Origin: Sedimenticola hydrogenitrophicus
GTDB lineage: Bacteria; Pseudomonadota; Gammaproteobacteria; Chromatiales; Chromatiaceae
DNA length: 64,000 nucleotides
Direction: 5' to 3'
NCBI RefSeq assembly: GCF_029017505.1
Contig: NZ_JAQGEI010000027.1
Span: forward strand, 1-64,000
The position numbers and the translations under genes are program-made. Position 1 is the first letter of the stretch, and each line of letters starts with the position of its first letter. This document shows, in pieces, positions 1-64,000 of the stretch. The notes beneath the pieces were generated by a model. The model was not told the DNA's origin, did not search any database, and worked only from the letters and a program-made list of their open reading frames with translations.

Positions 1-115
1 CTGATACGGGTATCAATCCCTACAGGAAACAATAATGAATTATTTTTCATGTTTTAATTATACTAGCTGCACTATTTTGCCTATCTCCATGGAGAAATCA
101 ATTAAAAACCGACTC

Positions 116-374
116 GTAACTACTCATCCGGTCTGTAAGTGATCGGCCTGCTTTGTTGGCCGATCTTGATGGCGCCTCGAATCCGGCCCCTTTTTCAGAT
201 TCAAGCCTGCCCTTGTTTGAGCGAAGCGAGTTTTGTCCACGGATGGACTTATGCCGCGGAGGCCATGGATGGCCGGGAGCGGCTTGGGCAGGCACTGAAA
301 ATGGGGCCGGATTCGAGGAGATAAGCCATCGTGTGAGGCCGATAAGGCAGGCCAATCACCCCGTGAGCAGTTAC
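116..374. repeat. Interspersed palindromic repeat, family A copy 1 (inverted, with nested insert)
   Basis: This is a non-coding element whose ends GTAACTACTCA and GTGAGCAGTTAC are near inverted repeats. Its interior matches copies at 2285-2491 and 32956-33160 read in the opposite direction (shared runs such as CGAATCCGGCCCC and GAGCGAAGCGAG). Relative to those copies it carries about 50 extra bases at 235-281, which are themselves another repeat (family F). It lies in the gene-free stretch before the ETF-QO promoter. No transposase is present. Confidence 0.8.
235..281 (-). repeat. Family F short repeat nested in family A copy 1
   Basis: Read on the minus strand, this about 47-base block (CCGCTCCCGGCCATCCATGG, then a CCGCGG(C/T)ATAA core and GTCCATCCGTGGAC) matches the block at 16275-16321 almost base for base. 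A partial copy lies at 5068-5105. Here it interrupts the family A element between GCGAGTT and TGGGCAGGC, so it arrived after the A element or hitchhiked within it. Confidence 0.65.
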
Positions 375-539
375 CCCGACTCTTTGGTATCTCATAATAA
401 CTTTTTATGGTGCGCAAAGGAGTCTACGTATCCGATTACATTAGGTAGTAAACTACGCCGCTAAGTAGGGAAGCGGGGTAGATAAGCGGGTGCACTACAC
501 TTCAGCGATCGATGGAACAGTCTCGGATGTTGAAGGAAA
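375..539. other. Non-coding spacer before the ETF-QO promoter
   Basis: No supported ORF, RNA gene or obvious hairpin-plus-T-tract was seen here. The first 115 bases of the window are likewise AT-rich and featureless. Short ORFs can be drawn through both stretches, but they follow the repeat sequence and have no convincing ribosome binding site. Confidence 0.4.
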
Positions 540-567
540 TTGACCCGTCTGCCCGACTCAGTATAAT
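540..567 (+). promoter_or_regulatory. Sigma70-type promoter for ETF-QO
   Basis: TTGACC at 540-545 and a perfect TATAAT at 562-567 are separated by 16 bases, about 80 bases upstream of the chosen start codon. This is the best sigma70 promoter seen in the window. It is followed directly by a palindromic operator-like sequence. Confidence 0.65.
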
Positions 568-571
568 GACG

Positions 572-587
572 TTTACGTTAACGTCAA
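572..587. promoter_or_regulatory. LiuR-like palindromic operator
   Basis: TTTACGTTAACGTCAA is an almost perfect inverted repeat centred on ACGTTAACGT, starting 4 bases after the -10 box. Its form resembles sites of the MerR-family regulator LiuR, known in gammaproteobacteria to control branched-chain amino acid and acyl-CoA oxidation genes, including ETF genes. Position downstream of the promoter fits repression. The regulator assignment is inference; no liuR gene lies in the window. Confidence 0.4.
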
Positions 588-648
588 CTTTGCTACCTTG
601 GATCATCCGGAAACAACAGCCGGGACAAACACTAAAGGGGGAGTCGCT

Positions 649-2277
649 GTGGAACGCGAAGCGATGGAATTTGATGTTGTGATTGTTGGTGCGGGCCCCG
701 CGGGTCTCTCCGCGGCCATTCGACTGGCCCAGCTGGCCGGTGAAAAAGAGCAGGAGTTGACGATCTGCGTGGTGGAAAAAGGCTCGGAGGTGGGAGCCCA
801 TATCCTCTCCGGGGCCGTCCTCGAGCCGCGTGCGCTCGATGAACTGTTTCCGGACTGGAAGGAGCGAGGCGCGCCCCTGGATACCCCCGCCCTGGAGGAT
901 CGCTTCCTCTATTTGACGGAAAAAAAATCCATCGCCATGCCCAACCCGCCGCAGATGCACAACAGCGGCAATTACATCATCAGCCTGGGCAACCTCTGCC
1001 GCTGGCTGGCGGAGCAGGCGGAGCAACTCGGAGTGGAGATCTTCCCCGGCTTTGCCGCCGCCGAGGTGCTCTATGACGAGCAGGGTGCGGTACGCGGCAT
1101 CGCCACCGGCGATATGGGGATCAACCGCGCCGGCGAGAAGACCGACAACTATGAACCCGGTATCGAACTGCACGCCAAACAGACCATCTTCTCCGAGGGT
1201 TGCCGCGGCTCGCTGACCAAGGAGTTGATGGAACGCTTCAAGCTGCGCGACGGCGTCGATCCCCAGACCTACGGCATCGGCATCAAGGAGCTGTGGGAGA
1301 TCGATCCGGCCAAGGTCAGACCCGGCTCCATCATGCACAGTATCGGCTGGCCCCTGGACAGTCAGACCTATGGCGGGTCGTTCCTGTACCACCTCTCGGA
1401 GAACCAGGTGGTGGTCGGCTTCGTGGTCGGCCTGGATTATAAAAATCCGCACCTGAATCCGTTCGAGGAGTTCCAGCGCTTCAAGACCCACCCCGATATC
1501 CGGCCGCTGTTCGAGGGCGGCCGCCGCATCAGTTACGGTGCCCGCGCCCTTTCCGAGGGCGGCTTTCAGTCGATCCCCAAACTCACCTTCCCCGGTGGAC
1601 TGCTGGTGGGCGATACCGCCGGTTTCCTCAATGTGCCCAAGATCAAGGGTACCCACACCGCCATGAAGAGTGCCATGGTGGCGGCGGAGGCGATCTTCGA
1701 GTCGATCGCCGGCGAGGGCCATAAAGAGGTGGATGGCTACCCGCAGCGCCTGCGCCAGAGCTGGCTGTGGGAGGAGCTGAACCAGGTGCGGAACATTCGT
1801 CCCGGCTTCAGCAAGGGGCTCTGGTTCGGTCTGTTCAACGCGGCCTTGGAGACCTACCTGTTTCGCGGCAAGGCCCCCTGGACTCTGCACCACCACGCCG
1901 ACCACGAACAGCTCGGCAAGGCGGCCGACTACCCGCGGATCAACTACCCGAAGCCGGATGGCAAGGTCACCTTTGACCGGCTCTCCTCGGTGTTTATCTC
2001 CAACACCAATCATGAGGAGGATCAGCCGGTGCACCTGACACTGAAGGACCCGGAGGTGCCGATCCGGGTCAACCTGGCGCTCTATGACGCCCCCGAACAG
2101 CGCTACTGCCCCGCCGGGGTGTACGAAATCATCCGCGAGGAAGGCGCGGAGCCCAGGCTGCAGATCAACGCCCAGAACTGTGTGCACTGCAAGACCTGCG
2201 ACATCAAGGACCCGACCCAGAATATCCACTGGACCGTCCCGCAGGGCGGCGGAGGTCCCAACTATCCGAATATGTGA
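649..2277 (+). CDS. Electron transfer flavoprotein-ubiquinone oxidoreductase
   Basis: Membrane-associated flavoprotein that passes electrons from ETF (loaded by acyl-CoA dehydrogenases) to ubiquinone. The 542 residues open with a FAD-binding [14 protein letters not shown]. The C-terminus carries the 4Fe-4S ligands CPAG and CVHCKTC, and the ending [10 protein letters not shown] is typical of the family. GTG at 649 is chosen because AAAGGGGGAG precedes it by a good distance; ATG at 664 is the alternative and 598 is too far upstream. A sigma70 promoter and LiuR-like site lie upstream. The acyl-CoA dehydrogenase gene follows after a family A repeat, so both probably serve acyl oxidation. Length and motifs are normal for the family. 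Confidence 0.95.
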
Positions 2278-2284
2278 CCGCCGG

Positions 2285-2491
2285 GTTACTACTCACGGGG
2301 CGATTGTCCTGCCTTGCCGGCCTCACACGATGGCTCGTCCCCTCGAATCCGGCCCCATTTTCAGCGCCTGCCCAAACTCGCTTCGCTCAAACAAGGGCAG
2401 GCTTGAATCTGAAAATGGCGCCGGATTCGAGGCGCCATCAAGATCGGCCGGCAAGGCAGGTCAATCACTTACAGACCGGGTGAGTAGTTGC
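2285..2491. repeat. Interspersed palindromic repeat, family A copy 2
   Basis: About 207 bases with terminal inverted repeats (GTTACTACTCAC and GTGAGTAGTTGC). The two halves are complementary around an AAACTCGCTTCGCTC centre, so the transcript could fold into one long hairpin. It starts 8 bases after the ETF-QO stop codon and fills most of the gap to the next gene. It is closely similar to 32956-33160 and, inverted, to 116-374. Confidence 0.85.
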
Positions 2492-2546
2492 ATTGCCGGT
2501 CATAGAAAACCGTCATCCAAACAGGCCTTATCAAGAGGAGTCATCC

Positions 2547-4334
2547 ATGCCCAGCTACAAAGCCCCTATCCGTGATCTGCAGTTTGTATTCCATGAACTG
2601 CACGAGGCCGACAGGACCCTGAGCGCCCTCCCCGGCTTCGACGAGGTGAGCCCGGATCTGGTGGACGCGATTCTGCAGGAAGGCGGCAAGATCTGCGAGG
2701 AGCTGCTGCAACCGTTGAACCAGAGCGGTGACCTGGAGGGGTGCCGTTTCGAGGAGGGCAAGGTGACCACGCCCACGGGGTTCAAGGAGGCCTATCGCAC
2801 CTTCATCGAGGGCGGCTGGCCCTCGCTGGCGGCCGATCCGGCACTGGGCGGCCAGGGCCTGCCGGAGACCCTCAGCTTCATGCTGGAGGAGATGCTCTGC
2901 TCGGCCAACGTCTCTTTCAGCCTCTACCCCGGCCTGACCCGGGGCGCCATCACCGCCCTCAGCCACCACGCCAGTGATGAGCTGAAGAAACAATATCTGC
3001 CGAAGATGGTGGAGGGTACCTGGAGTGGCACCATGTGCCTGACCGAACCACATTGCGGCACCGACCTCGGCCTGGTCCGCACACGGGCGGTAGCGAACGG
3101 GGATGGCAGCTACGCCATCAGCGGCACCAAGATCTTCATCACCGGCGGCGAGCATGACCTGACGGAGAACATCATCCACCTGGTTCTGGCACGGCTGCCG
3201 GACGCCCCGGAGGGGGTGCGCGGCATCAGCCTGTTCCTGGTGCCGAAACGGCTCCCCGACGCCAACAACGAAGCAGTCGGAGAGAATGCCGTCAGCTGCG
3301 GTTCGATCGAGCACAAGATGGGGATCAAGGCCTCGGCCACCTGTGTGATGAACTTCGACGGCGCCACCGGCTACCTGGTGGGTCCGGAGAACAAGGGTCT
3401 CGCCTGTATGTTCACCATGATGAATTCCGAACGCCTGGCCATCGGCATGCAGGGCCTGGGGCTGGCCGAGGTGGCCTACCAGAACGCGGCTGAATATGCC
3501 AAGGAGCGCGTCCAGAGCCGCGCGGCAACCGGCATCAAGGCACCTGACAAGGCCGCCGATCCCCTACTGGTGCACCCGGATATCCGCCGCATGCTGCTCA
3601 CCACCCGCGCCTACAATGAGGCCGCCCGCGCCCTGGCCAGCTGGACCGCGATCAACATCGATCTGGCCCACCGCCATCCCGACCCGCAGCAGCGCGAGGC
3701 GGCGGATGACTATGTCGCCCTGATCACGCCGATCGTCAAGGCGTTCTTCTCCGATTACGGCTACGAGACCACCACCCTCTGCCAGCAGGTCTATGGTGGC
3801 CACGGCTATATCCAGGAGTGGGGCATGGAGCAGTTCGTCAGGGATGCCCGCATCGCCCAGATATACGAAGGCACCAACGGCATCCAGGCACTCGACCTGG
3901 TGCGGCGCAAACTGTTCATCCACGACGGCCGGCTACCGAAGCGCTTCTTCGCCCTGCTGGACGACTATATTGCCGATAACCGGGGCGATGAAGCGCTTGC
4001 GGAATTCATTGACCCGTTGCGCGAGGCCAACACCCTGCTGCAGGAGTTGACCGCCTGGCTGGTAGCCGGGAGTCAGCAGAATCCGGATGAGCTCGGGGCC
4101 GCCGCCACCGATTACCTGCGCATCTTCGCCCTGACCACCTTTGCCTGGCTCTGGGCACGCATGGCGCAGCTGGCACGGGCGAGGCTGGCCGACGACAGCA
4201 GCGATTTCTACCGGACCAAGATCAACACCGCGCGTTTTTTCATGGGACGTCTCCTGCCCCAGATACAGGGGCTGAATATCGGCATCCGCTCGGGTTCCGG
4301 CCTGATGATGGCGTTTGACGAAACCGAGTTCTGA
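2547..4334 (+). CDS. Acyl-CoA dehydrogenase, large DmdC/FadE-like type
   Basis: FAD enzyme of about 595 residues introducing the 2,3 double bond into an acyl-CoA and donating electrons to ETF. Visible family features are MCLTEPHCGTDLG (FAD/substrate region), GGHGYIQEWGMEQ, and QIYEGTNGIQALDL with the catalytic Glu. A further 150-residue C-terminal domain, typical of the 3-methylmercaptopropionyl-CoA dehydrogenase-like group, follows. The ATG at 2547 has AGAGGAG six bases upstream; upstream in-frame codons lie in the repeat and are rejected. Substrate cannot be read from sequence; long-chain, branched-chain or DMSP-derived acyl-CoA are all possible. Its electrons would go to the ETF-QO encoded just upstream. 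Confidence 0.9.
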   Translation: MPSYKAPIRDLQFVFHELHEADRTLSALPGFDEVSPDLVDAILQEGGKICEELLQPLNQSGDLEGCRFEEGKVTTPTGFKEAYRTFIEGGWPSLAADPALGGQGLPETLSFMLEEMLCSANVSFSLYPGLTRGAITALSHHASDELKKQYLPKMVEGTWSGTMCLTEPHCGTDLGLVRTRAVANGDGSYAISGTKIFITGGEHDLTENIIHLVLARLPDAPEGVRGISLFLVPKRLPDANNEAVGENAVSCGSIEHKMGIKASATCVMNFDGATGYLVGPENKGLACMFTMMNSERLAIGMQGLGLAEVAYQNAAEYAKERVQSRAATGIKAPDKAADPLLVHPDIRRMLLTTRAYNEAARALASWTAINIDLAHRHPDPQQREAADDYVALITPIVKAFFSDYGYETTTLCQQVYGGHGYIQEWGMEQFVRDARIAQIYEGTNGIQALDLVRRKLFIHDGRLPKRFFALLDDYIADNRGDEALAEFIDPLREANTLLQELTAWLVAGSQQNPDELGAAATDYLRIFALTTFAWLWARMAQLARARLADDSSDFYRTKINTARFFMGRLLPQIQGLNIGIRSGSGLMMAFDETEF

Positions 4335-4406
4335 TTTACGACCGGCGGTTGCCATAGCCAATGCCACGATGCCCAGCGATACTTGCTTCCACCATCAGGA
4401 GTCCTT

Positions 4407-4853
4407 ATGCCGAAAATAACCTGCCAGGATTTTAATCACATTCTGCAGAGCGAGATGACCTGGGCCAGCGATGCGGACATGCGGCTGGAGCGTATCGAGC
4501 CCGGTTTGGCGGTCATGCGCCTGCCCTATCACCACGGCAGTACCCGACCGGGCGGCAGCATCTCCGGCCCGCACATGATGATGCTGGCGGACGCCTGCAT
4601 GTACGCGGTGGTGCTGGGCCTGATCGGCCAGGTGAAACTGGCGGTCACCACCAATTTCAACATCAATTTCCTGCGCAAACCGGAGGAGACCGATCTCCTG
4701 GCCGAGGGCAAGATCATCAAGCTCGGCAAACGGCTGGCCATTATGGAGGTCTCCATCAGCGCCGAGACCAGCGGCAAGCTGGTGGCCCACGCCACCGGAA
4801 CCTACTCGATACCACCCAGGGAGCATACTGATCTGACGAGCATGCTTGAATAG
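4407..4853 (+). CDS. PaaI/YbgC-like hotdog-fold thioesterase
   Basis: A 148-residue single hotdog domain protein, likely hydrolysing acyl- or aryl-CoA esters. Family signs are the RPGGSISGPHMMMLADACMY helix region, where PaaI-type enzymes have HGG...D/E, and the following TNFNINFLRKP strand segment. ATG 4407 has AGGAG five bases upstream; the TTG at 4383 is rejected. It sits 72 bases after the acyl-CoA dehydrogenase on the same strand, so release of CoA from dead-end intermediates is a sensible role. Exact substrate is unknown. Confidence 0.8.
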   Translation: MPKITCQDFNHILQSEMTWASDADMRLERIEPGLAVMRLPYHHGSTRPGGSISGPHMMMLADACMYAVVLGLIGQVKLAVTTNFNINFLRKPEETDLLAEGKIIKLGKRLAIMEVSISAETSGKLVAHATGTYSIPPREHTDLTSMLE

Positions 4854-4876
4854 TAATTAAGAATATTATAATTTTA

Positions 4877-4905
4877 TTGATTGTTCATTATCAATGCGGT
4901 ACACT
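4877..4905 (+). promoter_or_regulatory. Sigma70-type promoter for candidate sRNA
   Basis: TTGATT (4877-4882) and TACACT (4900-4905) with a 17-base spacer lie in an AT-rich stretch just after the thioesterase stop. No ORF follows before the terminator at 5029-5057, so the transcript would be non-coding. Confidence 0.5.
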
Positions 4906-4911
4906 CTCCCC

Positions 4912-5057
4912 GTGTGCTTCAATAGCCACAGGTCGGCGGGACTTGGCCAAAGGCAGTATCGTAGTAGCGTCAAGTCCTGCTGTTCCTTCAAATCTCCATC
5001 CTCCTTTGGTGGTTAAACGGTTACTTCTGCCCGGCTTCCTCGCCGGGCATTTTTTTT
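4912..5057 (+). ncRNA. Candidate small RNA of about 145 nt
   Basis: The stretch is bounded by a sigma70 promoter and an intrinsic terminator and has no convincing reading frame. It contains an internal stem pairing GGACTTG (4939-4945) with CAAGTCC (4971-4977). A single-stranded-looking ATCCTCCTTT (4998-5007) is complementary to a perfect Shine-Dalgarno sequence. It does not match 6S, SRP, tmRNA or RNase P patterns that I know. An antisense regulator acting on ribosome binding sites is possible but only inferred. Confidence 0.45.
5029..5057 (+). terminator. Intrinsic terminator of candidate sRNA
   Basis: GCCCGGC (5029-5035) pairs with GCCGGGC (5042-5048) across a six-base loop, followed by ATTTTTTTT. 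It is a strong rho-independent terminator 85 bases before the next gene. Confidence 0.85.
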
Positions 5058-5067
5058 GCCCAGTGAC

Positions 5068-5105
5068 GAGCTTATACCGTAAAGGCCAGGGATGGCCGGG
5101 AGCGG
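5068..5105 (-). repeat. Family F short repeat, partial copy
   Basis: The stretch from CTTATACCGT through GGCCAGGGATGGCCGGGAGCGG is the minus-strand form of the family F unit seen at 235-281 and 16275-16321. It lies between the sRNA terminator and the CheX-like gene and probably contains that gene's leader. Confidence 0.5.
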
Positions 5106-5143
5106 CATTCCAAAACATCCGCCAGTGACTTATAATCCCACGC

Positions 5144-5608
5144 ATGAAAGCGGAATTCGTCAATCCATTCCTGAACGCAATCCTTGATGTTCTCGCTACG
5201 ATGGCCCGCATAGAAGCCAGACCTGGCAAGCCCTATCTCAAAAACGAACGTACCTCGCTTGGCGATGTCAGCGGCCTGATCGGCCTGACCGGCAACCAGA
5301 TGAAAGGGTCGCTCGCCATCTCGTTTTCCGAACCGGTCATTTTTCAGGTGGCGGAGAATATGCTGGGCGAGCGGGTTGACTCGGTAAATGACCTGGTCAC
5401 CGACCTGGTGGGTGAAATCACCAATATGGTAACCGGTGGCGCAAAGCGGACGCTGAGCGAGATGGGCTATGACTTTGACCTGGCAATCCCGGGCGTGGTG
5501 GCAGGCAAGGACCATGTGATTACACACAAGACCAGCGGCCAGACCATTATTCTCCCCTTTCATACCGATCAGGGTGACTTTTTTGTCGAGATCTGCTTCG
5601 AGGGTTGA
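5144..5608 (+). CDS. CheX-like chemotaxis phosphatase domain protein
   Basis: A 154-residue protein starting MKAEFVNPFLNA, a start typical of stand-alone CheX proteins. CheX dephosphorylates CheY-type receiver domains through an E-x2-N pair; EITNMVTGGAK in the middle helix fits that site. The GLTGNQMKGSLAISF and ENMLGERV segments also match the fold. There is no che operon around it, so its partner receiver is elsewhere; it may act on a non-chemotactic response regulator. The upstream leader contains a family F repeat. Confidence 0.85.
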   Translation: MKAEFVNPFLNAILDVLATMARIEARPGKPYLKNERTSLGDVSGLIGLTGNQMKGSLAISFSEPVIFQVAENMLGERVDSVNDLVTDLVGEITNMVTGGAKRTLSEMGYDFDLAIPGVVAGKDHVITHKTSGQTIILPFHTDQGDFFVEICFEG

Positions 5609-5783
5609 TCTCGTTCCCCGCCCGTTCGCACTATTTTCAGCCCGGCTTTCCAGCAGTGTTTAAACTGACGATAATCGGTCTGTCGTAAACCCCCAGCGGA
5701 GATGTCGCCGTAATTTGATTCTGGACACTCACCGAACCACGCTTTCCGGGTACGTCGCGTATCCGCATACAGGAAACCCACCC

Positions 5784-6506
5784 ATGGATAACCGTTTGCC
5801 GCAAAAACTCCAGCTTGGCATTGAATACCTCAAGGAAGCGGGATTGAATCTTTTTGCCATTCTCGAGGTCGGGCGATTGCCGGATCGGGTGACCAGCCGG
5901 CTCGCCGATTTCGCCTTCCCGCTCTCCCACCGGAGCCGTATCATACTGATCGGCAATGGTGGACGAAGCCTCTGGGAAGCCCTGCCCGCGGAACAGTGGC
6001 AACACCCGGATCCGATCGATCGCTACAGCAGCGAGGCCGCTCGCCACTTTGCCGGCCAGGTACTGACCCCGGGTAACTACCAGCTCCTCTACCCCGGCGA
6101 CACCCCGGTCGCCCTGCAGCAATTGGGGGCCAGCGCCGGCTGGCATACCGCCTCACCGCTGGGGTTGGGTATCAATCCACGATGGGGGCTCTGGTACGCC
6201 TACCGCGCGGCGCTGTTGACCAATGACCCGCTGCCGGAAATGCGCCAACCGGCACCGCTCCCCCCCTGTGCCTCCTGTCGCGAAAAGCCCTGTCTTTCCG
6301 TCTGTCCGGCCGGGGCGTTGAGTGAAACGGCGACCATCGACATGGAATTATGTGCCGGTTACCGGCTCAGCCCCGATTCCAGTTGTGCCGATCGCTGTCT
6401 GGCGCGTCTCAGTTGCCCTGTATCGATCGAACAGCGTTATACTCTGGAGCAGGTCCAGTATCACTATCGACTCTCCCTAGAAACATTGCGACACTACTTC
6501 GGTTAA
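5784..6506 (+). CDS. 4Fe-4S binding protein related to the QueG ferredoxin module
   Basis: A 240-residue soluble protein. The first half (about 150 residues, with WEALPAEQW and SASAGWHTASPLGL) is an alpha/beta region. The second has a ferredoxin-like motif CASCREKPCLSVCP followed by CAGYRLSPDSSCADRCLAR and a C before PVSIEQRY, enough cysteines for one or two clusters. The arrangement resembles the iron-sulfur part of epoxyqueuosine reductase, but the cobalamin part is not apparent, so the function is unknown. ATG 5784 is preceded by AGGAAA. Its stop codon (6504-6506) lies inside the end of the repeat that follows. Confidence 0.6.
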   Translation: MDNRLPQKLQLGIEYLKEAGLNLFAILEVGRLPDRVTSRLADFAFPLSHRSRIILIGNGGRSLWEALPAEQWQHPDPIDRYSSEAARHFAGQVLTPGNYQLLYPGDTPVALQQLGASAGWHTASPLGLGINPRWGLWYAYRAALLTNDPLPEMRQPAPLPPCASCREKPCLSVCPAGALSETATIDMELCAGYRLSPDSSCADRCLARLSCPVSIEQRYTLEQVQYHYRLSLETLRHYFG

Positions 6507-6668
6507 GGGCCCGCGCAAGAATAAGTTCCGGTATTCGGTCGCCCCTGGACCCCGCTGGCGGTGTTACGCTTTTTGGCAAGGGAGCGGCCATTGCCTGCAA
6601 AGCGTGCCTTGCCAGCGGGGCCCAGGAACGCCCTCGGTACTACGGAATTATTCTTACGCGGACCCTAA
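6503..6668. repeat. Palindromic miniature element, family C
   Basis: Terminal inverted repeats TTAAGGGCCCGCGCAAGAATAA and its near complement ending at 6668 enclose an inner pair, CTGGACCCCGCTGGC and GCCAGCGGGGCCCAG. The whole about 166-base unit could fold as a long hairpin. The left end contributes the TAA stop of the iron-sulfur protein. A single left-end-like sequence of the same family is seen at 21772-21787. No coding capacity was seen. Confidence 0.75.
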
Positions 6669-6702
6669 CTGTACATTCAGCAGCAACCGCCCGCCCTCAC
6701 CC

Positions 6703-8931
6703 ATGGAAATGACGATGTCAGATAGCGCAAAAAAGATGGTTACCGAATCAGCAAAACCGCTCCAGCCGGTCAGCGAAGCCGAATCACCCACCCAGGAGAA
6801 GATCCCGCTGGACCTGGATTCCAGTGAGTTTTACCTCAACCGTGAGCTGACCTGGCTGGAGTTCAACAAGCGCGTACTGCACGAGGCGGCGGACGAGCGC
6901 ACACCGCTGCTCGAACGCCTCAAATTCATTGCCATCGTCAGCTCCAACATGGATGAGTTTTTCATGAAGCGGCTGGGCGGCCTGAAGCAGCAGGTCGGCG
7001 CCGGTGTAACCACCCTGACGGTGGATGGCCGCACGCCCCAGCAGCAGATCGACGAATCCAGCCGGGTGGTACGGGAAATCGAAGCGCAGATGCGCGAAAA
7101 CTATCTGGCGGTTACCGCACTGTTACGCGATTACGACATTGCCATTCTCAGCTACGATGAACTGGATAAATCGGACCGCGGCTATCTGCGCAACTACTAC
7201 TACGAAAACATCTACCCGCTGGTCACCCCCCAGTCCATCGATCCGGCCCATCCGTTCCCGTTCATCTCCAATCTGTCACTGAACCTGCTGGTGCTGGTGC
7301 GCTACCCGGGGGACTCCAACAAGACCTCCCTGACCCGTATCAAGGTGCCGGTGGGCGCAGGAATACCACGCTTTCTCAAGCTGAAGAATCGGCGCCACTA
7401 CGTACCGCTGGAGTATGTGATCGCCAATAACCTGGACATGCTGCTGCCGGAGATGGAGGTGCTCAGCTGTGAAGTGTTCCGGGTCACCCGAAATGCCAAC
7501 ACCGAACGCAGTGAAGAGCATGCCGACGACCTGCTTTCGCTGATCGAATCGGAACTCCGTGAGCGCCGTTTCGCCCCGATCGTGCGCCTGCAGGTACAGA
7601 AGGATATGGCACCGGTCCACCGGGGCATGCTCGCCGCCGAGCTGTTTCTGGATGAAGAGAATGACGTATACGAGATCATCAGCATGCCGGCCATGCGGGA
7701 CCTGTTCGAACTCGCCTCCCTGGATGTTCCGGAACTGCGTGATCCAACCCATAAGCCGATAGATCACCCGGAACTGGTGGACAGCCGCAACATTTTCCAT
7801 ATCATCCGGGAACGCGGTCCGCTGCTGTTGCAACACCCCTATGAGTCGTTCGGGACCTCCGTTGAGCGCTTCCTGAAAGAGGCGAGCATCGACCCCAAGG
7901 TGCGCGCCATCAAGATGACCCTGTACCGCACCTCGAGCGATACCAAGGTGGTCGAATACCTGATCAGCGCGGCCCGCAACGGCAAGCAGGTAGCGGTGGT
8001 GGTCGAATTGAAGGCGCGTTTCGATGAAGCGGCCAATATCCGTTGGGCAAACCGCATGGAAGAGGCCGGCATCCACGTAACCTATGGCGTGGTTGGCCTC
8101 AAAACCCATTCCAAGATCATCCTGGTGGTGCGTAACGACTACAGCGGCATCAAGCGCTATCTGCATATCGGCACCGGCAACTACCACGCCGGCACGGCAC
8201 GCCTCTATTCCGATCTCGGCCTGCTCACCAACGATGAGGCGCTGGGCCGGGATGCCACCGAGCTGTTCAATTATCTGACCACCGGTTACACCCAGGAGCG
8301 CAGTTACCAGAAACTGCTACCCTCGCCAAAGATGCTCAAGTACGCCCTGCTGGCCAAGATCAAACGGGAACGCAAGCTGCACAGCAGCGAAACGCCGGGG
8401 CTGATCCAGTTCAAGATGAATGCACTGGAAGATGTCGATATTACCCGCGCCCTCTACGAAGCGGCGCGCGATGGCGTGCGCATCGACCTGATCGTGCGCG
8501 ACACCTGCCGCTTTCGCCCCGGGATACCGGGGCTCAGCGAGACCGCCCGGGTCATCGGCATTGTCGGGCGGTTTCTGGAACACACCCGGATCTACTATTT
8601 CCAGAATGGCGGCGAAGAGGAGTATTTCATCGGTTCGGCCGACGCCATGAAGCGGAATCTGGAATCACGGGTGGAAGTGGTTACCCCGGTAACCGAGAAG
8701 AAACTGTGCGACGAGCTCCGTCTCATCCTCGACACCCAGATCAATGATCAGCGTAGCGCCTGGGAGATGCAACCGGACGGCAGTTTCATCCAGCGCCAGC
8801 CATCCACCGATGTGGAAGCCGTTGGCTGTCAGCAACTGCTTATCCAGTCCGCCGAGAAACGCGCCAAACAGGCAGCAAAGCTGATCAAGGGAAAGAAGAA
8901 AAAACACCATCTGAGAAGAAATCTGATCTGA
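6703..8931 (+). CDS. ppk1: Polyphosphate kinase 1
   Basis: Enzyme that reversibly makes inorganic polyphosphate from ATP; 742 residues, a little longer than the usual 690 because of a polar N-terminal extension of about 40 residues before FYLNRELTWLEFN. The landmarks are SSNMDEFFMKR at the N-terminal domain, KMTLYRTSSDTKVVEYL, ELKARFDEAANIRWANRME, and KRYLHIGTGNYHAGTARLYS with the phospho-accepting His region. The C-terminus is Lys-rich. ATG 6703 is chosen as the first in-frame Met after the repeat; 6709 and 6715 are close alternatives and no strong Shine-Dalgarno decides. No ppx neighbour is present; the gene stands alone between repeats. Confidence 0.95.
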   Translation: MEMTMSDSAKKMVTESAKPLQPVSEAESPTQEKIPLDLDSSEFYLNRELTWLEFNKRVLHEAADERTPLLERLKFIAIVSSNMDEFFMKRLGGLKQQVGAGVTTLTVDGRTPQQQIDESSRVVREIEAQMRENYLAVTALLRDYDIAILSYDELDKSDRGYLRNYYYENIYPLVTPQSIDPAHPFPFISNLSLNLLVLVRYPGDSNKTSLTRIKVPVGAGIPRFLKLKNRRHYVPLEYVIANNLDMLLPEMEVLSCEVFRVTRNANTERSEEHADDLLSLIESELRERRFAPIVRLQVQKDMAPVHRGMLAAELFLDEENDVYEIISMPAMRDLFELASLDVPELRDPTHKPIDHPELVDSRNIFHIIRERGPLLLQHPYESFGTSVERFLKEASIDPKVRAIKMTLYRTSSDTKVVEYLISAARNGKQVAVVVELKARFDEAANIRWANRMEEAGIHVTYGVVGLKTHSKIILVVRNDYSGIKRYLHIGTGNYHAGTARLYSDLGLLTNDEALGRDATELFNYLTTGYTQERSYQKLLPSPKMLKYALLAKIKRERKLHSSETPGLIQFKMNALEDVDITRALYEAARDGVRIDLIVRDTCRFRPGIPGLSETARVIGIVGRFLEHTRIYYFQNGGEEEYFIGSADAMKRNLESRVEVVTPVTEKKLCDELRLILDTQINDQRSAWEMQPDGSFIQRQPSTDVEAVGCQQLLIQSAEKRAKQAAKLIKGKKKKHHLRRNLI

Positions 8932-9113
8932 CCACAGGGGAGAAAACACCTGGCAATGACGGTACAGGGAGAAAACACCGCTCGATGACGGCAGCGGTGG
9001 TACACGAAATAACGCCAAGCGTGCGTTTTATCGGTTTGTCTCACCACCACAACCCTCTATAATCCTCCGCTTTCAGCCAGTCCAAAAACTGTCCTCCTGC
9101 CGGGAGATCCTGG

Positions 9114-10091
9114 GTGTTCAGCCTTTTCCGTGAATCCGAAAACCGACATATCGGTACGCTCGTGCTGGGCTGCCTGATGATGAGTTCGATGGGTATCTTT
9201 GCCAATCAGATCGTGCAGACACACCCGGTGAATGTGGTCTTTCTACGCTTCTTTTTCTGTGTACTCAGTTTTCCGCTGATTGCGCTGATCTGTTACCCGC
9301 TGTTTCCCCGAACAACCCGGGCCAAGATCGCGGAGTCGATTGCTTTCGCAAGAAACCAGCCCGGCCTGTGGGTCGTGGTCGGAATCTCCATGGCGCTGGT
9401 GGTGGCCCTCTATACCCTGGGCGCGGTCCTGCTGTCGGTGGGTCTGAGCGTGATTCTGCTCTATACCGCCGCCATCTGGTTTCCGCTCACCGAAAAACTG
9501 GCCTGCCGCTACCTGTTCCCCGACCTGCGACCCACCCAGTTCAGCGGTGCCTACTACCTGTCGGTTGGCGTCAACCTGCTGGGGCTGGTGACCATCATCC
9601 TCGGCACCACCCAGCTCCCCCGCTTCGGTTCGCTGTCGTCGGTGCTGGGGCTGATCTGCGCGGTCACCGCCAGCATCGCCTTCTCCTTCAGCATGGTGCT
9701 GGTCCGGGTGATCAAGACCCGGGGGATCAAATGCGAGCAGATGATCGTTGCCAGTTCCTTCATCGGTTCGCTGATCATGCTGCCGGCGCTGTTTCTGCTA
9801 CCGATCGAGTTGAGCAGCGCAAATCTGTACAACGCCGTCGGCATGGGTTTTGTTGCCACCGCCCTGGGTGGACTGATCTATTTCAAGGGATTCGGCAGTG
9901 TTCGCATCACCCTGGCACCGGTGCTGGCCTACCTGGAACCGATCTTCGGGTTCGGCCTGGCCATCCTGATCCTGGCGGAACAGTTCACCCCCACCCTGCT
10001 CCTGGGGATGACGATCATTCTCGCCTCCAACGTCGGCTACACGCTGCTCGATCTCTGGCGCAGCCGCCATCTGCTTGCCGGACTGGAGTAA
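9114..10091 (+). CDS. EamA/DMT-family transporter
   Basis: A 325-residue integral membrane protein with about ten hydrophobic segments forming two EamA halves (first around residues 13-150, second 170-310). The ending of the second half, VRITLAPVLAYLEPIFGFGLAI, is characteristic, with the Pro-Glu of the ninth helix. It likely exports a metabolite or amino acid, but the substrate cannot be inferred. GTG 9114 has CGGGAG seven bases upstream. It is transcribed alone; a bidirectional terminator at 10296-10323 separates it from the converging livK. Confidence 0.8.
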   Translation: MFSLFRESENRHIGTLVLGCLMMSSMGIFANQIVQTHPVNVVFLRFFFCVLSFPLIALICYPLFPRTTRAKIAESIAFARNQPGLWVVVGISMALVVALYTLGAVLLSVGLSVILLYTAAIWFPLTEKLACRYLFPDLRPTQFSGAYYLSVGVNLLGLVTIILGTTQLPRFGSLSSVLGLICAVTASIAFSFSMVLVRVIKTRGIKCEQMIVASSFIGSLIMLPALFLLPIELSSANLYNAVGMGFVATALGGLIYFKGFGSVRITLAPVLAYLEPIFGFGLAILILAEQFTPTLLLGMTIILASNVGYTLLDLWRSRHLLAGLE

Positions 10092-10105
10092 CACACCCAG
10101 CTCCC

Positions 10106-10261
10106 GTAGGGTGGGTTAGGCGCGCCCTGCGCAGGGGGTGGCCGTTTGCATTGTGCGGTGCGCGCGCCGTAACCCAACGTTTGGCGATTGCGGCATCGGT
10201 GGCTTACGCAGCGTCCGGCCCTTGTCGTGGTTTGTAACTATGCACCGTTAACCCACCCTAC
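10106..10261. repeat. Interspersed repeat, family D copy 1 (GTAGGGTGGGTTAG type)
   Basis: Begins GTAGGGTGGGTTAGG and ends TTAACCCACCCTAC, a terminal inverted repeat. The interior shares GCGCAGGGGGTGGC and CGCGCCGTAACCCA with 27761-27977. This class of repeat is widespread in gammaproteobacterial genomes. It sits between the two converging genes. Confidence 0.75.
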
Positions 10262-10295
10262 AACCCCTTCCATGAAGCCTGACAGCCCCCCAGAC

Positions 10296-10323
10296 AAAAA
10301 GCCCGGCAATATGCCGGGCTTTT
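10296..10323. terminator. Bidirectional intrinsic terminator
   Basis: AAAAAGCCCGGCAATATGCCGGGCTTTT is a hairpin flanked by A-run and T-run, so it can stop transcription of both the EamA gene from the left and livK from the right. Confidence 0.85.
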
Positions 10324-10344
10324 GGTGGCGTTTATACTCGCTGT

Positions 10345-11451
10345 TTACAGATAGTCGTAGGTACCGTTTTTCCATTCATAGAGCACGTAACCCGGTGCGG
10401 TGACATCGCCCTTCTCATCAAAACCGAATTTGCCCAGTACGGTTTCAAATTCACCATCCTGCAGCGCCTTGATCACCTTCCCGGTGTCGGTGGAACCGGC
10501 GGTGGTCACTGCCTGTGCCCAGGCCTGGACGGCGCCATAGGTGTACAGGACATAACCTTCCGGCTCAATACCCTTGCTGCGGAATTTTTCCACCAGCGGT
10601 GCGGCCACCGGGTTCTTGCGTGGATCCGGGCTGAAGGTCATCAGGGTGCCCTCGCCGGCGGGGCCGGTGATGGACCAGTACTCGTTGGTCACCAGGGCAT
10701 CACCGGATACCAGTACGGTATCCATGCCCTGCTCGCGCATCTGCCGGACAATCAGACCGCCCTCGGTGTGGTAACCGCCCAGATACATGATTCCGATATC
10801 GCTCTGCTTCATCTTCGAGACCAGCGCGGTGTAATCTTTCTCGCCCGCGGTGATGGCCTCGTACATGGCCGGCTCGCCACCGAGTTTCTTGTACTCGGCC
10901 AGCGTGGCATCGGCTAGCCCCTTGCCATAGGCGGTCTTGTCATGGATAAAGGCGATCTTCTTATCGGCAAAGTTCTCTTTGAGGAATTTACCGGCAACCA
11001 CACCCTGTTGGTCGTCGCGACCACAGACGCGGAATACGTTGTCACCACCCTCTTCGGTCAGTTTCGGGTTGGTGGAGGCCGGAGAGATCATCACGATGCC
11101 CTCCTCTTCATACACCTTGGATGCCGGAATGGAGGAGCCGGAGCAGAAGTGCCCCGCCATGAACACGACGCCCTTATTGACCATCTGGTTGGCCACGGCA
11201 ACGGCCTGCTTCGGATCGCAGGCGTCATCACCCACCTCCAGCGCCAGTTGCTGGCCCAGGACACCGCCGGACGCATTGATATCGGCAACCGCCTGCTCGG
11301 CTCCGGCCTTCATCTGCGCGCCGAAACTGGCGTACTGCCCCGTCATCGGGCCGGCGGTGGCAATCGTGATATCGGCCGCGGCCAGCGAACCAAAGCTCAT
11401 GGTTGCAGCGGTCACCGCGGCAATCATGGACAGTTTGAATGTCTTTTTCAT
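10345..11451 (-). CDS. livK: Branched-chain amino acid ABC transporter substrate-binding protein
   Basis: Periplasmic receptor of the Liv system, 368 residues. It starts with a signal peptide (MKKTFKLSMIAAVTAATMSF, cleaved after about residue 25). The mature part shows the LivJ/LivK pattern: ATAGPMTGQYASFGAQMK, then GDDACDPKQAVAVANQMV with the paired Cys of LivK proteins, and IALLSPASTNP-like VMISPASTNPKLTE. AGAGGAGA precedes the ATG. It is the last gene of the livHMGF-DUF6867-livK set on the minus strand, but separated from it by a repeat, so it may have its own promoter. Ligand may be Leu/Ile/Val or a related amino acid. Confidence 0.93.
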   Translation of the reverse strand: MKKTFKLSMIAAVTAATMSFGSLAAADITIATAGPMTGQYASFGAQMKAGAEQAVADINASGGVLGQQLALEVGDDACDPKQAVAVANQMVNKGVVFMAGHFCSGSSIPASKVYEEEGIVMISPASTNPKLTEEGGDNVFRVCGRDDQQGVVAGKFLKENFADKKIAFIHDKTAYGKGLADATLAEYKKLGGEPAMYEAITAGEKDYTALVSKMKQSDIGIMYLGGYHTEGGLIVRQMREQGMDTVLVSGDALVTNEYWSITGPAGEGTLMTFSPDPRKNPVAAPLVEKFRSKGIEPEGYVLYTYGAVQAWAQAVTTAGSTDTGKVIKALQDGEFETVLGKFGFDEKGDVTAPGYVLYEWKNGTYDYL

Positions 11452-11528
11452 CTCAACATATCTCCTCTAGTACTTTCCCAGTCAAAAATTTATTTATTCC
11501 AATCTTCTTATTTCCGCCCGATAGGGAC

Positions 11529-11759
11529 TTAGGGTCTGTCCATAAATAACTACCACATCCTGCTGGTCTTTTCGTCCGCCTTCGGCGTTACGGCAAGACT
11601 TACATAGAACGACTATGCGCGCCTTGCCGTGCGACGTGAACGGATTCACTAATGCCGCAGGGGCAGGGATGCCCAGGAGCGGCCTTGAAGGCAAACGCCC
11701 CTTCAAGTTAAAAAAAGCCCGGCGCAATAGGCGGCAGTTATTTCTTTCCAGATCCTTAT
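11529..11759. repeat. Miniature element family B, copy 1
   Basis: Starts TTAGGGTCTGTCCATAAATAAC and ends GTTATTTCTTTCCAGATCCTTAT, near inverted repeats. The block TGCTGGTCTTTTCGTCCGCC through CTTACATAGAACGACTATGC is almost identical in copies at 19555-19734 and 41629-41791. This copy has an additional segment with TAATGCCGCAGGGGCAGGGA. It fills the gap between livK and the DUF6867 gene. Apart from this repeat and the livK leader, nothing else is seen in 11452-11854. Confidence 0.85.
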
Positions 11760-11854
11760 CGGGCAATCACTCGAATCATGAGGAAATGCGCTTCCTGCAT
11801 AACCCGATGACCCACAATCAAAGAACACGATTAAGTCTAGTCGGTTTCGTCTGA

Positions 11855-12181
11855 TTATTCTTTAATCTCCGTCCAGCTCAGCAGACCGGTGCGTCGGTAG
11901 AGCCAGGGATACTGGCTGATCATCCGGTTCACCCGGGTAACACGAAACGCCAGCAGGGCGATGAGGGTGATGGCGGTGGTGTCTATCAGGTAGCCGCCGG
12001 GCGAGATCAACTCTCCGCCAAACAGGGCAAACACCAGAAAACGGTCACCGGCCCCCAGCAGCAGGGCATAGATAAACACTTGCCGGAGGGGTCTCCAGGT
12101 GATCGCCACCGCTTGCCCCATCATGTAGCCGGCACCACCGAACAGCACCAGGGTGACGCCGATAAATACAGGTATGTTCAA
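11855..12181 (-). CDS. DUF6867-type small membrane protein of the liv operon
   Basis: A 108-residue protein with three to four hydrophobic helices (for instance IPVFIGVTLVLFGGAGYMMG and the segment from GYLIDTTAITLIALLAF) and a basic region after them. I recognise it as the small membrane protein often found next to LivF in proteobacterial branched-chain amino acid operons. No function is established; an accessory role for the permease is inference. Its start is TTG, overlapping the livF stop as TTGA, which implies translational coupling. Confidence 0.7.
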   Translation of the reverse strand: MNIPVFIGVTLVLFGGAGYMMGQAVAITWRPLRQVFIYALLLGAGDRFLVFALFGGELISPGGYLIDTTAITLIALLAFRVTRVNRMISQYPWLYRRTGLLSWTEIKE

Positions 12182-12888
12182 TGTCCGCCCTCCAGATAGG
12201 CCGCACGCACTTCCGGTCGTTCCAACAGCTCCTTACTTTCTCCCGACAGGGTGATCTCCCCGGTCACCATGACATAGCCCCGGTGGGCCAGTTTCAGTGC
12301 ATGGAAGGCGTTCTGCTCAACCAGCAACACGGTCACCTTGTCTTTCCGGTTGATCTCCTCGATCACTTCAAAGATCTGTTTCACCACCAACGGCGCCAGG
12401 CCCAATGAGGGCTCATCCAGCAGCAGCAGTTTCGGCCGACTCATCATCGCCCGGGCAATGGCCAGCATCTGCTGCTCACCACCGGACAAGGTCCCTCCCC
12501 GCTGGTTGGCGCGTTTTTTCAAGATCGGGAACAGGGTCGTCACCCGCTCCAGATCCTGGTCAAAATACTCCTCGTCGGCGACAATCGCCCCCATCTGCAG
12601 ATTTTCCATCACCGTCATACGGGGAAAGATCCGTCTCCCTTCCGGCGACTGGGCCAGCCCCAGGCGCATGATGGCATGGGTACTCAGGTGGGTAATGTCC
12701 TGTCCCAGATAATGGATCGAGCCTCTTGCCGCCCGCGGCGTACCGCAGATGGTCATCAGCAGGGTACTCTTGCCGGCACCGTTGGCGCCGATAAGGGTAA
12801 CGATTTCACCCGCGTCGACCCTAAGATCGACGCCTTTCAACGCCTCGATGCTGCCGTAGAAGGTATGTAAACCGGATACTTCCAACAT
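12178..12888 (-). CDS. livF: Branched-chain amino acid ABC transporter ATPase LivF
   Basis: ATP-hydrolysing cytoplasmic subunit, 236 residues from MLEVSGLHTFYGS. Walker A is GANGAGKS, the signature LSGGEQQMLAIARAM, Walker B LLLLDEPSLGLAP, and the H-loop lies in VLLVEQN, where LivF proteins carry Gln-Asn. The longer upstream frame to 13071 overlaps livG and is rejected. It follows livG with one base between the genes. Confidence 0.95.
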   Translation of the reverse strand: MLEVSGLHTFYGSIEALKGVDLRVDAGEIVTLIGANGAGKSTLLMTICGTPRAARGSIHYLGQDITHLSTHAIMRLGLAQSPEGRRIFPRMTVMENLQMGAIVADEEYFDQDLERVTTLFPILKKRANQRGGTLSGGEQQMLAIARAMMSRPKLLLLDEPSLGLAPLVVKQIFEVIEEINRKDKVTVLLVEQNAFHALKLAHRGYVMVTGEITLSGESKELLERPEVRAAYLEGGH

Positions 12889-12889
12889 C

Positions 12890-13813
12890 TCAGACGCCCC
12901 CTTTATCTGAATCAATGCTATCTGGATCATAATCCTTGCTAATGTCTTCGATGATCTCCGGAGGCAACTCTTCGGTCTCCTCCTCACCGAGATAGGCGCG
13001 GATGACATTGGCATCTGAACGGACATAAAGTGGCGTGCCGTCGGAGATCTTGACGCCGTAATCGAGCACAATCACATGGTCGGAGATCTCCATCACCACG
13101 CTCATATCGTGCTCGATCAGCAACAGCCCGATATCGTGCTCCTCCTTGATGTAGTTGAGCAGCTTATTGAGTTCGTGTGATTCCGTGGGATTAAGGCCGG
13201 CGGCCGGCTCATCCAGGCAGAGTATGGTCGGCCTGATGCACATCGCCCGGGCGATCTCCAGCCGACGCTGAGCGCCATACGGGAGATTACCGGCATTGAT
13301 ATCGGCCAGCGGGGTCAGCCCCACCTTGTCCAGCCAGTAGCTTGCCAGATCGGTCGCCTCCTGCTCTTTCTTACGATAGCCGCCGAGACCGAACAGGCCG
13401 GTTACGGTGTAACCGGATGCCTTCATCAGTTCATTGTGCTGGGCGACGATCAGGTTTTCCAGTACCGACATCTCAGAGAACAGACGGATATTCTGGAAGG
13501 TCCTCGCCACATGGGCCTTCTGGGCAATGCGGAACCCGTCCATCCGTTCCAGCAGAAAGGATTCACCCCGGGCCCGCAGGGTCAATCTGCCCACGGTCGG
13601 CGTGTAAAAACCGGTGATACAGTTGAACAGGGTGGTCTTGCCGGCCCCGTTGGGACCGATGATCGCGGTGATTTCACCCTTGCCCGCGGCAAAGGAGACG
13701 TCATCGATCGCAATCAAGCCACCAAATCGCATGGTGAGGTGCTCGACGGTGAGCAGCGGCTCGGCGCCACTGGGAATGACTAGTTCAGGTGGTATGGATG
13801 AAACCTGGTTCAT
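12890..13813 (-). CDS. livG: Branched-chain amino acid ABC transporter ATPase LivG
   Basis: The second ATPase subunit, 307 residues. Walker [10 protein letters not shown], LivG-typical [12 protein letters not shown], signature [15 protein letters not shown], Walker [14 protein letters not shown] and LLLIEHDM are all intact. The N-terminus carries a 20-residue lead. The C-terminus has an unusual acidic tail of about 35 residues ([20 protein letters not shown]) beyond the normal end, which most LivG proteins lack. ATG overlaps the livM stop by four bases. Confidence 0.95.
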
Positions 13814-15156
13814 TTCATACCCCCTTGGGTAACCGCCTTGATCACCTCCTCTGGCGGCGCCTTGCCCGAATGCAATTTAATGGTGGGTTCACGGTGCGCC
13901 AATAGTCCGCGCGGTCTCCACACCATGATGGCGACCATCAGTCCCCCGAAGGCCAGCATGCGATACTCCTCGAGGCCACGGAACAGCTCGGTGCCGCCAA
14001 TCAACAGCACCGCCGCAATCGCCACACCGACCTGGGACCCCATGCCACCCAGTACCACGATGGCCAGAATCACCGCCGATTCGATAAAGGTGAAGCTCTC
14101 CGGGCTGATGAAGGCCTGCCGGGTAGCGAAGAAGGAGCCGGCAAAACCGGCGAACATGGCGCCCAGGGCAAAGGCGGTCAACTTGGTGTTGGTCGGGTTG
14201 ATACCCAGTGATCGACAGGCGATCTCATCCTCCCGCAACGCCTCCCAGGCACGTCCGATCGGCATCTTGCGGATACGCAGGGTAAAGAAGTTGGTGAACA
14301 GCGCCAATATGAGAATCAGATAGTAGAGGAAGATCAGGCGATGCATGGTGGAGTAATCGAGATTGAAAAACTGATGGAAGGTCTGTTCACCCTCCGCCGC
14401 CGTGCGTTTCAGTTCCAGTCCGAAGAAGGTGGGGCGCGGGATACCGGAAATGCCGTCCGGCCCATTGGTGAAGCTATACCAGTTGAGCAGGATCACCCGG
14501 ATAATCTCACCGAAGCCCAGGGTCACAATGGCCAGATAATCACCCCGCAGCCGCAGTACCGGGAACCCGAGCAGTACACCGAAGCCGGCGGCACAGAGTC
14601 CGGCCAGCGGCAGGCAGACCCAGAAGGAGAGATCGAAATAGAAGGCAAACAGGGCGTAGGAGTAGGCCCCCACGGCATAGAATGCCACGTAGCCGAGGTC
14701 CAGCAATCCGGCGAGTCCGACAACGATATTGAGCCCCCAGCCCAGCATCACATAGATCAGCACATAGGTGGCCACATCCACCACATAGCGATCGGCAAAG
14801 GGCAGCAGCGGCAGGGCCAGGGCAAAAGCGATGAAGAGGGGCCCGCCGATGGTGGAAAAGCGTTGCACGATGATCGCCGCACGATGCTCGGCTTTTTTCC
14901 GATCCCGTTGCACGGGTTGTCCGCCCGCTTTCCATTCACGCCGGAGGGCAAACAGCAGGCGCCCGACGAATACCGACACCACCGCCAGCACCACCAGTGG
15001 CCAGCGCGTGGTAATACCGAGCCCCGTGGTGGTATCCACCGTGCGCAGTCCGAGCATGACTATGGTCAGTCCCAATGCCACCAGGGCGGCGATAGCGGAC
15101 TCTTTCAACAACGCGGTAATATCGATGCCGCGCAGCCTGTTGTTGTTTTCATTCAT
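13810..15156 (-). CDS. livM: Branched-chain amino acid ABC transporter permease LivM
   Basis: Inner-membrane permease of 448 residues with about ten helices. It is longer than a minimal LivM because of an N-terminal extension with two extra helices and a basic linker ([20 protein letters not shown]). The conserved [19 protein letters not shown] and [19 protein letters not shown] motifs identify the family. The transmembrane EEA-like loop [17 protein letters not shown] contacts the ATPases. It sits 5 bases after livH. Confidence 0.95.
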
Positions 15157-15161
15157 GATGC

Positions 15162-16076
15162 CTACACCTTCTCGATTTCCGGTCTACCCAACAAACCGGT
15201 CGGCCTGAATATCAGCACCAGGACCAGAATAGCGAAGGCCGCCACATCCTTGTACTCAATGGTGAAGTAGGCGGACCAGAAGGTCTCGATCAAGCCGATC
15301 AGCAGGCCACCCAGCATGGCCCCGGGCAGTGAACCGATACCGCCGAGTACCGCCGCGGTAAACGCCTTGATTCCGGCCAGGAAACCGATATAGAAATCGA
15401 TCACGCCATAGTAGAGGACGAACAGCATACCGGCGACTGCCGCCAGTGCGGCACCCATCACGAAGGTCAGGGAGATGGTCCGGTCGACATTGATCCCGAG
15501 CAGCGCCGACATGGTCCGGTCCTGCTCACAGCCGCGTTGCGCACGGCCCAGTGAAGTACGCGAAATCAGCAGGGCGAAGGCGGTCATCAGTATGATGGTC
15601 AGCAGCACAATCACGATCTGCAGATAGCTGACGGTGATGGAGAAGATGCCCCCTTCCAGAAAGGTAAAGCCGCCGGAGATGACCGGCGGGATGGGCCGCA
15701 CCCGCGCCCCCTGCAGCAGCTGGACATAGTTCTGCAGAAAAATCGACATGCCGATGGCGGAGATCAGCGGCGCCAGCCGGAACGAGCCGCGGAGCGGTCG
15801 GTAGGCCAGGCGTTCGACGGTCCAACCATAGATGGAGGCGATGAGCATGGAGACCAGCAGCACCAGCAAAAGCGCCAGTGGAATCCAGGTGATGCCGACA
15901 ATACCGAGAACCAAAAAAGCGATCAACGATAGAAAGGCGCCGATCATAAAGATATCGCCATGGGCGAAATTGATCATGCCGATGATACCGTAGACCATGG
16001 TGTAACCAATGGCGATCAGACCGTAAATCGACCCGAGCGTGACGCCGTTGATTAACTGCTGGATAAAATATTCCAT
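15162..16076 (-). CDS. livH: Branched-chain amino acid ABC transporter permease LivH
   Basis: The partner permease, 304 residues, first gene of the operon. Visible are the LivH start [36 protein letters not shown] (family hallmark), eight hydrophobic helices and the ATPase-contact loop [20 protein letters not shown]. The order livH-livM-livG-livF matches the classical arrangement. The upstream region 16077-16344 holds short repeats and presumably the operon promoter, which I could not pin down. Confidence 0.95.
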
Positions 16077-16230
16077 GAGCTCCTCACCCGTCTATTATTT
16101 TCATCATACAGTTGCAGATCGACCCGGTGGATAACGGTCAACACTGTATGCCTTTGATGGCTTGTGGCCGTGCGGTACTCTACCGCTTTATAGTTATTAT
16201 TGACAATAATGCCAACTGTCACATGCTCAC

Positions 16231-16270
16231 GCCCATCCATGGGCTCTGTGGTATAACGCCTTCCCTGGGC
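16231..16270 (+). repeat. Family F repeat, partial tandem unit
   Basis: CCCATCCATGGGCTCTGTGGTATAACGCC followed by TTCCCTGGG is an imperfect copy of the adjacent full family F unit at 16275-16321, giving a short tandem arrangement in the livH-putA divergent-distance spacer. Confidence 0.45.
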
Positions 16271-16274
16271 ACAT

Positions 16275-16321
16275 CCGCTCCCGGCCACCCACGGCCTTCG
16301 CGGTATAACTCCATCCCTGGA
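16275..16321 (+). repeat. Family F short repeat, full copy
   Basis: CCGCTCCCGGCCACCCACGG, then CCTTCGCGGTATAACTCCATCCCTGGA. It matches 235-281 read on the opposite strand at nearly all positions. It contains inner palindromes and no ORF. It lies 24 bases downstream of the putA stop. Confidence 0.6.
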
Positions 16322-16344
16322 TAAATACGTTCCCGGTATAGGGA

Positions 16345-19300
16345 TTAGCGGATTACGCTGTTCTCAAGAGAGAGCAGCGTGGCATTACCACCGATGGCGG
16401 TGGTATTGATGGTGCGTGTTCTTTCGGTGGCAAAGCGCAGCAGATAGTGCGGACCGCCCGCCTTGGGACCGGTGCCGGAGAGGCCGAGGCCGCCAAACGG
16501 TTGCACCCCGACCACCGCACCGATCTGGTTTCGGTTGATATAGACATTGCCTACGCGTACCTTGGTGTCGATACGGCGGCTGGTGGTTTCATTACGTGAA
16601 TGTATGCCCAGGGTGAGGCCATAACCGGAGTCGTTGATCTGGGCAATCACATCGTCCAGGCGGGACGCCGGGTAACGGATCACATGCAGGATGGGCCCAA
16701 AATGCTCCTTGTCGAGCTGCCCCATGCCCGCTATCTCAAACGCCACCGGCGCCACAAAGCTGCCGGCCTCGGCATTCAGCGGCAGCGGGGCCTCGGCAAT
16801 CAGGCTCGCCTGCTCGCGCATCTCGGCAATATGCTGCTGCAGCGCGCGACGTGCCGCGTCGTCAATCACCGGGCCCACGTCGGTATCCAGCTCGCAGGGA
16901 TTCCCAACCTTCAGTTCCGCCATCGCCCCCTTGAGCAGCTCCAGCATGCGCCCGGCCACATCCTCCTGAATGAACAGCACCCGCAGGGCGGAGCAGCGTT
17001 GCCCGGCGCTGGTGAAGGCGGAAGAGATCACATCCTTGATCACCTGCTCCGGCAGCGCGGTACTGTCGACGATCATGGCGTTCTGGCCGCCGGTCTCCGC
17101 CACCAGGGTGGCGATCGGACCGTTGCGCTCCGCCAGTGAGCGATTGATCAGCCGCGCCGTCTCGGTGGAACCGGTAAAGGCCACACCGGTGATGCGTTCA
17201 TCGGCGGTGAGCAGCGGACCAATGCGGCTGCCCGCGCCCGGCAGCAGCTGCAACACCCGGCCCGGGATACCGGCCTGATGGAACAGCGCCACCGCGCGGG
17301 CGGCGATCAGACTGGTCTGTTCCGCCGGCTTGGCGATCACACAGTTGCCAGCCGCCAGGGCGGCCATGATCTGGCCGGTGAAGATCGCCAGGGGGAAGTT
17401 CCAGGGACTGATGCAGACAAACACGCCCCGGCCCTGCAGGTAAAGTTCATTGGACTCGCCGGTGGGGCCATCCAGGGTCAGCGCCGAGCCGAACAACTGC
17501 CGCGCCTGCTGGGCGTAATAGCGGCAGAAATCCACCGCCTCGCGCACTTCATCGATGCCATCCTGAATCGCCTTGCCGGCTTCCAGGTGGCAGAGTGCGA
17601 TAAGCTCCGCCCGGTGGCTCTCCAACAGCTCCGCCGCCCGTTCCAGGGCCTCGGCGCGCTTCTCCACCGGGGTGGCGTTCCAGCCGGCAAAGGCCCCATG
17701 GGCCGCGGCGATTGCCTGTTCAGTGGTCTGCGCATCCGCCTCGAACAGACTGCCGACATGGATCACCCGGTCAAACGGCGCGTGAACCTGCCTTAGCTCG
17801 CCGATTTCGATCCGCTGACCATTGATCACCGGGGCGGCATGCCAGGAGTGGCTGAAGAATGCCTGCACCTCCCGCTGCAGTGGCAGCCACTGATCATCCA
17901 CATTGATATTGACGCCACGGGAGTTGACGCGCCCCTGGCTATAGATATGCTCCGGCAACGGAATCCGCTCATTGGCCAGGGTGGCGTAGCGGCAGAGCTG
18001 GGTCACCGGATGCTCGGTCAGGGACTCCACCGGGGTTTTCTGGTCGATCAGCCGGTGCACGAAAGAGGAGTTGGCACCGTTTTCCAGCAGCCGGCGTACC
18101 AGATAGGGCAGCAGATCCTTGTGGCTGCCGACCGGTGCATAGATCCGCACATGGCAGTTGTAACGCTCCATGACCGTGTTATAGAGGGCATCGCCCATGC
18201 CGTGCAGCCGCTGAAATTCATACTCATTGTGGCTCGCCATGCTGATGACACTGGCCACCGTGTGGGCATTGTGACTGGCGAACTGGGGATAGAGCCGCCC
18301 CCGCACCTGCTCGCTCAACAGGAAGCGGGCACAGACCAGATAGGAGACATCGGTCGCCTCCTTGCGGGTGAACACCGGGTAACCCTCCAGGCCCAGCTGC
18401 TGGGCATGTTTGATCTCACTATCCCAGTAGGCCCCTTTCACCAGACGTACCGGAATTGGATCGCCCTGCGCGTTGGCCAGTGCCGCCAGCCAGCAGAGCA
18501 CCGGCAACGCGCGCTTCGAATAGGCCTGCACCACCAGGCCCAGATTGCCCCAGCCGCGACTGATTCCCTCGCGGTAGAGCCGTTCGAACAGATTCAGCGA
18601 CAGCTCGAGCCGGTCGGCCTCCTCGGCATCGATGGTGATACCCACGTCCAGTTCCCGGGCCATCTCGATCAGCGCCAGCATGCGCTCGCGCAGTTCGCTC
18701 ATCACCCGCTGCTCCTGCGACTTTTCATAGCGGGGATGCAGGGCGGAGAGTTTGATCGAGATGGTGGGACGCGGGGACTTGTCGGCGGGGAAGGTATCCT
18801 TGCCCACGGCCTGGATGGCGCGGGAATAGGCCTGGAAATAGTGCTCAGCATCCTGGCCGGTCAGGGCCGCCTCCCCCAGCATATCGTAGGAGTAGGTATA
18901 ACCGGCCTCGCGGTTCTTGCGGCTGTTGGTCAGTGCCTCGCTGATGGTGCGACCGAGCACAAACTGCTTGCCCATGATCTTCATCGCCTGATGCATCGCC
19001 TGACGCACCACCGGTTCGCTCAGCCGGTTGACCAGCCGGTTGATAATACTGGCCGGCTCATCCTCGATCCCGGCATCCAGGGTGATCACCTTGCCGGTCA
19101 GCAACAAGCCCCAGGTGGAGGCATTCACCAGCAGCGACTTGCTCTGCTTCAGGTGCATCTTCCAATCGGCAATGGTCAGCTTGTCCTTGATCAGGGCATC
19201 GGCGGTGGCGCTGTCGGGGATACGCATCAGCGCCTCGGCGAGACACATCAGCAACACCCCTTCACGGGTATCCAGACTGTACTCCAGCAGCAGGGCGTCG

Positions 19301-19530
19301 ATCATGTGCATGGCGTCGTCCCGCTCGCGCACGGCCCTGACCAGCGCGGCGCTCTCCCGGGTGGTCTTGTCCAGCAGCTCCTGGGTGGGTGTGACCAGCG
19401 GAATCAGCTCCTCCAGCAGTTGCGTCTCATCCATGCAATACATAGCGCTGATATGGGGCTTGAGCTGGTCGGGAGCTTGCTGGATGGTGGCGGCATCCAA
19501 GGCGGAACTGACGTTAAATAAGGGCATCAC
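16345..19530 (-). CDS. putA: Bifunctional proline dehydrogenase / L-glutamate gamma-semialdehyde dehydrogenase
   Basis: Oxidises proline to glutamate in two steps, passing electrons to quinone via FAD and then to NAD. The 1061 residues comprise an N-terminal helical arm, a PRODH barrel (about 180-480; EADRLELSLNLFERL, RLVKGAYWDSEIK, FASHNAHTV) and an aldehyde dehydrogenase domain (about 540-1040) with VAETGGQNAMIV (Glu) and SAGQRCSALRV (catalytic Cys). The ribbon-helix-helix DNA-binding domain of the about 1320-residue enteric PutA is absent, so this is the short non-regulatory type. GTG 19530 (GAGGAG nine bases upstream) or ATG 19527 may be used. The AraC gene upstream is a candidate regulator. 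Confidence 0.96.
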   Translation of the reverse strand: MMPLFNVSSALDAATIQQAPDQLKPHISAMYCMDETQLLEELIPLVTPTQELLDKTTRESAALVRAVRERDDAMHMIDALLLEYSLDTREGVLLMCLAEALMRIPDSATADALIKDKLTIADWKMHLKQSKSLLVNASTWGLLLTGKVITLDAGIEDEPASIINRLVNRLSEPVVRQAMHQAMKIMGKQFVLGRTISEALTNSRKNREAGYTYSYDMLGEAALTGQDAEHYFQAYSRAIQAVGKDTFPADKSPRPTISIKLSALHPRYEKSQEQRVMSELRERMLALIEMARELDVGITIDAEEADRLELSLNLFERLYREGISRGWGNLGLVVQAYSKRALPVLCWLAALANAQGDPIPVRLVKGAYWDSEIKHAQQLGLEGYPVFTRKEATDVSYLVCARFLLSEQVRGRLYPQFASHNAHTVASVISMASHNEYEFQRLHGMGDALYNTVMERYNCHVRIYAPVGSHKDLLPYLVRRLLENGANSSFVHRLIDQKTPVESLTEHPVTQLCRYATLANERIPLPEHIYSQGRVNSRGVNINVDDQWLPLQREVQAFFSHSWHAAPVINGQRIEIGELRQVHAPFDRVIHVGSLFEADAQTTEQAIAAAHGAFAGWNATPVEKRAEALERAAELLESHRAELIALCHLEAGKAIQDGIDEVREAVDFCRYYAQQARQLFGSALTLDGPTGESNELYLQGRGVFVCISPWNFPLAIFTGQIMAALAAGNCVIAKPAEQTSLIAARAVALFHQAGIPGRVLQLLPGAGSRIGPLLTADERITGVAFTGSTETARLINRSLAERNGPIATLVAETGGQNAMIVDSTALPEQVIKDVISSAFTSAGQRCSALRVLFIQEDVAGRMLELLKGAMAELKVGNPCELDTDVGPVIDDAARRALQQHIAEMREQASLIAEAPLPLNAEAGSFVAPVAFEIAGMGQLDKEHFGPILHVIRYPASRLDDVIAQINDSGYGLTLGIHSRNETTSRRIDTKVRVGNVYINRNQIGAVVGVQPFGGLGLSGTGPKAGGPHYLLRFATERTRTINTTAIGGNATLLSLENSVIR

Positions 19531-19554
19531 AACACCTGACTCCTCGGGACGGAC

Positions 19555-19734
19555 TTAGGACCTGTCAATAAATAACTATCACATCTTGCTGGTCTTTTCG
19601 TCCGCCTTCGGCGTTACGGCAAGACTTACATAGAACGACTATGCGCGCCTTGCCGTGCCTTGAAGGCAAACGGCCGCTTCAATAAAATCTGTGGCCGGCG
19701 CAATCTGTAACAGTTATTTCTTTCCTGGCCCTTA
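19555..19734. repeat. Miniature element family B, copy 2
   Basis: Begins TTAGGACCTGTCAATAAATAAC and ends GTTATTTCTTTCCTGGCCCTTAA, complementary ends. The central TGCTGGTCTTTTCGTCCGCC to GCGCGCCTTGCCGTG block is shared with copies 11529-11759 and 41629-41791. It sits 25 bases upstream of the putA start, so any putA promoter is inside or beyond it. Confidence 0.85.
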
Positions 19735-19852
19735 ACTGGAAAATCGGCCTGTCACCTTTAGTAAAACTGTAACATGCAATCTCGGATGCGCCAGACTAGC
19801 GTTGAGCATGGCGCACTTCTTACAGAATGCTACGTTTTTTTATCGGAATCCT

Positions 19853-19963
19853 ATGCCAGATAGCCCACAACGCACGAATAACGCCGGTAAACGGGCGCCC
19901 GGGGATCGGCTTTCCCGAGTATCAGTTATTGCTGAAAAAATAAAAAACGGAATTACTGCTTGA
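19853..19963 (+). pseudogene. Possible short remnant of a GntR-type regulator
   Basis: A 36-codon frame encoding RLSRVSVIAEKIKNGITA at its end, reminiscent of the first helix of GntR-family regulators, then a stop. It overlaps the end of the converging AraC gene by 11 bases. It could equally be a chance ORF; nothing downstream continues the homology in another frame that I can see. Confidence 0.15.
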
Positions 19964-20720
19964 GCCGATATTGCCGCGGCGTGATGTCGTTGTGCTGTTT
20001 GAACACATGGGCGAAGGCGCTCTGACTGGAGAATCCGGTCTGCACACTGACATCGCTCAACGGCAGCCGGGTGCTCTCCAGGAGAAATTTGGCATGTTGC
20101 AGACGTTGCCGGGTGATGTACTGATTCGGGGTTACCCCGGCCTCCTCCCGGAACACGCTGAAAAAGTGGCTCGGACTCATACAGGAGAGCAGCGCCAGCT
20201 CCCGCACCAGCATCTTCTGATTGAGATTCGCCTGGATATAGGCGTCGAGCACTTCCATGTTGAGCCGTTTTGAAGGGCGTCGCTCCGCTTGCCGGCCGGC
20301 GCGCCGGGAGAGCAGTTGCAGCAGACAGACGCCAAAACTGCGCGCCAGGGACTCATCCTCGGGGTAGCTTCGCATCTCCTTGACCGAGAGCTGCAGCAGC
20401 TGGCGCACCATGGGATCCACCCTGAAAAAACCTGATCGATCAAAAAGTTCCGACAGGCAGTTCAACTCCACCTGGTCCAGCGGCTCGGCCGGTCGATCCT
20501 GCACCGGCACATTCAGCACCAGGATTTCGTTACTGTCGAGACCACTGAAGGTGTGGCTCAGCGAGGACGGGATCAGGCAACCGAGCTGATTGCAGACCAG
20601 ATCGCCGCGGCCCTCCACCTCGAATTCCGCCCGCCCCTGCACGCCCAGGATAATCTGGTGGTACAGATGGTCATGTTCGACACTCTGTTTCGGTAACTGG
20701 ATAACTTGTGTGTTCAGCAT
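19953..20720 (-). CDS. AraC-family transcriptional regulator (possibly of proline catabolism)
   Basis: A 255-residue regulator. An N-terminal cupin-like sensing domain (HDHLYHQIILGVQGRAEFEV, GCLIPSSLSHTFSG) precedes a C-terminal double helix-turn-helix (MLVRELALLSCMSPSHFFSV, then FSSQSAFAHVFKQHNDITPRQYR). ATG 20720 is chosen for the AGAAGAG upstream. It is encoded 420 bases upstream of putA in the same direction. The architecture is like PruR of pseudomonads, which activates putA in response to proline; that link is inference from position. Confidence 0.85.
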   Translation of the reverse strand: MLNTQVIQLPKQSVEHDHLYHQIILGVQGRAEFEVEGRGDLVCNQLGCLIPSSLSHTFSGLDSNEILVLNVPVQDRPAEPLDQVELNCLSELFDRSGFFRVDPMVRQLLQLSVKEMRSYPEDESLARSFGVCLLQLLSRRAGRQAERRPSKRLNMEVLDAYIQANLNQKMLVRELALLSCMSPSHFFSVFREEAGVTPNQYITRQRLQHAKFLLESTRLPLSDVSVQTGFSSQSAFAHVFKQHNDITPRQYRLKQ

Positions 20721-20979
20721 ATGTGCTCTTCTGAACCTATGACCAAACATTAGCCGCGGTTTTTGGCCGCTTCGCAAGCCTGCTCGATCCGACCGGTAGG
20801 CCGGACGCTAAAGAATACCCCCATTAGCTGTATCAATAAACCCATTAATGCCAACACCCCATCCCGGGGCGTCAACCGTCCGGTGGACACCGGGAAAACA
20901 ATGTTCGAAACCCGGTTGTTGCGCTGCAACCCAGCGGTTAAAGTGGGCGGTCATTTCAGCGAAAGGCCGTCACACACCC

Positions 20980-21774
20980 ATGTATTCCGAACAGGCAAGC
21001 GACGACCGGGGAGTGGGCACGCCCCTGATCCTGCTGCACAGCTCCATGAGTGACCGGACCCAATGGCGCAAGCTGGGCGAACAGCTGCTGAGCCGCTACC
21101 GGGTGATCGCCATCGACCTGTACGGTTACGGTAAGAGCGAATACCCGCCCGCTCCCGGGCGCTTCACCCTGGACGAAGAGGCGCAGCGGGTGGCCACGAT
21201 CATCCGGCAACGCCTGGGGGATCGCCGCTTCCACCTGATCGGTCACTCATACGGCGGCGCCATCGCGCTCCGTCTCACCCATGAACAGCCGTCCAGCGTC
21301 CTGTCTCTGGGGCTGTACGAGCCGGTGGCGTTTCACCTGTTGGAGGACGACGATCCGGCGCACCGAATCATCCGCCAGGTGGCGGAGCGGGTGGCGGAAT
21401 GCCTGGCGGCCGGGAATACGGCCGCCGCCACCGCGCACTTTATCGACTTCTGGAGCTGTCCGGGTACCTACCAGGGGCTCCCGGCGGAGCGGCAGCAGAT
21501 GCTGGACCGTTACGTTGCCAAGGTGTCCCTGGATTTTCAGGCGCTGCTGCGGGAACCCCTCAAGGCGGCGGATTACCGGAACCTGACAGCGCCGGTCTGT
21601 CTGCTGCGCAGTCGGGAGAGCCCCCTGCCGACCCGCCGCATCGCCGAGATCCTGGAACAGACCCTGCCCCGGCTGGAGTCCCACTGGGTCCGCGGCGGAC
21701 ACATGGCCCCGATCAGCAACGCCGGGGAGGTGAATCCGCACTGGATAGACTTTCTCGATCGCATCTGCGCCTAA
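20980..21774 (+). CDS. Alpha/beta hydrolase
   Basis: A 264-residue hydrolase of the alpha/beta fold. It shows the oxyanion-loop region PLILLHSSMSDRTQW, the nucleophile elbow HLIGHSYGGAIAL (Ser), a likely acid after CLLRSRESPLPT, and the C-terminal His in RGGHMAPIS. There is no signal peptide. Substrate is unknown. ATG 20980 starts directly before the fold; the frame continues upstream but without family-like sequence. Its TAA stop lies in GCCTAAGGGCCCGCGAG, a family C repeat end. Confidence 0.8.
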   Translation: MYSEQASDDRGVGTPLILLHSSMSDRTQWRKLGEQLLSRYRVIAIDLYGYGKSEYPPAPGRFTLDEEAQRVATIIRQRLGDRRFHLIGHSYGGAIALRLTHEQPSSVLSLGLYEPVAFHLLEDDDPAHRIIRQVAERVAECLAAGNTAAATAHFIDFWSCPGTYQGLPAERQQMLDRYVAKVSLDFQALLREPLKAADYRNLTAPVCLLRSRESPLPTRRIAEILEQTLPRLESHWVRGGHMAPISNAGEVNPHWIDFLDRICA

Positions 21775-21787
21775 GGGCCCGCGAGCG
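21772..21787 (+). repeat. Family C element, left end only
   Basis: TAAGGGCCCGCGAGCG repeats the left end of the element at 6503-6668. The matching right end is not found before the next gene, so this is a solo or decayed end. It contains the stop codon of the hydrolase gene. Confidence 0.4.
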
Positions 21788-21916
21788 ACCCAGTCGATCA
21801 CTACCACCGGCTTGCCTGGAGCACCCCCGGTTGCTAGTTTGATAACAGATCTCGGACTCGTGGCGCTGACCCGCACGCGACAGGTTAACCCCCACCGTAC
21901 TGACAGGAGATGGATG

Positions 21917-22912
21917 ATGAGCGAAAACCAATTTCGCGCCTTGGTCGTTGAAGAGGCCGAAGCGAAAAAATACCTCTGCGGCATCAAAACCCGCGCAATT
22001 GACGATCTACCGGCCGGCGAAGTGCTGGTACGGGTGCACTACTCCGCACTGAATTACAAGGATGCCCTCTCATCGGTCGGCAACAAGGGGGTGACCCGCC
22101 ACTATCCCCATACCCCGGGGATCGACGCGGCGGGCACCGTCGCCGCCAGCGAGCACGCCGACTTCGCGGTGGGCGACGAGGTGATCGTCACCAGCTATGA
22201 CCTGGGCATGAACACCGACGGCGCCCTGGCCGAGTATATCCGCGTACCGGCGGCCTGGGTGATCCAGCGGCCACCGAACCTGAGCCTGAGGGAGGCCATG
22301 ATGTTCGGTACCGCCGGCCTGACCGCCGGGCTGATGATGGATGCCCTGGTAAAGCACGGCGTCACCCCCGAACGCGGGCCGGTGCTGGTCACCGGTGCCA
22401 CCGGCGGGGTGGGCAGCCTGGCGGTGGCGATGCTCGCCAAGGCCGGCTTCACAGTCACCGCCGTCACCGGCAAGGCGGATGCCGCCGACTTCCTCAAGTC
22501 CCTCGGCGCCGGCGAGGTGGTCACCCGGGGGACCGTTATCGAGACCGAACGCCCGCTGCTCAAGGAGCAGTGGGCCGGGGTCATCGATGTGGTGGGCGGC
22601 GACATGCTCGCCAGCGCCCTCAAGGCGACCCGCTATGGCGGCACCGTCACCTGTGCCGGGCTGGTGGGCTCCCCGGAACTCCACACTACCGTGTTCCCGT
22701 TCATCCTGCGCGGCATCTCGCTGATCGGTATCGACTCGGCCGAGTGCCCCATGGCAACCCGGTTGGCGGTCTGGGAGCGCATGGCCGGCGAGTGGAAACC
22801 GGACTGCCTGGAGACCCTGACCACCGAAATCACCCTGGACGAGGTGGCGGAACGGTTGCAGGCCATCCTCCAGGGCCAGAGCCACGGCCACTACCTGGTC
22901 AGGATAGCCTGA
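21917..22912 (+). CDS. acuI: Acrylyl-CoA reductase (AcuI)/YhdH-family quinone oxidoreductase
   Basis: Medium-chain reductase of 331 residues, NADPH-dependent, reducing acryloyl-CoA or a similar enoyl compound. The family shows in VRVHYSALNYKDALSS, HTPGIDAAGTV, the Rossmann GATGGVGSLAVAMLAKAG and IDSAECPM. It has no structural zinc cysteines, as expected for this group. ATG 21917 has AGGAGA at six bases; ATG 21914 is too close. An acyl-CoA dehydrogenase of the DmdC-like type elsewhere in the window makes DMSP or propionate-type metabolism conceivable but not shown. Confidence 0.82.
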   Translation: MSENQFRALVVEEAEAKKYLCGIKTRAIDDLPAGEVLVRVHYSALNYKDALSSVGNKGVTRHYPHTPGIDAAGTVAASEHADFAVGDEVIVTSYDLGMNTDGALAEYIRVPAAWVIQRPPNLSLREAMMFGTAGLTAGLMMDALVKHGVTPERGPVLVTGATGGVGSLAVAMLAKAGFTVTAVTGKADAADFLKSLGAGEVVTRGTVIETERPLLKEQWAGVIDVVGGDMLASALKATRYGGTVTCAGLVGSPELHTTVFPFILRGISLIGIDSAECPMATRLAVWERMAGEWKPDCLETLTTEITLDEVAERLQAILQGQSHGHYLVRIA

Positions 22913-22991
22913 CAGCTGCCCATTTGGGGTTATAATCGGCCACCCGCCCGGCGCGGGTGGCCATCCCTCTTCCAGACCATCGACCACCAGC

Positions 22992-23729
22992 ATGAAGCGT
23001 GACGCAGAACAGGACAAGGTCTACTCGACCCGCAGAGAGCAGGTGGACGAATTCGTCTTCGACCGGCAGGTAGCGCGGGTATTTACCGACATGATCGGGC
23101 GCTCGGTGCCCGGCTATGACAGCGTGATCAACCTCAGCAGCGTGCTGGCGGCGCAATACGTACAACCGGACAGCGTCTGTTACGACCTGGGCTGTTCCCT
23201 GGGTGCTACCGCACAGGCGTTGCGGCACGGCATCCGGGTGCCGGGCTGCCGCATCGTCGCGGTGGACAATTCACCGGCCATGCTGGAGCAGGCGGTAAAG
23301 CGATTGCCGGCGGCGGCGGACCGGACACCCATCGATTTCATCTGCGCCGACATCGCGGAGATGGCGTTCGACAACGCCTCCCTGGTGACCCTCAACTTTA
23401 CCCTGCAGTTTATCCCGCTGGCACAGCGCAGTACGCTGCTGAGCCGTATCCACGCCGGACTGCGGCCGGGCGGCATCCTGATCCTCTCGGAGAAGATCCG
23501 CTTCGATGACCCGCAGGAGGAGCAGCTGCAGATCGAGATGCACCACGCCTTCAAACGGGCCAATGGCTATAACGACCTGGAGATCAGCCAGAAGCGCAGC
23601 GCCCTGGACAATGTCCTGATCCCGGAGACGCTCGAACAGCACCGGACCCGGCTGAAACAGGCCGGCTTCCGGCGCGCCGATCTCTGGTTCCAGTGTTTCA
23701 ACTTTGTCTCCCTGGTGGCACGAGGGTGA
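22992..23729 (+). CDS. cmoA: Carboxy-SAM synthase
   Basis: Converts SAM and prephenate to carboxy-SAM for the cmo5U34 modification of tRNA wobble uridine. It has 245 residues. SAM-binding YDLGCSLGATAQALRH, VAVDNSPAMLEQA, and the LNFTLQFIPLAQRSTLLSRI helix match CmoA. Its stop overlaps the cmoB start (TGATG), the standard pairing in gammaproteobacteria. Confidence 0.96.
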   Translation: MKRDAEQDKVYSTRREQVDEFVFDRQVARVFTDMIGRSVPGYDSVINLSSVLAAQYVQPDSVCYDLGCSLGATAQALRHGIRVPGCRIVAVDNSPAMLEQAVKRLPAAADRTPIDFICADIAEMAFDNASLVTLNFTLQFIPLAQRSTLLSRIHAGLRPGGILILSEKIRFDDPQEEQLQIEMHHAFKRANGYNDLEISQKRSALDNVLIPETLEQHRTRLKQAGFRRADLWFQCFNFVSLVARG

Positions 23730-24706
23730 TGATCGACTATCAGGCACTCTATCGGTCGATGCAGACCCACGGGCTGGGAGCCTGGGCGGAACAGTTGCCG
23801 GGGCAGCTGGAACAGCATTTCACCCAGCGTCCGCATGGCGATCTGGAGCACTGGCTCTCTGTCATTGCCCGACTTCCGGTACTGGAACCGGGAGTGGTGA
23901 CACTGGACCGCTCCCAGGTCGGTGCCGCCGGCACCCGGCCGCTGACGGAGACCGAACAACGGACGATCCAGGCACTGCTCCAGGAGTTGCACCCCTGGCG
24001 CAAGGGACCGTACCGGATCCACGGTATCCCGATCGATACCGAGTGGCGCTCGGACTGGAAATGGGACCGGGTGAGCCCCCACATCACTCCGCTGGCGGGC
24101 AGAAGCGTGCTCGATATCGGCTGCGGCAACGGTTATCACTGCTGGCGCATGGCCGGTGAGGGGGCCGGTCTGGTGATCGGCATCGACCCGACCCAGCTGT
24201 TCCTGGCCCAGTTCCTCGCCATACGCCATTTTCTGGGGAACTCCTGGCCGGTGCACCTGCTGCCGCTGGGCATCGAGCATCTGCCGCCCGACCTGGGCGC
24301 CTTCGACACGGTCTTCTCCATGGGCGTGCTCTATCACCGACGCTCCCCCATCGACCACCTCTATGAGTTGAAGGCGACCCTGCGTGCAGGGGGCGAACTG
24401 GTTCTGGAGACCCTGGTGATCGAGGGCGAGCAGGGTCGGGTACTGGTACCGGAGGGCCGTTACGCCAAGATGCGCAACGTCTGGTTCATTCCCACCCCGG
24501 CCACCCTAGCGGGCTGGCTGGAACGCTGTGGCTTCCGCGACGTGCGGGTGGTGGATGTGACCCCCACCAGTACCCGGGAACAGCGTGCCACCGACTGGAT
24601 GCGCTTCGAATCCCTGACCGACTATCTCGATCCGGCCGATCCCGGCCGCACGCTAGAGGGTCATCCGGCACCCACGCGGGCGGTCCTGGTGGCCACCGCA
24701 CCCTGA
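23729..24706 (+). CDS. cmoB: tRNA U34 carboxymethyltransferase
   Basis: Transfers the carboxymethyl group from carboxy-SAM to 5-hydroxyuridine-34 of tRNA; 325 residues. The family shows in LHPWRKGPYRIHGIPIDTEW, the SAM motif VLDIGCGNGYHCWRM, IGIDPTQLFLAQF, and FSMGVLYHRRSPIDHL. ATG 23729 overlaps the cmoA stop and gives the usual length; the longer frame inside cmoA is rejected. Confidence 0.96.
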   Translation: MIDYQALYRSMQTHGLGAWAEQLPGQLEQHFTQRPHGDLEHWLSVIARLPVLEPGVVTLDRSQVGAAGTRPLTETEQRTIQALLQELHPWRKGPYRIHGIPIDTEWRSDWKWDRVSPHITPLAGRSVLDIGCGNGYHCWRMAGEGAGLVIGIDPTQLFLAQFLAIRHFLGNSWPVHLLPLGIEHLPPDLGAFDTVFSMGVLYHRRSPIDHLYELKATLRAGGELVLETLVIEGEQGRVLVPEGRYAKMRNVWFIPTPATLAGWLERCGFRDVRVVDVTPTSTREQRATDWMRFESLTDYLDPADPGRTLEGHPAPTRAVLVATAP

Positions 24707-24746
24707 AGTTGGTTCGTAGGTCGCACGTTACGTTACGCCAACAGCG

Positions 24747-25631
24747 CTATCTGCCCCCCGCCGCCAGCTTCAGGGCCTGCTCGATGCCATCCGGTGCATC
24801 GGATATCTTCATGAAGGTGGTCATGGTCAGATCGGGGAAGCTCTGGGCAATACGGAACTTGCCGTGCAGCATGTAGACCTTGCCGCCCGAGACCAGCAGA
24901 TCATAGGGCAGATGGGCGGTATGCCGCATCTCGGCCTGATCGATAATCTGCATCACCGGCGCGTCCGCCCCGGTGCCCTGCTTCACCGCCACATTGAACA
25001 GTGACTCCTCCTTGCCGATCACATCCACCCGGGAGATCAGGGTCACCCCCCCTTTACCGGCGGCCAGGCCCGCCTCGACGGCGTCCAGCGCCGCCTGGTG
25101 AGAATCATAGCTGGCCAGCTCCACCTGATCGTCAAAATAGGGCATGAACATCATGTAGTGATATTCGCGCAGGTTCTCCACCGTGCGGCCACCCTCCGAA
25201 CCGAAGGTTTTCTCCCGCCCCAGGGCAGCCTGCAGACGGTCGGACACCGTCTTGAAATCACCCGCCATGCGGTAGACATTGCCCATCCACCGCGGATCGG
25301 TATAGCTGACCTGTACGGCCCCGCCCTGCTCCGTCAGGGAGACCCGGAGGGCCGCACCATAGCCACCCAGGGGGGACCCCGCGGCCTGCTTGCGCAGACT
25401 CTCATCGGTAATGATCAGGATATGCGCCCCGGCATAGGGAACATATTCACCGGCGATGGAAAAACCCGCCTGACCCAGTGCCGCCTGGACCGATTGCAGC
25501 TTGGCCTCCAGCGGAGTCTGGCTCGTCTCCGCCAGGACAAAGGGCCTGAGCCGCTCCGCGTCCTGGGCCATGAGGGAAAAACTGGTTAACAAGAGTGACA
25601 GCAGCACGGCTGCAAGATGAACAGATCGCAT
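24747..25631 (-). CDS. Predicted periplasmic protein of unknown function
   Basis: A 294-residue protein with a clear signal peptide (MRSVHLAAVLLSLLLTSFSL, cleaved near residue 22). The mature part pairs a region with GQAGFSIAGEYVPYAGAHIL and YTDPRWMGNVYRMAG, slightly like DUF302 folds, with a C-terminal beta-rich region containing RHTAHLPYDLLVSGGKVYML and FPDLTMTTFMKIS. There are no Cys and no membrane helix after the signal. I cannot assign a function. It is transcribed alone, converging with cmoB. Confidence 0.6.
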   Translation of the reverse strand: MRSVHLAAVLLSLLLTSFSLMAQDAERLRPFVLAETSQTPLEAKLQSVQAALGQAGFSIAGEYVPYAGAHILIITDESLRKQAAGSPLGGYGAALRVSLTEQGGAVQVSYTDPRWMGNVYRMAGDFKTVSDRLQAALGREKTFGSEGGRTVENLREYHYMMFMPYFDDQVELASYDSHQAALDAVEAGLAAGKGGVTLISRVDVIGKEESLFNVAVKQGTGADAPVMQIIDQAEMRHTAHLPYDLLVSGGKVYMLHGKFRIAQSFPDLTMTTFMKISDAPDGIEQALKLAAGGR

Positions 25632-26099
25632 GGTTTCCTCCCAAGATTGTGATGGGCCTTTGCACCGGCCTCTTTTATCTGCTCACGGGGGTGAGCGATA
25701 CAAATCTAGCAGATCGATCCTGAGAATGACATTCGATATTTTTGATTTGGCAATAAGCCGTCGAACACCAAGACCCTGGGATTGACAGGTTTTTGTATGC
25801 CGGCCAGGGACCGGGCAACGGCACTACCACTGAGTAGAGCAGGGCCAAGTCATCTAAACGCGCAAATGCTTGAAAGAGAGGATATGACTGCTTGATTGGC
25901 GGGTGTCCGCGGCCATGGATGGCCGCGGCAAGCCCCCAGGAGGAGTGGTACAGGGATGTACCGTTTACGGAGCGGAGGATGCAATGGGTTTACGGCGTCC
26001 CGGCAAGCAAGCAGACAGATACTCGCCCCGCCCGAAGTTAGATGACGTCGTCCTGCTGCGTGGAGCAACGCACCTTGCGTTGATCAGCGGGCTGTCGCT
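25632..26099. other. Gene-free stretch with short repeats
   Basis: The leader of the minus-strand periplasmic protein lies at the left. A palindrome GCCGCGGCCATGGATGGCCGCGGC occupies 25909-25933, followed by a family E repeat. No supported reading frame was found, and the 97-codon ORF through here crosses the repeat and the riboswitch and is not credible. Confidence 0.4.
25937..25985 (+). repeat. Family E repeat, copy 1
   Basis: AGGAGGAGTGGTACAGGGATGTACCG followed by TTACGGAGCGGAGGATGCAATG. It is nearly identical to 27668-27715. The centre GGTACAGGGATGTACC is a small palindrome. It stands about 115 bases upstream of the cobalamin riboswitch. Confidence 0.6.
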
Positions 26100-26290
26100 A
26101 GAATGGGCGCGATGGTTCCGACCGGCGTCAGCCGATGGGATTAAAAAGGGAACACGGGAGGGGAAACCCGAGCCGTGGCTGCCCCCGCAACTGTAGGCGG
26201 AGAGTTCATGTCATCTTGCCACTGGAGAGATCCGGGAAGGCGACATCCGAACAGCGACCCGCGAGCCAGGAGACCTGCCATCGACCATTC
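26100..26290 (+). promoter_or_regulatory. Cobalamin riboswitch
   Basis: The conserved elements of the B12 aptamer occur in order: ATGGTTCC with AAAAAGGGAACACGGGAGGGG, then AACCCGAGCCGTGGCTGCCCCCGCAACTGTA, a variable arm with GGGAAGGCGACA, and the B12 box GCGAGCCAGGAGACCTGCC at 26262-26279. The RNA binds adenosylcobalamin and usually represses B12 synthesis or uptake genes. Here the downstream genes are a 27-codon ORF, a small HTH protein and nudC, none a standard member of the regulon. Confidence 0.92.
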
Positions 26291-26330
26291 ACCTTTTCAC
26301 TGGGGCGGGGTGTCCCAAAGGAACCAGACC

Positions 26331-26414
26331 ATGACGAACCTGCACTATCCGGCGGTGTGCCTGACCCGCCAACATCTTACCTGCCTGCGCCATCCGCTGA
26401 CCGACGCTCTGTAA
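26331..26414 (+). CDS. 27-residue peptide directly behind the cobalamin riboswitch
   Basis: An ATG with AAAGGAA eight bases upstream opens a short frame encoding a peptide that includes CLTRQHLTCLRHPL, with paired Cys and His spaced as in a metal-binding loop. It is the first possible gene in the riboswitch transcript and ends 42 bases before the HTH gene. It may be a leader peptide, a microprotein or chance. I know no homologue. Confidence 0.3.
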   Translation: MTNLHYPAVCLTRQHLTCLRHPLTDAL

Positions 26415-26456
26415 ACCGTCGCGGCCGCCTTCATTCCCGATTTCGCAGGAAGCAAC

Positions 26457-26681
26457 ATGCATTACAGTGACCCCGAGGCGTTTGCCCAACGCCTGAACAG
26501 CTGCCTCCATCAGGCCCGTATCTCGCAACTGGAGCTGGCCAACCGGACCGGTCTCAAGCCGAGTCAGATCAACCACTTCTGCTGCGGCAGACGGCTACCC
26601 AATCTCCGCAACTTCACCAAGATCTGTCGCTCCCTGCCGGGCGCCGATCCCCGTTTTCTGATGGGGCTGAAAGAGGGTTGA
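26457..26681 (+). CDS. Small XRE-type helix-turn-helix protein
   Basis: A 74-residue protein that is little more than one Cro/C1-type helix-turn-helix. FAQRLNSCLHQARISQLELANRTGLKPSQINHFCCGRR covers helices 1 to 3 (S/Q-x-LA and PSQI-x-HF-x-x-GRR are the usual contacts). AGGAAG precedes the ATG by four bases. Two adjacent Cys follow the recognition helix. It lies in the transcript controlled by the cobalamin riboswitch, 46 bases upstream of nudC. Targets are unknown. Confidence 0.75.
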   Translation: MHYSDPEAFAQRLNSCLHQARISQLELANRTGLKPSQINHFCCGRRLPNLRNFTKICRSLPGADPRFLMGLKEG

Positions 26682-26727
26682 TCGCGATTTTGCATTCGCG
26701 CCCGATATTGGCCATGCTACACAGGCG

Positions 26728-27648
26728 ATGAAACAACCCAACTACTACAGCAGCCAGGGCTTTGACCGACTGGATCGTTACCGGGATGATCCCGAGTGGC
26801 TGCAGGCGATGCTGAACGCGGAAAACAGCCGCCTGCTGCCGGTATGGCGCAATAAACATCTGGTCAACCGCCAGCAGCGGCCGGTCTCCTTTCCGGGCAA
26901 CCGGGATGCCGGGCTACTGGCCCTGGACGGGGAACTGGTGCTGCTGGGCAGCGATCCCGACGGCATCGTCTGGCTGGCCCTGGACATCTCCCACCTGGAA
27001 CAGCCGACGGCGCTTCTGCCCGACCGCGAAGAGCAGAGTTTCCAGGATCTCCGCGTGGTCGGCCCGCTGCTGGACCGCCACAGCGGCGCCCTGCTGGCCC
27101 ATGCCCGGGCCATGACCTACTGGCACCGGCATCACCGCTTCTGCGGCGTCTGCGGCAGCGCGACGGCATCGACCCGCGCCGGGCACATGCGTATCTGCGG
27201 CAACCCGGCCTGCGGACACCCGCACCATCCCCGCACCGACCCCGCCGTGATCATGCTGGTACATGACGGCGACTACTGCCTGCTGGGTCGGCAACCGAGC
27301 TGGCCGCCGGGGATGCACTCCACCCTGGCCGGTTTTGTCGAGCCGGGCGAGAGCCTGGAGGACGCGGTGGCGCGTGAGGTGAGTGAGGAGGCCGGCATCC
27401 GCGTGACGGAGATCCGCTACCACTCCTCCCAGCCCTGGCCGTTCCCCTCTTCCATCATGCTCGGTTTTTACGCCCGGGCGGCCACTACCGCTATCCAGGT
27501 GGATGGGCTGGAACTGGAGAGCGCCGGCTGGTTTCACCGGGATCAGCTGCTGAACTCACCCGAGAATGAGCAGTTCCATCTGCCCAGACGTGACTCCATC
27601 TCCTGGCGCCTGATCGAGACCTGGATGCGCGGGGAGCATTGTGGCTGA
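26728..27648 (+). CDS. nudC: NAD+ diphosphatase (NudC)
   Basis: Nudix hydrolase splitting NADH or NAD into NMN(H) and AMP, and able to remove NAD caps from RNA. The 306 residues include the zinc ribbon HHRFCGVCGSAT with CGNPACGHPHHPRTDPAVI, the Nudix box GFVEPGESLEDAVAREVSEEAGI, and the NudC-specific SQPWPFPSSIMLGF. All catalytic Glu residues are present. It lies downstream of the HTH gene, possibly in the riboswitch-controlled transcript. Repeat sequence begins right after its TGA. Confidence 0.95.
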   Translation: MKQPNYYSSQGFDRLDRYRDDPEWLQAMLNAENSRLLPVWRNKHLVNRQQRPVSFPGNRDAGLLALDGELVLLGSDPDGIVWLALDISHLEQPTALLPDREEQSFQDLRVVGPLLDRHSGALLAHARAMTYWHRHHRFCGVCGSATASTRAGHMRICGNPACGHPHHPRTDPAVIMLVHDGDYCLLGRQPSWPPGMHSTLAGFVEPGESLEDAVAREVSEEAGIRVTEIRYHSSQPWPFPSSIMLGFYARAATTAIQVDGLELESAGWFHRDQLLNSPENEQFHLPRRDSISWRLIETWMRGEHCG

Positions 27649-27667
27649 GGGCCGCGAGGAGTGGTGC

Positions 27668-27715
27668 AGGAGGAGTGGTACAGGGATGTACCGATAACGG
27701 AGCCGAGGATGCAAT
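27668..27715 (+). repeat. Family E repeat, copy 2
   Basis: AGGAGGAGTGGTACAGGGATGTACCGATAACGGAGCCGAGGATGCAATG, the second copy of the 25937-25985 block, starting shortly after the nudC stop. Two copies flank the riboswitch-HTH-nudC unit in direct orientation. Confidence 0.6.
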
Positions 27716-27760
27716 GCACCGTTTACGAACCTAAGGATGGAATAAACGCGAATAAGGCGT

Positions 27761-27977
27761 GTAGGGTGGGTTAGGTGCGCCCAGCGCAGGGGGTGGCGGT
27801 CTGCATCGCTCCATGCGCGCACCGTAACCCACCGTTTTGGCCACCGCCGATGTGTTGGGTTACGCGGCGCCCGAGCCTTATCGTGGTCTGGATGCGCAGT
27901 GCCTGTGCGCCGCTAACCCAACCTACGGGACTCCCATGCGCGGTATCCGCGTGGGCACAAACTACGTGCCCACCCTA
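27761..27977. repeat. Interspersed repeat, family D copy 2
   Basis: Starts GTAGGGTGGGTTAGGTGCGC and contains GCTAACCCAACCTAC at 27912-27926, then a second hairpin (GTGGGCAC paired with GTGCCCAC) ending CACCCTAC. It shares most of its left half with 10106-10261. It fills the gap between converging nudC and the SCO fusion gene and may work as a terminator for both. Confidence 0.7.
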
Positions 27978-27987
27978 CCCGCCTTGA

Positions 27988-29463
27988 TCAGGGTTTAGCA
28001 GCCGTCTGTTTCGGCAGATAGGCGTTCAGCCCATCCACCATCTGTTTGGCCGAGATGCCATGGGCGAACTTGGTGATGAATTCGCCGTTGGGCGCCATCA
28101 GATAGACGCTGGCCGAGTGATCCATGATGTAGAGATCGGGGTCGCCGCCCTCCTCGATCACCTTCTCGTACCTCACCTTGTAGGCCTTGGCCACCCGCTC
28201 GATCATCGCCTTGGTGCCGGTGAGTCCCACCAGTTCCTGATTGAAGTACTTGACGTAATTCTTCATCACCTGGGCATTGTCCCGCTCCGGATCCACGGTA
28301 ATGAAGTAGGGCTTGATCAGCGCGGCCCGGTCGCCGAGCATATCCAGCGCCAGCGACATCACCTGCAGCGAGGTGGGGCAGATATCGGGACAGAAGGTGT
28401 AACCGAAATAGAGCATCTGGTACTTGCCCAGCAGATCCTTCTCGGTGACCAGCTTGCCGTTGTGGTCGATCAGCATGAATTTGCCGCCGATCCGCGCGGT
28501 CTCCGGCTCGAACGACTCTGCGGCCGCCACCTTGACCGGTTCGCCGCTGTACTGCAGACAGCGCTTGATGGTCCGGGTGTTCTCCTCCATGAGCTGGAAA
28601 TAGAGTTCCGGCCCGGCGGCGATGGCACTGCCGAAGCTGTCCAGGATGCCGATATTGATATCGACCCCCCCGGTCAGCAGCGGCAGCTCCGGCATCGGCA
28701 TACCCCGTTCGGTCAGCAGACAGGCGTAATACCCCTCCTTCAGCCGGGCGTGACTCTGCAGCAGCTTGATCGCCTCCAGCGGCTGTTCCGGCGACTGCGT
28801 CAGCACCCCGCGGATCTTCAGCGCATAGGCCTGCTCGAAATACTGCAGGGTGTCAAAGTAGGCCATCCCCACGCCGCTTTTCAGCCCCCGATAACCGTAC
28901 TCCAGGCGGCGGTCCAGCTCGGCCATCCGCGCCAGCAGTTTGGCGCGGTTTCTCCTATAGAGATGGGCGCGACCATTGTCCGCGTCCATCAGCGCCCGGG
29001 CCAGTTCATCCACCAGGATCAGGGTATTGCGGCTGTCCATCCAGATAAACGGGTCACGCTCCGTCGAATCGTCGCTCTTGCTCCAGCGGGAGGGCAGAAT
29101 CTTCAGTTCCGGATTGTCCAGCAGGGTGACCACCTGCCTGCCCGACTGTTGCGCCCGGGCCACCGGTCCGATCAGAAACTTCTCCAGCTCAGGTCCCACC
29201 CAGATGACCAGGTCGGCGGTGGCCAGGCTGGCCTGCTGCGCCTCGCTCATCCGGTAGCCGAACGGCAGCGCATCCCCTTCCAACAGCAGCTCCGGTCCCT
29301 CGGTGCCAACCATCAGGCCGGCCAGGATGGAGTGGATCGGTTTGATGCTGGTAACCACGCGGAAGGCCGTCTCCGCCAGCAGAGACTGGCTGCCCAGCAA
29401 CAGCAGAAGCGCCAGCGATGAATGAAGAGTCGAACGGAAAAAAACTGCGCTGAATCTGTTCAC
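27988..29463 (-). CDS. Fusion of a ZnuA-like periplasmic domain with an SCO1/SenC copper chaperone domain
   Basis: From GTG 29463 (491 residues; GTG 29490 is the alternative) there is a signal sequence (about 1-31). A ZnuA/TroA-like domain (about 32-305: VVTSIKPIHSILAGLM, ADLVIWVGPELEKFL, GILDSFG) follows, then an SCO domain (about 325-480) with the copper-binding GYTFCPDICPTS (C358, C362) and the His in YIMDHSASVYL (H449). In the ZnuA part the three His ligands are Phe: LPFGY (F68), DPFIW (F139), AYFDTL (F203); the Asp ligand position remains (D275). So the N-terminal domain probably no longer binds zinc. A role in copper delivery to an oxidase is inference. The small periplasmic gene upstream ends 3 to 30 bases away. 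Confidence 0.8.
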   Translation of the reverse strand: MNRFSAVFFRSTLHSSLALLLLLGSQSLLAETAFRVVTSIKPIHSILAGLMVGTEGPELLLEGDALPFGYRMSEAQQASLATADLVIWVGPELEKFLIGPVARAQQSGRQVVTLLDNPELKILPSRWSKSDDSTERDPFIWMDSRNTLILVDELARALMDADNGRAHLYRRNRAKLLARMAELDRRLEYGYRGLKSGVGMAYFDTLQYFEQAYALKIRGVLTQSPEQPLEAIKLLQSHARLKEGYYACLLTERGMPMPELPLLTGGVDINIGILDSFGSAIAAGPELYFQLMEENTRTIKRCLQYSGEPVKVAAAESFEPETARIGGKFMLIDHNGKLVTEKDLLGKYQMLYFGYTFCPDICPTSLQVMSLALDMLGDRAALIKPYFITVDPERDNAQVMKNYVKYFNQELVGLTGTKAMIERVAKAYKVRYEKVIEEGGDPDLYIMDHSASVYLMAPNGEFITKFAHGISAKQMVDGLNAYLPKQTAAKP

Positions 29464-29493
29464 GAATACCTGCCCACCTGCGGTTGCCACGAT

Positions 29494-29841
29494 CTATTGC
29501 CCGGCGAATACGGAATCCAGTACCAGGATTGCCGCGTCGACCTGTTTGCTGAAGTCCGCTTCCACGGGGCAGCTCGCCTTGGTTTCAATGAATTTCAGGA
29601 AGGCGGTATTGGTTTCCTGGTCGAATGCCTCGCCATACTGCCGGCGCTTGGGAAGCGCCAGCACCAAGGCCTTTTTCATGCGCTGGGTTTCGCTCAGGAA
29701 ACGGCAGTTGAGTGCCACGCCGTTCAGTCCACCCAGCTGCTGTATGGCGTTGAACTGCTTGTCATCCATGCCTTCCGCCTGTGCCACGCCGTTGAACAAA
29801 AACGCCACCAGCATTGGCACAATCAACCTCAATCCCGTCAT
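29494..29841 (-). CDS. Small periplasmic protein co-encoded with the ZnuA-like/SCO fusion
   Basis: A 115-residue protein with a signal peptide (to about residue 22, FLFNGVAQA) and a helical mature part. Two Cys (in ALNCRFLSE and TKASCPVEA) could form a disulfide. It shares the transcript with the SCO fusion gene. I do not recognise the family. Given its partner, a role in the same envelope metal or redox step is the natural guess, but nothing in the sequence proves it. Confidence 0.6.
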   Translation of the reverse strand: MTGLRLIVPMLVAFLFNGVAQAEGMDDKQFNAIQQLGGLNGVALNCRFLSETQRMKKALVLALPKRRQYGEAFDQETNTAFLKFIETKASCPVEADFSKQVDAAILVLDSVFAGQ

Positions 29842-29937
29842 CTGTCTCTCTCTCGCGCATTAAATAAGGAAAATCCAAGCGCCGATTATAGAGATCCCTG
29901 ACAACGGGGTAATTGCCCAAAATCAATCGCGGACTGG

Positions 29938-30501
29938 TCAGCCCTCGTCATCCCTGGGACCGGTATAGAACTCCGGCCAGCGCTGTTTGACCTCCGGACC
30001 GTCGCTGATCAGGGCGATGCAGGTGTCGAGGATGCGCGGCCGGCTGCGCTGTGGTTGCCGGCTGGCACGCTCCTCCAGGGCCGAATGCATGGTCTGATAG
30101 GCGGTGGTGGCGAGCGGTCCCAGCAGCTCCATCAGATGGGTACAGCTGGCCCGGCGCTCCACCCGGCTCCTCACCTCGCGCATCCAGCCGGGACCGATCT
30201 TCAGGCCGATCAGCCGGCGCATCGCCTCCGCCGTCAGCTTGCACACCGGATAGGGGGTGTCGTCGGAGACGGCAATCACATCGTGAATGACAAAATCGAG
30301 ATCCAGGGTCAGCCGCAGATGCAGACCGTGCACCGGCGCGCCGGGCTGCATGTAGCCACGGTGGCGGGTATCGAAGCCGAAGGTCTTGGTATCGGTCAGA
30401 TGGGCTTCCAGATCCCACAGCCCATCCTGGCGCAGATAGCCCTCGCAGGTGATTTTGCGGGTATGGAGATGTTCGCGTTCAACAGGTCGGGGTAACGGCA
30501 C
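29938..30501 (-). CDS. DUF2889 family protein
   Basis: A 187-residue cytoplasmic protein matching the DUF2889 pattern: EHLHTRKITCEGYLRQDGLWDLEAHL, then DTKTFGF and PGAPVHGLHLRLTL. The function of the family is not known. The start is GTG with a weak ribosome binding site. It lies 96 bases upstream of the small periplasmic gene on the same strand. Confidence 0.75.
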   Translation of the reverse strand: MPLPRPVEREHLHTRKITCEGYLRQDGLWDLEAHLTDTKTFGFDTRHRGYMQPGAPVHGLHLRLTLDLDFVIHDVIAVSDDTPYPVCKLTAEAMRRLIGLKIGPGWMREVRSRVERRASCTHLMELLGPLATTAYQTMHSALEERASRQPQRSRPRILDTCIALISDGPEVKQRWPEFYTGPRDDEG

Positions 30502-30611
30502 GGCGGTTCAATCTCATCGGCCTACGGGGACTGGGGAAGATAATATCAACTGCAACGGATATCAAATCGGTAATGGACTATGTGGACGCGGGAGACCGTT
30601 CGCCATGTGAC

Positions 30612-30641
30612 TTGACGGCGCCCCCGACAGGCGCCTATTGT
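30612..30641 (+). promoter_or_regulatory. Possible promoter of the phytase-like gene
   Basis: TTGACG (30612-30617) and TATTGT (30636-30641) with an 18-base spacer. The predicted start of transcription falls within two or three bases of ATG 30650, which would make the message nearly leaderless. Confidence 0.3.
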
Positions 30642-30649
30642 CGGCGAAT

Positions 30650-31633
30650 ATGCCTCGATTTCAACCTGTTGCTTGGCTGTTGAGTCTGTTCCTGTCGCAC
30701 CTGCCGGGAGGCGTCGCCGCGCCGGTCGGTGAACCGATCAAGATCGCGGAAAAGATCGGCAACGGCGACCGCTTCATGGGCGTCGAGCTGCTGGGAAGCC
30801 TGTCGCTGAAGGGGGATCCGGCGTTGGCGGAACTCTCCGGGCTGGCCTGGGACGAGGACGAACAGACCCTGCTGGCGATATCCGACCAGGGCCGGGTGCT
30901 GCACCTGAAGCCCGATCTCAGCGATGGCCGTCTCCGTCAGGTGGAACTGATGGCGGTGCATCCCCTGCTGGACCCCCAAGGCCATCCGCTGAGCCGGGGC
31001 TGGCGCGACGCCGAGGGCCTGGCCCTGGAGAACAGCGCCAACGGCATCCGCGGAGACAGTCGCTTGATCGTCTCCTTCGAACGGCATCACCGCATCGAAC
31101 GCTACCGGGCGGACGGCACCTGGCTCGCCACGCTCCCCCTGCCCGGGCGCTTGCGACAGGCCGCTTACCGACCGAAAAGCAATCATGGCCTGGAGGCGGT
31201 CACCCTGCACCCGCAACACGGTATCATCACCGGCCCGGAGTACCCGCCCAAGGGTCAATCCCACTATCTGGCCAACAATCTGTTGGGTACGGCCGGTCAG
31301 ACCTGGCACTACCGGCCTGGGGAACCGGATGGCGCCCTGGTGGCGCTGGAGGCGCTGCCCAACGGCGATCTGATCCTGCTGGAGCGGGCCTACACCTCGA
31401 TCTTCTCCCCCTGGGTGATCAGCCTCACCCGCCTGCGCGCCGCCGAGCTCGCCTCTCCCGGAACGCTGACAACCGAACTGATCGCCCGCTTTGACAGCGG
31501 CCAGGGCTGGCTGGTACAGAACATGGAGGGGCTGACCCGCCACCAAGGCATGCACTTTTTCATGGTCAGCGACGACGGCGACAAACCCTGGGCCCAGACC
31601 CAACTGGTCTATTTCAGAATCGTCCCGGAGTGA
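30650..31633 (+). CDS. Secreted esterase-like/phytase-like beta-propeller protein
   Basis: A 327-residue exported protein: signal peptide (MPRFQPVAWLLSLFLSHLPG) then a propeller-type domain of the esterase-like phytase family. Recognisable are LSGLAWDEDEQTLLAISDQG, GWRDAEGLAL, SFERHHRIERY, NHGLEAVTLHPQ and VQNMEGLTRHQG. The family hydrolyses phosphate or carboxyl esters in some members but most are uncharacterised. The gene converges on tesA and overlaps its end by 25 bases. Confidence 0.75.
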   Translation: MPRFQPVAWLLSLFLSHLPGGVAAPVGEPIKIAEKIGNGDRFMGVELLGSLSLKGDPALAELSGLAWDEDEQTLLAISDQGRVLHLKPDLSDGRLRQVELMAVHPLLDPQGHPLSRGWRDAEGLALENSANGIRGDSRLIVSFERHHRIERYRADGTWLATLPLPGRLRQAAYRPKSNHGLEAVTLHPQHGIITGPEYPPKGQSHYLANNLLGTAGQTWHYRPGEPDGALVALEALPNGDLILLERAYTSIFSPWVISLTRLRAAELASPGTLTTELIARFDSGQGWLVQNMEGLTRHQGMHFFMVSDDGDKPWAQTQLVYFRIVPE

Positions 31634-32262
31634 GTTGTCGCAGTGTCGCCGGCAACCTCGCCGTCCAGCATCGGCCGCAGCCGCCCCCAGACATGCTCCA
31701 GCATCAGCGGCTGGCCTTGCGCGGTGGGATGGATCCCATCCCCCTGCATCCACTCCGGCCGATCCGCCACCCCCGCCAGAAAGAACGGCACCAGCGGTAC
31801 GCGATGCCGCGCCGCCAGCTCCCGGTAGATTCCCAGGAACTTCTCGGTGAACGCCTTGCCGAAATTCGGAGGCAACATCATCCCCAACAGCAACGGACGG
31901 CTATCGGCGTTCCGGGCTAGTGTTATCATCTGATCGAGGTGGTCGCGGGTCTGATGGTTGCCGAGCCCACGCAGACCGTCGTTGCCACCCAGTTCGATAA
32001 TCAGGATCTCCGGCTGGAACTGTGCGAGCGCCCGGGGAAGCCGTGCCAGGCCACCGGCCGTGGTGTCACCCGAGATACTGGCGTTGACCACCCGATGAGG
32101 GTAACCGGTCTCCTGCAGGCGGTTCTGCAGCAAGGCCACCCAGCCGCGGCTACGCTCGATACCGTAGGCCGCGCTCAGACTGTCACCCAGAACAAGAATC
32201 ACCGGCTCGGCAGCCGATACATTGGACATAGCGAAAATCAACAACAGGAATAGTCTCTTCAT
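31609..32262 (-). CDS. tesA: Multifunctional acyl-CoA thioesterase/arylesterase/lysophospholipase
   Basis: Periplasmic SGNH hydrolase of 217 residues with a signal peptide ([18 protein letters not shown]). Block I GDSLSAAYG (Ser), Gly in block II ISGDTTAGGLARL, block III GGNDGLRG, and block V DGIHPTAQG (Asp and His) are all present. Its ATG shares the tetranucleotide CATG with the start of the divergent ybbA. The tesA/ybbA-ybbP arrangement is conserved in gammaproteobacteria. Confidence 0.93.
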   Translation of the reverse strand: MKRLFLLLIFAMSNVSAAEPVILVLGDSLSAAYGIERSRGWVALLQNRLQETGYPHRVVNASISGDTTAGGLARLPRALAQFQPEILIIELGGNDGLRGLGNHQTRDHLDQMITLARNADSRPLLLGMMLPPNFGKAFTEKFLGIYRELAARHRVPLVPFFLAGVADRPEWMQGDGIHPTAQGQPLMLEHVWGRLRPMLDGEVAGDTATTHSGTILK

Positions 32263-32959
32263 GGACACAGATCATACCCCAGACAGCATCCTGGTAAAGG
32301 CCACCGGCGTGGGTAAACGGGTGAACGGGCCGGGCGGCAGCCTGACCATCCTGGAGGATGTCTCGCTGCGGCTGGCCAGCGGCGAGGTCACCGCCATCCT
32401 CGGCACCTCCGGCTCGGGCAAGTCCACCCTGCTGGGACTGCTGGCGGGACTGGACGAGGCGAGCAGTGGCCAGATCGAACTGTTCGGCACCCCGCTGAAC
32501 ACGCTCGATGAGGACCAGCGCGCCGCCCTGCGGGCCGGCAAGGTCGGCTTTGTCTTTCAATCCTTTCAACTGTTGCCCGGCATGACCGCCCTGGAGAACG
32601 TGATGCTGCCGCTGGAGCTGGCGGGGGTTTCCCGCCCGGCGCAGGGGGCCGGCGAGGCGCTGCGCCAGGTCGGCCTCGCCGATCGACTGCACCACTACCC
32701 TGCCCAACTCTCCGGCGGCGAGCAGCAGCGGGTCGCCATCGCCCGCGCCTTCGCTTCCGGCCCCAAGGTGCTGTTCGCCGATGAGCCCACCGGCAGTCTC
32801 GATCAGGCCACCGGCAGCCGCATCATCGACCTGCTGTTCCGGATGCGCGAGCAGACCGGGGCGGCACTGCTGCTGGTCACCCACGACGAGCGGCTGGCGG
32901 CGCGCTGCGATCATCGCCTGCAGATCGAGAACGGACGTTTGGAGCAGGACACATGGTAA
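32261..32959 (+). CDS. ybbA: ABC transporter ATPase YbbA
   Basis: ATPase of a LolCDE/MacB-like ABC system; 232 residues. Walker [13 protein letters not shown], signature [15 protein letters not shown], Walker [13 protein letters not shown] and H-loop [10 protein letters not shown] are intact. ATG 32261 is chosen; an upstream frame to 32222 lies in tesA. The stop codon TAA (32957-32959) is inside the first bases of a family A repeat, GTAACTACTCAC, so the last residues after [12 protein letters not shown] may be altered by the insertion. Confidence 0.92.
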
Positions 32960-33160
32960 CTACTCACGGGGTGATTGGCCTGCCTTGCCGGCCTCACACG
33001 ATGGCTTGTATCCTCGAATCCGGCCCCTATTTCAGCGCCTGCCCAAACTCGCTTCGCTCAAACAAGGGCAGGCTTGAATCTGAAAAAGGGGCCGGATTCG
33101 AGGCGCCATCAAGATCGTCCAACAAGGCAGGCCAATCCCTTACAGACCGAGCGAGATACG
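32956..33160. repeat. Interspersed palindromic repeat, family A copy 3
   Basis: Matches 2285-2491 over nearly its whole length in the same orientation. It starts with GTAACTACTCACGGGG and ends near CAGACCGAGCGAGATACG. It separates ybbA from ybbP, which are normally adjacent or overlapping, and supplies the ybbA stop. As a potential long hairpin in the mRNA it could reduce ybbP expression. Confidence 0.85.
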
Positions 33161-33164
33161 ACAC

Positions 33165-35654
33165 ATGAACACCCTCCTGCTGGCCCTGCGCTTCCTGCGC
33201 CGCGACTGGCGCAGCGGTGAACTGCGGCTGCTGGTGCTGGCCCTGATTATCGCCGTTTCGGCCGTGACGGCGGTGGGATTCTTCACCAACCGGGTCGAGC
33301 AGGCGATGGTGCTGCAGGCCAACCAGGTGATGGCGGCCGATCTGGTACTCTTCAGCCACCGCCCGATTCCAGAATCCTTTGAACAGCAGGCGACCGAACT
33401 GGGCCTGCGCACCGCCCACACCCTCAGTTTTCCCAGCGTCATCCTGCACCGGGACGAGACCCAACTGGTGGAGGTCAAGGCGGTGAGCCGCGACTATCCC
33501 CTGCGCGGCGAGCTGCGTGTCCGGCCCCAGGCGGCCGCCGAAGAGCAGCGCGTCACCCGTCCACCCGCGGCGGGCAACCTGTGGGGCGAGGCGCGGCTGA
33601 TGGCGGCGCTCGAACTGCAGCCGGGAGACCGGGTCTCCCTGGGTGAGCTGGGCCTGAACCTGGAGCAGATCCTGAGCCGTGACTCGGCCCTCGGCAACAA
33701 CTTCTTCCGCCTCGGCCCGGAAGTGCTGATCGCCCTGGAGGATATCCCGAAAACCGGCCTGGTCACCCCGGCCAGCCGGGTGCACTATCGCCTGCTGGTG
33801 GCCGGCGAGCGGAACCAGGTGGAGAGCTACCAGCGCTGGGCCCGGACACGGCTGCCGCGCGGGGTGCGCCTGGAGCACCTGAGCAGCGCCCGCCCCGAAT
33901 TGCGCAACACCCTGGACCGGGGCAGCCGCTTCCTCAGTCTGGCGGCGCTGGTGGCGGTGCTGGTGGCCGGCGCCACCGTCGCCCTCGCTACCCGCCGCTT
34001 TGTCGAACGCCAGTCGGACACCAGTGCCATCATGCGCTGCCTGGGTGCCAGCCAGTCGCTGATCCTGCGGGTGCTGCTGCTGCGGCTGCTGCTGCTCGGC
34101 CTGCTGGCGAGCCTGCTGGGGATCGCCGTCGGCTGGTTGGCCCAGTACCTGCTGGCCGGCCTGCTGAGCGACTGGTTCGGCGGCACCCTGCCGCCACCGA
34201 CCCCCTGGCCGATCCTGGTGGGGCTGGGCACCGGCCTGATCACCCTGGTCGGCTTCACCCTGCCGCCGGCCCTGCGTCTGGGCGCCGTGCCGCCGCTCCG
34301 GGTGCTGCGCCGCGACCTCGGGGCACCGCCCGTCAGCACCTGGCTGCTGGCCGTTTGCGCCATCGGCGCCATGGCGCTGCTGATGCGCTGGCAGGCCGGC
34401 GATGCGACCCTGGCCGGCTGGTTCCTGCTCGGCACCCTCGGCACGGTCTCCCTGCTGCTGTTGGCGGGCTGGCTGCTGATCCGCCTGCTGCGGCCGTTGC
34501 GCCATCGCGGCGGAACGCGTTGGCGCCAGGGGCTCGCCGGACTGCTGCGGGACCCCGCCATGACCACCCTGCAGCTCACCGGCTTCGGCCTCGGGATACT
34601 CGCCATGCTGCTGTTGGGGATCATCCGCACGGATCTGCTGGACGCCTGGCACCGCACCATCCCGGAGCAGGCCCCCAACCATTTCCTGATCAACATCCAA
34701 CCGGAGAACGTGGCGGGGATGCGCGAGTTCCTCCGCCGCGAGCAGATCCAACCGGCCGGCATCTACCCCATGCTGCGCGCCCGCCTCACCCGCATCAACG
34801 ACAAGCCGGTGGCTCCCGAACAGTATCAGGATGACCGCGCCCAGCGACTGGTGGAGCGGGAATTCAATCTCTCCTGGGCGGTCGAGCCGCAAACCGGTAA
34901 CCGGATTGTCTCCGGCCGCTGGTGGGGGGAGGAGAACCGGGAGGCGCCCCTGTTCTCGGTGGAGACGGGGATCGCGGAGACCCTCGGCATCAAGCTGGGC
35001 GACCGGCTCGGTTTTGACCTCGCCGGGGTGCCCATCGAGGCCCGGGTCGCCAACCTGCGGCAGGTGCGTTGGGACTCGTTCCAGCCCAACTTTTTCGTCA
35101 TCGGCACCCCGGCCCTGCTGCGGGATCATCCCACCAATTACATCACCAGTTTCTATCTGCCGCCGGGCCGGGAGGCGCTGCTGGCGCAACTGGTACGCCA
35201 ATACCCCTCGGTCACCATTATCGACGTCAGCGCCATTATGCGGCAGATCCGCGAGATCATGCAGCGCGGTTCGCTGGCGGTGGAGTATGTCTTCCTGTTC
35301 ACCCTGGCGGCCGGCCTGCTGATGCTCTACGCCGGCATCCAGGCCAGCCGCGAACACCGCCGTCAGGAGTCGGTGGTGCTGCGCACCCTGGGGATGCAGC
35401 GCCGCGGGCTGATCGAGGCGGCCGGGATCGAGTTCGTCACCCTCGGCCTGCTGGCCGGCACCCTGGCCAGCCTGTGCGCCACCGCCACCGGCTGGTTCAT
35501 TGCCACCGAGGTGTTCGGCTTCAATTTCCAGCCCAGTCCCTGGACCGCCATTGTCGGCATCCTCGGCAGCGGTTCCGCCATCGGTATCGCCGGGGTGTTG
35601 GCCACTTGGCCGCTGACAGTGCGGCCGCCGCTGCGGATGCTGCAGGACGGCTAA
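33165..35654 (+). CDS. ybbP: ABC transporter permease YbbP (FtsX-like)
   Basis: An 829-residue inner-membrane permease with about ten helices and two FtsX domains. One is around residues 255-380 (LSLAALVAVLVAGATVALA, IMRCLGASQSLILRVLLLRL), the other around 700-825 (EYVFLFTLAAGLLMLYAGIQ, VLRTLGMQRRGLIEAAGIEF). Large periplasmic MacB-like domains lie between. With YbbA it forms an ABC complex of unsettled function, possibly lipid or esterase related given tesA. Its stop overlaps the polB start (TAATG). Confidence 0.92.
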   Translation: MNTLLLALRFLRRDWRSGELRLLVLALIIAVSAVTAVGFFTNRVEQAMVLQANQVMAADLVLFSHRPIPESFEQQATELGLRTAHTLSFPSVILHRDETQLVEVKAVSRDYPLRGELRVRPQAAAEEQRVTRPPAAGNLWGEARLMAALELQPGDRVSLGELGLNLEQILSRDSALGNNFFRLGPEVLIALEDIPKTGLVTPASRVHYRLLVAGERNQVESYQRWARTRLPRGVRLEHLSSARPELRNTLDRGSRFLSLAALVAVLVAGATVALATRRFVERQSDTSAIMRCLGASQSLILRVLLLRLLLLGLLASLLGIAVGWLAQYLLAGLLSDWFGGTLPPPTPWPILVGLGTGLITLVGFTLPPALRLGAVPPLRVLRRDLGAPPVSTWLLAVCAIGAMALLMRWQAGDATLAGWFLLGTLGTVSLLLLAGWLLIRLLRPLRHRGGTRWRQGLAGLLRDPAMTTLQLTGFGLGILAMLLLGIIRTDLLDAWHRTIPEQAPNHFLINIQPENVAGMREFLRREQIQPAGIYPMLRARLTRINDKPVAPEQYQDDRAQRLVEREFNLSWAVEPQTGNRIVSGRWWGEENREAPLFSVETGIAETLGIKLGDRLGFDLAGVPIEARVANLRQVRWDSFQPNFFVIGTPALLRDHPTNYITSFYLPPGREALLAQLVRQYPSVTIIDVSAIMRQIREIMQRGSLAVEYVFLFTLAAGLLMLYAGIQASREHRRQESVVLRTLGMQRRGLIEAAGIEFVTLGLLAGTLASLCATATGWFIATEVFGFNFQPSPWTAIVGILGSGSAIGIAGVLATWPLTVRPPLRMLQDG

Positions 35655-37975
35655 TGACCCGGCAGCACTACAACGCCTTCCTGCTGACCCGGCACTGGCG
35701 CGACACCCCCCAGGGGGTCGAGCTGCAGTTTTGGGCTCATTCACCCGCCGGGCCGCTGCGGCTGATCTATCCGCGGCAGCAGGCGGTCTGTTTCATCGCG
35801 CGGGACTGTGAACTGCCGCTGGATGGACTGATGGTGGCGCGCAAGCCACTGCAACTGACCGATCTGCACGGCCAACCGGTGGATGGGCTCTATTTCCACC
35901 AGCAGCGCCAGCTGCAGCAGTTCCGCGAACGTACCGCCGGCAGCAGCACCCTGCTGCTGGAGTCCGACATCAAGGTGGTCGACCGTTTCCTGATGGAGCG
36001 CTTCGTCACCGCACCGCTGCAGGTGAGCGGCGACCCGGTCCAGCGCAACGGTTATCTTGAGCTGGTCAATCCGCGCATCCGGCCCGCCGATTACCAGCCG
36101 GAACTCAGTTACCTGAGCCTGGACATCGAGACCGACGGGACCGCCAACCAGGTCCTCTCCATCGCCTTCTGCGGTCCCGGGGTGGCGCGCATCCTGATGC
36201 AGGGCGCGGCGGCCGACTGGCCCAGCGACCAGCCGATCCACTGGCTCGACGACGAGGCGCAGCTGCTGCGGACCTTCCTGCAGCAGTTCGCGGAACTCGA
36301 TCCGGACCTGATCCTGGGCTGGAACCTGATCAATTTCGACCTCGACTACCTGGAGCGGCGCTGCCAGGCGCACCACATCCCCTTCAACCTGGGACGCGGC
36401 GGCGAGCCGGCCGCCGTCCTGCAGCCGCAGCAGAGCGGCCAGGGGCGGGTGGCCAGTATTCCCGGCCGGGTGGCACTGGATGGCATCGACAACCTGCGCG
36501 CCGCCTTCTGGTCGTTCGAGAGCTTCTCGCTGAACCATGTGGCGGGCGAACTGCTGGGGCGCAGGAAGCTGATCAGTGACGGTCAGGACAAGGTGGCCGA
36601 GATCCGCCGCCAGTTCCGCGAGGAGCGCCCGGCGCTGGCCGCCTACAACCTGGAGGATTGCCGGCTGGTCGAGGATATCGTCCACAAGACCGACCTGATC
36701 AACTTCGTGCGCCAGCGCGCCACCATGACCGGCCTGGCGCTCGGCCGCCAGGGGGGATCGGTGGCGGCGTTTGACAACCTCTACCTGCCACTACTGCACC
36801 GCGAAGGGGTGGTGGCCCATGACATCGGCGCCTTCCGGCACTCGCAAACCAGCCCCGGCGGCTATGTGATGGATTCCCAGCCGGGACTTTACCGCAACGT
36901 GCTGGTGCTCGATTTCAAGAGCCTCTATCCCAGCATCATCCGCACCTTCCGCATCGACCCGCTGGGCATGGCCTTTCCCGGTGACGATCCCATCCCCGGA
37001 TTCCTGCAGGCGGAATTTTCCCGGGAGCGCCATCTACTCCCCTCGATCATCTCCGCCCTCTGGGCCAAACGTGATAGCGCCAAGCTGCGCCAGGACAAGG
37101 CGCTCTCCCAGGCGACCAAGATCATCATGAACTCCTTCTACGGGGTGCTCGGTTCCAGCGGCTGTCGCTTCTACGACCCGCGCCTGGCCAGCAGCATCAC
37201 CCGACGCGGCCATGAGATCATCACCCGCAGCCGCGATTGGCTGGAGGAGGCCGGCTATCCGGTGATCTATGGCGATACCGATTCGCTGTTCGTGCTGGTC
37301 GGGGAGGATTTCGACGAGGCCCGGGCCAAGCGGACGGGTCAACAGCTGGCCGTCGATCTCAACCGCTGGTGGAGCGACACCATCGCCCGGGAGTTCCGCG
37401 TCGAGTCGGCCCTGGAGATCGAGTTCGAGACCCACTTCATCCAGTTCATCATGCCCACCATCCGCGGCGCCAGGATCGATATTGGAACCGGCAGCAAGAA
37501 GCGCTATGCCGGGGTGATCCGCAACGCATCCGGCGAATACGAGCTGGTGTTCAAGGGGCTGGAGAGCGTGCGCAGCGACTGGACACCCCTGGCCCAGCGC
37601 TTCCAGCGCGAGCTCTATCGGCGGATCTTCTTCAACGAACCCTACGCGGCCTATATCAGCGACCTGGTCCAGCGCCTGAAACGGGGTGAGCTGGACCGGG
37701 AACTGGTCTACCGCAAGCGGCTGCGCCGCAAGCTGGACGAGTACCTGCGCAATGTCCCGCCCCATGTACAGGCAGCGCGAAAACTGGACAAGCCACGCCG
37801 CACCGTCAGTTACCTGATCACCCTGAACGGACCGGAACCGGTGGAGCGGCAGACCAGCCCCATCGACTACCAGCACTATATCGACCGCCAGATCGCCCCG
37901 GTGGCCGACGGCATCCTGCACTTTCTCGACGACAGCTTCGAGCGCATCACCGCGGACCAGCTGACGCTGTTCTGA
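35654..37975 (+). CDS. polB: DNA polymerase II (B family)
   Basis: Repair polymerase with proofreading, usually SOS-induced; 773 residues, normal length. The exonuclease motifs are YLSLDIETDG, LINFDLDYLERR and YNLEDCRLV. The polymerase motifs are LDFKSLYPSI (A), KIIMNSFYGVLG (B) and YGDTDSLFV (C), and all catalytic Asp/Glu are present. The start overlaps the ybbP stop, so translation is coupled to the ABC operon. No LexA box upstream of polB itself is evident. Confidence 0.97.
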   Translation: MTRQHYNAFLLTRHWRDTPQGVELQFWAHSPAGPLRLIYPRQQAVCFIARDCELPLDGLMVARKPLQLTDLHGQPVDGLYFHQQRQLQQFRERTAGSSTLLLESDIKVVDRFLMERFVTAPLQVSGDPVQRNGYLELVNPRIRPADYQPELSYLSLDIETDGTANQVLSIAFCGPGVARILMQGAAADWPSDQPIHWLDDEAQLLRTFLQQFAELDPDLILGWNLINFDLDYLERRCQAHHIPFNLGRGGEPAAVLQPQQSGQGRVASIPGRVALDGIDNLRAAFWSFESFSLNHVAGELLGRRKLISDGQDKVAEIRRQFREERPALAAYNLEDCRLVEDIVHKTDLINFVRQRATMTGLALGRQGGSVAAFDNLYLPLLHREGVVAHDIGAFRHSQTSPGGYVMDSQPGLYRNVLVLDFKSLYPSIIRTFRIDPLGMAFPGDDPIPGFLQAEFSRERHLLPSIISALWAKRDSAKLRQDKALSQATKIIMNSFYGVLGSSGCRFYDPRLASSITRRGHEIITRSRDWLEEAGYPVIYGDTDSLFVLVGEDFDEARAKRTGQQLAVDLNRWWSDTIAREFRVESALEIEFETHFIQFIMPTIRGARIDIGTGSKKRYAGVIRNASGEYELVFKGLESVRSDWTPLAQRFQRELYRRIFFNEPYAAYISDLVQRLKRGELDRELVYRKRLRRKLDEYLRNVPPHVQAARKLDKPRRTVSYLITLNGPEPVERQTSPIDYQHYIDRQIAPVADGILHFLDDSFERITADQLTLF

Positions 37976-38007
37976 ATCAGGAACATGCCCGGCCCGGGGC
38001 GGGTCTC

Positions 38008-38934
38008 CTACCGGTTAATGCGCTCTTCGGGCAGGCAGTTCGACGCGGGCGGCCCGGGGATTGTCCCGATCACATCCAGGTCCTGACAACCATAATTACG
38101 GCCATCCGGCAGTACGCAAAGCCGATCGAAAAAATTCCCGGGTAACCGCCGGTACTGCTCGATAAGATGGGATTCATCCAGCATGTCCAGGTAGCCCGAG
38201 ACGGCGTTCCGATAATAGCCGGTGGTACGCCAGGGGGAGGTGTACCATTGGCGAAACGCCGCCCGCATTGCCGCCAGCTCATCACCCGACTTACCGATCT
38301 CGCTCTCGAACGCCCGGGCAATATCGGCATACTTCGCGAAGCCCAGCAGGGTGTGCCAGAGCCCGGTCTCGCCTCGCTGCTTCAGGCGCCAGGCAAACAG
38401 TGCGGAGAACGCCTGGACATCCGCCTCCACCGCGAAGGTGAGGCGCACCACCTCAGGCATGGCATAATCCAGTGACTGCCGGTAACCCTGTTGCACATGG
38501 GCCACGTGCCGCAGTTCATGCACCACAATGGCCGTCTGCTGTTGAAGGCTCAGCTGCTCCCTGACGGCGATCACGTTATGGTTGTAGTCATAATAACCCC
38601 GGGTACCGTCGGCACGATCCTCGATGCAGAAGGCGACACCGGCCCGGCGGGCTGTTGCCAGCAGGTAGCCGGCAAGCTCCCGATCCCGTCTCAGATAGGC
38701 GAAAATAGCCCCAAACCGGCTGGCGGCCTGGTTGACCTCATGCGGTCTGTCAAACCGGTAACAGCGTGATGCGGCGTCCGGGTGCCACTGCCTCAGCCCT
38801 TCCGCCTCCCGGGAATCCCAATTCTGATCAAGGGTGTCGCCACGCAGCGGCTCCAGGTAGAGGACAGAGAGCACAACGAGTACCCCCGACCAGAGTCGAT
38901 TGCGGTACAAGTCATGTGCTGCACGAGTTGGCAT
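38008..38934 (-). CDS. Putative zinc metallopeptidase-like protein (DUF6782-like)
   Basis: A 308-residue protein with one N-terminal hydrophobic segment (LWSGVLVVLSVLYLEPL, signal or anchor). A zincin-type site AIVVHELRHVAHVQQGYRQ follows, with a possible third ligand in the following Glu-containing helix (EADVQAFSALFAW). Five Cys are distributed through the protein. ATG 38934 is preferred; 38976 would add 14 residues. It converges on polB. Target substrate is unknown; the family has no experimentally proven protease activity to my knowledge. Confidence 0.65.
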   Translation of the reverse strand: MPTRAAHDLYRNRLWSGVLVVLSVLYLEPLRGDTLDQNWDSREAEGLRQWHPDAASRCYRFDRPHEVNQAASRFGAIFAYLRRDRELAGYLLATARRAGVAFCIEDRADGTRGYYDYNHNVIAVREQLSLQQQTAIVVHELRHVAHVQQGYRQSLDYAMPEVVRLTFAVEADVQAFSALFAWRLKQRGETGLWHTLLGFAKYADIARAFESEIGKSGDELAAMRAAFRQWYTSPWRTTGYYRNAVSGYLDMLDESHLIEQYRRLPGNFFDRLCVLPDGRNYGCQDLDVIGTIPGPPASNCLPEERINR

Positions 38935-39052
38935 AGGTTCATTCCATCCTGGATTCCGCGATTTCCGGATCAGCATAAATCACTGATACCTATAACATGC
39001 AAGCGCCACTCAAGGCCATGATCGACCCGGAGAGAAGTGTTAAAGTAACGGC

Positions 39053-39733
39053 ATGCATCTACTACTGATTGAAGACAATCCCGATCTGGTCGAGAACCTG
39101 TGCGAGTTCCTTGAGTCCACGGGGCACACGGTGGATATCGCCTACAACGGCATCACCGGCCTGGGGTTTGCGATAGAGAACAGCTATGACGTGATTATCC
39201 TCGACCTGATGCTGCCCGGCCTGGATGGTCTGGAGGTCTGCGCCTGGTTGCGCCGGGAAGGCCGCGATACCCCGGTACTGATGCTGACCGCGCGCGACAC
39301 ACTGCACAACAAGCTGGAGGGGTTCGCCAGCGGGGCTGACGATTATCTGGTCAAGCCCTTCGCCCTGCCCGAACTCGGGGCGCGCGTCGGCGCCCTGGCC
39401 CGGCGTGCCCGCCGGGAGATCACCCAGCAACGCCTGATTGTCGCGGACCTGCAGTATGATCCCGATACGCTGCGCGTGGAACGCGCCGGACGACGCATCG
39501 AGCTCGCCCCCATACCGCTGAAGATTCTCGCCCTGCTGATGCGCCGATCCCCCGGCGTGGTGCGGCGCGAAGAGATCGAACGCGAGATCTGGGGCGACGA
39601 TCCCCCCGACAGCGACACCCTGCGTGCCCATCTGCACGCCCTGCGGACCGCCATCGACCGCGGCTTTGAATCCACTTTGCTGCACACCATCCGCGGCATG
39701 GGCTATCGGATCGCCGGGCCCAATGGCCAGTAA
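39053..39733 (+). CDS. OmpR/PhoB-family response regulator
   Basis: A 226-residue DNA-binding response regulator. The receiver carries the acidic pair (LIEDN), the phospho-acceptor in VIILDLMLPGLDG, Thr in LMLTARD, and Lys in DYLVKPFALPE. The winged helix ends LHTIRGMGYRIAGP. It overlaps the histidine kinase gene by 11 bases. Target genes are unknown. Confidence 0.93.
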   Translation: MHLLLIEDNPDLVENLCEFLESTGHTVDIAYNGITGLGFAIENSYDVIILDLMLPGLDGLEVCAWLRREGRDTPVLMLTARDTLHNKLEGFASGADDYLVKPFALPELGARVGALARRARREITQQRLIVADLQYDPDTLRVERAGRRIELAPIPLKILALLMRRSPGVVRREEIEREIWGDDPPDSDTLRAHLHALRTAIDRGFESTLLHTIRGMGYRIAGPNGQ

Positions 39734-41000
39734 CTGGAGTCTGCGCAACCGGGTTGCCGTCACCCTCGCCCTGTTCGGCGCCGTGGTCAGCCTGGCACTG
39801 GCCGTCATCATCTATCTCACCTCGCACGATCTGGAGACGCGACTGATCGATGACACCCTGGTGGCGGAGCTGGACGACTATGTGGCGCGGCGGCAGCGCA
39901 ATCCACTCTCCCTGCCCGTGCGCACGGCCACGATCCGCACCTACGTGGTCGCCGAACAGGGAGGGACCCACCCCATCCCCGAGGAAGTCAGCGCACTCGG
40001 TCCGGGGCGCCACAGTCTGAAGGTCGACGGCATCAGTTATCGTGCCGCCGTGCGCGAGGTGCGGGAACAACGCTTCGTCGTACTCTATGACACCAGCGCG
40101 CTGCAACGTCGGGAGCGGGGTTTCCTGCTCCTGCTGTCCGGCAGCGTACTCATCGTCACCCTGATTTCCGCCCTGGCTGGACGCTGGCTGGCGGCGCTGA
40201 TCATCGCACCGGTCACCGAGCTGGCACGCCGGGTGGCACGGCTCCATCCCGAAGATGAACCGACCACGCTGGCGCGTGAGTTTCCCTGGCTGGAGATTCA
40301 CCAGCTGGCCGGGGACTTCGACACCTATCTCAAACGGTTACACGATTTCATCGAGCGCGAGCGCCTGTTCACCGGTGATGTCAGTCATGAACTGCGCACC
40401 CCCATCGCCGTCATCAACGGCGCCACCGAATTGCTGATGATCGATCCGATACTCAACGAAAAAAACCGCAACCGGGTTGCCCGTATCTCCCGTGCCGCCA
40501 CCGAGATGGGCGAGATCTCCGCCGCCCTGCTGGCGCTGGCCCGGGAACAGGGTGATGCCAGCAGCCAATCCGCGGAATGCGACATCCTGGGGATTGTGCA
40601 GGAACTGATCACGCGCTATCGCGACCTCTTCAGTCACAAGCCGGTCGAACTGCTGCTGGAGGTCGGGGCGTTATCGGACAAGCAGGTGGATCACGCCATC
40701 CTCTCCATGGTGCTGGGCAATCTGCTGCGCAATGCCCTGAGCTTCACCGCGCAGGGCAAGGTGCGCATCCGTCTTGATGCCGAGACCATCCGTATAGAAG
40801 ACTCGGGACCAGGACTGGACACCGCGAATCCGGCGGAACTGTTTCGGCCCTACGTGCGGGGCGGCCAGAGCAACGGGGCAGGCCTGGGACTCTCACTGGT
40901 ATGGCGCCTGTGCGAACACCAAGGCTGGCAAATTACGCTGGAGAATCTTCCTGGCGGCGGAACCCTGGCCCAACTCGACCTGTCACCCCCCAGCCGCTGA
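39723..41000 (+). CDS. Sensor histidine kinase
   Basis: A 425-residue membrane kinase. TM1 (ALFGAVVSLALAVIIYL), a short periplasmic domain of about 110 residues, TM2 (GFLLLLSGSVLIVTLISALA), a HAMP-like linker, and the H-box FTGDVSHELRTPIAVINGA are present. The N-box is GNLLRNALSF, followed by G-boxes EDSGPGLD and GAGLGLSLVWRL. It pairs with the response regulator just upstream. The small periplasmic domain gives no clue to the signal. Confidence 0.92.
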   Translation: MASNWSLRNRVAVTLALFGAVVSLALAVIIYLTSHDLETRLIDDTLVAELDDYVARRQRNPLSLPVRTATIRTYVVAEQGGTHPIPEEVSALGPGRHSLKVDGISYRAAVREVREQRFVVLYDTSALQRRERGFLLLLSGSVLIVTLISALAGRWLAALIIAPVTELARRVARLHPEDEPTTLAREFPWLEIHQLAGDFDTYLKRLHDFIERERLFTGDVSHELRTPIAVINGATELLMIDPILNEKNRNRVARISRAATEMGEISAALLALAREQGDASSQSAECDILGIVQELITRYRDLFSHKPVELLLEVGALSDKQVDHAILSMVLGNLLRNALSFTAQGKVRIRLDAETIRIEDSGPGLDTANPAELFRPYVRGGQSNGAGLGLSLVWRLCEHQGWQITLENLPGGGTLAQLDLSPPSR

Positions 41001-41071
41001 TTTTTTCAGCCCCCAGATCGCTTTATACACTCCCTTAACATTGCCTATCCACTCCTTATACCACCGATTCT

Positions 41072-41135
41072 GTAGGGTAACGCGGTGTGAATGCCAAGTC
41101 CGTTAGGTTGGGTTCGCAAGCTCACCCCGACCTAC
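41072..41135. repeat. Family D repeat, short derivative
   Basis: GTAGGGTAACGCGG at the left and CACCCCGACCTAC at the right echo the ends of the copies at 10106-10261 and 27761-27977. The remainder of 41001-41298 shows no gene. Confidence 0.4.
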
Positions 41136-41298
41136 AAACTGTCTACCCCGCAGACACCCGCCGGCCCTATACCGGGAACGGATCCTCCCCTTGTCGAGGC
41201 GCTGCACGGGCATGGCGCACACGGAAAATACGAGTCGGGAGGGCGTGTCCGCTATCCCCTTCGGTTTATTAGGTTGAACCACCACTTCAGGATTTACC

Positions 41299-41649
41299 AT
41301 GCAGTATGTTCATGCCTTACCCGGCGCCCCGCTGAAAAATGGTCTGCGGTTTCTCCGTAACCGCTACCTGTTGTCGATCCCGCTGTTGCTGCTGGCCGCC
41401 TACACACTGAGTGTCGGCCAGTTGATGCTGCTCGCCCTGGCGTTCGGACTTGCGCTGGGTTTTGTTGAGCGGATCAATAATTTAGAGCATGCCGCCGCGC
41501 GGTTCAGCCCAGGCACCCGCACCCTGAAAACCTTCGATGGCGGCGCATTTTCGACAGAACCGCGGCCTGCGCGTCCGCGGGCGGGCGGCAAGGTCGTCCA
41601 TGACGGTGGCAGCTTTGAACGTGCGCGCTTAGGGCCTGTCAAGAAATAA
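41299..41649 (+). CDS. Hypothetical small membrane protein with repeat-derived C-terminus
   Basis: A 116-residue protein. It has a hydrophobic hairpin (about 24-57: YLLSIPLLLLAAYTLSVG, then LMLLALAFGLALGFV), followed by a polar Arg/Gly-rich tail. The last six codons and the TAA stop lie in the terminal repeat of the family B element at 41629, so the natural C-terminus may have been different. No family recognised. The ATG has AGGATTTACC upstream, a weak site. Confidence 0.45.
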   Translation: MQYVHALPGAPLKNGLRFLRNRYLLSIPLLLLAAYTLSVGQLMLLALAFGLALGFVERINNLEHAAARFSPGTRTLKTFDGGAFSTEPRPARPRAGGKVVHDGGSFERARLGPVKK

Positions 41650-41791
41650 AGGTCACATCTTGCTGGTCTTTTCGTCCGCCTTCGACGTTACGGCAAGACT
41701 TACATAGAACGACTATGCGCGCCTTGCCGCGCCTTGAAGGCAAACGAAAATCCGGCGCAATCTGTAACCTTTATTTCTTTCCAGGCCCTTA
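41629..41791. repeat. Miniature element family B, copy 3
   Basis: A clean 163-base copy with ends TTAGGGCCTGTCAAGAAATAAAGGT and ACCTTTATTTCTTTCCAGGCCCTTA, complementary over about 20 bases. The interior shares TGCTGGTCTTTTCGTCCGCC and CTTACATAGAACGACTATGC with the other two copies. It touches genes on both sides: it ends the hypothetical ORF at the left and stops six bases before the SulP ATG at the right. Confidence 0.88.
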
Positions 41792-41796
41792 CCACG

Positions 41797-43650
41797 ATGA
41801 AAGCACTCTCTGCTGATGCAAACACCTTTACCGGGGCGGATCAACCGCTCTCGATTCCCCAGCGCCTGCTGCTTCTGCTGCCGTTCCTGCGCTGGCTGCC
41901 CGGAGTCACCGGCCGGAGCCTTCGACTTGACCTGATGGCCGGGTTGACCGGGGCGGTCGTGGTACTGCCGCAGGGTGTCGCCTTTGCCACCATCGCCGGC
42001 ATGCCGCCGCAGTACGGCCTCTACACGGCCATGATCACCCCCATCATCGCCGCGCTGTTCGGCTCGTCTCGGCATCTGGTATCCGGCCCGACCACGGCCA
42101 TCTCCATCGTCGTCTTCTCCTCCGTCAGTCAATACGCCACCCCGGGCACCCCGGAGTTTGTGCAACTGGTGTTGACCATGACTTTCCTCGCCGGGGTCTA
42201 TCAGTTCGCCTTCGGTGTGGCGCGTCTCGGCGCGCTGGTGAATTTTGTTTCCCATACCGTGGTGGTGGCCTTCACCGCCGCGGCGGCGATCCTGATCGCC
42301 ACCAGCCAGATCAAGCATGTCCTGGGACTGGAACTGGCGCGCGGCCACTCCTTTGCCGACACCTGGATCGGTGTCTTTCAGCAACTTGACCAGACCAACG
42401 GCTATGTGCTGTTCATCGCCATCGCCACCCTGGGCGTGGCACTGTTCAGCCGGCGCCTGTCACGCAGAATGCCGCATCTGCTGCTGGGCCTGGTCGTCGG
42501 TTCACTCGCCGCCCTCTTTGTGGGCGCCGCCGCGCACAACGTCGCCCTGGTCGGCAGCATTCCGGCCCAGCTGCCGCCGCTCTCCAGCCCGCTGTTCAGT
42601 ATGGACGCCATTCGGATGCTGGCGCCTCAGGCGTTCGCGGTGGCACTGCTCGGCCTGATCGAGGCGGTATCCATCGCCCGCTCCGTCGCCACCCGTTCCA
42701 ACCAGCGCATCGACGGCAATCAGGAGTTCATCGGGCAGGGTCTCTCCAATATCTTCGGCAGCTTCTTCTCCAGCTATGCGGGTTCCGGCTCCTTCACCCG
42801 CTCCGGGATCAACTATGACGCCGGCGCCCAGACCCCCATGTCGGCCATTTTCGCGGCGCTCATGCTGATGATCATTGTCCTGCTGATAGCCCCCTTGACC
42901 GCCTATCTGCCGGTGGCGGCGATGGGTGGTGTTATTTTGCTGGTGGCCTACAACCTGGTCGATTTTCACCACATCCGTGCCATCTTTAAAACCAGCCGGC
43001 CGGAGACGGCCATCTTTCTCGTCACCTTCTTCTCCACCCTGTTTCTGGAGCTCGAATTTGCCATCTATATCGGAGTTCTGCTGTCACTGGTGATCTTTCT
43101 GGCCAACACCTCAAAGCCCAAGATCACCCTGCTGGCACCTGACTTGACGCAGAAAAGCCGGGTGTTCACCGATATTGAGACCAAGCCGCTCCAGGAGTGC
43201 GGACAGCTCAAGGTGGTGCGCGTGGACCGCTCCATCTATTTCGGTTCGGTCAGTTATCTGCAGCTGAAACTGCAGACGATCGAGGCCAGGTACGGTGTCA
43301 AGCATATCCTGCTCATTGCATCCCGTATCAACTATATCGACATGGCGGGTGCCGAGCTGCTTACCCAGGAGGCAAAACGCCTCAAGGCGACGGGCGGCGG
43401 ACTCTATATCTACGGGTTGAAGGATGAACTCTGGCAGTTTCTGGCCGAAGGCGGTTATCTGCGGAGCATCGGTGCGCAGTATTTCTTTGACAACAAATCC
43501 GACGCCATCAGCGCCATCTACCGCAAACTCGACCGGCAGGTCTGCCGGCAGTGCGTCAACCCCATCTTCATCGAATGTCAGCGCGAACAATTGACCACAT
43601 CTGACGGCATTGCCCACCGGCCCCGGGCCGACGCGGTAGTGGGCGTATGA
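41797..43650 (+). CDS. SulP-family anion permease with STAS domain
   Basis: A 617-residue transporter for sulfate, bicarbonate or similar anions. The SulP core (LRLDLMAGLTGAVVVLPQGVAFATIAGMPPQYGLY, family hallmark) has about 12 to 14 helices. The C-terminal STAS domain (about 465-570) contains ASRINYIDMAGAELL, with Ala where many have Ser. A Cys-bearing tail (VCRQCVNPIFIEC) follows. The ATG comes six bases after a family B repeat, which has displaced any native Shine-Dalgarno. The substrate cannot be read from sequence. Confidence 0.9.
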   Translation: MKALSADANTFTGADQPLSIPQRLLLLLPFLRWLPGVTGRSLRLDLMAGLTGAVVVLPQGVAFATIAGMPPQYGLYTAMITPIIAALFGSSRHLVSGPTTAISIVVFSSVSQYATPGTPEFVQLVLTMTFLAGVYQFAFGVARLGALVNFVSHTVVVAFTAAAAILIATSQIKHVLGLELARGHSFADTWIGVFQQLDQTNGYVLFIAIATLGVALFSRRLSRRMPHLLLGLVVGSLAALFVGAAAHNVALVGSIPAQLPPLSSPLFSMDAIRMLAPQAFAVALLGLIEAVSIARSVATRSNQRIDGNQEFIGQGLSNIFGSFFSSYAGSGSFTRSGINYDAGAQTPMSAIFAALMLMIIVLLIAPLTAYLPVAAMGGVILLVAYNLVDFHHIRAIFKTSRPETAIFLVTFFSTLFLELEFAIYIGVLLSLVIFLANTSKPKITLLAPDLTQKSRVFTDIETKPLQECGQLKVVRVDRSIYFGSVSYLQLKLQTIEARYGVKHILLIASRINYIDMAGAELLTQEAKRLKATGGGLYIYGLKDELWQFLAEGGYLRSIGAQYFFDNKSDAISAIYRKLDRQVCRQCVNPIFIECQREQLTTSDGIAHRPRADAVVGV

Positions 43651-43721
43651 GTATGGTTGCCTGGTGTCACGGCATTTCGACATATCCACATCGTTGGATG
43701 TGGTATTGCGGGCCGATCAAC

Positions 43722-45095
43722 CTAAGCTCGCGCCTTGTCATTGCAGGCAAAGCGTAACCAGAGCCAGCCCAGGACCCCGGCCAACAGGGACGCCACCAGA
43801 ATCCCCGATTTGGCAGCGACCAGCTGGTCGGCCTGGGCGAAGCCGAGATCGGCAATGAAGATCGACATGGTAAATCCCATGCCACCCAGTATACCGATAC
43901 CGATAATGTGCCGCATATCAAGCCCCTCCGGAAAATGACCCAGACGGAGTCTGACCGCGAGCCACGCCAGCAGTGGGATGCCAATGCCCTTGCCCAGCAC
44001 CAGGCCCAGCACGATACCCGAGGCGAGGTCGTGATTCCACAGGGCATGGACTGTGTTGGGCGAGATCGGGATACCGGCATTCACCAGGGCGAACAGCGGT
44101 AATACGAACAGCGCTACCGGGTGCTCCAGCGCCCGCTCCCAACGGCGCAGCGGGGTGGTGGCCTTCTCCGCCGCCACCTGCACCCCCTCGACGAGATCGT
44201 GCTGATCGTTACTGCTGAGGATGTCTTCCGAGCTGTCGCTCTGCCGTTCAATGCGTTCAAAACGCCTCATCAGACGCCGTACCCGTTGCAAAAACCAGTA
44301 GGGCTCCCGCGTTGGGCGCGCCGGTACGGTGAACGCCACCAGGATGCCGGCCACCGTGGCGTGAACCCCCGACTGGTACAGCGTGCCCCAGATCAGCACA
44401 CCACCTGCCAGATAGGCCCAGGATTTGCGGACACCGAGGAGATTCAACAGCAAAAGCGCGGCAAGGCCCAGGGCACTTGCGGCCAGGTAGAGGAAATCGA
44501 TGGTGTCGGTGTAAAAGACCGCAATCACCAGGATGGCTCCGATATCGTCAATAATGGCCAGCGCGGTCAGGAAGACGAAGGCCGTGGGCGGAATCTGCCG
44601 CCGCAATAGCGCCAGTATACCCACTGCAAAGGCGGTATCGGTGGCCATGGGAATCCCCCAGCCATGTTCCGTAGCGCTGCCGAAGTTGAGCGAAAGAAAC
44701 AGCAAGGCCGGAAACAGCATGCCACCGATGGCAGCGGCAATCACCGGCATCATCCGCTGCAGATTCCTCAGTTCACCTGCCAGCAATTCCCGCTTGATCT
44801 CCAGGCCCAGTAAAAAAAAGAACAACGACATGACGGCTTCATTGACCCAATGATGCAGGCTCATGCTCAGGAGTCGGTTGCCCACCACCAGGCCGAAGGG
44901 GAGCTCGACAAAGGCCTGGTAATCATCCCGGAATGGCGAATTGGCCAACAGCAGTGCGATAGCGGTACAGAGGATCAGCAATATACTGCTGGTGGTTTGA
45001 TCCCGGATGAAATACTGAAACGGCGTGACTACCTTTTCAAATCGCCGTTCCAGTTTGGTTTGAATTGAACTCCCGTCTGTTGACTGTTTATCCAT
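43722..45095 (-). CDS. nhaA: Na+/H+ antiporter NhaA
   Basis: Inner-membrane antiporter, 457 residues. The conserved helix IV region TDTAFAVGILALL, the paired Asp of helix V (ALAIIDDIGAILVIAVFY) and GLVLGKGIGI are present. It carries an N-terminal extension and a cytoplasmic linker (RFERIERQSDSSEDILSS) longer than E. coli NhaA (388 residues). It stands next to the N-ATPase operon, a possible sodium-homeostasis neighbourhood (inference). Confidence 0.93.
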   Translation of the reverse strand: MDKQSTDGSSIQTKLERRFEKVVTPFQYFIRDQTTSSILLILCTAIALLLANSPFRDDYQAFVELPFGLVVGNRLLSMSLHHWVNEAVMSLFFFLLGLEIKRELLAGELRNLQRMMPVIAAAIGGMLFPALLFLSLNFGSATEHGWGIPMATDTAFAVGILALLRRQIPPTAFVFLTALAIIDDIGAILVIAVFYTDTIDFLYLAASALGLAALLLLNLLGVRKSWAYLAGGVLIWGTLYQSGVHATVAGILVAFTVPARPTREPYWFLQRVRRLMRRFERIERQSDSSEDILSSNDQHDLVEGVQVAAEKATTPLRRWERALEHPVALFVLPLFALVNAGIPISPNTVHALWNHDLASGIVLGLVLGKGIGIPLLAWLAVRLRLGHFPEGLDMRHIIGIGILGGMGFTMSIFIADLGFAQADQLVAAKSGILVASLLAGVLGWLWLRFACNDKARA

Positions 45096-45334
45096 AAATT
45101 ATTATCGCCGGCTGAAAATCCTCTATCGGCCATACACGCCATGGGGAACAACGGCATGGGAGTTTCACACCAGTATAGTTGCTCCCCGGTGCAGCAATCC
45201 GGATAACGCCCCACTTCGACCGCCCTGTCGATGGTAAAAATACCATTAGATCGTTATGCTTTTTTCTCACGCCGCCGAGCGGGGTTGTCTACTATTTGTA
45301 TAGGGAATAACTGATTAGAGACAGGGCCGGATGA

Positions 45335-47174
<1,840 letters not shown>

Positions 47175-47178
<4 letters not shown>

Positions 47179-47445
47179 AACCGGGCAACGACCGCCTGGC
47201 CAGGCGGGTCGAACAGCAGGCGAAACGCATGCAACGGGCCGAGCGCGAGCGTCCGACCCTGCTGGCCCAGACCGTCTATCTCGGCAGCCTGGGCCTGATG
47301 TTTATCCTGCCGGTGGTTGGCGGCGTCTATCTGGGCCACTGGCTGGATGGCCGGCTGGCCGGTTACTCCATGCGCTGGACCCTGAGCCTGCTGTTTCTCG
47401 GTCTGCTGGTCGGGGCGTTCAATGTCTACTGGATGATCAAGAGCC

Positions 47446-47453
<8 letters not shown>
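47175..47453 (+). CDS. atpQ: N-type ATPase accessory membrane subunit AtpQ (AtpI-like)
   Basis: A 92-residue protein with a basic N-terminus and two hydrophobic helices (about 35-55 and 66-88), YLGHWLDGRLAGYS between them. This is the AtpI/ATPase_gene1 type pattern, thought to help assemble or load the rotor ring. In other N-ATPase operons it is followed by atpR; here atpB follows with an eight-base overlap and there is no room for atpR. Confidence 0.8.
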
Positions 47454-48404
<951 letters not shown>

Positions 48405-48416
48405 GGAGCGTGCATC

Positions 48417-49166
48417 GTGGAACTCGACTGGTCGACCTTTGCCCTGGAGGTGGTCAATTTCCTGATCCTGATATGGCTGCTGAAACGCTTCTTTTACCAG
48501 CCGGTACTGAATGTGATAGAGCAGCGTCGGGGACAGATCCGGGAGGAGCTGAGCCAGGCATCCCGGGAGCAGGCGGAGGCTGATCAGCTGAAGAGCCGGT
48601 ATGAGGCCCGCCTGAGCGACTGGGAAACGGAGAGACAGGCGGCACGGGCGGCCCTGGAGCAGGAACTGGTCCAGGAGCGCGGCAAGCGGCTACGGCAGCT
48701 CGACGACGAGCTCGACCGGCAGCGGCTCAAGCATGCGGCCCGCGATCTGCAACAACAGACGCAGTGGCGCCGGCAGGCCGAGACCGAAGCGCTGCAGCTG
48801 GGGGCGGCCTTTGCCGGCCGCCTGCTCAGCACCCTCGCCGGCCCCGAGCTGGACCGGCGCCTGCGACAGCTCTTTATCGATCAACTGACGACGCTGCCGG
48901 AAAGCGCACTCAAGCAACTGCATCAGGGCCGACTCGATGAAGCCCAAAGGATCGAGGTGGTCAGCGCCCTACCGCTGGATGAATCGCAACAGCAGGCGAT
49001 CCGCCAGGCCCTGGAGCAACGGATCGGTCCAAGCCAGGGTCAATGGCAGTTTCGCCAGGATGCACAGCTGATCGCCGGCCTGCGCATTTCAATCGGTGGC
49101 TGGCTGTTGCATGCCAACCTTCAGGATGAACTGCGCTTCTTCAGCGAGGCCGCCCATGCCGAATGA
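48417..49166 (+). CDS. atpF: N-type ATPase subunit b with delta-like C-terminal part
   Basis: Peripheral stalk subunit of 249 residues, much longer than normal b (about 156). One N-terminal helix ([19 protein letters not shown]) precedes a long charged coiled coil (about 35-140). The C-terminal 75 residues ([20 protein letters not shown], then [13 protein letters not shown]) resemble the C-terminus of the delta subunit. No separate atpH gene is in the operon. The start is GTG behind AAGGAG. Confidence 0.9.
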
Positions 49167-50649
49167 CCCGTTCCCCGCGCTGCGGCGCCAGCGCCGCTGG
49201 CTGGACAACTACCAGCCCGGGCTGCGGCTGGCCGAACGCGGCACCCTGGTCTCGATCGGTGATGGTATCGCCTGGATCGAGGGACTGCCGTCCGCGGCAC
49301 TGGATGAGCTGCTCAACTTTGCCGATGGCAGTCTGGGCCAGGTCCTGCATCTTGGAGAACGGCTGCTTGCTGCCGTGCTGCTGCGGGAGACGGAAAAGTT
49401 GACCGCCGGCACCACGGTCCGGCTCGGCGGGCGGCGGGTCAGCGTACCGGTGGATGAGGCACTACTGGGACGGGTGATCGACCCGCTGGGTCTACCGCTG
49501 GACGGCCAACCGATGCCCCCCGGCCAGGTGCGGCGCAATCTGGAGGGACCGTCACCGCAGATGATCGAACGTGACTTCGTGCAGCGACCGCTGTACACCG
49601 GCATCCGCCTGATCGACAGCCTGCTGCCGATCGGTAAGGGCCAACGCCAGCTGATCATCGGTGACGAAGGGCTGGGGCGCACCAGTATCGCCCTGGATAC
49701 CGTCATCAACCAGAGCGGGAGGGGAACACGCTGTGTCTATGTGGTGGTCGGACAGAAACGCTCCGAGGTGATCAACATCATCGACCGGCTGCGCGAATAC
49801 AGCGCACTGGAATACACCACGGTGGTGGTTGGCGAGGCCAGCACCCTCCCCGGGCTGAAATACCTTGCCCCCTATGCCGGCTGCGCCATCGGCGAGGCGT
49901 GGATGCGTCAGGGCCATGACTGCCTGGTGATCTATGACGACCTCACCCACCACGCCCGCGCCTACCGTGAACTCTCGTTGCTGCTGCGCCGTCCCCCCGG
50001 ACGCGAGGCCTATCCCGGTGACATCTTCTATCTGCATGCGCGCCTGTTGGAGCGGGCCACCTGCCTGGCGCCCGCACAGGGCGGCGGCAGCCTCACCGCG
50101 CTGCCCATTGTCGAGACCCAGCAGGGCGAGATCGCCTCCTACATCCCCACCAATCTGATCTCCATCACCGACGGTCAGATCTACCTGGAGCAGAAACTGT
50201 TTGCCGCCGGTGTGCGTCCGGCCATCGATGTGGGCAAGTCGGTCTCGCGGATCGGCGGCAAGGCCCAGCACCCGCTGATCAAGCAACAGGCGGCACGGAT
50301 CAAGCTCGACTACCTGCAGTTTCAGGAGCTGGAGTCTTTTACCCGTTTTGGCGCCCGACTCGAACCGCAGATGCAGGAACGCCTGCAACGCGGCCGTATA
50401 CTGCGCGAATTGTTAAAACAGGACCGGCTCAAACCGGTCAGCGAAACCGAACTGCTGGTCTGGCTGATCGCCTACAATGACGGCCTGCTGGACGCTACGG
50501 AGCCGGAACGGGCGCGCGATCACCTGGAACGGCTGGATCAGGGTATCCGGCAGAGTGAACTGTCACTCGATACCCCGATCGAGGATTGGCAAAAATGGAT
50601 TCGTCATTGGTGGTCGGAAAGCGGAGCGGACCATGAGCAGACGGCATGA
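49156..50649 (+). CDS. atpA: N-type ATPase alpha subunit with altered P-loop
   Basis: Non-catalytic nucleotide-binding subunit of 497 residues, from ATG 49156 overlapping atpF. The P-loop reads GDEGLGRTS where alpha subunits normally have GDRQTGKTA, so the invariant Lys is Arg175. Other family motifs are present: [46 protein letters not shown] (typical), and [13 protein letters not shown]. The C-terminal helical domain looks complete, but the N-terminal crown is short. Confidence 0.95.
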
Positions 50650-51493
50650 TATAGAGGAGCGTATCGAGGCGTTCAAGGAGATCCGCGGCATCATGGAGAG
50701 CATGAAAAACCTGGCCATGATGGAGACCCGTAAACTGGCCCGTTATCACCAGACCCAACAGCGCGTGGTCAGCTCCATCCGCGATGCACTCAATGACGTG
50801 TGGCGCTTCAACGCACCCGATACGGGGTTGCCGGATGCGCCGCCGGTCTACCTGCTGTTCGGTTCGGAACGCGGCTTCTGCGGTGCCTACAACGAGCAGT
50901 TGCTGAGCCGGCTGGAACAGCAGCCCGATCATCTGCGCGCACCGCTGATCAGCATCGGATCACGCCTCAACGGGTTGATACGGCAGAAGTATCCCCATGC
51001 CGTCTGCCTGACAGGCGCCGTGGTGGCCGGCGAGGCGGCGGCAGTGCTGGCGGACATTATCGATACCCTGAACCGGCTGCGCCGGCAACTGGGCCCGCTA
51101 CGCCTGGAGGTGATCCATTTCACCCCCGACAGCCAGGCACCTCTCTGTGAACCGGCCCTGCCGTCATTGGCCGAACGCGCTGACCGGGGTGTGCCGCCGC
51201 TGCTCAACCTGCCGCCCCGGCAACTGCTCGGCGAGCTGCTGGAACAGTACCTTTTCGCCCTTGCCAACGCCTGGTTCTTCGCCGCACTGATGGTGGAAAA
51301 CCAACGCCGCATGCAGCATCTCGATCAGGCGAGCCATTATCTGGAAGGCCGGATGGACGAACTGGCCAAGCGCCGCAATATACTCCGCCAGGAAGAGATT
51401 ATTGAAGAGATCGAAGTGATCCTGCTGAGTGCCGAGTCGGTCTGCGTACCCGGAATCGACAGTAATGGCACAGTCCGCAGGGAGAACAGGTAA
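50633..51493 (+). CDS. atpG: N-type ATPase gamma subunit
   Basis: Central rotor shaft of 286 residues; the N-terminal helix [22 protein letters not shown], the core [18 protein letters not shown] and the C-terminal helix with [20 protein letters not shown] identify it. It is the last gene of the operon and overlaps atpA by 17 bases. The gap 51494-51736 after it shows no gene and no clear terminator. Confidence 0.93.
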
Positions 51494-51736
51494 GGATACC
51501 GCGCCGCGCGTCGGGTCAGCGGGAGTAATGCATGACCGATCCATCGAATTAAATACTCTGATAGGCATATTATTTTCTTGGATTGTCAGGACCATTTCAC
51601 TACTAAATAAAGGGCGCGCGATAATCAAAAGTTAATCGCTACATCCACCAGTTTGATGATATTAACCCTACTCTTCGTGTAGACTCGGCGCATTGCTTGT
51701 CGTACTTCTATAAGACCAATTGACAGGTTATCGCTT

Positions 51737-52504
51737 ATGCGCAGTTTAGTGAGCCAGGTCTGCTTGCCGGTTTTGGCACTCGTTACATTGGCATCCACCT
51801 ACCCCGGCAATGCCGCTGAAATCACCCTCGCGGTAGCCAATTCCACCTGCGGCACCGTCCAGGCGGTGGGGGCGCGGTATGTTGAAACCCATGACATCAA
51901 GATCAACTATCTCTGCAAATCCTCAGGCCTGCTGGCCAAGGGTATTCGCGGCGGGGCCATCCAGGCGGATATCTACATCTCCGCCAGCCAGCGCTGGATG
52001 GAGTACATGGTTAAAGGCGGTCTGGTAGCGGCCGATAAGGTCGTCAGTCCCTGGGGCAATCGCCTGGTGGTCGGTGCGCCTGCAGGCAGTCCCCTGAAAC
52101 TTGAGGCGTGGAATGATTTGACAACGGACAAGGTAAAAACCATTCTCATAGGCGATCCCGGCACGGCGCCCTTTGGCCGCTATGCAAAGCAGGCCCTGCA
52201 GCGGACCGGTATCTGGGAGCAAATAAAACAGAAGATCACCACGACAAGACATATCACCCTGCTGGCGGATCGACTCGCGCAATCGGACAACCGGACCGTC
52301 GGCATCCTGTTTTCAACCAATCTCTCGGACCGGTTACGTTCGATCTACCCCGTCGACCCGACCTGGCACCCGGAGATCCGCTACTACATGGCACCGCTTG
52401 GTGCCCCCGAAGCCGGGACCGAGGCAAGCCGGTTCTTCGAGTTCATCAACGGTGATCCCGGGCGAGAGGCGTTCCAATCCGCCGGCTTCGATGTGAGCGG
52501 ATAG
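51737..52504 (+). CDS. ModA-like periplasmic substrate-binding protein
   Basis: A 255-residue periplasmic binding protein with signal peptide (to about residue 27). The mature part has the ModA-type features ASGLLAKGIRGGAIQADIYISAS-like (KSSGLLAKGIRGG, then ADIYISASQRWMEY), GDPGTAPFGRYAKQAL and a C-terminal FFEFINGD. It lacks any permease or ATPase partner; the next gene, 6 bases on, is a membrane GGDEF-EAL protein. So it may serve as a sensor subunit rather than a transporter part. The ligand could be molybdate or another oxyanion; two Cys (STCGT, YLCKS) are present. Confidence 0.8.
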   Translation: MRSLVSQVCLPVLALVTLASTYPGNAAEITLAVANSTCGTVQAVGARYVETHDIKINYLCKSSGLLAKGIRGGAIQADIYISASQRWMEYMVKGGLVAADKVVSPWGNRLVVGAPAGSPLKLEAWNDLTTDKVKTILIGDPGTAPFGRYAKQALQRTGIWEQIKQKITTTRHITLLADRLAQSDNRTVGILFSTNLSDRLRSIYPVDPTWHPEIRYYMAPLGAPEAGTEASRFFEFINGDPGREAFQSAGFDVSG

Positions 52505-52510
52505 CCCCGG

Positions 52511-55057
52511 ATGCTCCAAAGGCTGAGAAACTGCTCGCTTTATCGGCAACTGATCATCCCCATGTTCGGTATCGGGCTGTTCTCCCTGCTCGGTACCGTC
52601 TACTTCTCCAATATTCTCAAGGAGTCGGTGGCCGCGCTGGACACGGTCTATGTTGACGGCGACATCAGGCTGCACAACCTCGAACAGATAGAGAAACAGG
52701 TCACCTTTTACCGGGCACTGAGCCTTCGGCACCTGACGACGGAAAGTTTCAGCAGCATGGAGGAGATCAATCAGCAACTGCAGCAGACCCGTCGGAAGAT
52801 CCTGGACGCCCTGCCGGGTGCCCGCACCGCCCCTGCGGTAACAGAACAACCGTTGCCGGAAAGCGACGAATACACTCACGACCTCGCCGCTGCCCTGCGA
52901 AGCTATTTTGGTGAGACCGGCGTTGCGATCAAACTGAGTGCCGAGTTTGAAAAAGAGGCCGCGTTTATCCTGCTCAGCCGCGTCGAATCGAAATACGTAC
53001 CCCGCATCATGGAGATCACATCGCAACTGATCCGTCATGAGTTCGAAGACATTGCCGTTTCGCGCCAAGTGCTCATGTCGGTCGCCACGCAAAATCTTTA
53101 TATCACTATCGCCATCGGCATCAGTGGCGGAGGCCTGCTGCTGTTGATCGCCTTTGCCGTGATCCGCGGCGTTACCCGACGGTTGTCGCGACTGCTCACC
53201 TGGTCCCAGGCGATATCGGAGGGAAATTATTCCGTCCCCCTCACCCAGGATTCCAGCGATGAGGTAGGACAACTGACCCAGGCGATGATGGAGATGGCGG
53301 ACAGCGTCTCCGACGCACATGGCAAGCTGGAGACGGCGAAAAAAAACGCGGAATCGATTGCCGAAGCCCTGCAGATCTATGCCAACGCCTTTGAGAACAG
53401 CGGCGAGGCGATTCTCATCACGGACCGGAATAATCACATTATCAACGTCAACACCGCGTTTACCCGGCAGACCGGCTACGAGCTGGCGGAAATTGCCGGC
53501 AGGAATCCGCGAATACTTTCGGGCGGCAACACCACCACCGGCACCTACCGCGAGATGTGGCAGGCCCTGGAGAAAAACAGCTTCTGGCAAGGCGAGCTGT
53601 GGGACAAAAAGAAGTCCGGCGAACTCTATCCCAAATGGGCGGCAATTTCCGTCATCCGCGATCCGCACGGCGAGGTCCTGTTCCATATCGCCAGCTTCAC
53701 CGATATCAGCGATCGCAAGGCGGCCGAAGCCAGAATCGAACATCTGGCCCACTATGACATGCTCACCGGACTGCTCAATCGCTTCAGCCTGGAGAGCCGC
53801 ATGGAACAGGCCATACTGGCGGCAAAAAGGGATAATCAGCAACTGGCCGTGCTGTTTGTCGATCTCGATCGCTTCAAATATATCAACGACTCGATGGGAC
53901 ACCAGGTGGGTGACCAGCTGCTGATCGAGGTGGCCAGCCGGTTGAAGGAGTGCGTCAGGGAGAGTGATATTGTTGCCCGGATCGGTGGTGATGAGTTTGT
54001 CCTCGTGCTCACCGGGCTGAAGGATACCAACCGGGTACCCACCCTGGCCGGGAATATCATCGATCGTATTTCGCAACCCTATACCGTCAATGACAACGTA
54101 TTCGACAGCAGCCCGAGTATCGGTATCAGCATCTATCCCGACGATGGCGACAACATCGATGAGCTGTTGAAGAACAGCGACATCGCCATGTATCACGCCA
54201 AGAATCAGGGCAGAAGGAACTTTCAGTTTTTCACCGAGCATCTGCTGGTGGCCTCCGAGGAGCGGCTTGATTTCGAACACCAACTGCGTAGCGCCCTCGA
54301 ACTCGACCAGTTCGAACTCTACTATCAGGCACAGGTCCACACTCAAGGCAACCACATCTACGGCATGGAGGCGCTTATCCGCTGGAATCACCCGGTACGT
54401 GGCTTCATCGGTCCCGACCGGTTTATTCCGATCGCCGAGGAGATCGACGTAATCCAGCAACTGGGGGCCTGGGTTATCGACGAGGCCTGCCGGCAACTGG
54501 CGATCTGGAAGCAGACCACCACCAACCCCCTGCAGATCTCCGTCAATCTCTCGGCCAAGCAGCTGCACTCGGATACGCTGATCGAGACCGTGCGCGAGGT
54601 CATGGAGCAGCACCGAATCCGGGAGGGGGAACTGGAGCTGGAGATCACCGAGACTGCCACGATGTCCGATCCCGAACTGGCGGTACGCCAGCTCAACAGA
54701 TTGAATCAGCTGGGGGTGAGCTTGGCGATTGATGACTTTGGTACCGGCTACTCCTCCCTCGCCTACCTGAAAAAGCTGCCGATCAACACTCTCAAGCTCG
54801 ATAGAGCCTTCGTCGGCGACATTGAGAACGACCGCAACGACGCCGAGATCTGCATGGCCACCATCGCCCTCGCCCACAACCTCGGCCTGAAAGTGGTCGC
54901 CGAGGGGGTGGAGACCACCGCCCAGCGAGACTTCCTGGCCGAACACCGCTGTGACTATCTGCAGGGCTACCTGTTCAGCAAACCGGTGCCGCCGGAAGCG
55001 GCCGGCGCGCTACTCGAAGCGCGCCACGCCCCCCGGGAAACAGAGACCTGCCGGTAG
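52511..55057 (+). CDS. Membrane c-di-GMP enzyme with PAS, GGDEF and EAL domains
   Basis: An 848-residue protein. TM1 (about 15-35), a periplasmic helical sensor of about 160 residues, TM2 (about 195-218), a HAMP linker, a PAS domain (about 300-410) and GGDEF (about 420-580) lie in order. The GGDEF domain has an intact active site ARIGGDEFV and an inhibitory RESD I-site five residues before it. The EAL domain (about 595-840) has MEALIRWNH, ISVNLSAKQ, LEITET, DDFGTGYSSL and EGVETT, all intact. It can in principle both make and degrade c-di-GMP. Co-transcribed with the ModA-like protein. Confidence 0.95.
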   Translation: MLQRLRNCSLYRQLIIPMFGIGLFSLLGTVYFSNILKESVAALDTVYVDGDIRLHNLEQIEKQVTFYRALSLRHLTTESFSSMEEINQQLQQTRRKILDALPGARTAPAVTEQPLPESDEYTHDLAAALRSYFGETGVAIKLSAEFEKEAAFILLSRVESKYVPRIMEITSQLIRHEFEDIAVSRQVLMSVATQNLYITIAIGISGGGLLLLIAFAVIRGVTRRLSRLLTWSQAISEGNYSVPLTQDSSDEVGQLTQAMMEMADSVSDAHGKLETAKKNAESIAEALQIYANAFENSGEAILITDRNNHIINVNTAFTRQTGYELAEIAGRNPRILSGGNTTTGTYREMWQALEKNSFWQGELWDKKKSGELYPKWAAISVIRDPHGEVLFHIASFTDISDRKAAEARIEHLAHYDMLTGLLNRFSLESRMEQAILAAKRDNQQLAVLFVDLDRFKYINDSMGHQVGDQLLIEVASRLKECVRESDIVARIGGDEFVLVLTGLKDTNRVPTLAGNIIDRISQPYTVNDNVFDSSPSIGISIYPDDGDNIDELLKNSDIAMYHAKNQGRRNFQFFTEHLLVASEERLDFEHQLRSALELDQFELYYQAQVHTQGNHIYGMEALIRWNHPVRGFIGPDRFIPIAEEIDVIQQLGAWVIDEACRQLAIWKQTTTNPLQISVNLSAKQLHSDTLIETVREVMEQHRIREGELELEITETATMSDPELAVRQLNRLNQLGVSLAIDDFGTGYSSLAYLKKLPINTLKLDRAFVGDIENDRNDAEICMATIALAHNLGLKVVAEGVETTAQRDFLAEHRCDYLQGYLFSKPVPPEAAGALLEARHAPRETETCR

Positions 55058-55111
55058 CCCGCACGGGCCATCACGGCCCCACGAATCCCCGCCTTTCCCG
55101 GCTGGCGCGGT

Positions 55112-55168
55112 TTTCTCACCACTGTTCGTCACGAGAGTATCGAGCCGCAGTAGGACGGTGGTGAGAAA
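55112..55168. repeat. Inverted repeat after the GGDEF-EAL gene
   Basis: TTTCTCACCACTGT pairs with ACGGTGGTGAGAAA (one mismatch) across about 28 bases. There is no T-tract, so it is less a terminator than another palindromic repeat; a single copy is seen in this window. Confidence 0.45.
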
Positions 55169-55245
55169 TGCGGGCTAGAACTGCTCGGTACAGCTGGCGG
55201 GAAACAGCCTCTCAGGCAACGGCCCGACGCGGCCGCCGCTCCGCT

Positions 55246-55845
55246 TCAAGTCACCTTGAACACCCGGCCGCTCATCACCCCGGCAATGGACTTCACATAG
55301 GCCTGGGCGACACGCGTGCCGGCCACCGGCTCGAAACCCGGGAAAAAGCCACCGAACACGTTCACGCTCTCCTCCAGCAGCGCGGGACTGACGACATTGA
55401 TACGGATCCCCTTGGGCAATTCGGTCGCCACCGCCCGTACAAAGTGCTCGATGGCACCGTTGACGGTGCTGGCACTGGTTCCCCAGGCGATAAACTCCTC
55501 ACTCAGGATGCCGCTGGTGAGGGTAATGGAGCCGTTGGGATTCAGATAATCGACGGCCGCCCGCGCGGCATTGATCTGTCCCATCAGTTTGCTGTTCAAC
55601 CCGACGGACCACGCCTCGGCATCCAGATCACTGAAAGGCTTGAAAGCCACTTCGCCGGCGGTCACCACCAACGCATCGAACGGGCCGATCTGGCCGAAAG
55701 CGGTATGGATCGAGTCCGGATCAGCGATATCCAGTTGCACGTCCCCGTGGGTTTTGCCTACCTTGACCACTTCGTGATCCTGTCCCAAGGCCTGAACCAC
55801 GGCCGAGCCGATCGTACCGTTCGCGCCGATAACAACAATTTTCAT
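55246..55845 (-). CDS. Short-chain dehydrogenase/reductase
   Basis: A 199-residue small SDR. The N-terminal VVIGANGTIGSAVVQAL is the cofactor site, DALVVTAGEVAF the NAG-like motif, SITLTSGILS carries the catalytic Ser, and the family Tyr/Lys site is replaced by ASTVNGAIEHFVRAVA without the usual YxxxK. This fits the atypical compact SDRs of the YwnB/short NADPH group; activity is uncertain. It lies alone between repeats. Confidence 0.8.
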   Translation of the reverse strand: MKIVVIGANGTIGSAVVQALGQDHEVVKVGKTHGDVQLDIADPDSIHTAFGQIGPFDALVVTAGEVAFKPFSDLDAEAWSVGLNSKLMGQINAARAAVDYLNPNGSITLTSGILSEEFIAWGTSASTVNGAIEHFVRAVATELPKGIRINVVSPALLEESVNVFGGFFPGFEPVAGTRVAQAYVKSIAGVMSGRVFKVT

Positions 55846-55934
55846 CTCAGTTCTCCTCTATCCGGGTGGTGAATTCAATGGTTTACACTGAAGAAGATGT
55901 TAGCCCCTGTTTTTTGCAGAAAAACCGTAGAAAT

Positions 55935-56101
55935 CAACTCAAGTCTCGGAGTTCAAATGGCATCGTTCAGGGCGGTCCACCCCCTTTCCGGGACCGTCGG
56001 AGGCATGGATGCCGACGCCGAGCGTATAGGGACGTATTCACAGCGTGTCCCGGCAAGGGGGTAGCCCGCCCGGCGTCTGGAGCTGAACTCCGAAACTTGA
56101 G

Positions 56102-56105
<4 letters not shown>
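55935..56105. repeat. Miniature element family G
   Basis: Ends AACTCAAGTCTCGGAGTTCA and TGAACTCCGAAACTTGAGTT are complementary over 20 bases, with one mismatch. The interior contains smaller palindromes (GGCATGGATGCC). The right end includes TTAC at 56102-56105, which is the TAA stop of the minus-strand glutamate synthase. No ORF inside. Confidence 0.75.
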
Positions 56106-62048
<5,943 letters not shown>

Positions 62049-62056
62049 GTGAGAAT

Positions 62057-62618
62057 AGCGAGTCCCTAATATATTGAAGTCACTCGATTGAGTATAGGCA
62101 GTGGCTGCGGTCGGTGCCAGAGAGGTGCAAATAGCCGGCGCACGCCAGGTCCCAGCCACTCTTGTGACGTTTTTGATTTGGTGACGGGTTTCCATCGTTC
62201 TGTTCTGGCGACACAAGCGATGGGACAGAACGCGAAAAGACGGAATATCGGGGTTCTGTTTTTAATCCGTTTGTAAAAGATAATTTGCAACCCGAATAAC
62301 TGATGAAACTGTCTTTTTAAAACGCACTGTTAATGTGCGCAGCAGACTTTTGGATGCATTCTAAAAACACATTCCTGCAGTGCCACCTATTCCTCAATTT
62401 TTCAAAGGCAATATCTAAGATATTGATTTTGAATTTTTAAAAATACGCGCCACACGCATGGCATAGCTTTTGCAAAACCGACAATCGATACAGATACACC
62501 GGTGCGACACGGTCGCTGTAACGCGCTCTTCCAATGAAGTGGCAGTCAGCAAAAGTTTTTTTGGAAGTGCCATGGCAAAGGCATTCCATAAAGCAGTATG
62601 CCTGGTACAGGAGTGACG
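62057..62618. other. AT-richer divergent control region between gltBD and the flavoprotein gene
   Basis: This 560-base spacer must hold the promoters of two divergent nitrogen genes and the true start of gltBD (frame running up to ATG 62216 or 62195). I saw no sigma54 promoter of full consensus, no NtrC palindrome and no convincing RNA gene. A small hairpin GCGAC-ACG-GTCGC and a T-run near 62555-62561 precede the flavoprotein gene and could be part of a leader, which I cannot support further. Confidence 0.35.
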
Positions 62619-64000
62619 ATGTCTCAACCCCTGGCGGTAGTGGAAGCCATGCTTCCCGATGCGACACAAGCGGTAGATGCCCTGCCTGTCGTCATTGTTG
62701 GCAACGGCCCGGTGGGCATGCACACCGCACGGGAAATACTGCGACGCACACCGGATAGTTATCTCGTAATTTATGGTGACGAGCAGCACCAGCCCTATAA
62801 CCGCGTCAGGTTGTCATCCCTGCTGCTCGGCAACAGTGACTGGGAAGAATTACTCGAGCGGATCGAAACGGATGAGCGCAGCCGCATTGAAGAACGCTTC
62901 GGCATTGCCGTAACCGCAATTGATCCGCAACGGAACCTGCTCGAAGACAGTAGCGGCCGACGCCAATCCTACCAGACCCTGGTGCTGGCAACCGGCTCCC
63001 GGCCCCATATCCCCAATATCCCGGGCATCTTCCTGCCGGGCGTATTCACCTTCCGCAACCTGGATGACACCAACCAGCTGGTGGCGCGACGGGCCCGCAG
63101 CCATCACACCGTAGTACTGGGTGGTGGTCTGCTGGGCATGGAGGCCGCGCGGGGCATGCAACGGGGCAATACCCGCGTCACCCTGATCGAACATGCCGAC
63201 CGCCTGCTGGGTGTGCAGCTCGATGATCGCGGTTCACGCCAGTTGGAAAAACGCGTGGCCGCGCTGGGCATCGACATCATTATCGGTAACGGGGTCAAAC
63301 GGGTAGTCGGCGACGCCCGGGTGGAAGGCGTGGCACTGCTATCCGGCGAACGATTGAAATGCGACACCCTCATCATCGCCGCCGGCATTCGGCCGCGCAT
63401 TGAGCTGGCCCGGCAGGCCGGCCTTGCCATCGGCAAAGGCATACGGGTTGGCGACACCATGCAGACCTCGGTCGCCAATATTTATGCGGTGGGTGAATGT
63501 GCCGAACACCGCGACCGGGTATACGGCCTGGTGGCACCGGGACTGGAGCAGGCCGGCGTGGCGGCCTGCCACATCACCGGCCAGGGCACGTCCGGCTATA
63601 CCGGCTCCATCACCTCCAGCCGTCTGAAAGTGGTGGACTGCCCGGTGTTCAGCGCCGGCCCCATGGGTGCGGGAGAAGATCCGTTCCATGGTCATGATCA
63701 TACCTATGCCGATCCACAGCAGGACATCTACCGTAAAATCAAGATTCACCGCCACCGCCTTGTTGGCGCCATCGGCATCGGCGCCTGGGACGAGGACACC
63801 CGCCTGCAACAGGCGATTGCCTGTCGGCAGATTATCTGGCCGTGGCAATTACTGCGCTTTAAACGCCACGGCCTGATCTGGCCCGAAGGCGAACAGCAGG
63901 GCGTCACCCACTGGCCAGCCACCACTCACGTGTGCGTGTGCACCGGCGCCACCCGTGGCAGCATCAGCGAAGCCATTCGTGCCGGGGCGCAGTGTCCCGA
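62619..64000 (+). CDS. NirB/NasC-like FAD-dependent oxidoreductase (5' part, runs off window)
   Basis: An ATG with AGGAG five bases upstream opens a frame of 460 codons with no stop to the window end. It reads VVIVGNGPVGMHTAREIL (FAD), ATGSRPHIPNIPG, the NAD-binding VVLGGGLLGMEAARGMQ, and NIYAVGECAEHRDRVYGLVAP. Near 63930 a BFD-like 2Fe-2S start CVCTGATRGSISEAI follows. This is the plan of NirB and of flavoprotein subunits for nitrate or nitrite assimilation. It is divergent from glutamate synthase, fitting nitrogen assimilation. The rest, needed for exact assignment, is outside. Confidence 0.8.
   Translation, partial: MSQPLAVVEAMLPDATQAVDALPVVIVGNGPVGMHTAREILRRTPDSYLVIYGDEQHQPYNRVRLSSLLLGNSDWEELLERIETDERSRIEERFGIAVTAIDPQRNLLEDSSGRRQSYQTLVLATGSRPHIPNIPGIFLPGVFTFRNLDDTNQLVARRARSHHTVVLGGGLLGMEAARGMQRGNTRVTLIEHADRLLGVQLDDRGSRQLEKRVAALGIDIIIGNGVKRVVGDARVEGVALLSGERLKCDTLIIAAGIRPRIELARQAGLAIGKGIRVGDTMQTSVANIYAVGECAEHRDRVYGLVAPGLEQAGVAACHITGQGTSGYTGSITSSRLKVVDCPVFSAGPMGAGEDPFHGHDHTYADPQQDIYRKIKIHRHRLVGAIGIGAWDEDTRLQQAIACRQIIWPWQLLRFKRHGLIWPEGEQQGVTHWPATTHVCVCTGATRGSISEAIRAGAQCP

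Follow-up and report, generated by a model that had tools for sequence, protein, structure and literature searches.

What is the function of a putatively secreted protein that joins the fold of a zinc-binding protein, with its three His ligands replaced, to a copper chaperone domain? Such a protein is encoded in the window, the whole stretch of DNA analysed here, which covers 64,000 nucleotides of Sedimenticola hydrogenitrophicus (contig NZ_JAQGEI010000027.1, positions 1 to 64,000). The original prediction for this locus had described a ZnuA-like domain without its His ligands, fused to an SCO1 domain, and had considered it a repurposed binding protein that delivers or senses something for copper-site assembly. 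The substituted triad, the fusion to a chaperone domain, a small partner protein and the linkage to genes for removal of the greenhouse gas N2O together suggest that the fusion probably helps to supply copper to nitrous oxide reductase (NosZ), the main known enzyme removing N2O, and would be an undescribed factor of this kind. The features of the locus, given by window position, are as follows.

27988 to 29463, minus strand: coding sequence of the ZnuA-like/SCO1 fusion, 491 amino acids from a GTG at 29463, with the stop at 27988
29374 to 29463, minus strand: signal peptide, residues 1 to 30, assigned by inspection and a hydrophobic helix in the model
28558 to 29358, minus strand: ZnuA-like domain, residues 36 to 302, by Pfam and fold match
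29260 to 29262, minus strand: F68 in the first ZnuA His column, by alignment
29047 to 29049, minus strand: F139 in the second ZnuA His column, by alignment
28885 to 28902, minus strand: fusion-specific motif EYGYRG, residues 188 to 193, at the end of the long helix 163 to 192, by alignment and model
28855 to 28857, minus strand: F203 in the third ZnuA His column, by alignment
28639 to 28641, minus strand: D275 at the fourth ligand position, kept, by alignment
28489 to 28557, minus strand: linker, residues 303 to 325, mostly of low model confidence
28078 to 28488, minus strand: SCO1/SenC domain, residues 326 to 462, by Pfam and fold match
28378 to 28392, minus strand: CPDIC motif of the SCO half with C358 and C362, by alignment
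28117 to 28119, minus strand: H449 of the SCO half, by alignment
29494 to 29841, minus strand: small partner gene, 115 amino acids, directly upstream of the fusion

Residues 36 to 302 of the fusion match the ZnuA family of Pfam with 1.5e-30, which exceeds the gathering score, and residues 326 to 462 match the SCO1-SenC family with 4.5e-48. An alternative upstream start, a GTG at 29490, would extend the protein to 500 amino acids. The AlphaFold2 model, built on an alignment of 57 sequences, has a mean pLDDT of 86.6 and a pTM of 0.62, and thus each half is well defined, while their mutual arrangement is uncertain; residues 307 to 324 have a pLDDT below 50. Foldseek aligned one half of the model with ZnuA of E. 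coli (2osv, TMt 0.89) and the other with Sco1 structures (6n5u, TMt 0.89; 1wp0, 0.92). Domain search and structure prediction therefore confirm both folds and the fusion as originally proposed. The proposed retention of the CxxxC motif and the His in the SCO half is likewise borne out, as C358, C362 and H449, which we take to be the usual SCO copper ligands, are invariant in the 57 aligned fusions (57/57).

An assembly artefact at the ZnuA/SCO join, the main objection to such an architecture, is ruled out because relatives of the fusion are encoded at 62 further genome loci. The join is spanned in 60 of these; at the other two (L064 and L065) the gene reaches the contig end inside the ZnuA half. 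At locus L078 in genome G027, the fusion is split over two overlapping open reading frames of 293 and 201 amino acids, by either gene fission or a sequencing error. Opposite to the fusion gene of the window, the plus strand contains a 453 amino acid open frame (28060 to 29421), which is probably an artefact of GC-rich coding DNA.

The ligand positions of the ZnuA-like half were initially read as LPFGY, DPFIW and AYFDTL, with Phe in place of each His, in an otherwise persisting fold that keeps the fourth ligand. This reading holds for the window protein: F68, F139 and F203 occupy the three His columns of the alignment, D275 occupies the fourth, and the fold is preserved according to the similarity to ZnuA given above. 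An alignment error at these columns is ruled out, because standalone ZnuA-type proteins of the same bacterial family display H, H, H and D there in 18 of 18 controls, which were chosen non-randomly from the listed best standalone matches and include L082 to L084. The window genome's own ZnuA-type protein (L005, G000:C13:91494-92282) lies outside this control set and is more distant; it is the only other ZnuA-family match of that genome and aligns with E, H, H and D, i.e. with Glu at the first ligand column. Judged by its sequence as a ZnuA, the fusion fails, as it lacks the three defining His ligands. Its score against the ZnuA equivalog model PRK09545 (85.4 bits) is also below the cut-off of 268, which is weak evidence, because the standalone control L103 falls short as well (236.8 bits).

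The idea of a repurposed ZnuA is supported by the closest standalone relatives outside the fusion clade, which retain the three His and the Asp. L103, the only standalone relative whose neighbours were profiled, adjoins ZnuB and ZnuC equivalogs. In contrast, tblastn searches (E up to 1e-5) detected no ZnuB relative in the 62 fusion loci and the whole window, and the ZnuC matches in the fusion loci and the window are 26-33% identical, like ABC ATPases generally.

The loss of all three His applies to the window protein and not to the entire family. Sixty-three fusion rows were aligned: the window, L072, L081 and the 60 loci that remain when L064 and L065 are left out. Site 1 is occupied by Tyr in 31 rows, Phe in 13, His in nine, Trp in three and other residues in six, with one gap; site 2 by Phe (33), Tyr (20), His (8) and Leu (2); and site 3 by Tyr (22), Phe (20), His (18), Leu (2) and Gln (1). 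The fourth position is Asp in 49 rows and Asn in 14. The window protein shares the triple Phe with a few relatives, and across the wider family the sites are a mixture of Tyr, Phe, His and Trp with a few other residues. No His is present at the three sites in 40 rows, one in 16, two in two and three in five.

Despite this variability, the sites remain largely aromatic, with Tyr, Phe, His or Trp in 177 of the 188 ligand-site cells of the 63 rows. In the 57-row alignment, the only columns of the ZnuA half that are variable (entropy at least 0.9) and yet contain at least 75% Phe, Tyr, Trp or His are 68, 70, 139 and 203, i.e. one neighbour (70) in addition to the ligand columns themselves. The codons for His, Tyr and Phe are stepwise one base apart, which eases such exchanges. 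Nevertheless, drift alone would be expected to introduce more non-aromatic residues at the three sites. Since the ligand columns vary yet stay Phe, Tyr, Trp or His, we interpret the aromatic triad as the outcome of selection that favours rings in the former cleft over metal binding.

The five rows with three His derive from Thiodiazotropha loci (L038, L039, L045, L049 and L052), in which Asn replaces the Asp at the fourth position. They form a single group nested among Tyr and Phe rows in the tree, which, like the other trees here, is a quick tree with SH-aLRT support only. The fewest changes between His and other residues on the tree are four, two and nine for sites 1, 2 and 3 (62 rows). Members of this group might bind metal, with their His either regained or kept, two histories that the tree does not separate.

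Thirty positions of the ZnuA half are fusion-specific, i.e. at least 85% conserved in 63 fusions and below 30% in 21 ZnuA proteins. Residues 165 to 193, around the long helix 163 to 192, contain 11 of the 30, and others include K121, R145, Q211, A212 and A214. The sole fusion-specific His is H167 (89%), located on the same long helix, and the Cys pair C248/C302 is common to the fusion and ZnuA. When the 63 fusions were compared with the 21 ZnuA proteins, no additional His or Cys residues emerged as a fusion-wide set capable of rebuilding a metal site; the possibility of a restored site was thus checked at the level of the alignment, and no fusion-wide replacement was found. The mean entropy is 1.54 in the ZnuA half and 1.30 in the SCO half. 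Beside sites 2 and 3 it drops to 0.72 and 0.86, whereas beside site 1 (2.27) and the fourth position (1.75) it is above the mean of the ZnuA half.

These data bear on the proposal that the ZnuA half still binds a ligand, which could be a metal where His is present, or else an organic compound or metal chelate held by the aromatic residues, and that it delivers or senses this ligand. The three-His rows (5/63), the presence of at least one His in 23 of the 63 rows and the strong conservation beside sites 2 and 3 would fit such a function. However, 40 rows lack any His at the three sites, the three-His group is nested among Tyr and Phe rows and carries Asn instead of Asp, no replacement ligand set extends across the fusions, and the residues beside site 1 are variable. 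We therefore regard a ligand-binding ZnuA half as rather unlikely. Because of the aromatic triad, the 30 fusion-specific positions and the lack of a new conserved ligand set, a docking or scaffold role appears to fit the evidence better than delivery or sensing. The long helix would have gained a conserved surface with many Arg and Tyr residues.

The involvement in copper-site assembly, the second part of the original prediction, is supported by the neighbours of the fusion in a part of the loci, where genes for NosZ, NosD, NosL, PCuAC and SCO are found. At locus L028, the gene after the fusion encodes a Sec-dependent NosZ (NCBIfam TIGR04246, 877 bits, cut-off 625), and the next genes code for c-type cytochromes and NosD (383 bits, cut-off 300); a ferredoxin-type protein at this locus is closest to NapG and scores under that cut-off. 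At L040, the genes before the fusion code for a NapH-type protein, an ABC ATPase, a protein that matches NosL with 1.6e-06 and thereby passes the gathering score, and an ABC-2 permease. The survey of neighbours covered 63 loci, i.e. the 62 loci and the window; this set differs from the 63 alignment rows, which lack L064 and L065 and include L072 and L081. In 19 of the 63 loci, the fusion is directly followed by a NosZ gene of the same orientation, and in 24 the fetched flank includes one or more nos gene families. The remaining 39 flanks are without nos genes, and many of them are short and were counted as 'none'. The nos contexts sit in separate branches of the tree, with eight changes. Flank genes were called by a simple heuristic of length and codon position, which overlooked the small genes of L129 and L130, and flank gene families are single-linkage BLAST groups named via representatives.

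The order SCO, PCuAC, small gene and fusion is found at three loci (L058, L105 and L055, the last with its SCO gene truncated where the contig stops), and the PCuAC identity was verified by Pfam in L058 and L105. A gene for a DsbA-like thioredoxin lies upstream in L105 and L012, and cd1-type proteins adjoin the fusion in L033 and L066. Two further gene families were observed in these neighbourhoods: a secreted-looking pentapeptide-repeat protein near the fusion at 16 loci, mostly in nos or cd1 contexts (family 9; L028:2387-3133, L066:6707-7477), and an apparently membrane-bound protein of about 395 amino acids in nos clusters (family 7; L028:10460-11644), which has no Pfam or NCBIfam match.

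In the genus of the window, no nos family was found within flanks of approx. 8 to 10 kb of the window copy, L006, L007, L009, L011 and L012. The window genome (G000) has its nos cluster apart from the fusion on contig C41, with its own SCO and PCuAC genes after the nos genes. Two NosZ-type matches were observed in this genome (C3:92343-94052 and C41:12526-14316), one of Sec type (874 bits) and the other, whose 495 bits are below the Sec cut-off, possibly of TAT type.

The distribution across genomes was determined in an order sample of 210 genomes, the listed ones all belonging to one family. A Sec-type NosZ is encoded by 64 of the 75 genomes with the fusion and 32 of the 135 others (Fisher 1.6e-18, kinship ignored). 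At the genus level, counted by eye, it is present in 16/18 genera with the fusion versus 11/43 without (p 7e-6); this collapse to genera and the out-of-family carriers described below are the only phylogenetic control of the counts. The genome lists for fusion, NosZ, CoxB, cd1 and the small gene were compiled by hand from match tables. The 75 fusion genomes include four with partial matches (G192, G194, G197 and G200) and G027 with its split gene; the Sec-NosZ list excludes nine genomes whose sole matches score about 317-496 bits and retains below-cut-off NosZ fragments (such as those of G005, G009, G016, G076, G122 and G207).

NosZ co-occurrence alone was rejected as proof of the target, because cd1 nitrite reductase, an enzyme that has no copper, co-occurs as strongly (67/75 fusion genomes vs 42/135 others). 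The co-occurrence thus marks denitrification rather than NosZ alone. When the genomes are split by both enzymes, the fusion is found in 59/83 cd1-bearing genomes that have NosZ and 8/26 that lack it; for genomes lacking cd1, the corresponding figures are 5/13 and 3/88. Eleven of the 75 fusion genomes are without a NosZ match, eight of them less than 90% complete; those of high completeness are G013 (99%), G161 (100%) and G189 (93%). Conversely, the fusion is not required by NosZ, because 32 of the 96 Sec-NosZ genomes do not have it.

An alternative is a different client of the chaperone, namely the CuA or CuB site of cytochrome oxidase or another periplasmic denitrification protein, in which case the linkage to nos genes would be incidental. 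CoxB is indeed more frequent in fusion genomes (43/75) than in the others (31/135), and six fusion genomes without a NosZ match, including G013, possess it; the equal co-occurrence of cd1 points in the same direction. On the other hand, the CoxB match is missing in 32 of the 75 fusion genomes, and a tblastn search with one CoxB of the window's genome (E up to 1e-5) detected no relative in the 62 loci or the window, whereas a NosZ gene directly follows the fusion in 19 of these 63 cases. Beyond the family of the window, nine carriers of the small gene were sampled, and each of them has a NosZ match (9/9), which is above the cut-off in eight, in comparison to two of 21 other-family genomes of the same class, one of these two being the carrier G047. 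A client other than NosZ is therefore unlikely in our view. NosZ as the main client is proposed rather than established, because cd1 nitrite reductase co-occurs equally well.

The small protein encoded directly upstream is the most constant feature of the fusion module and was missed by the original prediction. It is probably secreted; its predicted structure consists of an N-terminal signal-like helix and four more helices, with a pLDDT of 92-98 in the core block, and it contains two invariant Cys residues, C46 and C91. It has no family match in Pfam or NCBIfam, and a fold search against the PDB gave no match (best E 3.1). Gene calling placed it immediately upstream of the fusion in 56 of the 63 loci, and a profile search detected it in 74 of the 75 fusion genomes of the order sample; in G194, the only exception, the fusion is cut by the contig end. 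A supposed triple fusion of the small, ZnuA and SCO parts in L061 and L067 was rejected, as these long open reading frames overlap the small gene in another frame, a check that used the coordinates of G191 and G083, taken as the same genes.

Nine genomes of the order sample contain the small gene without the fusion. In G005 (65% complete) and G021 the matches are partial, and in G222 and six genomes of genus g23 the small gene adjoins an SCO match, and the space is too small to accommodate a ZnuA half; no substituted ZnuA half was found in addition to the small protein and SCO in these seven genomes. A class-wide draw of 369 genomes contained the small gene in 11, nine of them outside the family of the window. 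Six of the nine have the small gene followed by the fusion, one of them cut by the contig. G047 and G334 have the small gene with an adjacent SCO gene, and in G526 both are combined in one open reading frame. Unfused ZnuA-like halves with the EYGYRG motif are encoded in G526 (L151, triad YFY) and G047 (L102/L080, FYH), and a more diverged unfused half with the triad R, R and A in G334 (L161:5628-6449). Because these three genomes hold a separate ZnuA half, apart from the small protein and SCO, the three parts tend to co-occur even when unfused, with G222 and g23 as exceptions for the ZnuA part. Single-frame small-SCO fusions without a ZnuA half were observed in two distant genomes (L120:7027-7884 in G222, and L132:6377-7270), and the unfused ZnuA-like gene of G047 adjoins genes for DsbA-like and DsbD_TM proteins.

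That the ZnuA half is a decaying relic without its own role, riding on a working SCO domain, would agree with G222 and genus g23, and is nevertheless very improbable, considering its 30 fusion-specific positions, its mean entropy close to that of the SCO half and the survival of separate ZnuA-half genes with EYGYRG in G526 and G047 and in more diverged form in G334.

How does this protein relate to known systems? With the ZnuA/TroA-type binding proteins (PF01297, cluster A-I), it shares the fold, the Cys pair C248/C302 and the Asp at the fourth position, and its nearest relatives are of ZnuA type, including one that is encoded in a ZnuABC operon. It differs by the lack of the three-His set in 58 of 63 rows and of a ZnuB relative in the flanks, and by its SCO domain and new conserved Arg/Tyr surface. 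Like the SCO1/SenC proteins (PF02630), it has an SCO domain with CxxxC and His, and a link to PCuAC in some loci; different from these proteins, it contains a ZnuA-derived N-terminal half, is accompanied by the small partner, and is linked to nos genes in 24/63 loci and to CoxB in none of those searched. A ZnuA-like domain joined to a second domain is also present in AdcA, where this second domain is ZinT and not SCO. AdcA (PDB 7jj9) is among the Foldseek matches of the fusion model, and its ZnuA-like domain is zinc-bound according to PDB entry titles.

According to a review, Paracoccus reduces less N2O at low copper when senC2 (Sco), pcuC (PCuAC) or Pden_4445 is lost; the review concludes that assembly of the NosZ CuA largely resembles that in oxidases, with NosL serving CuZ (PMC7558416). 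The Paracoccus denitrificans set of SenC2, PcuC and Pden_4445 is similar to the present module in its Sco and PCuAC proteins, which Paracoccus needs for N2O reduction at low copper, and differs in that the passages on this set describe no ZnuA half (PMC7558416). The ZnuA-SCO architecture is apparently new, as no description was found among the open-access papers listed, judged from titles and abstract openings, with subscription papers outside the scope.

Based on the SCO ligands, the PCuAC and SCO neighbours, the linkage to nosZ and the analogy to Paracoccus, the fusion would load the CuA of NosZ with copper or keep it reduced. The setting is probably that of periplasmic CuA centres in denitrifying Gammaproteobacteria, with the CuA of the Sec-type (clade II) NosZ as the most likely client. 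The N-terminal half would derive from the binding protein of a ZnuABC importer and would since have departed from zinc transport. The aromatic residues that replace the three His probably pack the old metal cleft shut, and the resulting pseudo-binding-protein may serve for docking or positioning, taking the SCO domain either to its client or to the 115 amino acid helical partner. The SCO domain would carry or reduce copper via C358, C362 and H449, the small protein would be a near-constant partner in CuA loading, and the fusion would act in one pathway with PCuAC and an ordinary SCO protein. While the folds, the substitutions, the copper ligands, the partner gene, the gene neighbourhood and the co-occurrence were observed directly in the data, the CuA target, the copper transfer, the docking and the locked cleft are the steps that we infer. 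In sum, we consider it somewhat probable that the fusion is a secreted SCO-type copper metallochaperone or thiol-redox factor for CuA assembly, chiefly of NosZ, with a metal-free pseudo-binding-protein as docking domain. A more specific version is offered only tentatively: the binding protein of a zinc importer may have turned into a metal-independent, permanently closed docking domain, which together with the two-Cys partner and SCO would constitute a dedicated CuA maturation factor for clade II NosZ, its three parts being fused in varying combinations, or unfused, depending on the lineage.

To our knowledge, copper acquisition by Sec-type/clade II NosZ is poorly known. If the proposed function is correct, the three parts would provide a named set to test for NosZ copper acquisition, and a substrate-binding protein that lost its ligand site would have become a targeting domain for a metallochaperone. 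The small protein adds a conserved family without relatives in Pfam, NCBIfam or among PDB folds, and can serve as a gene marker for the module.
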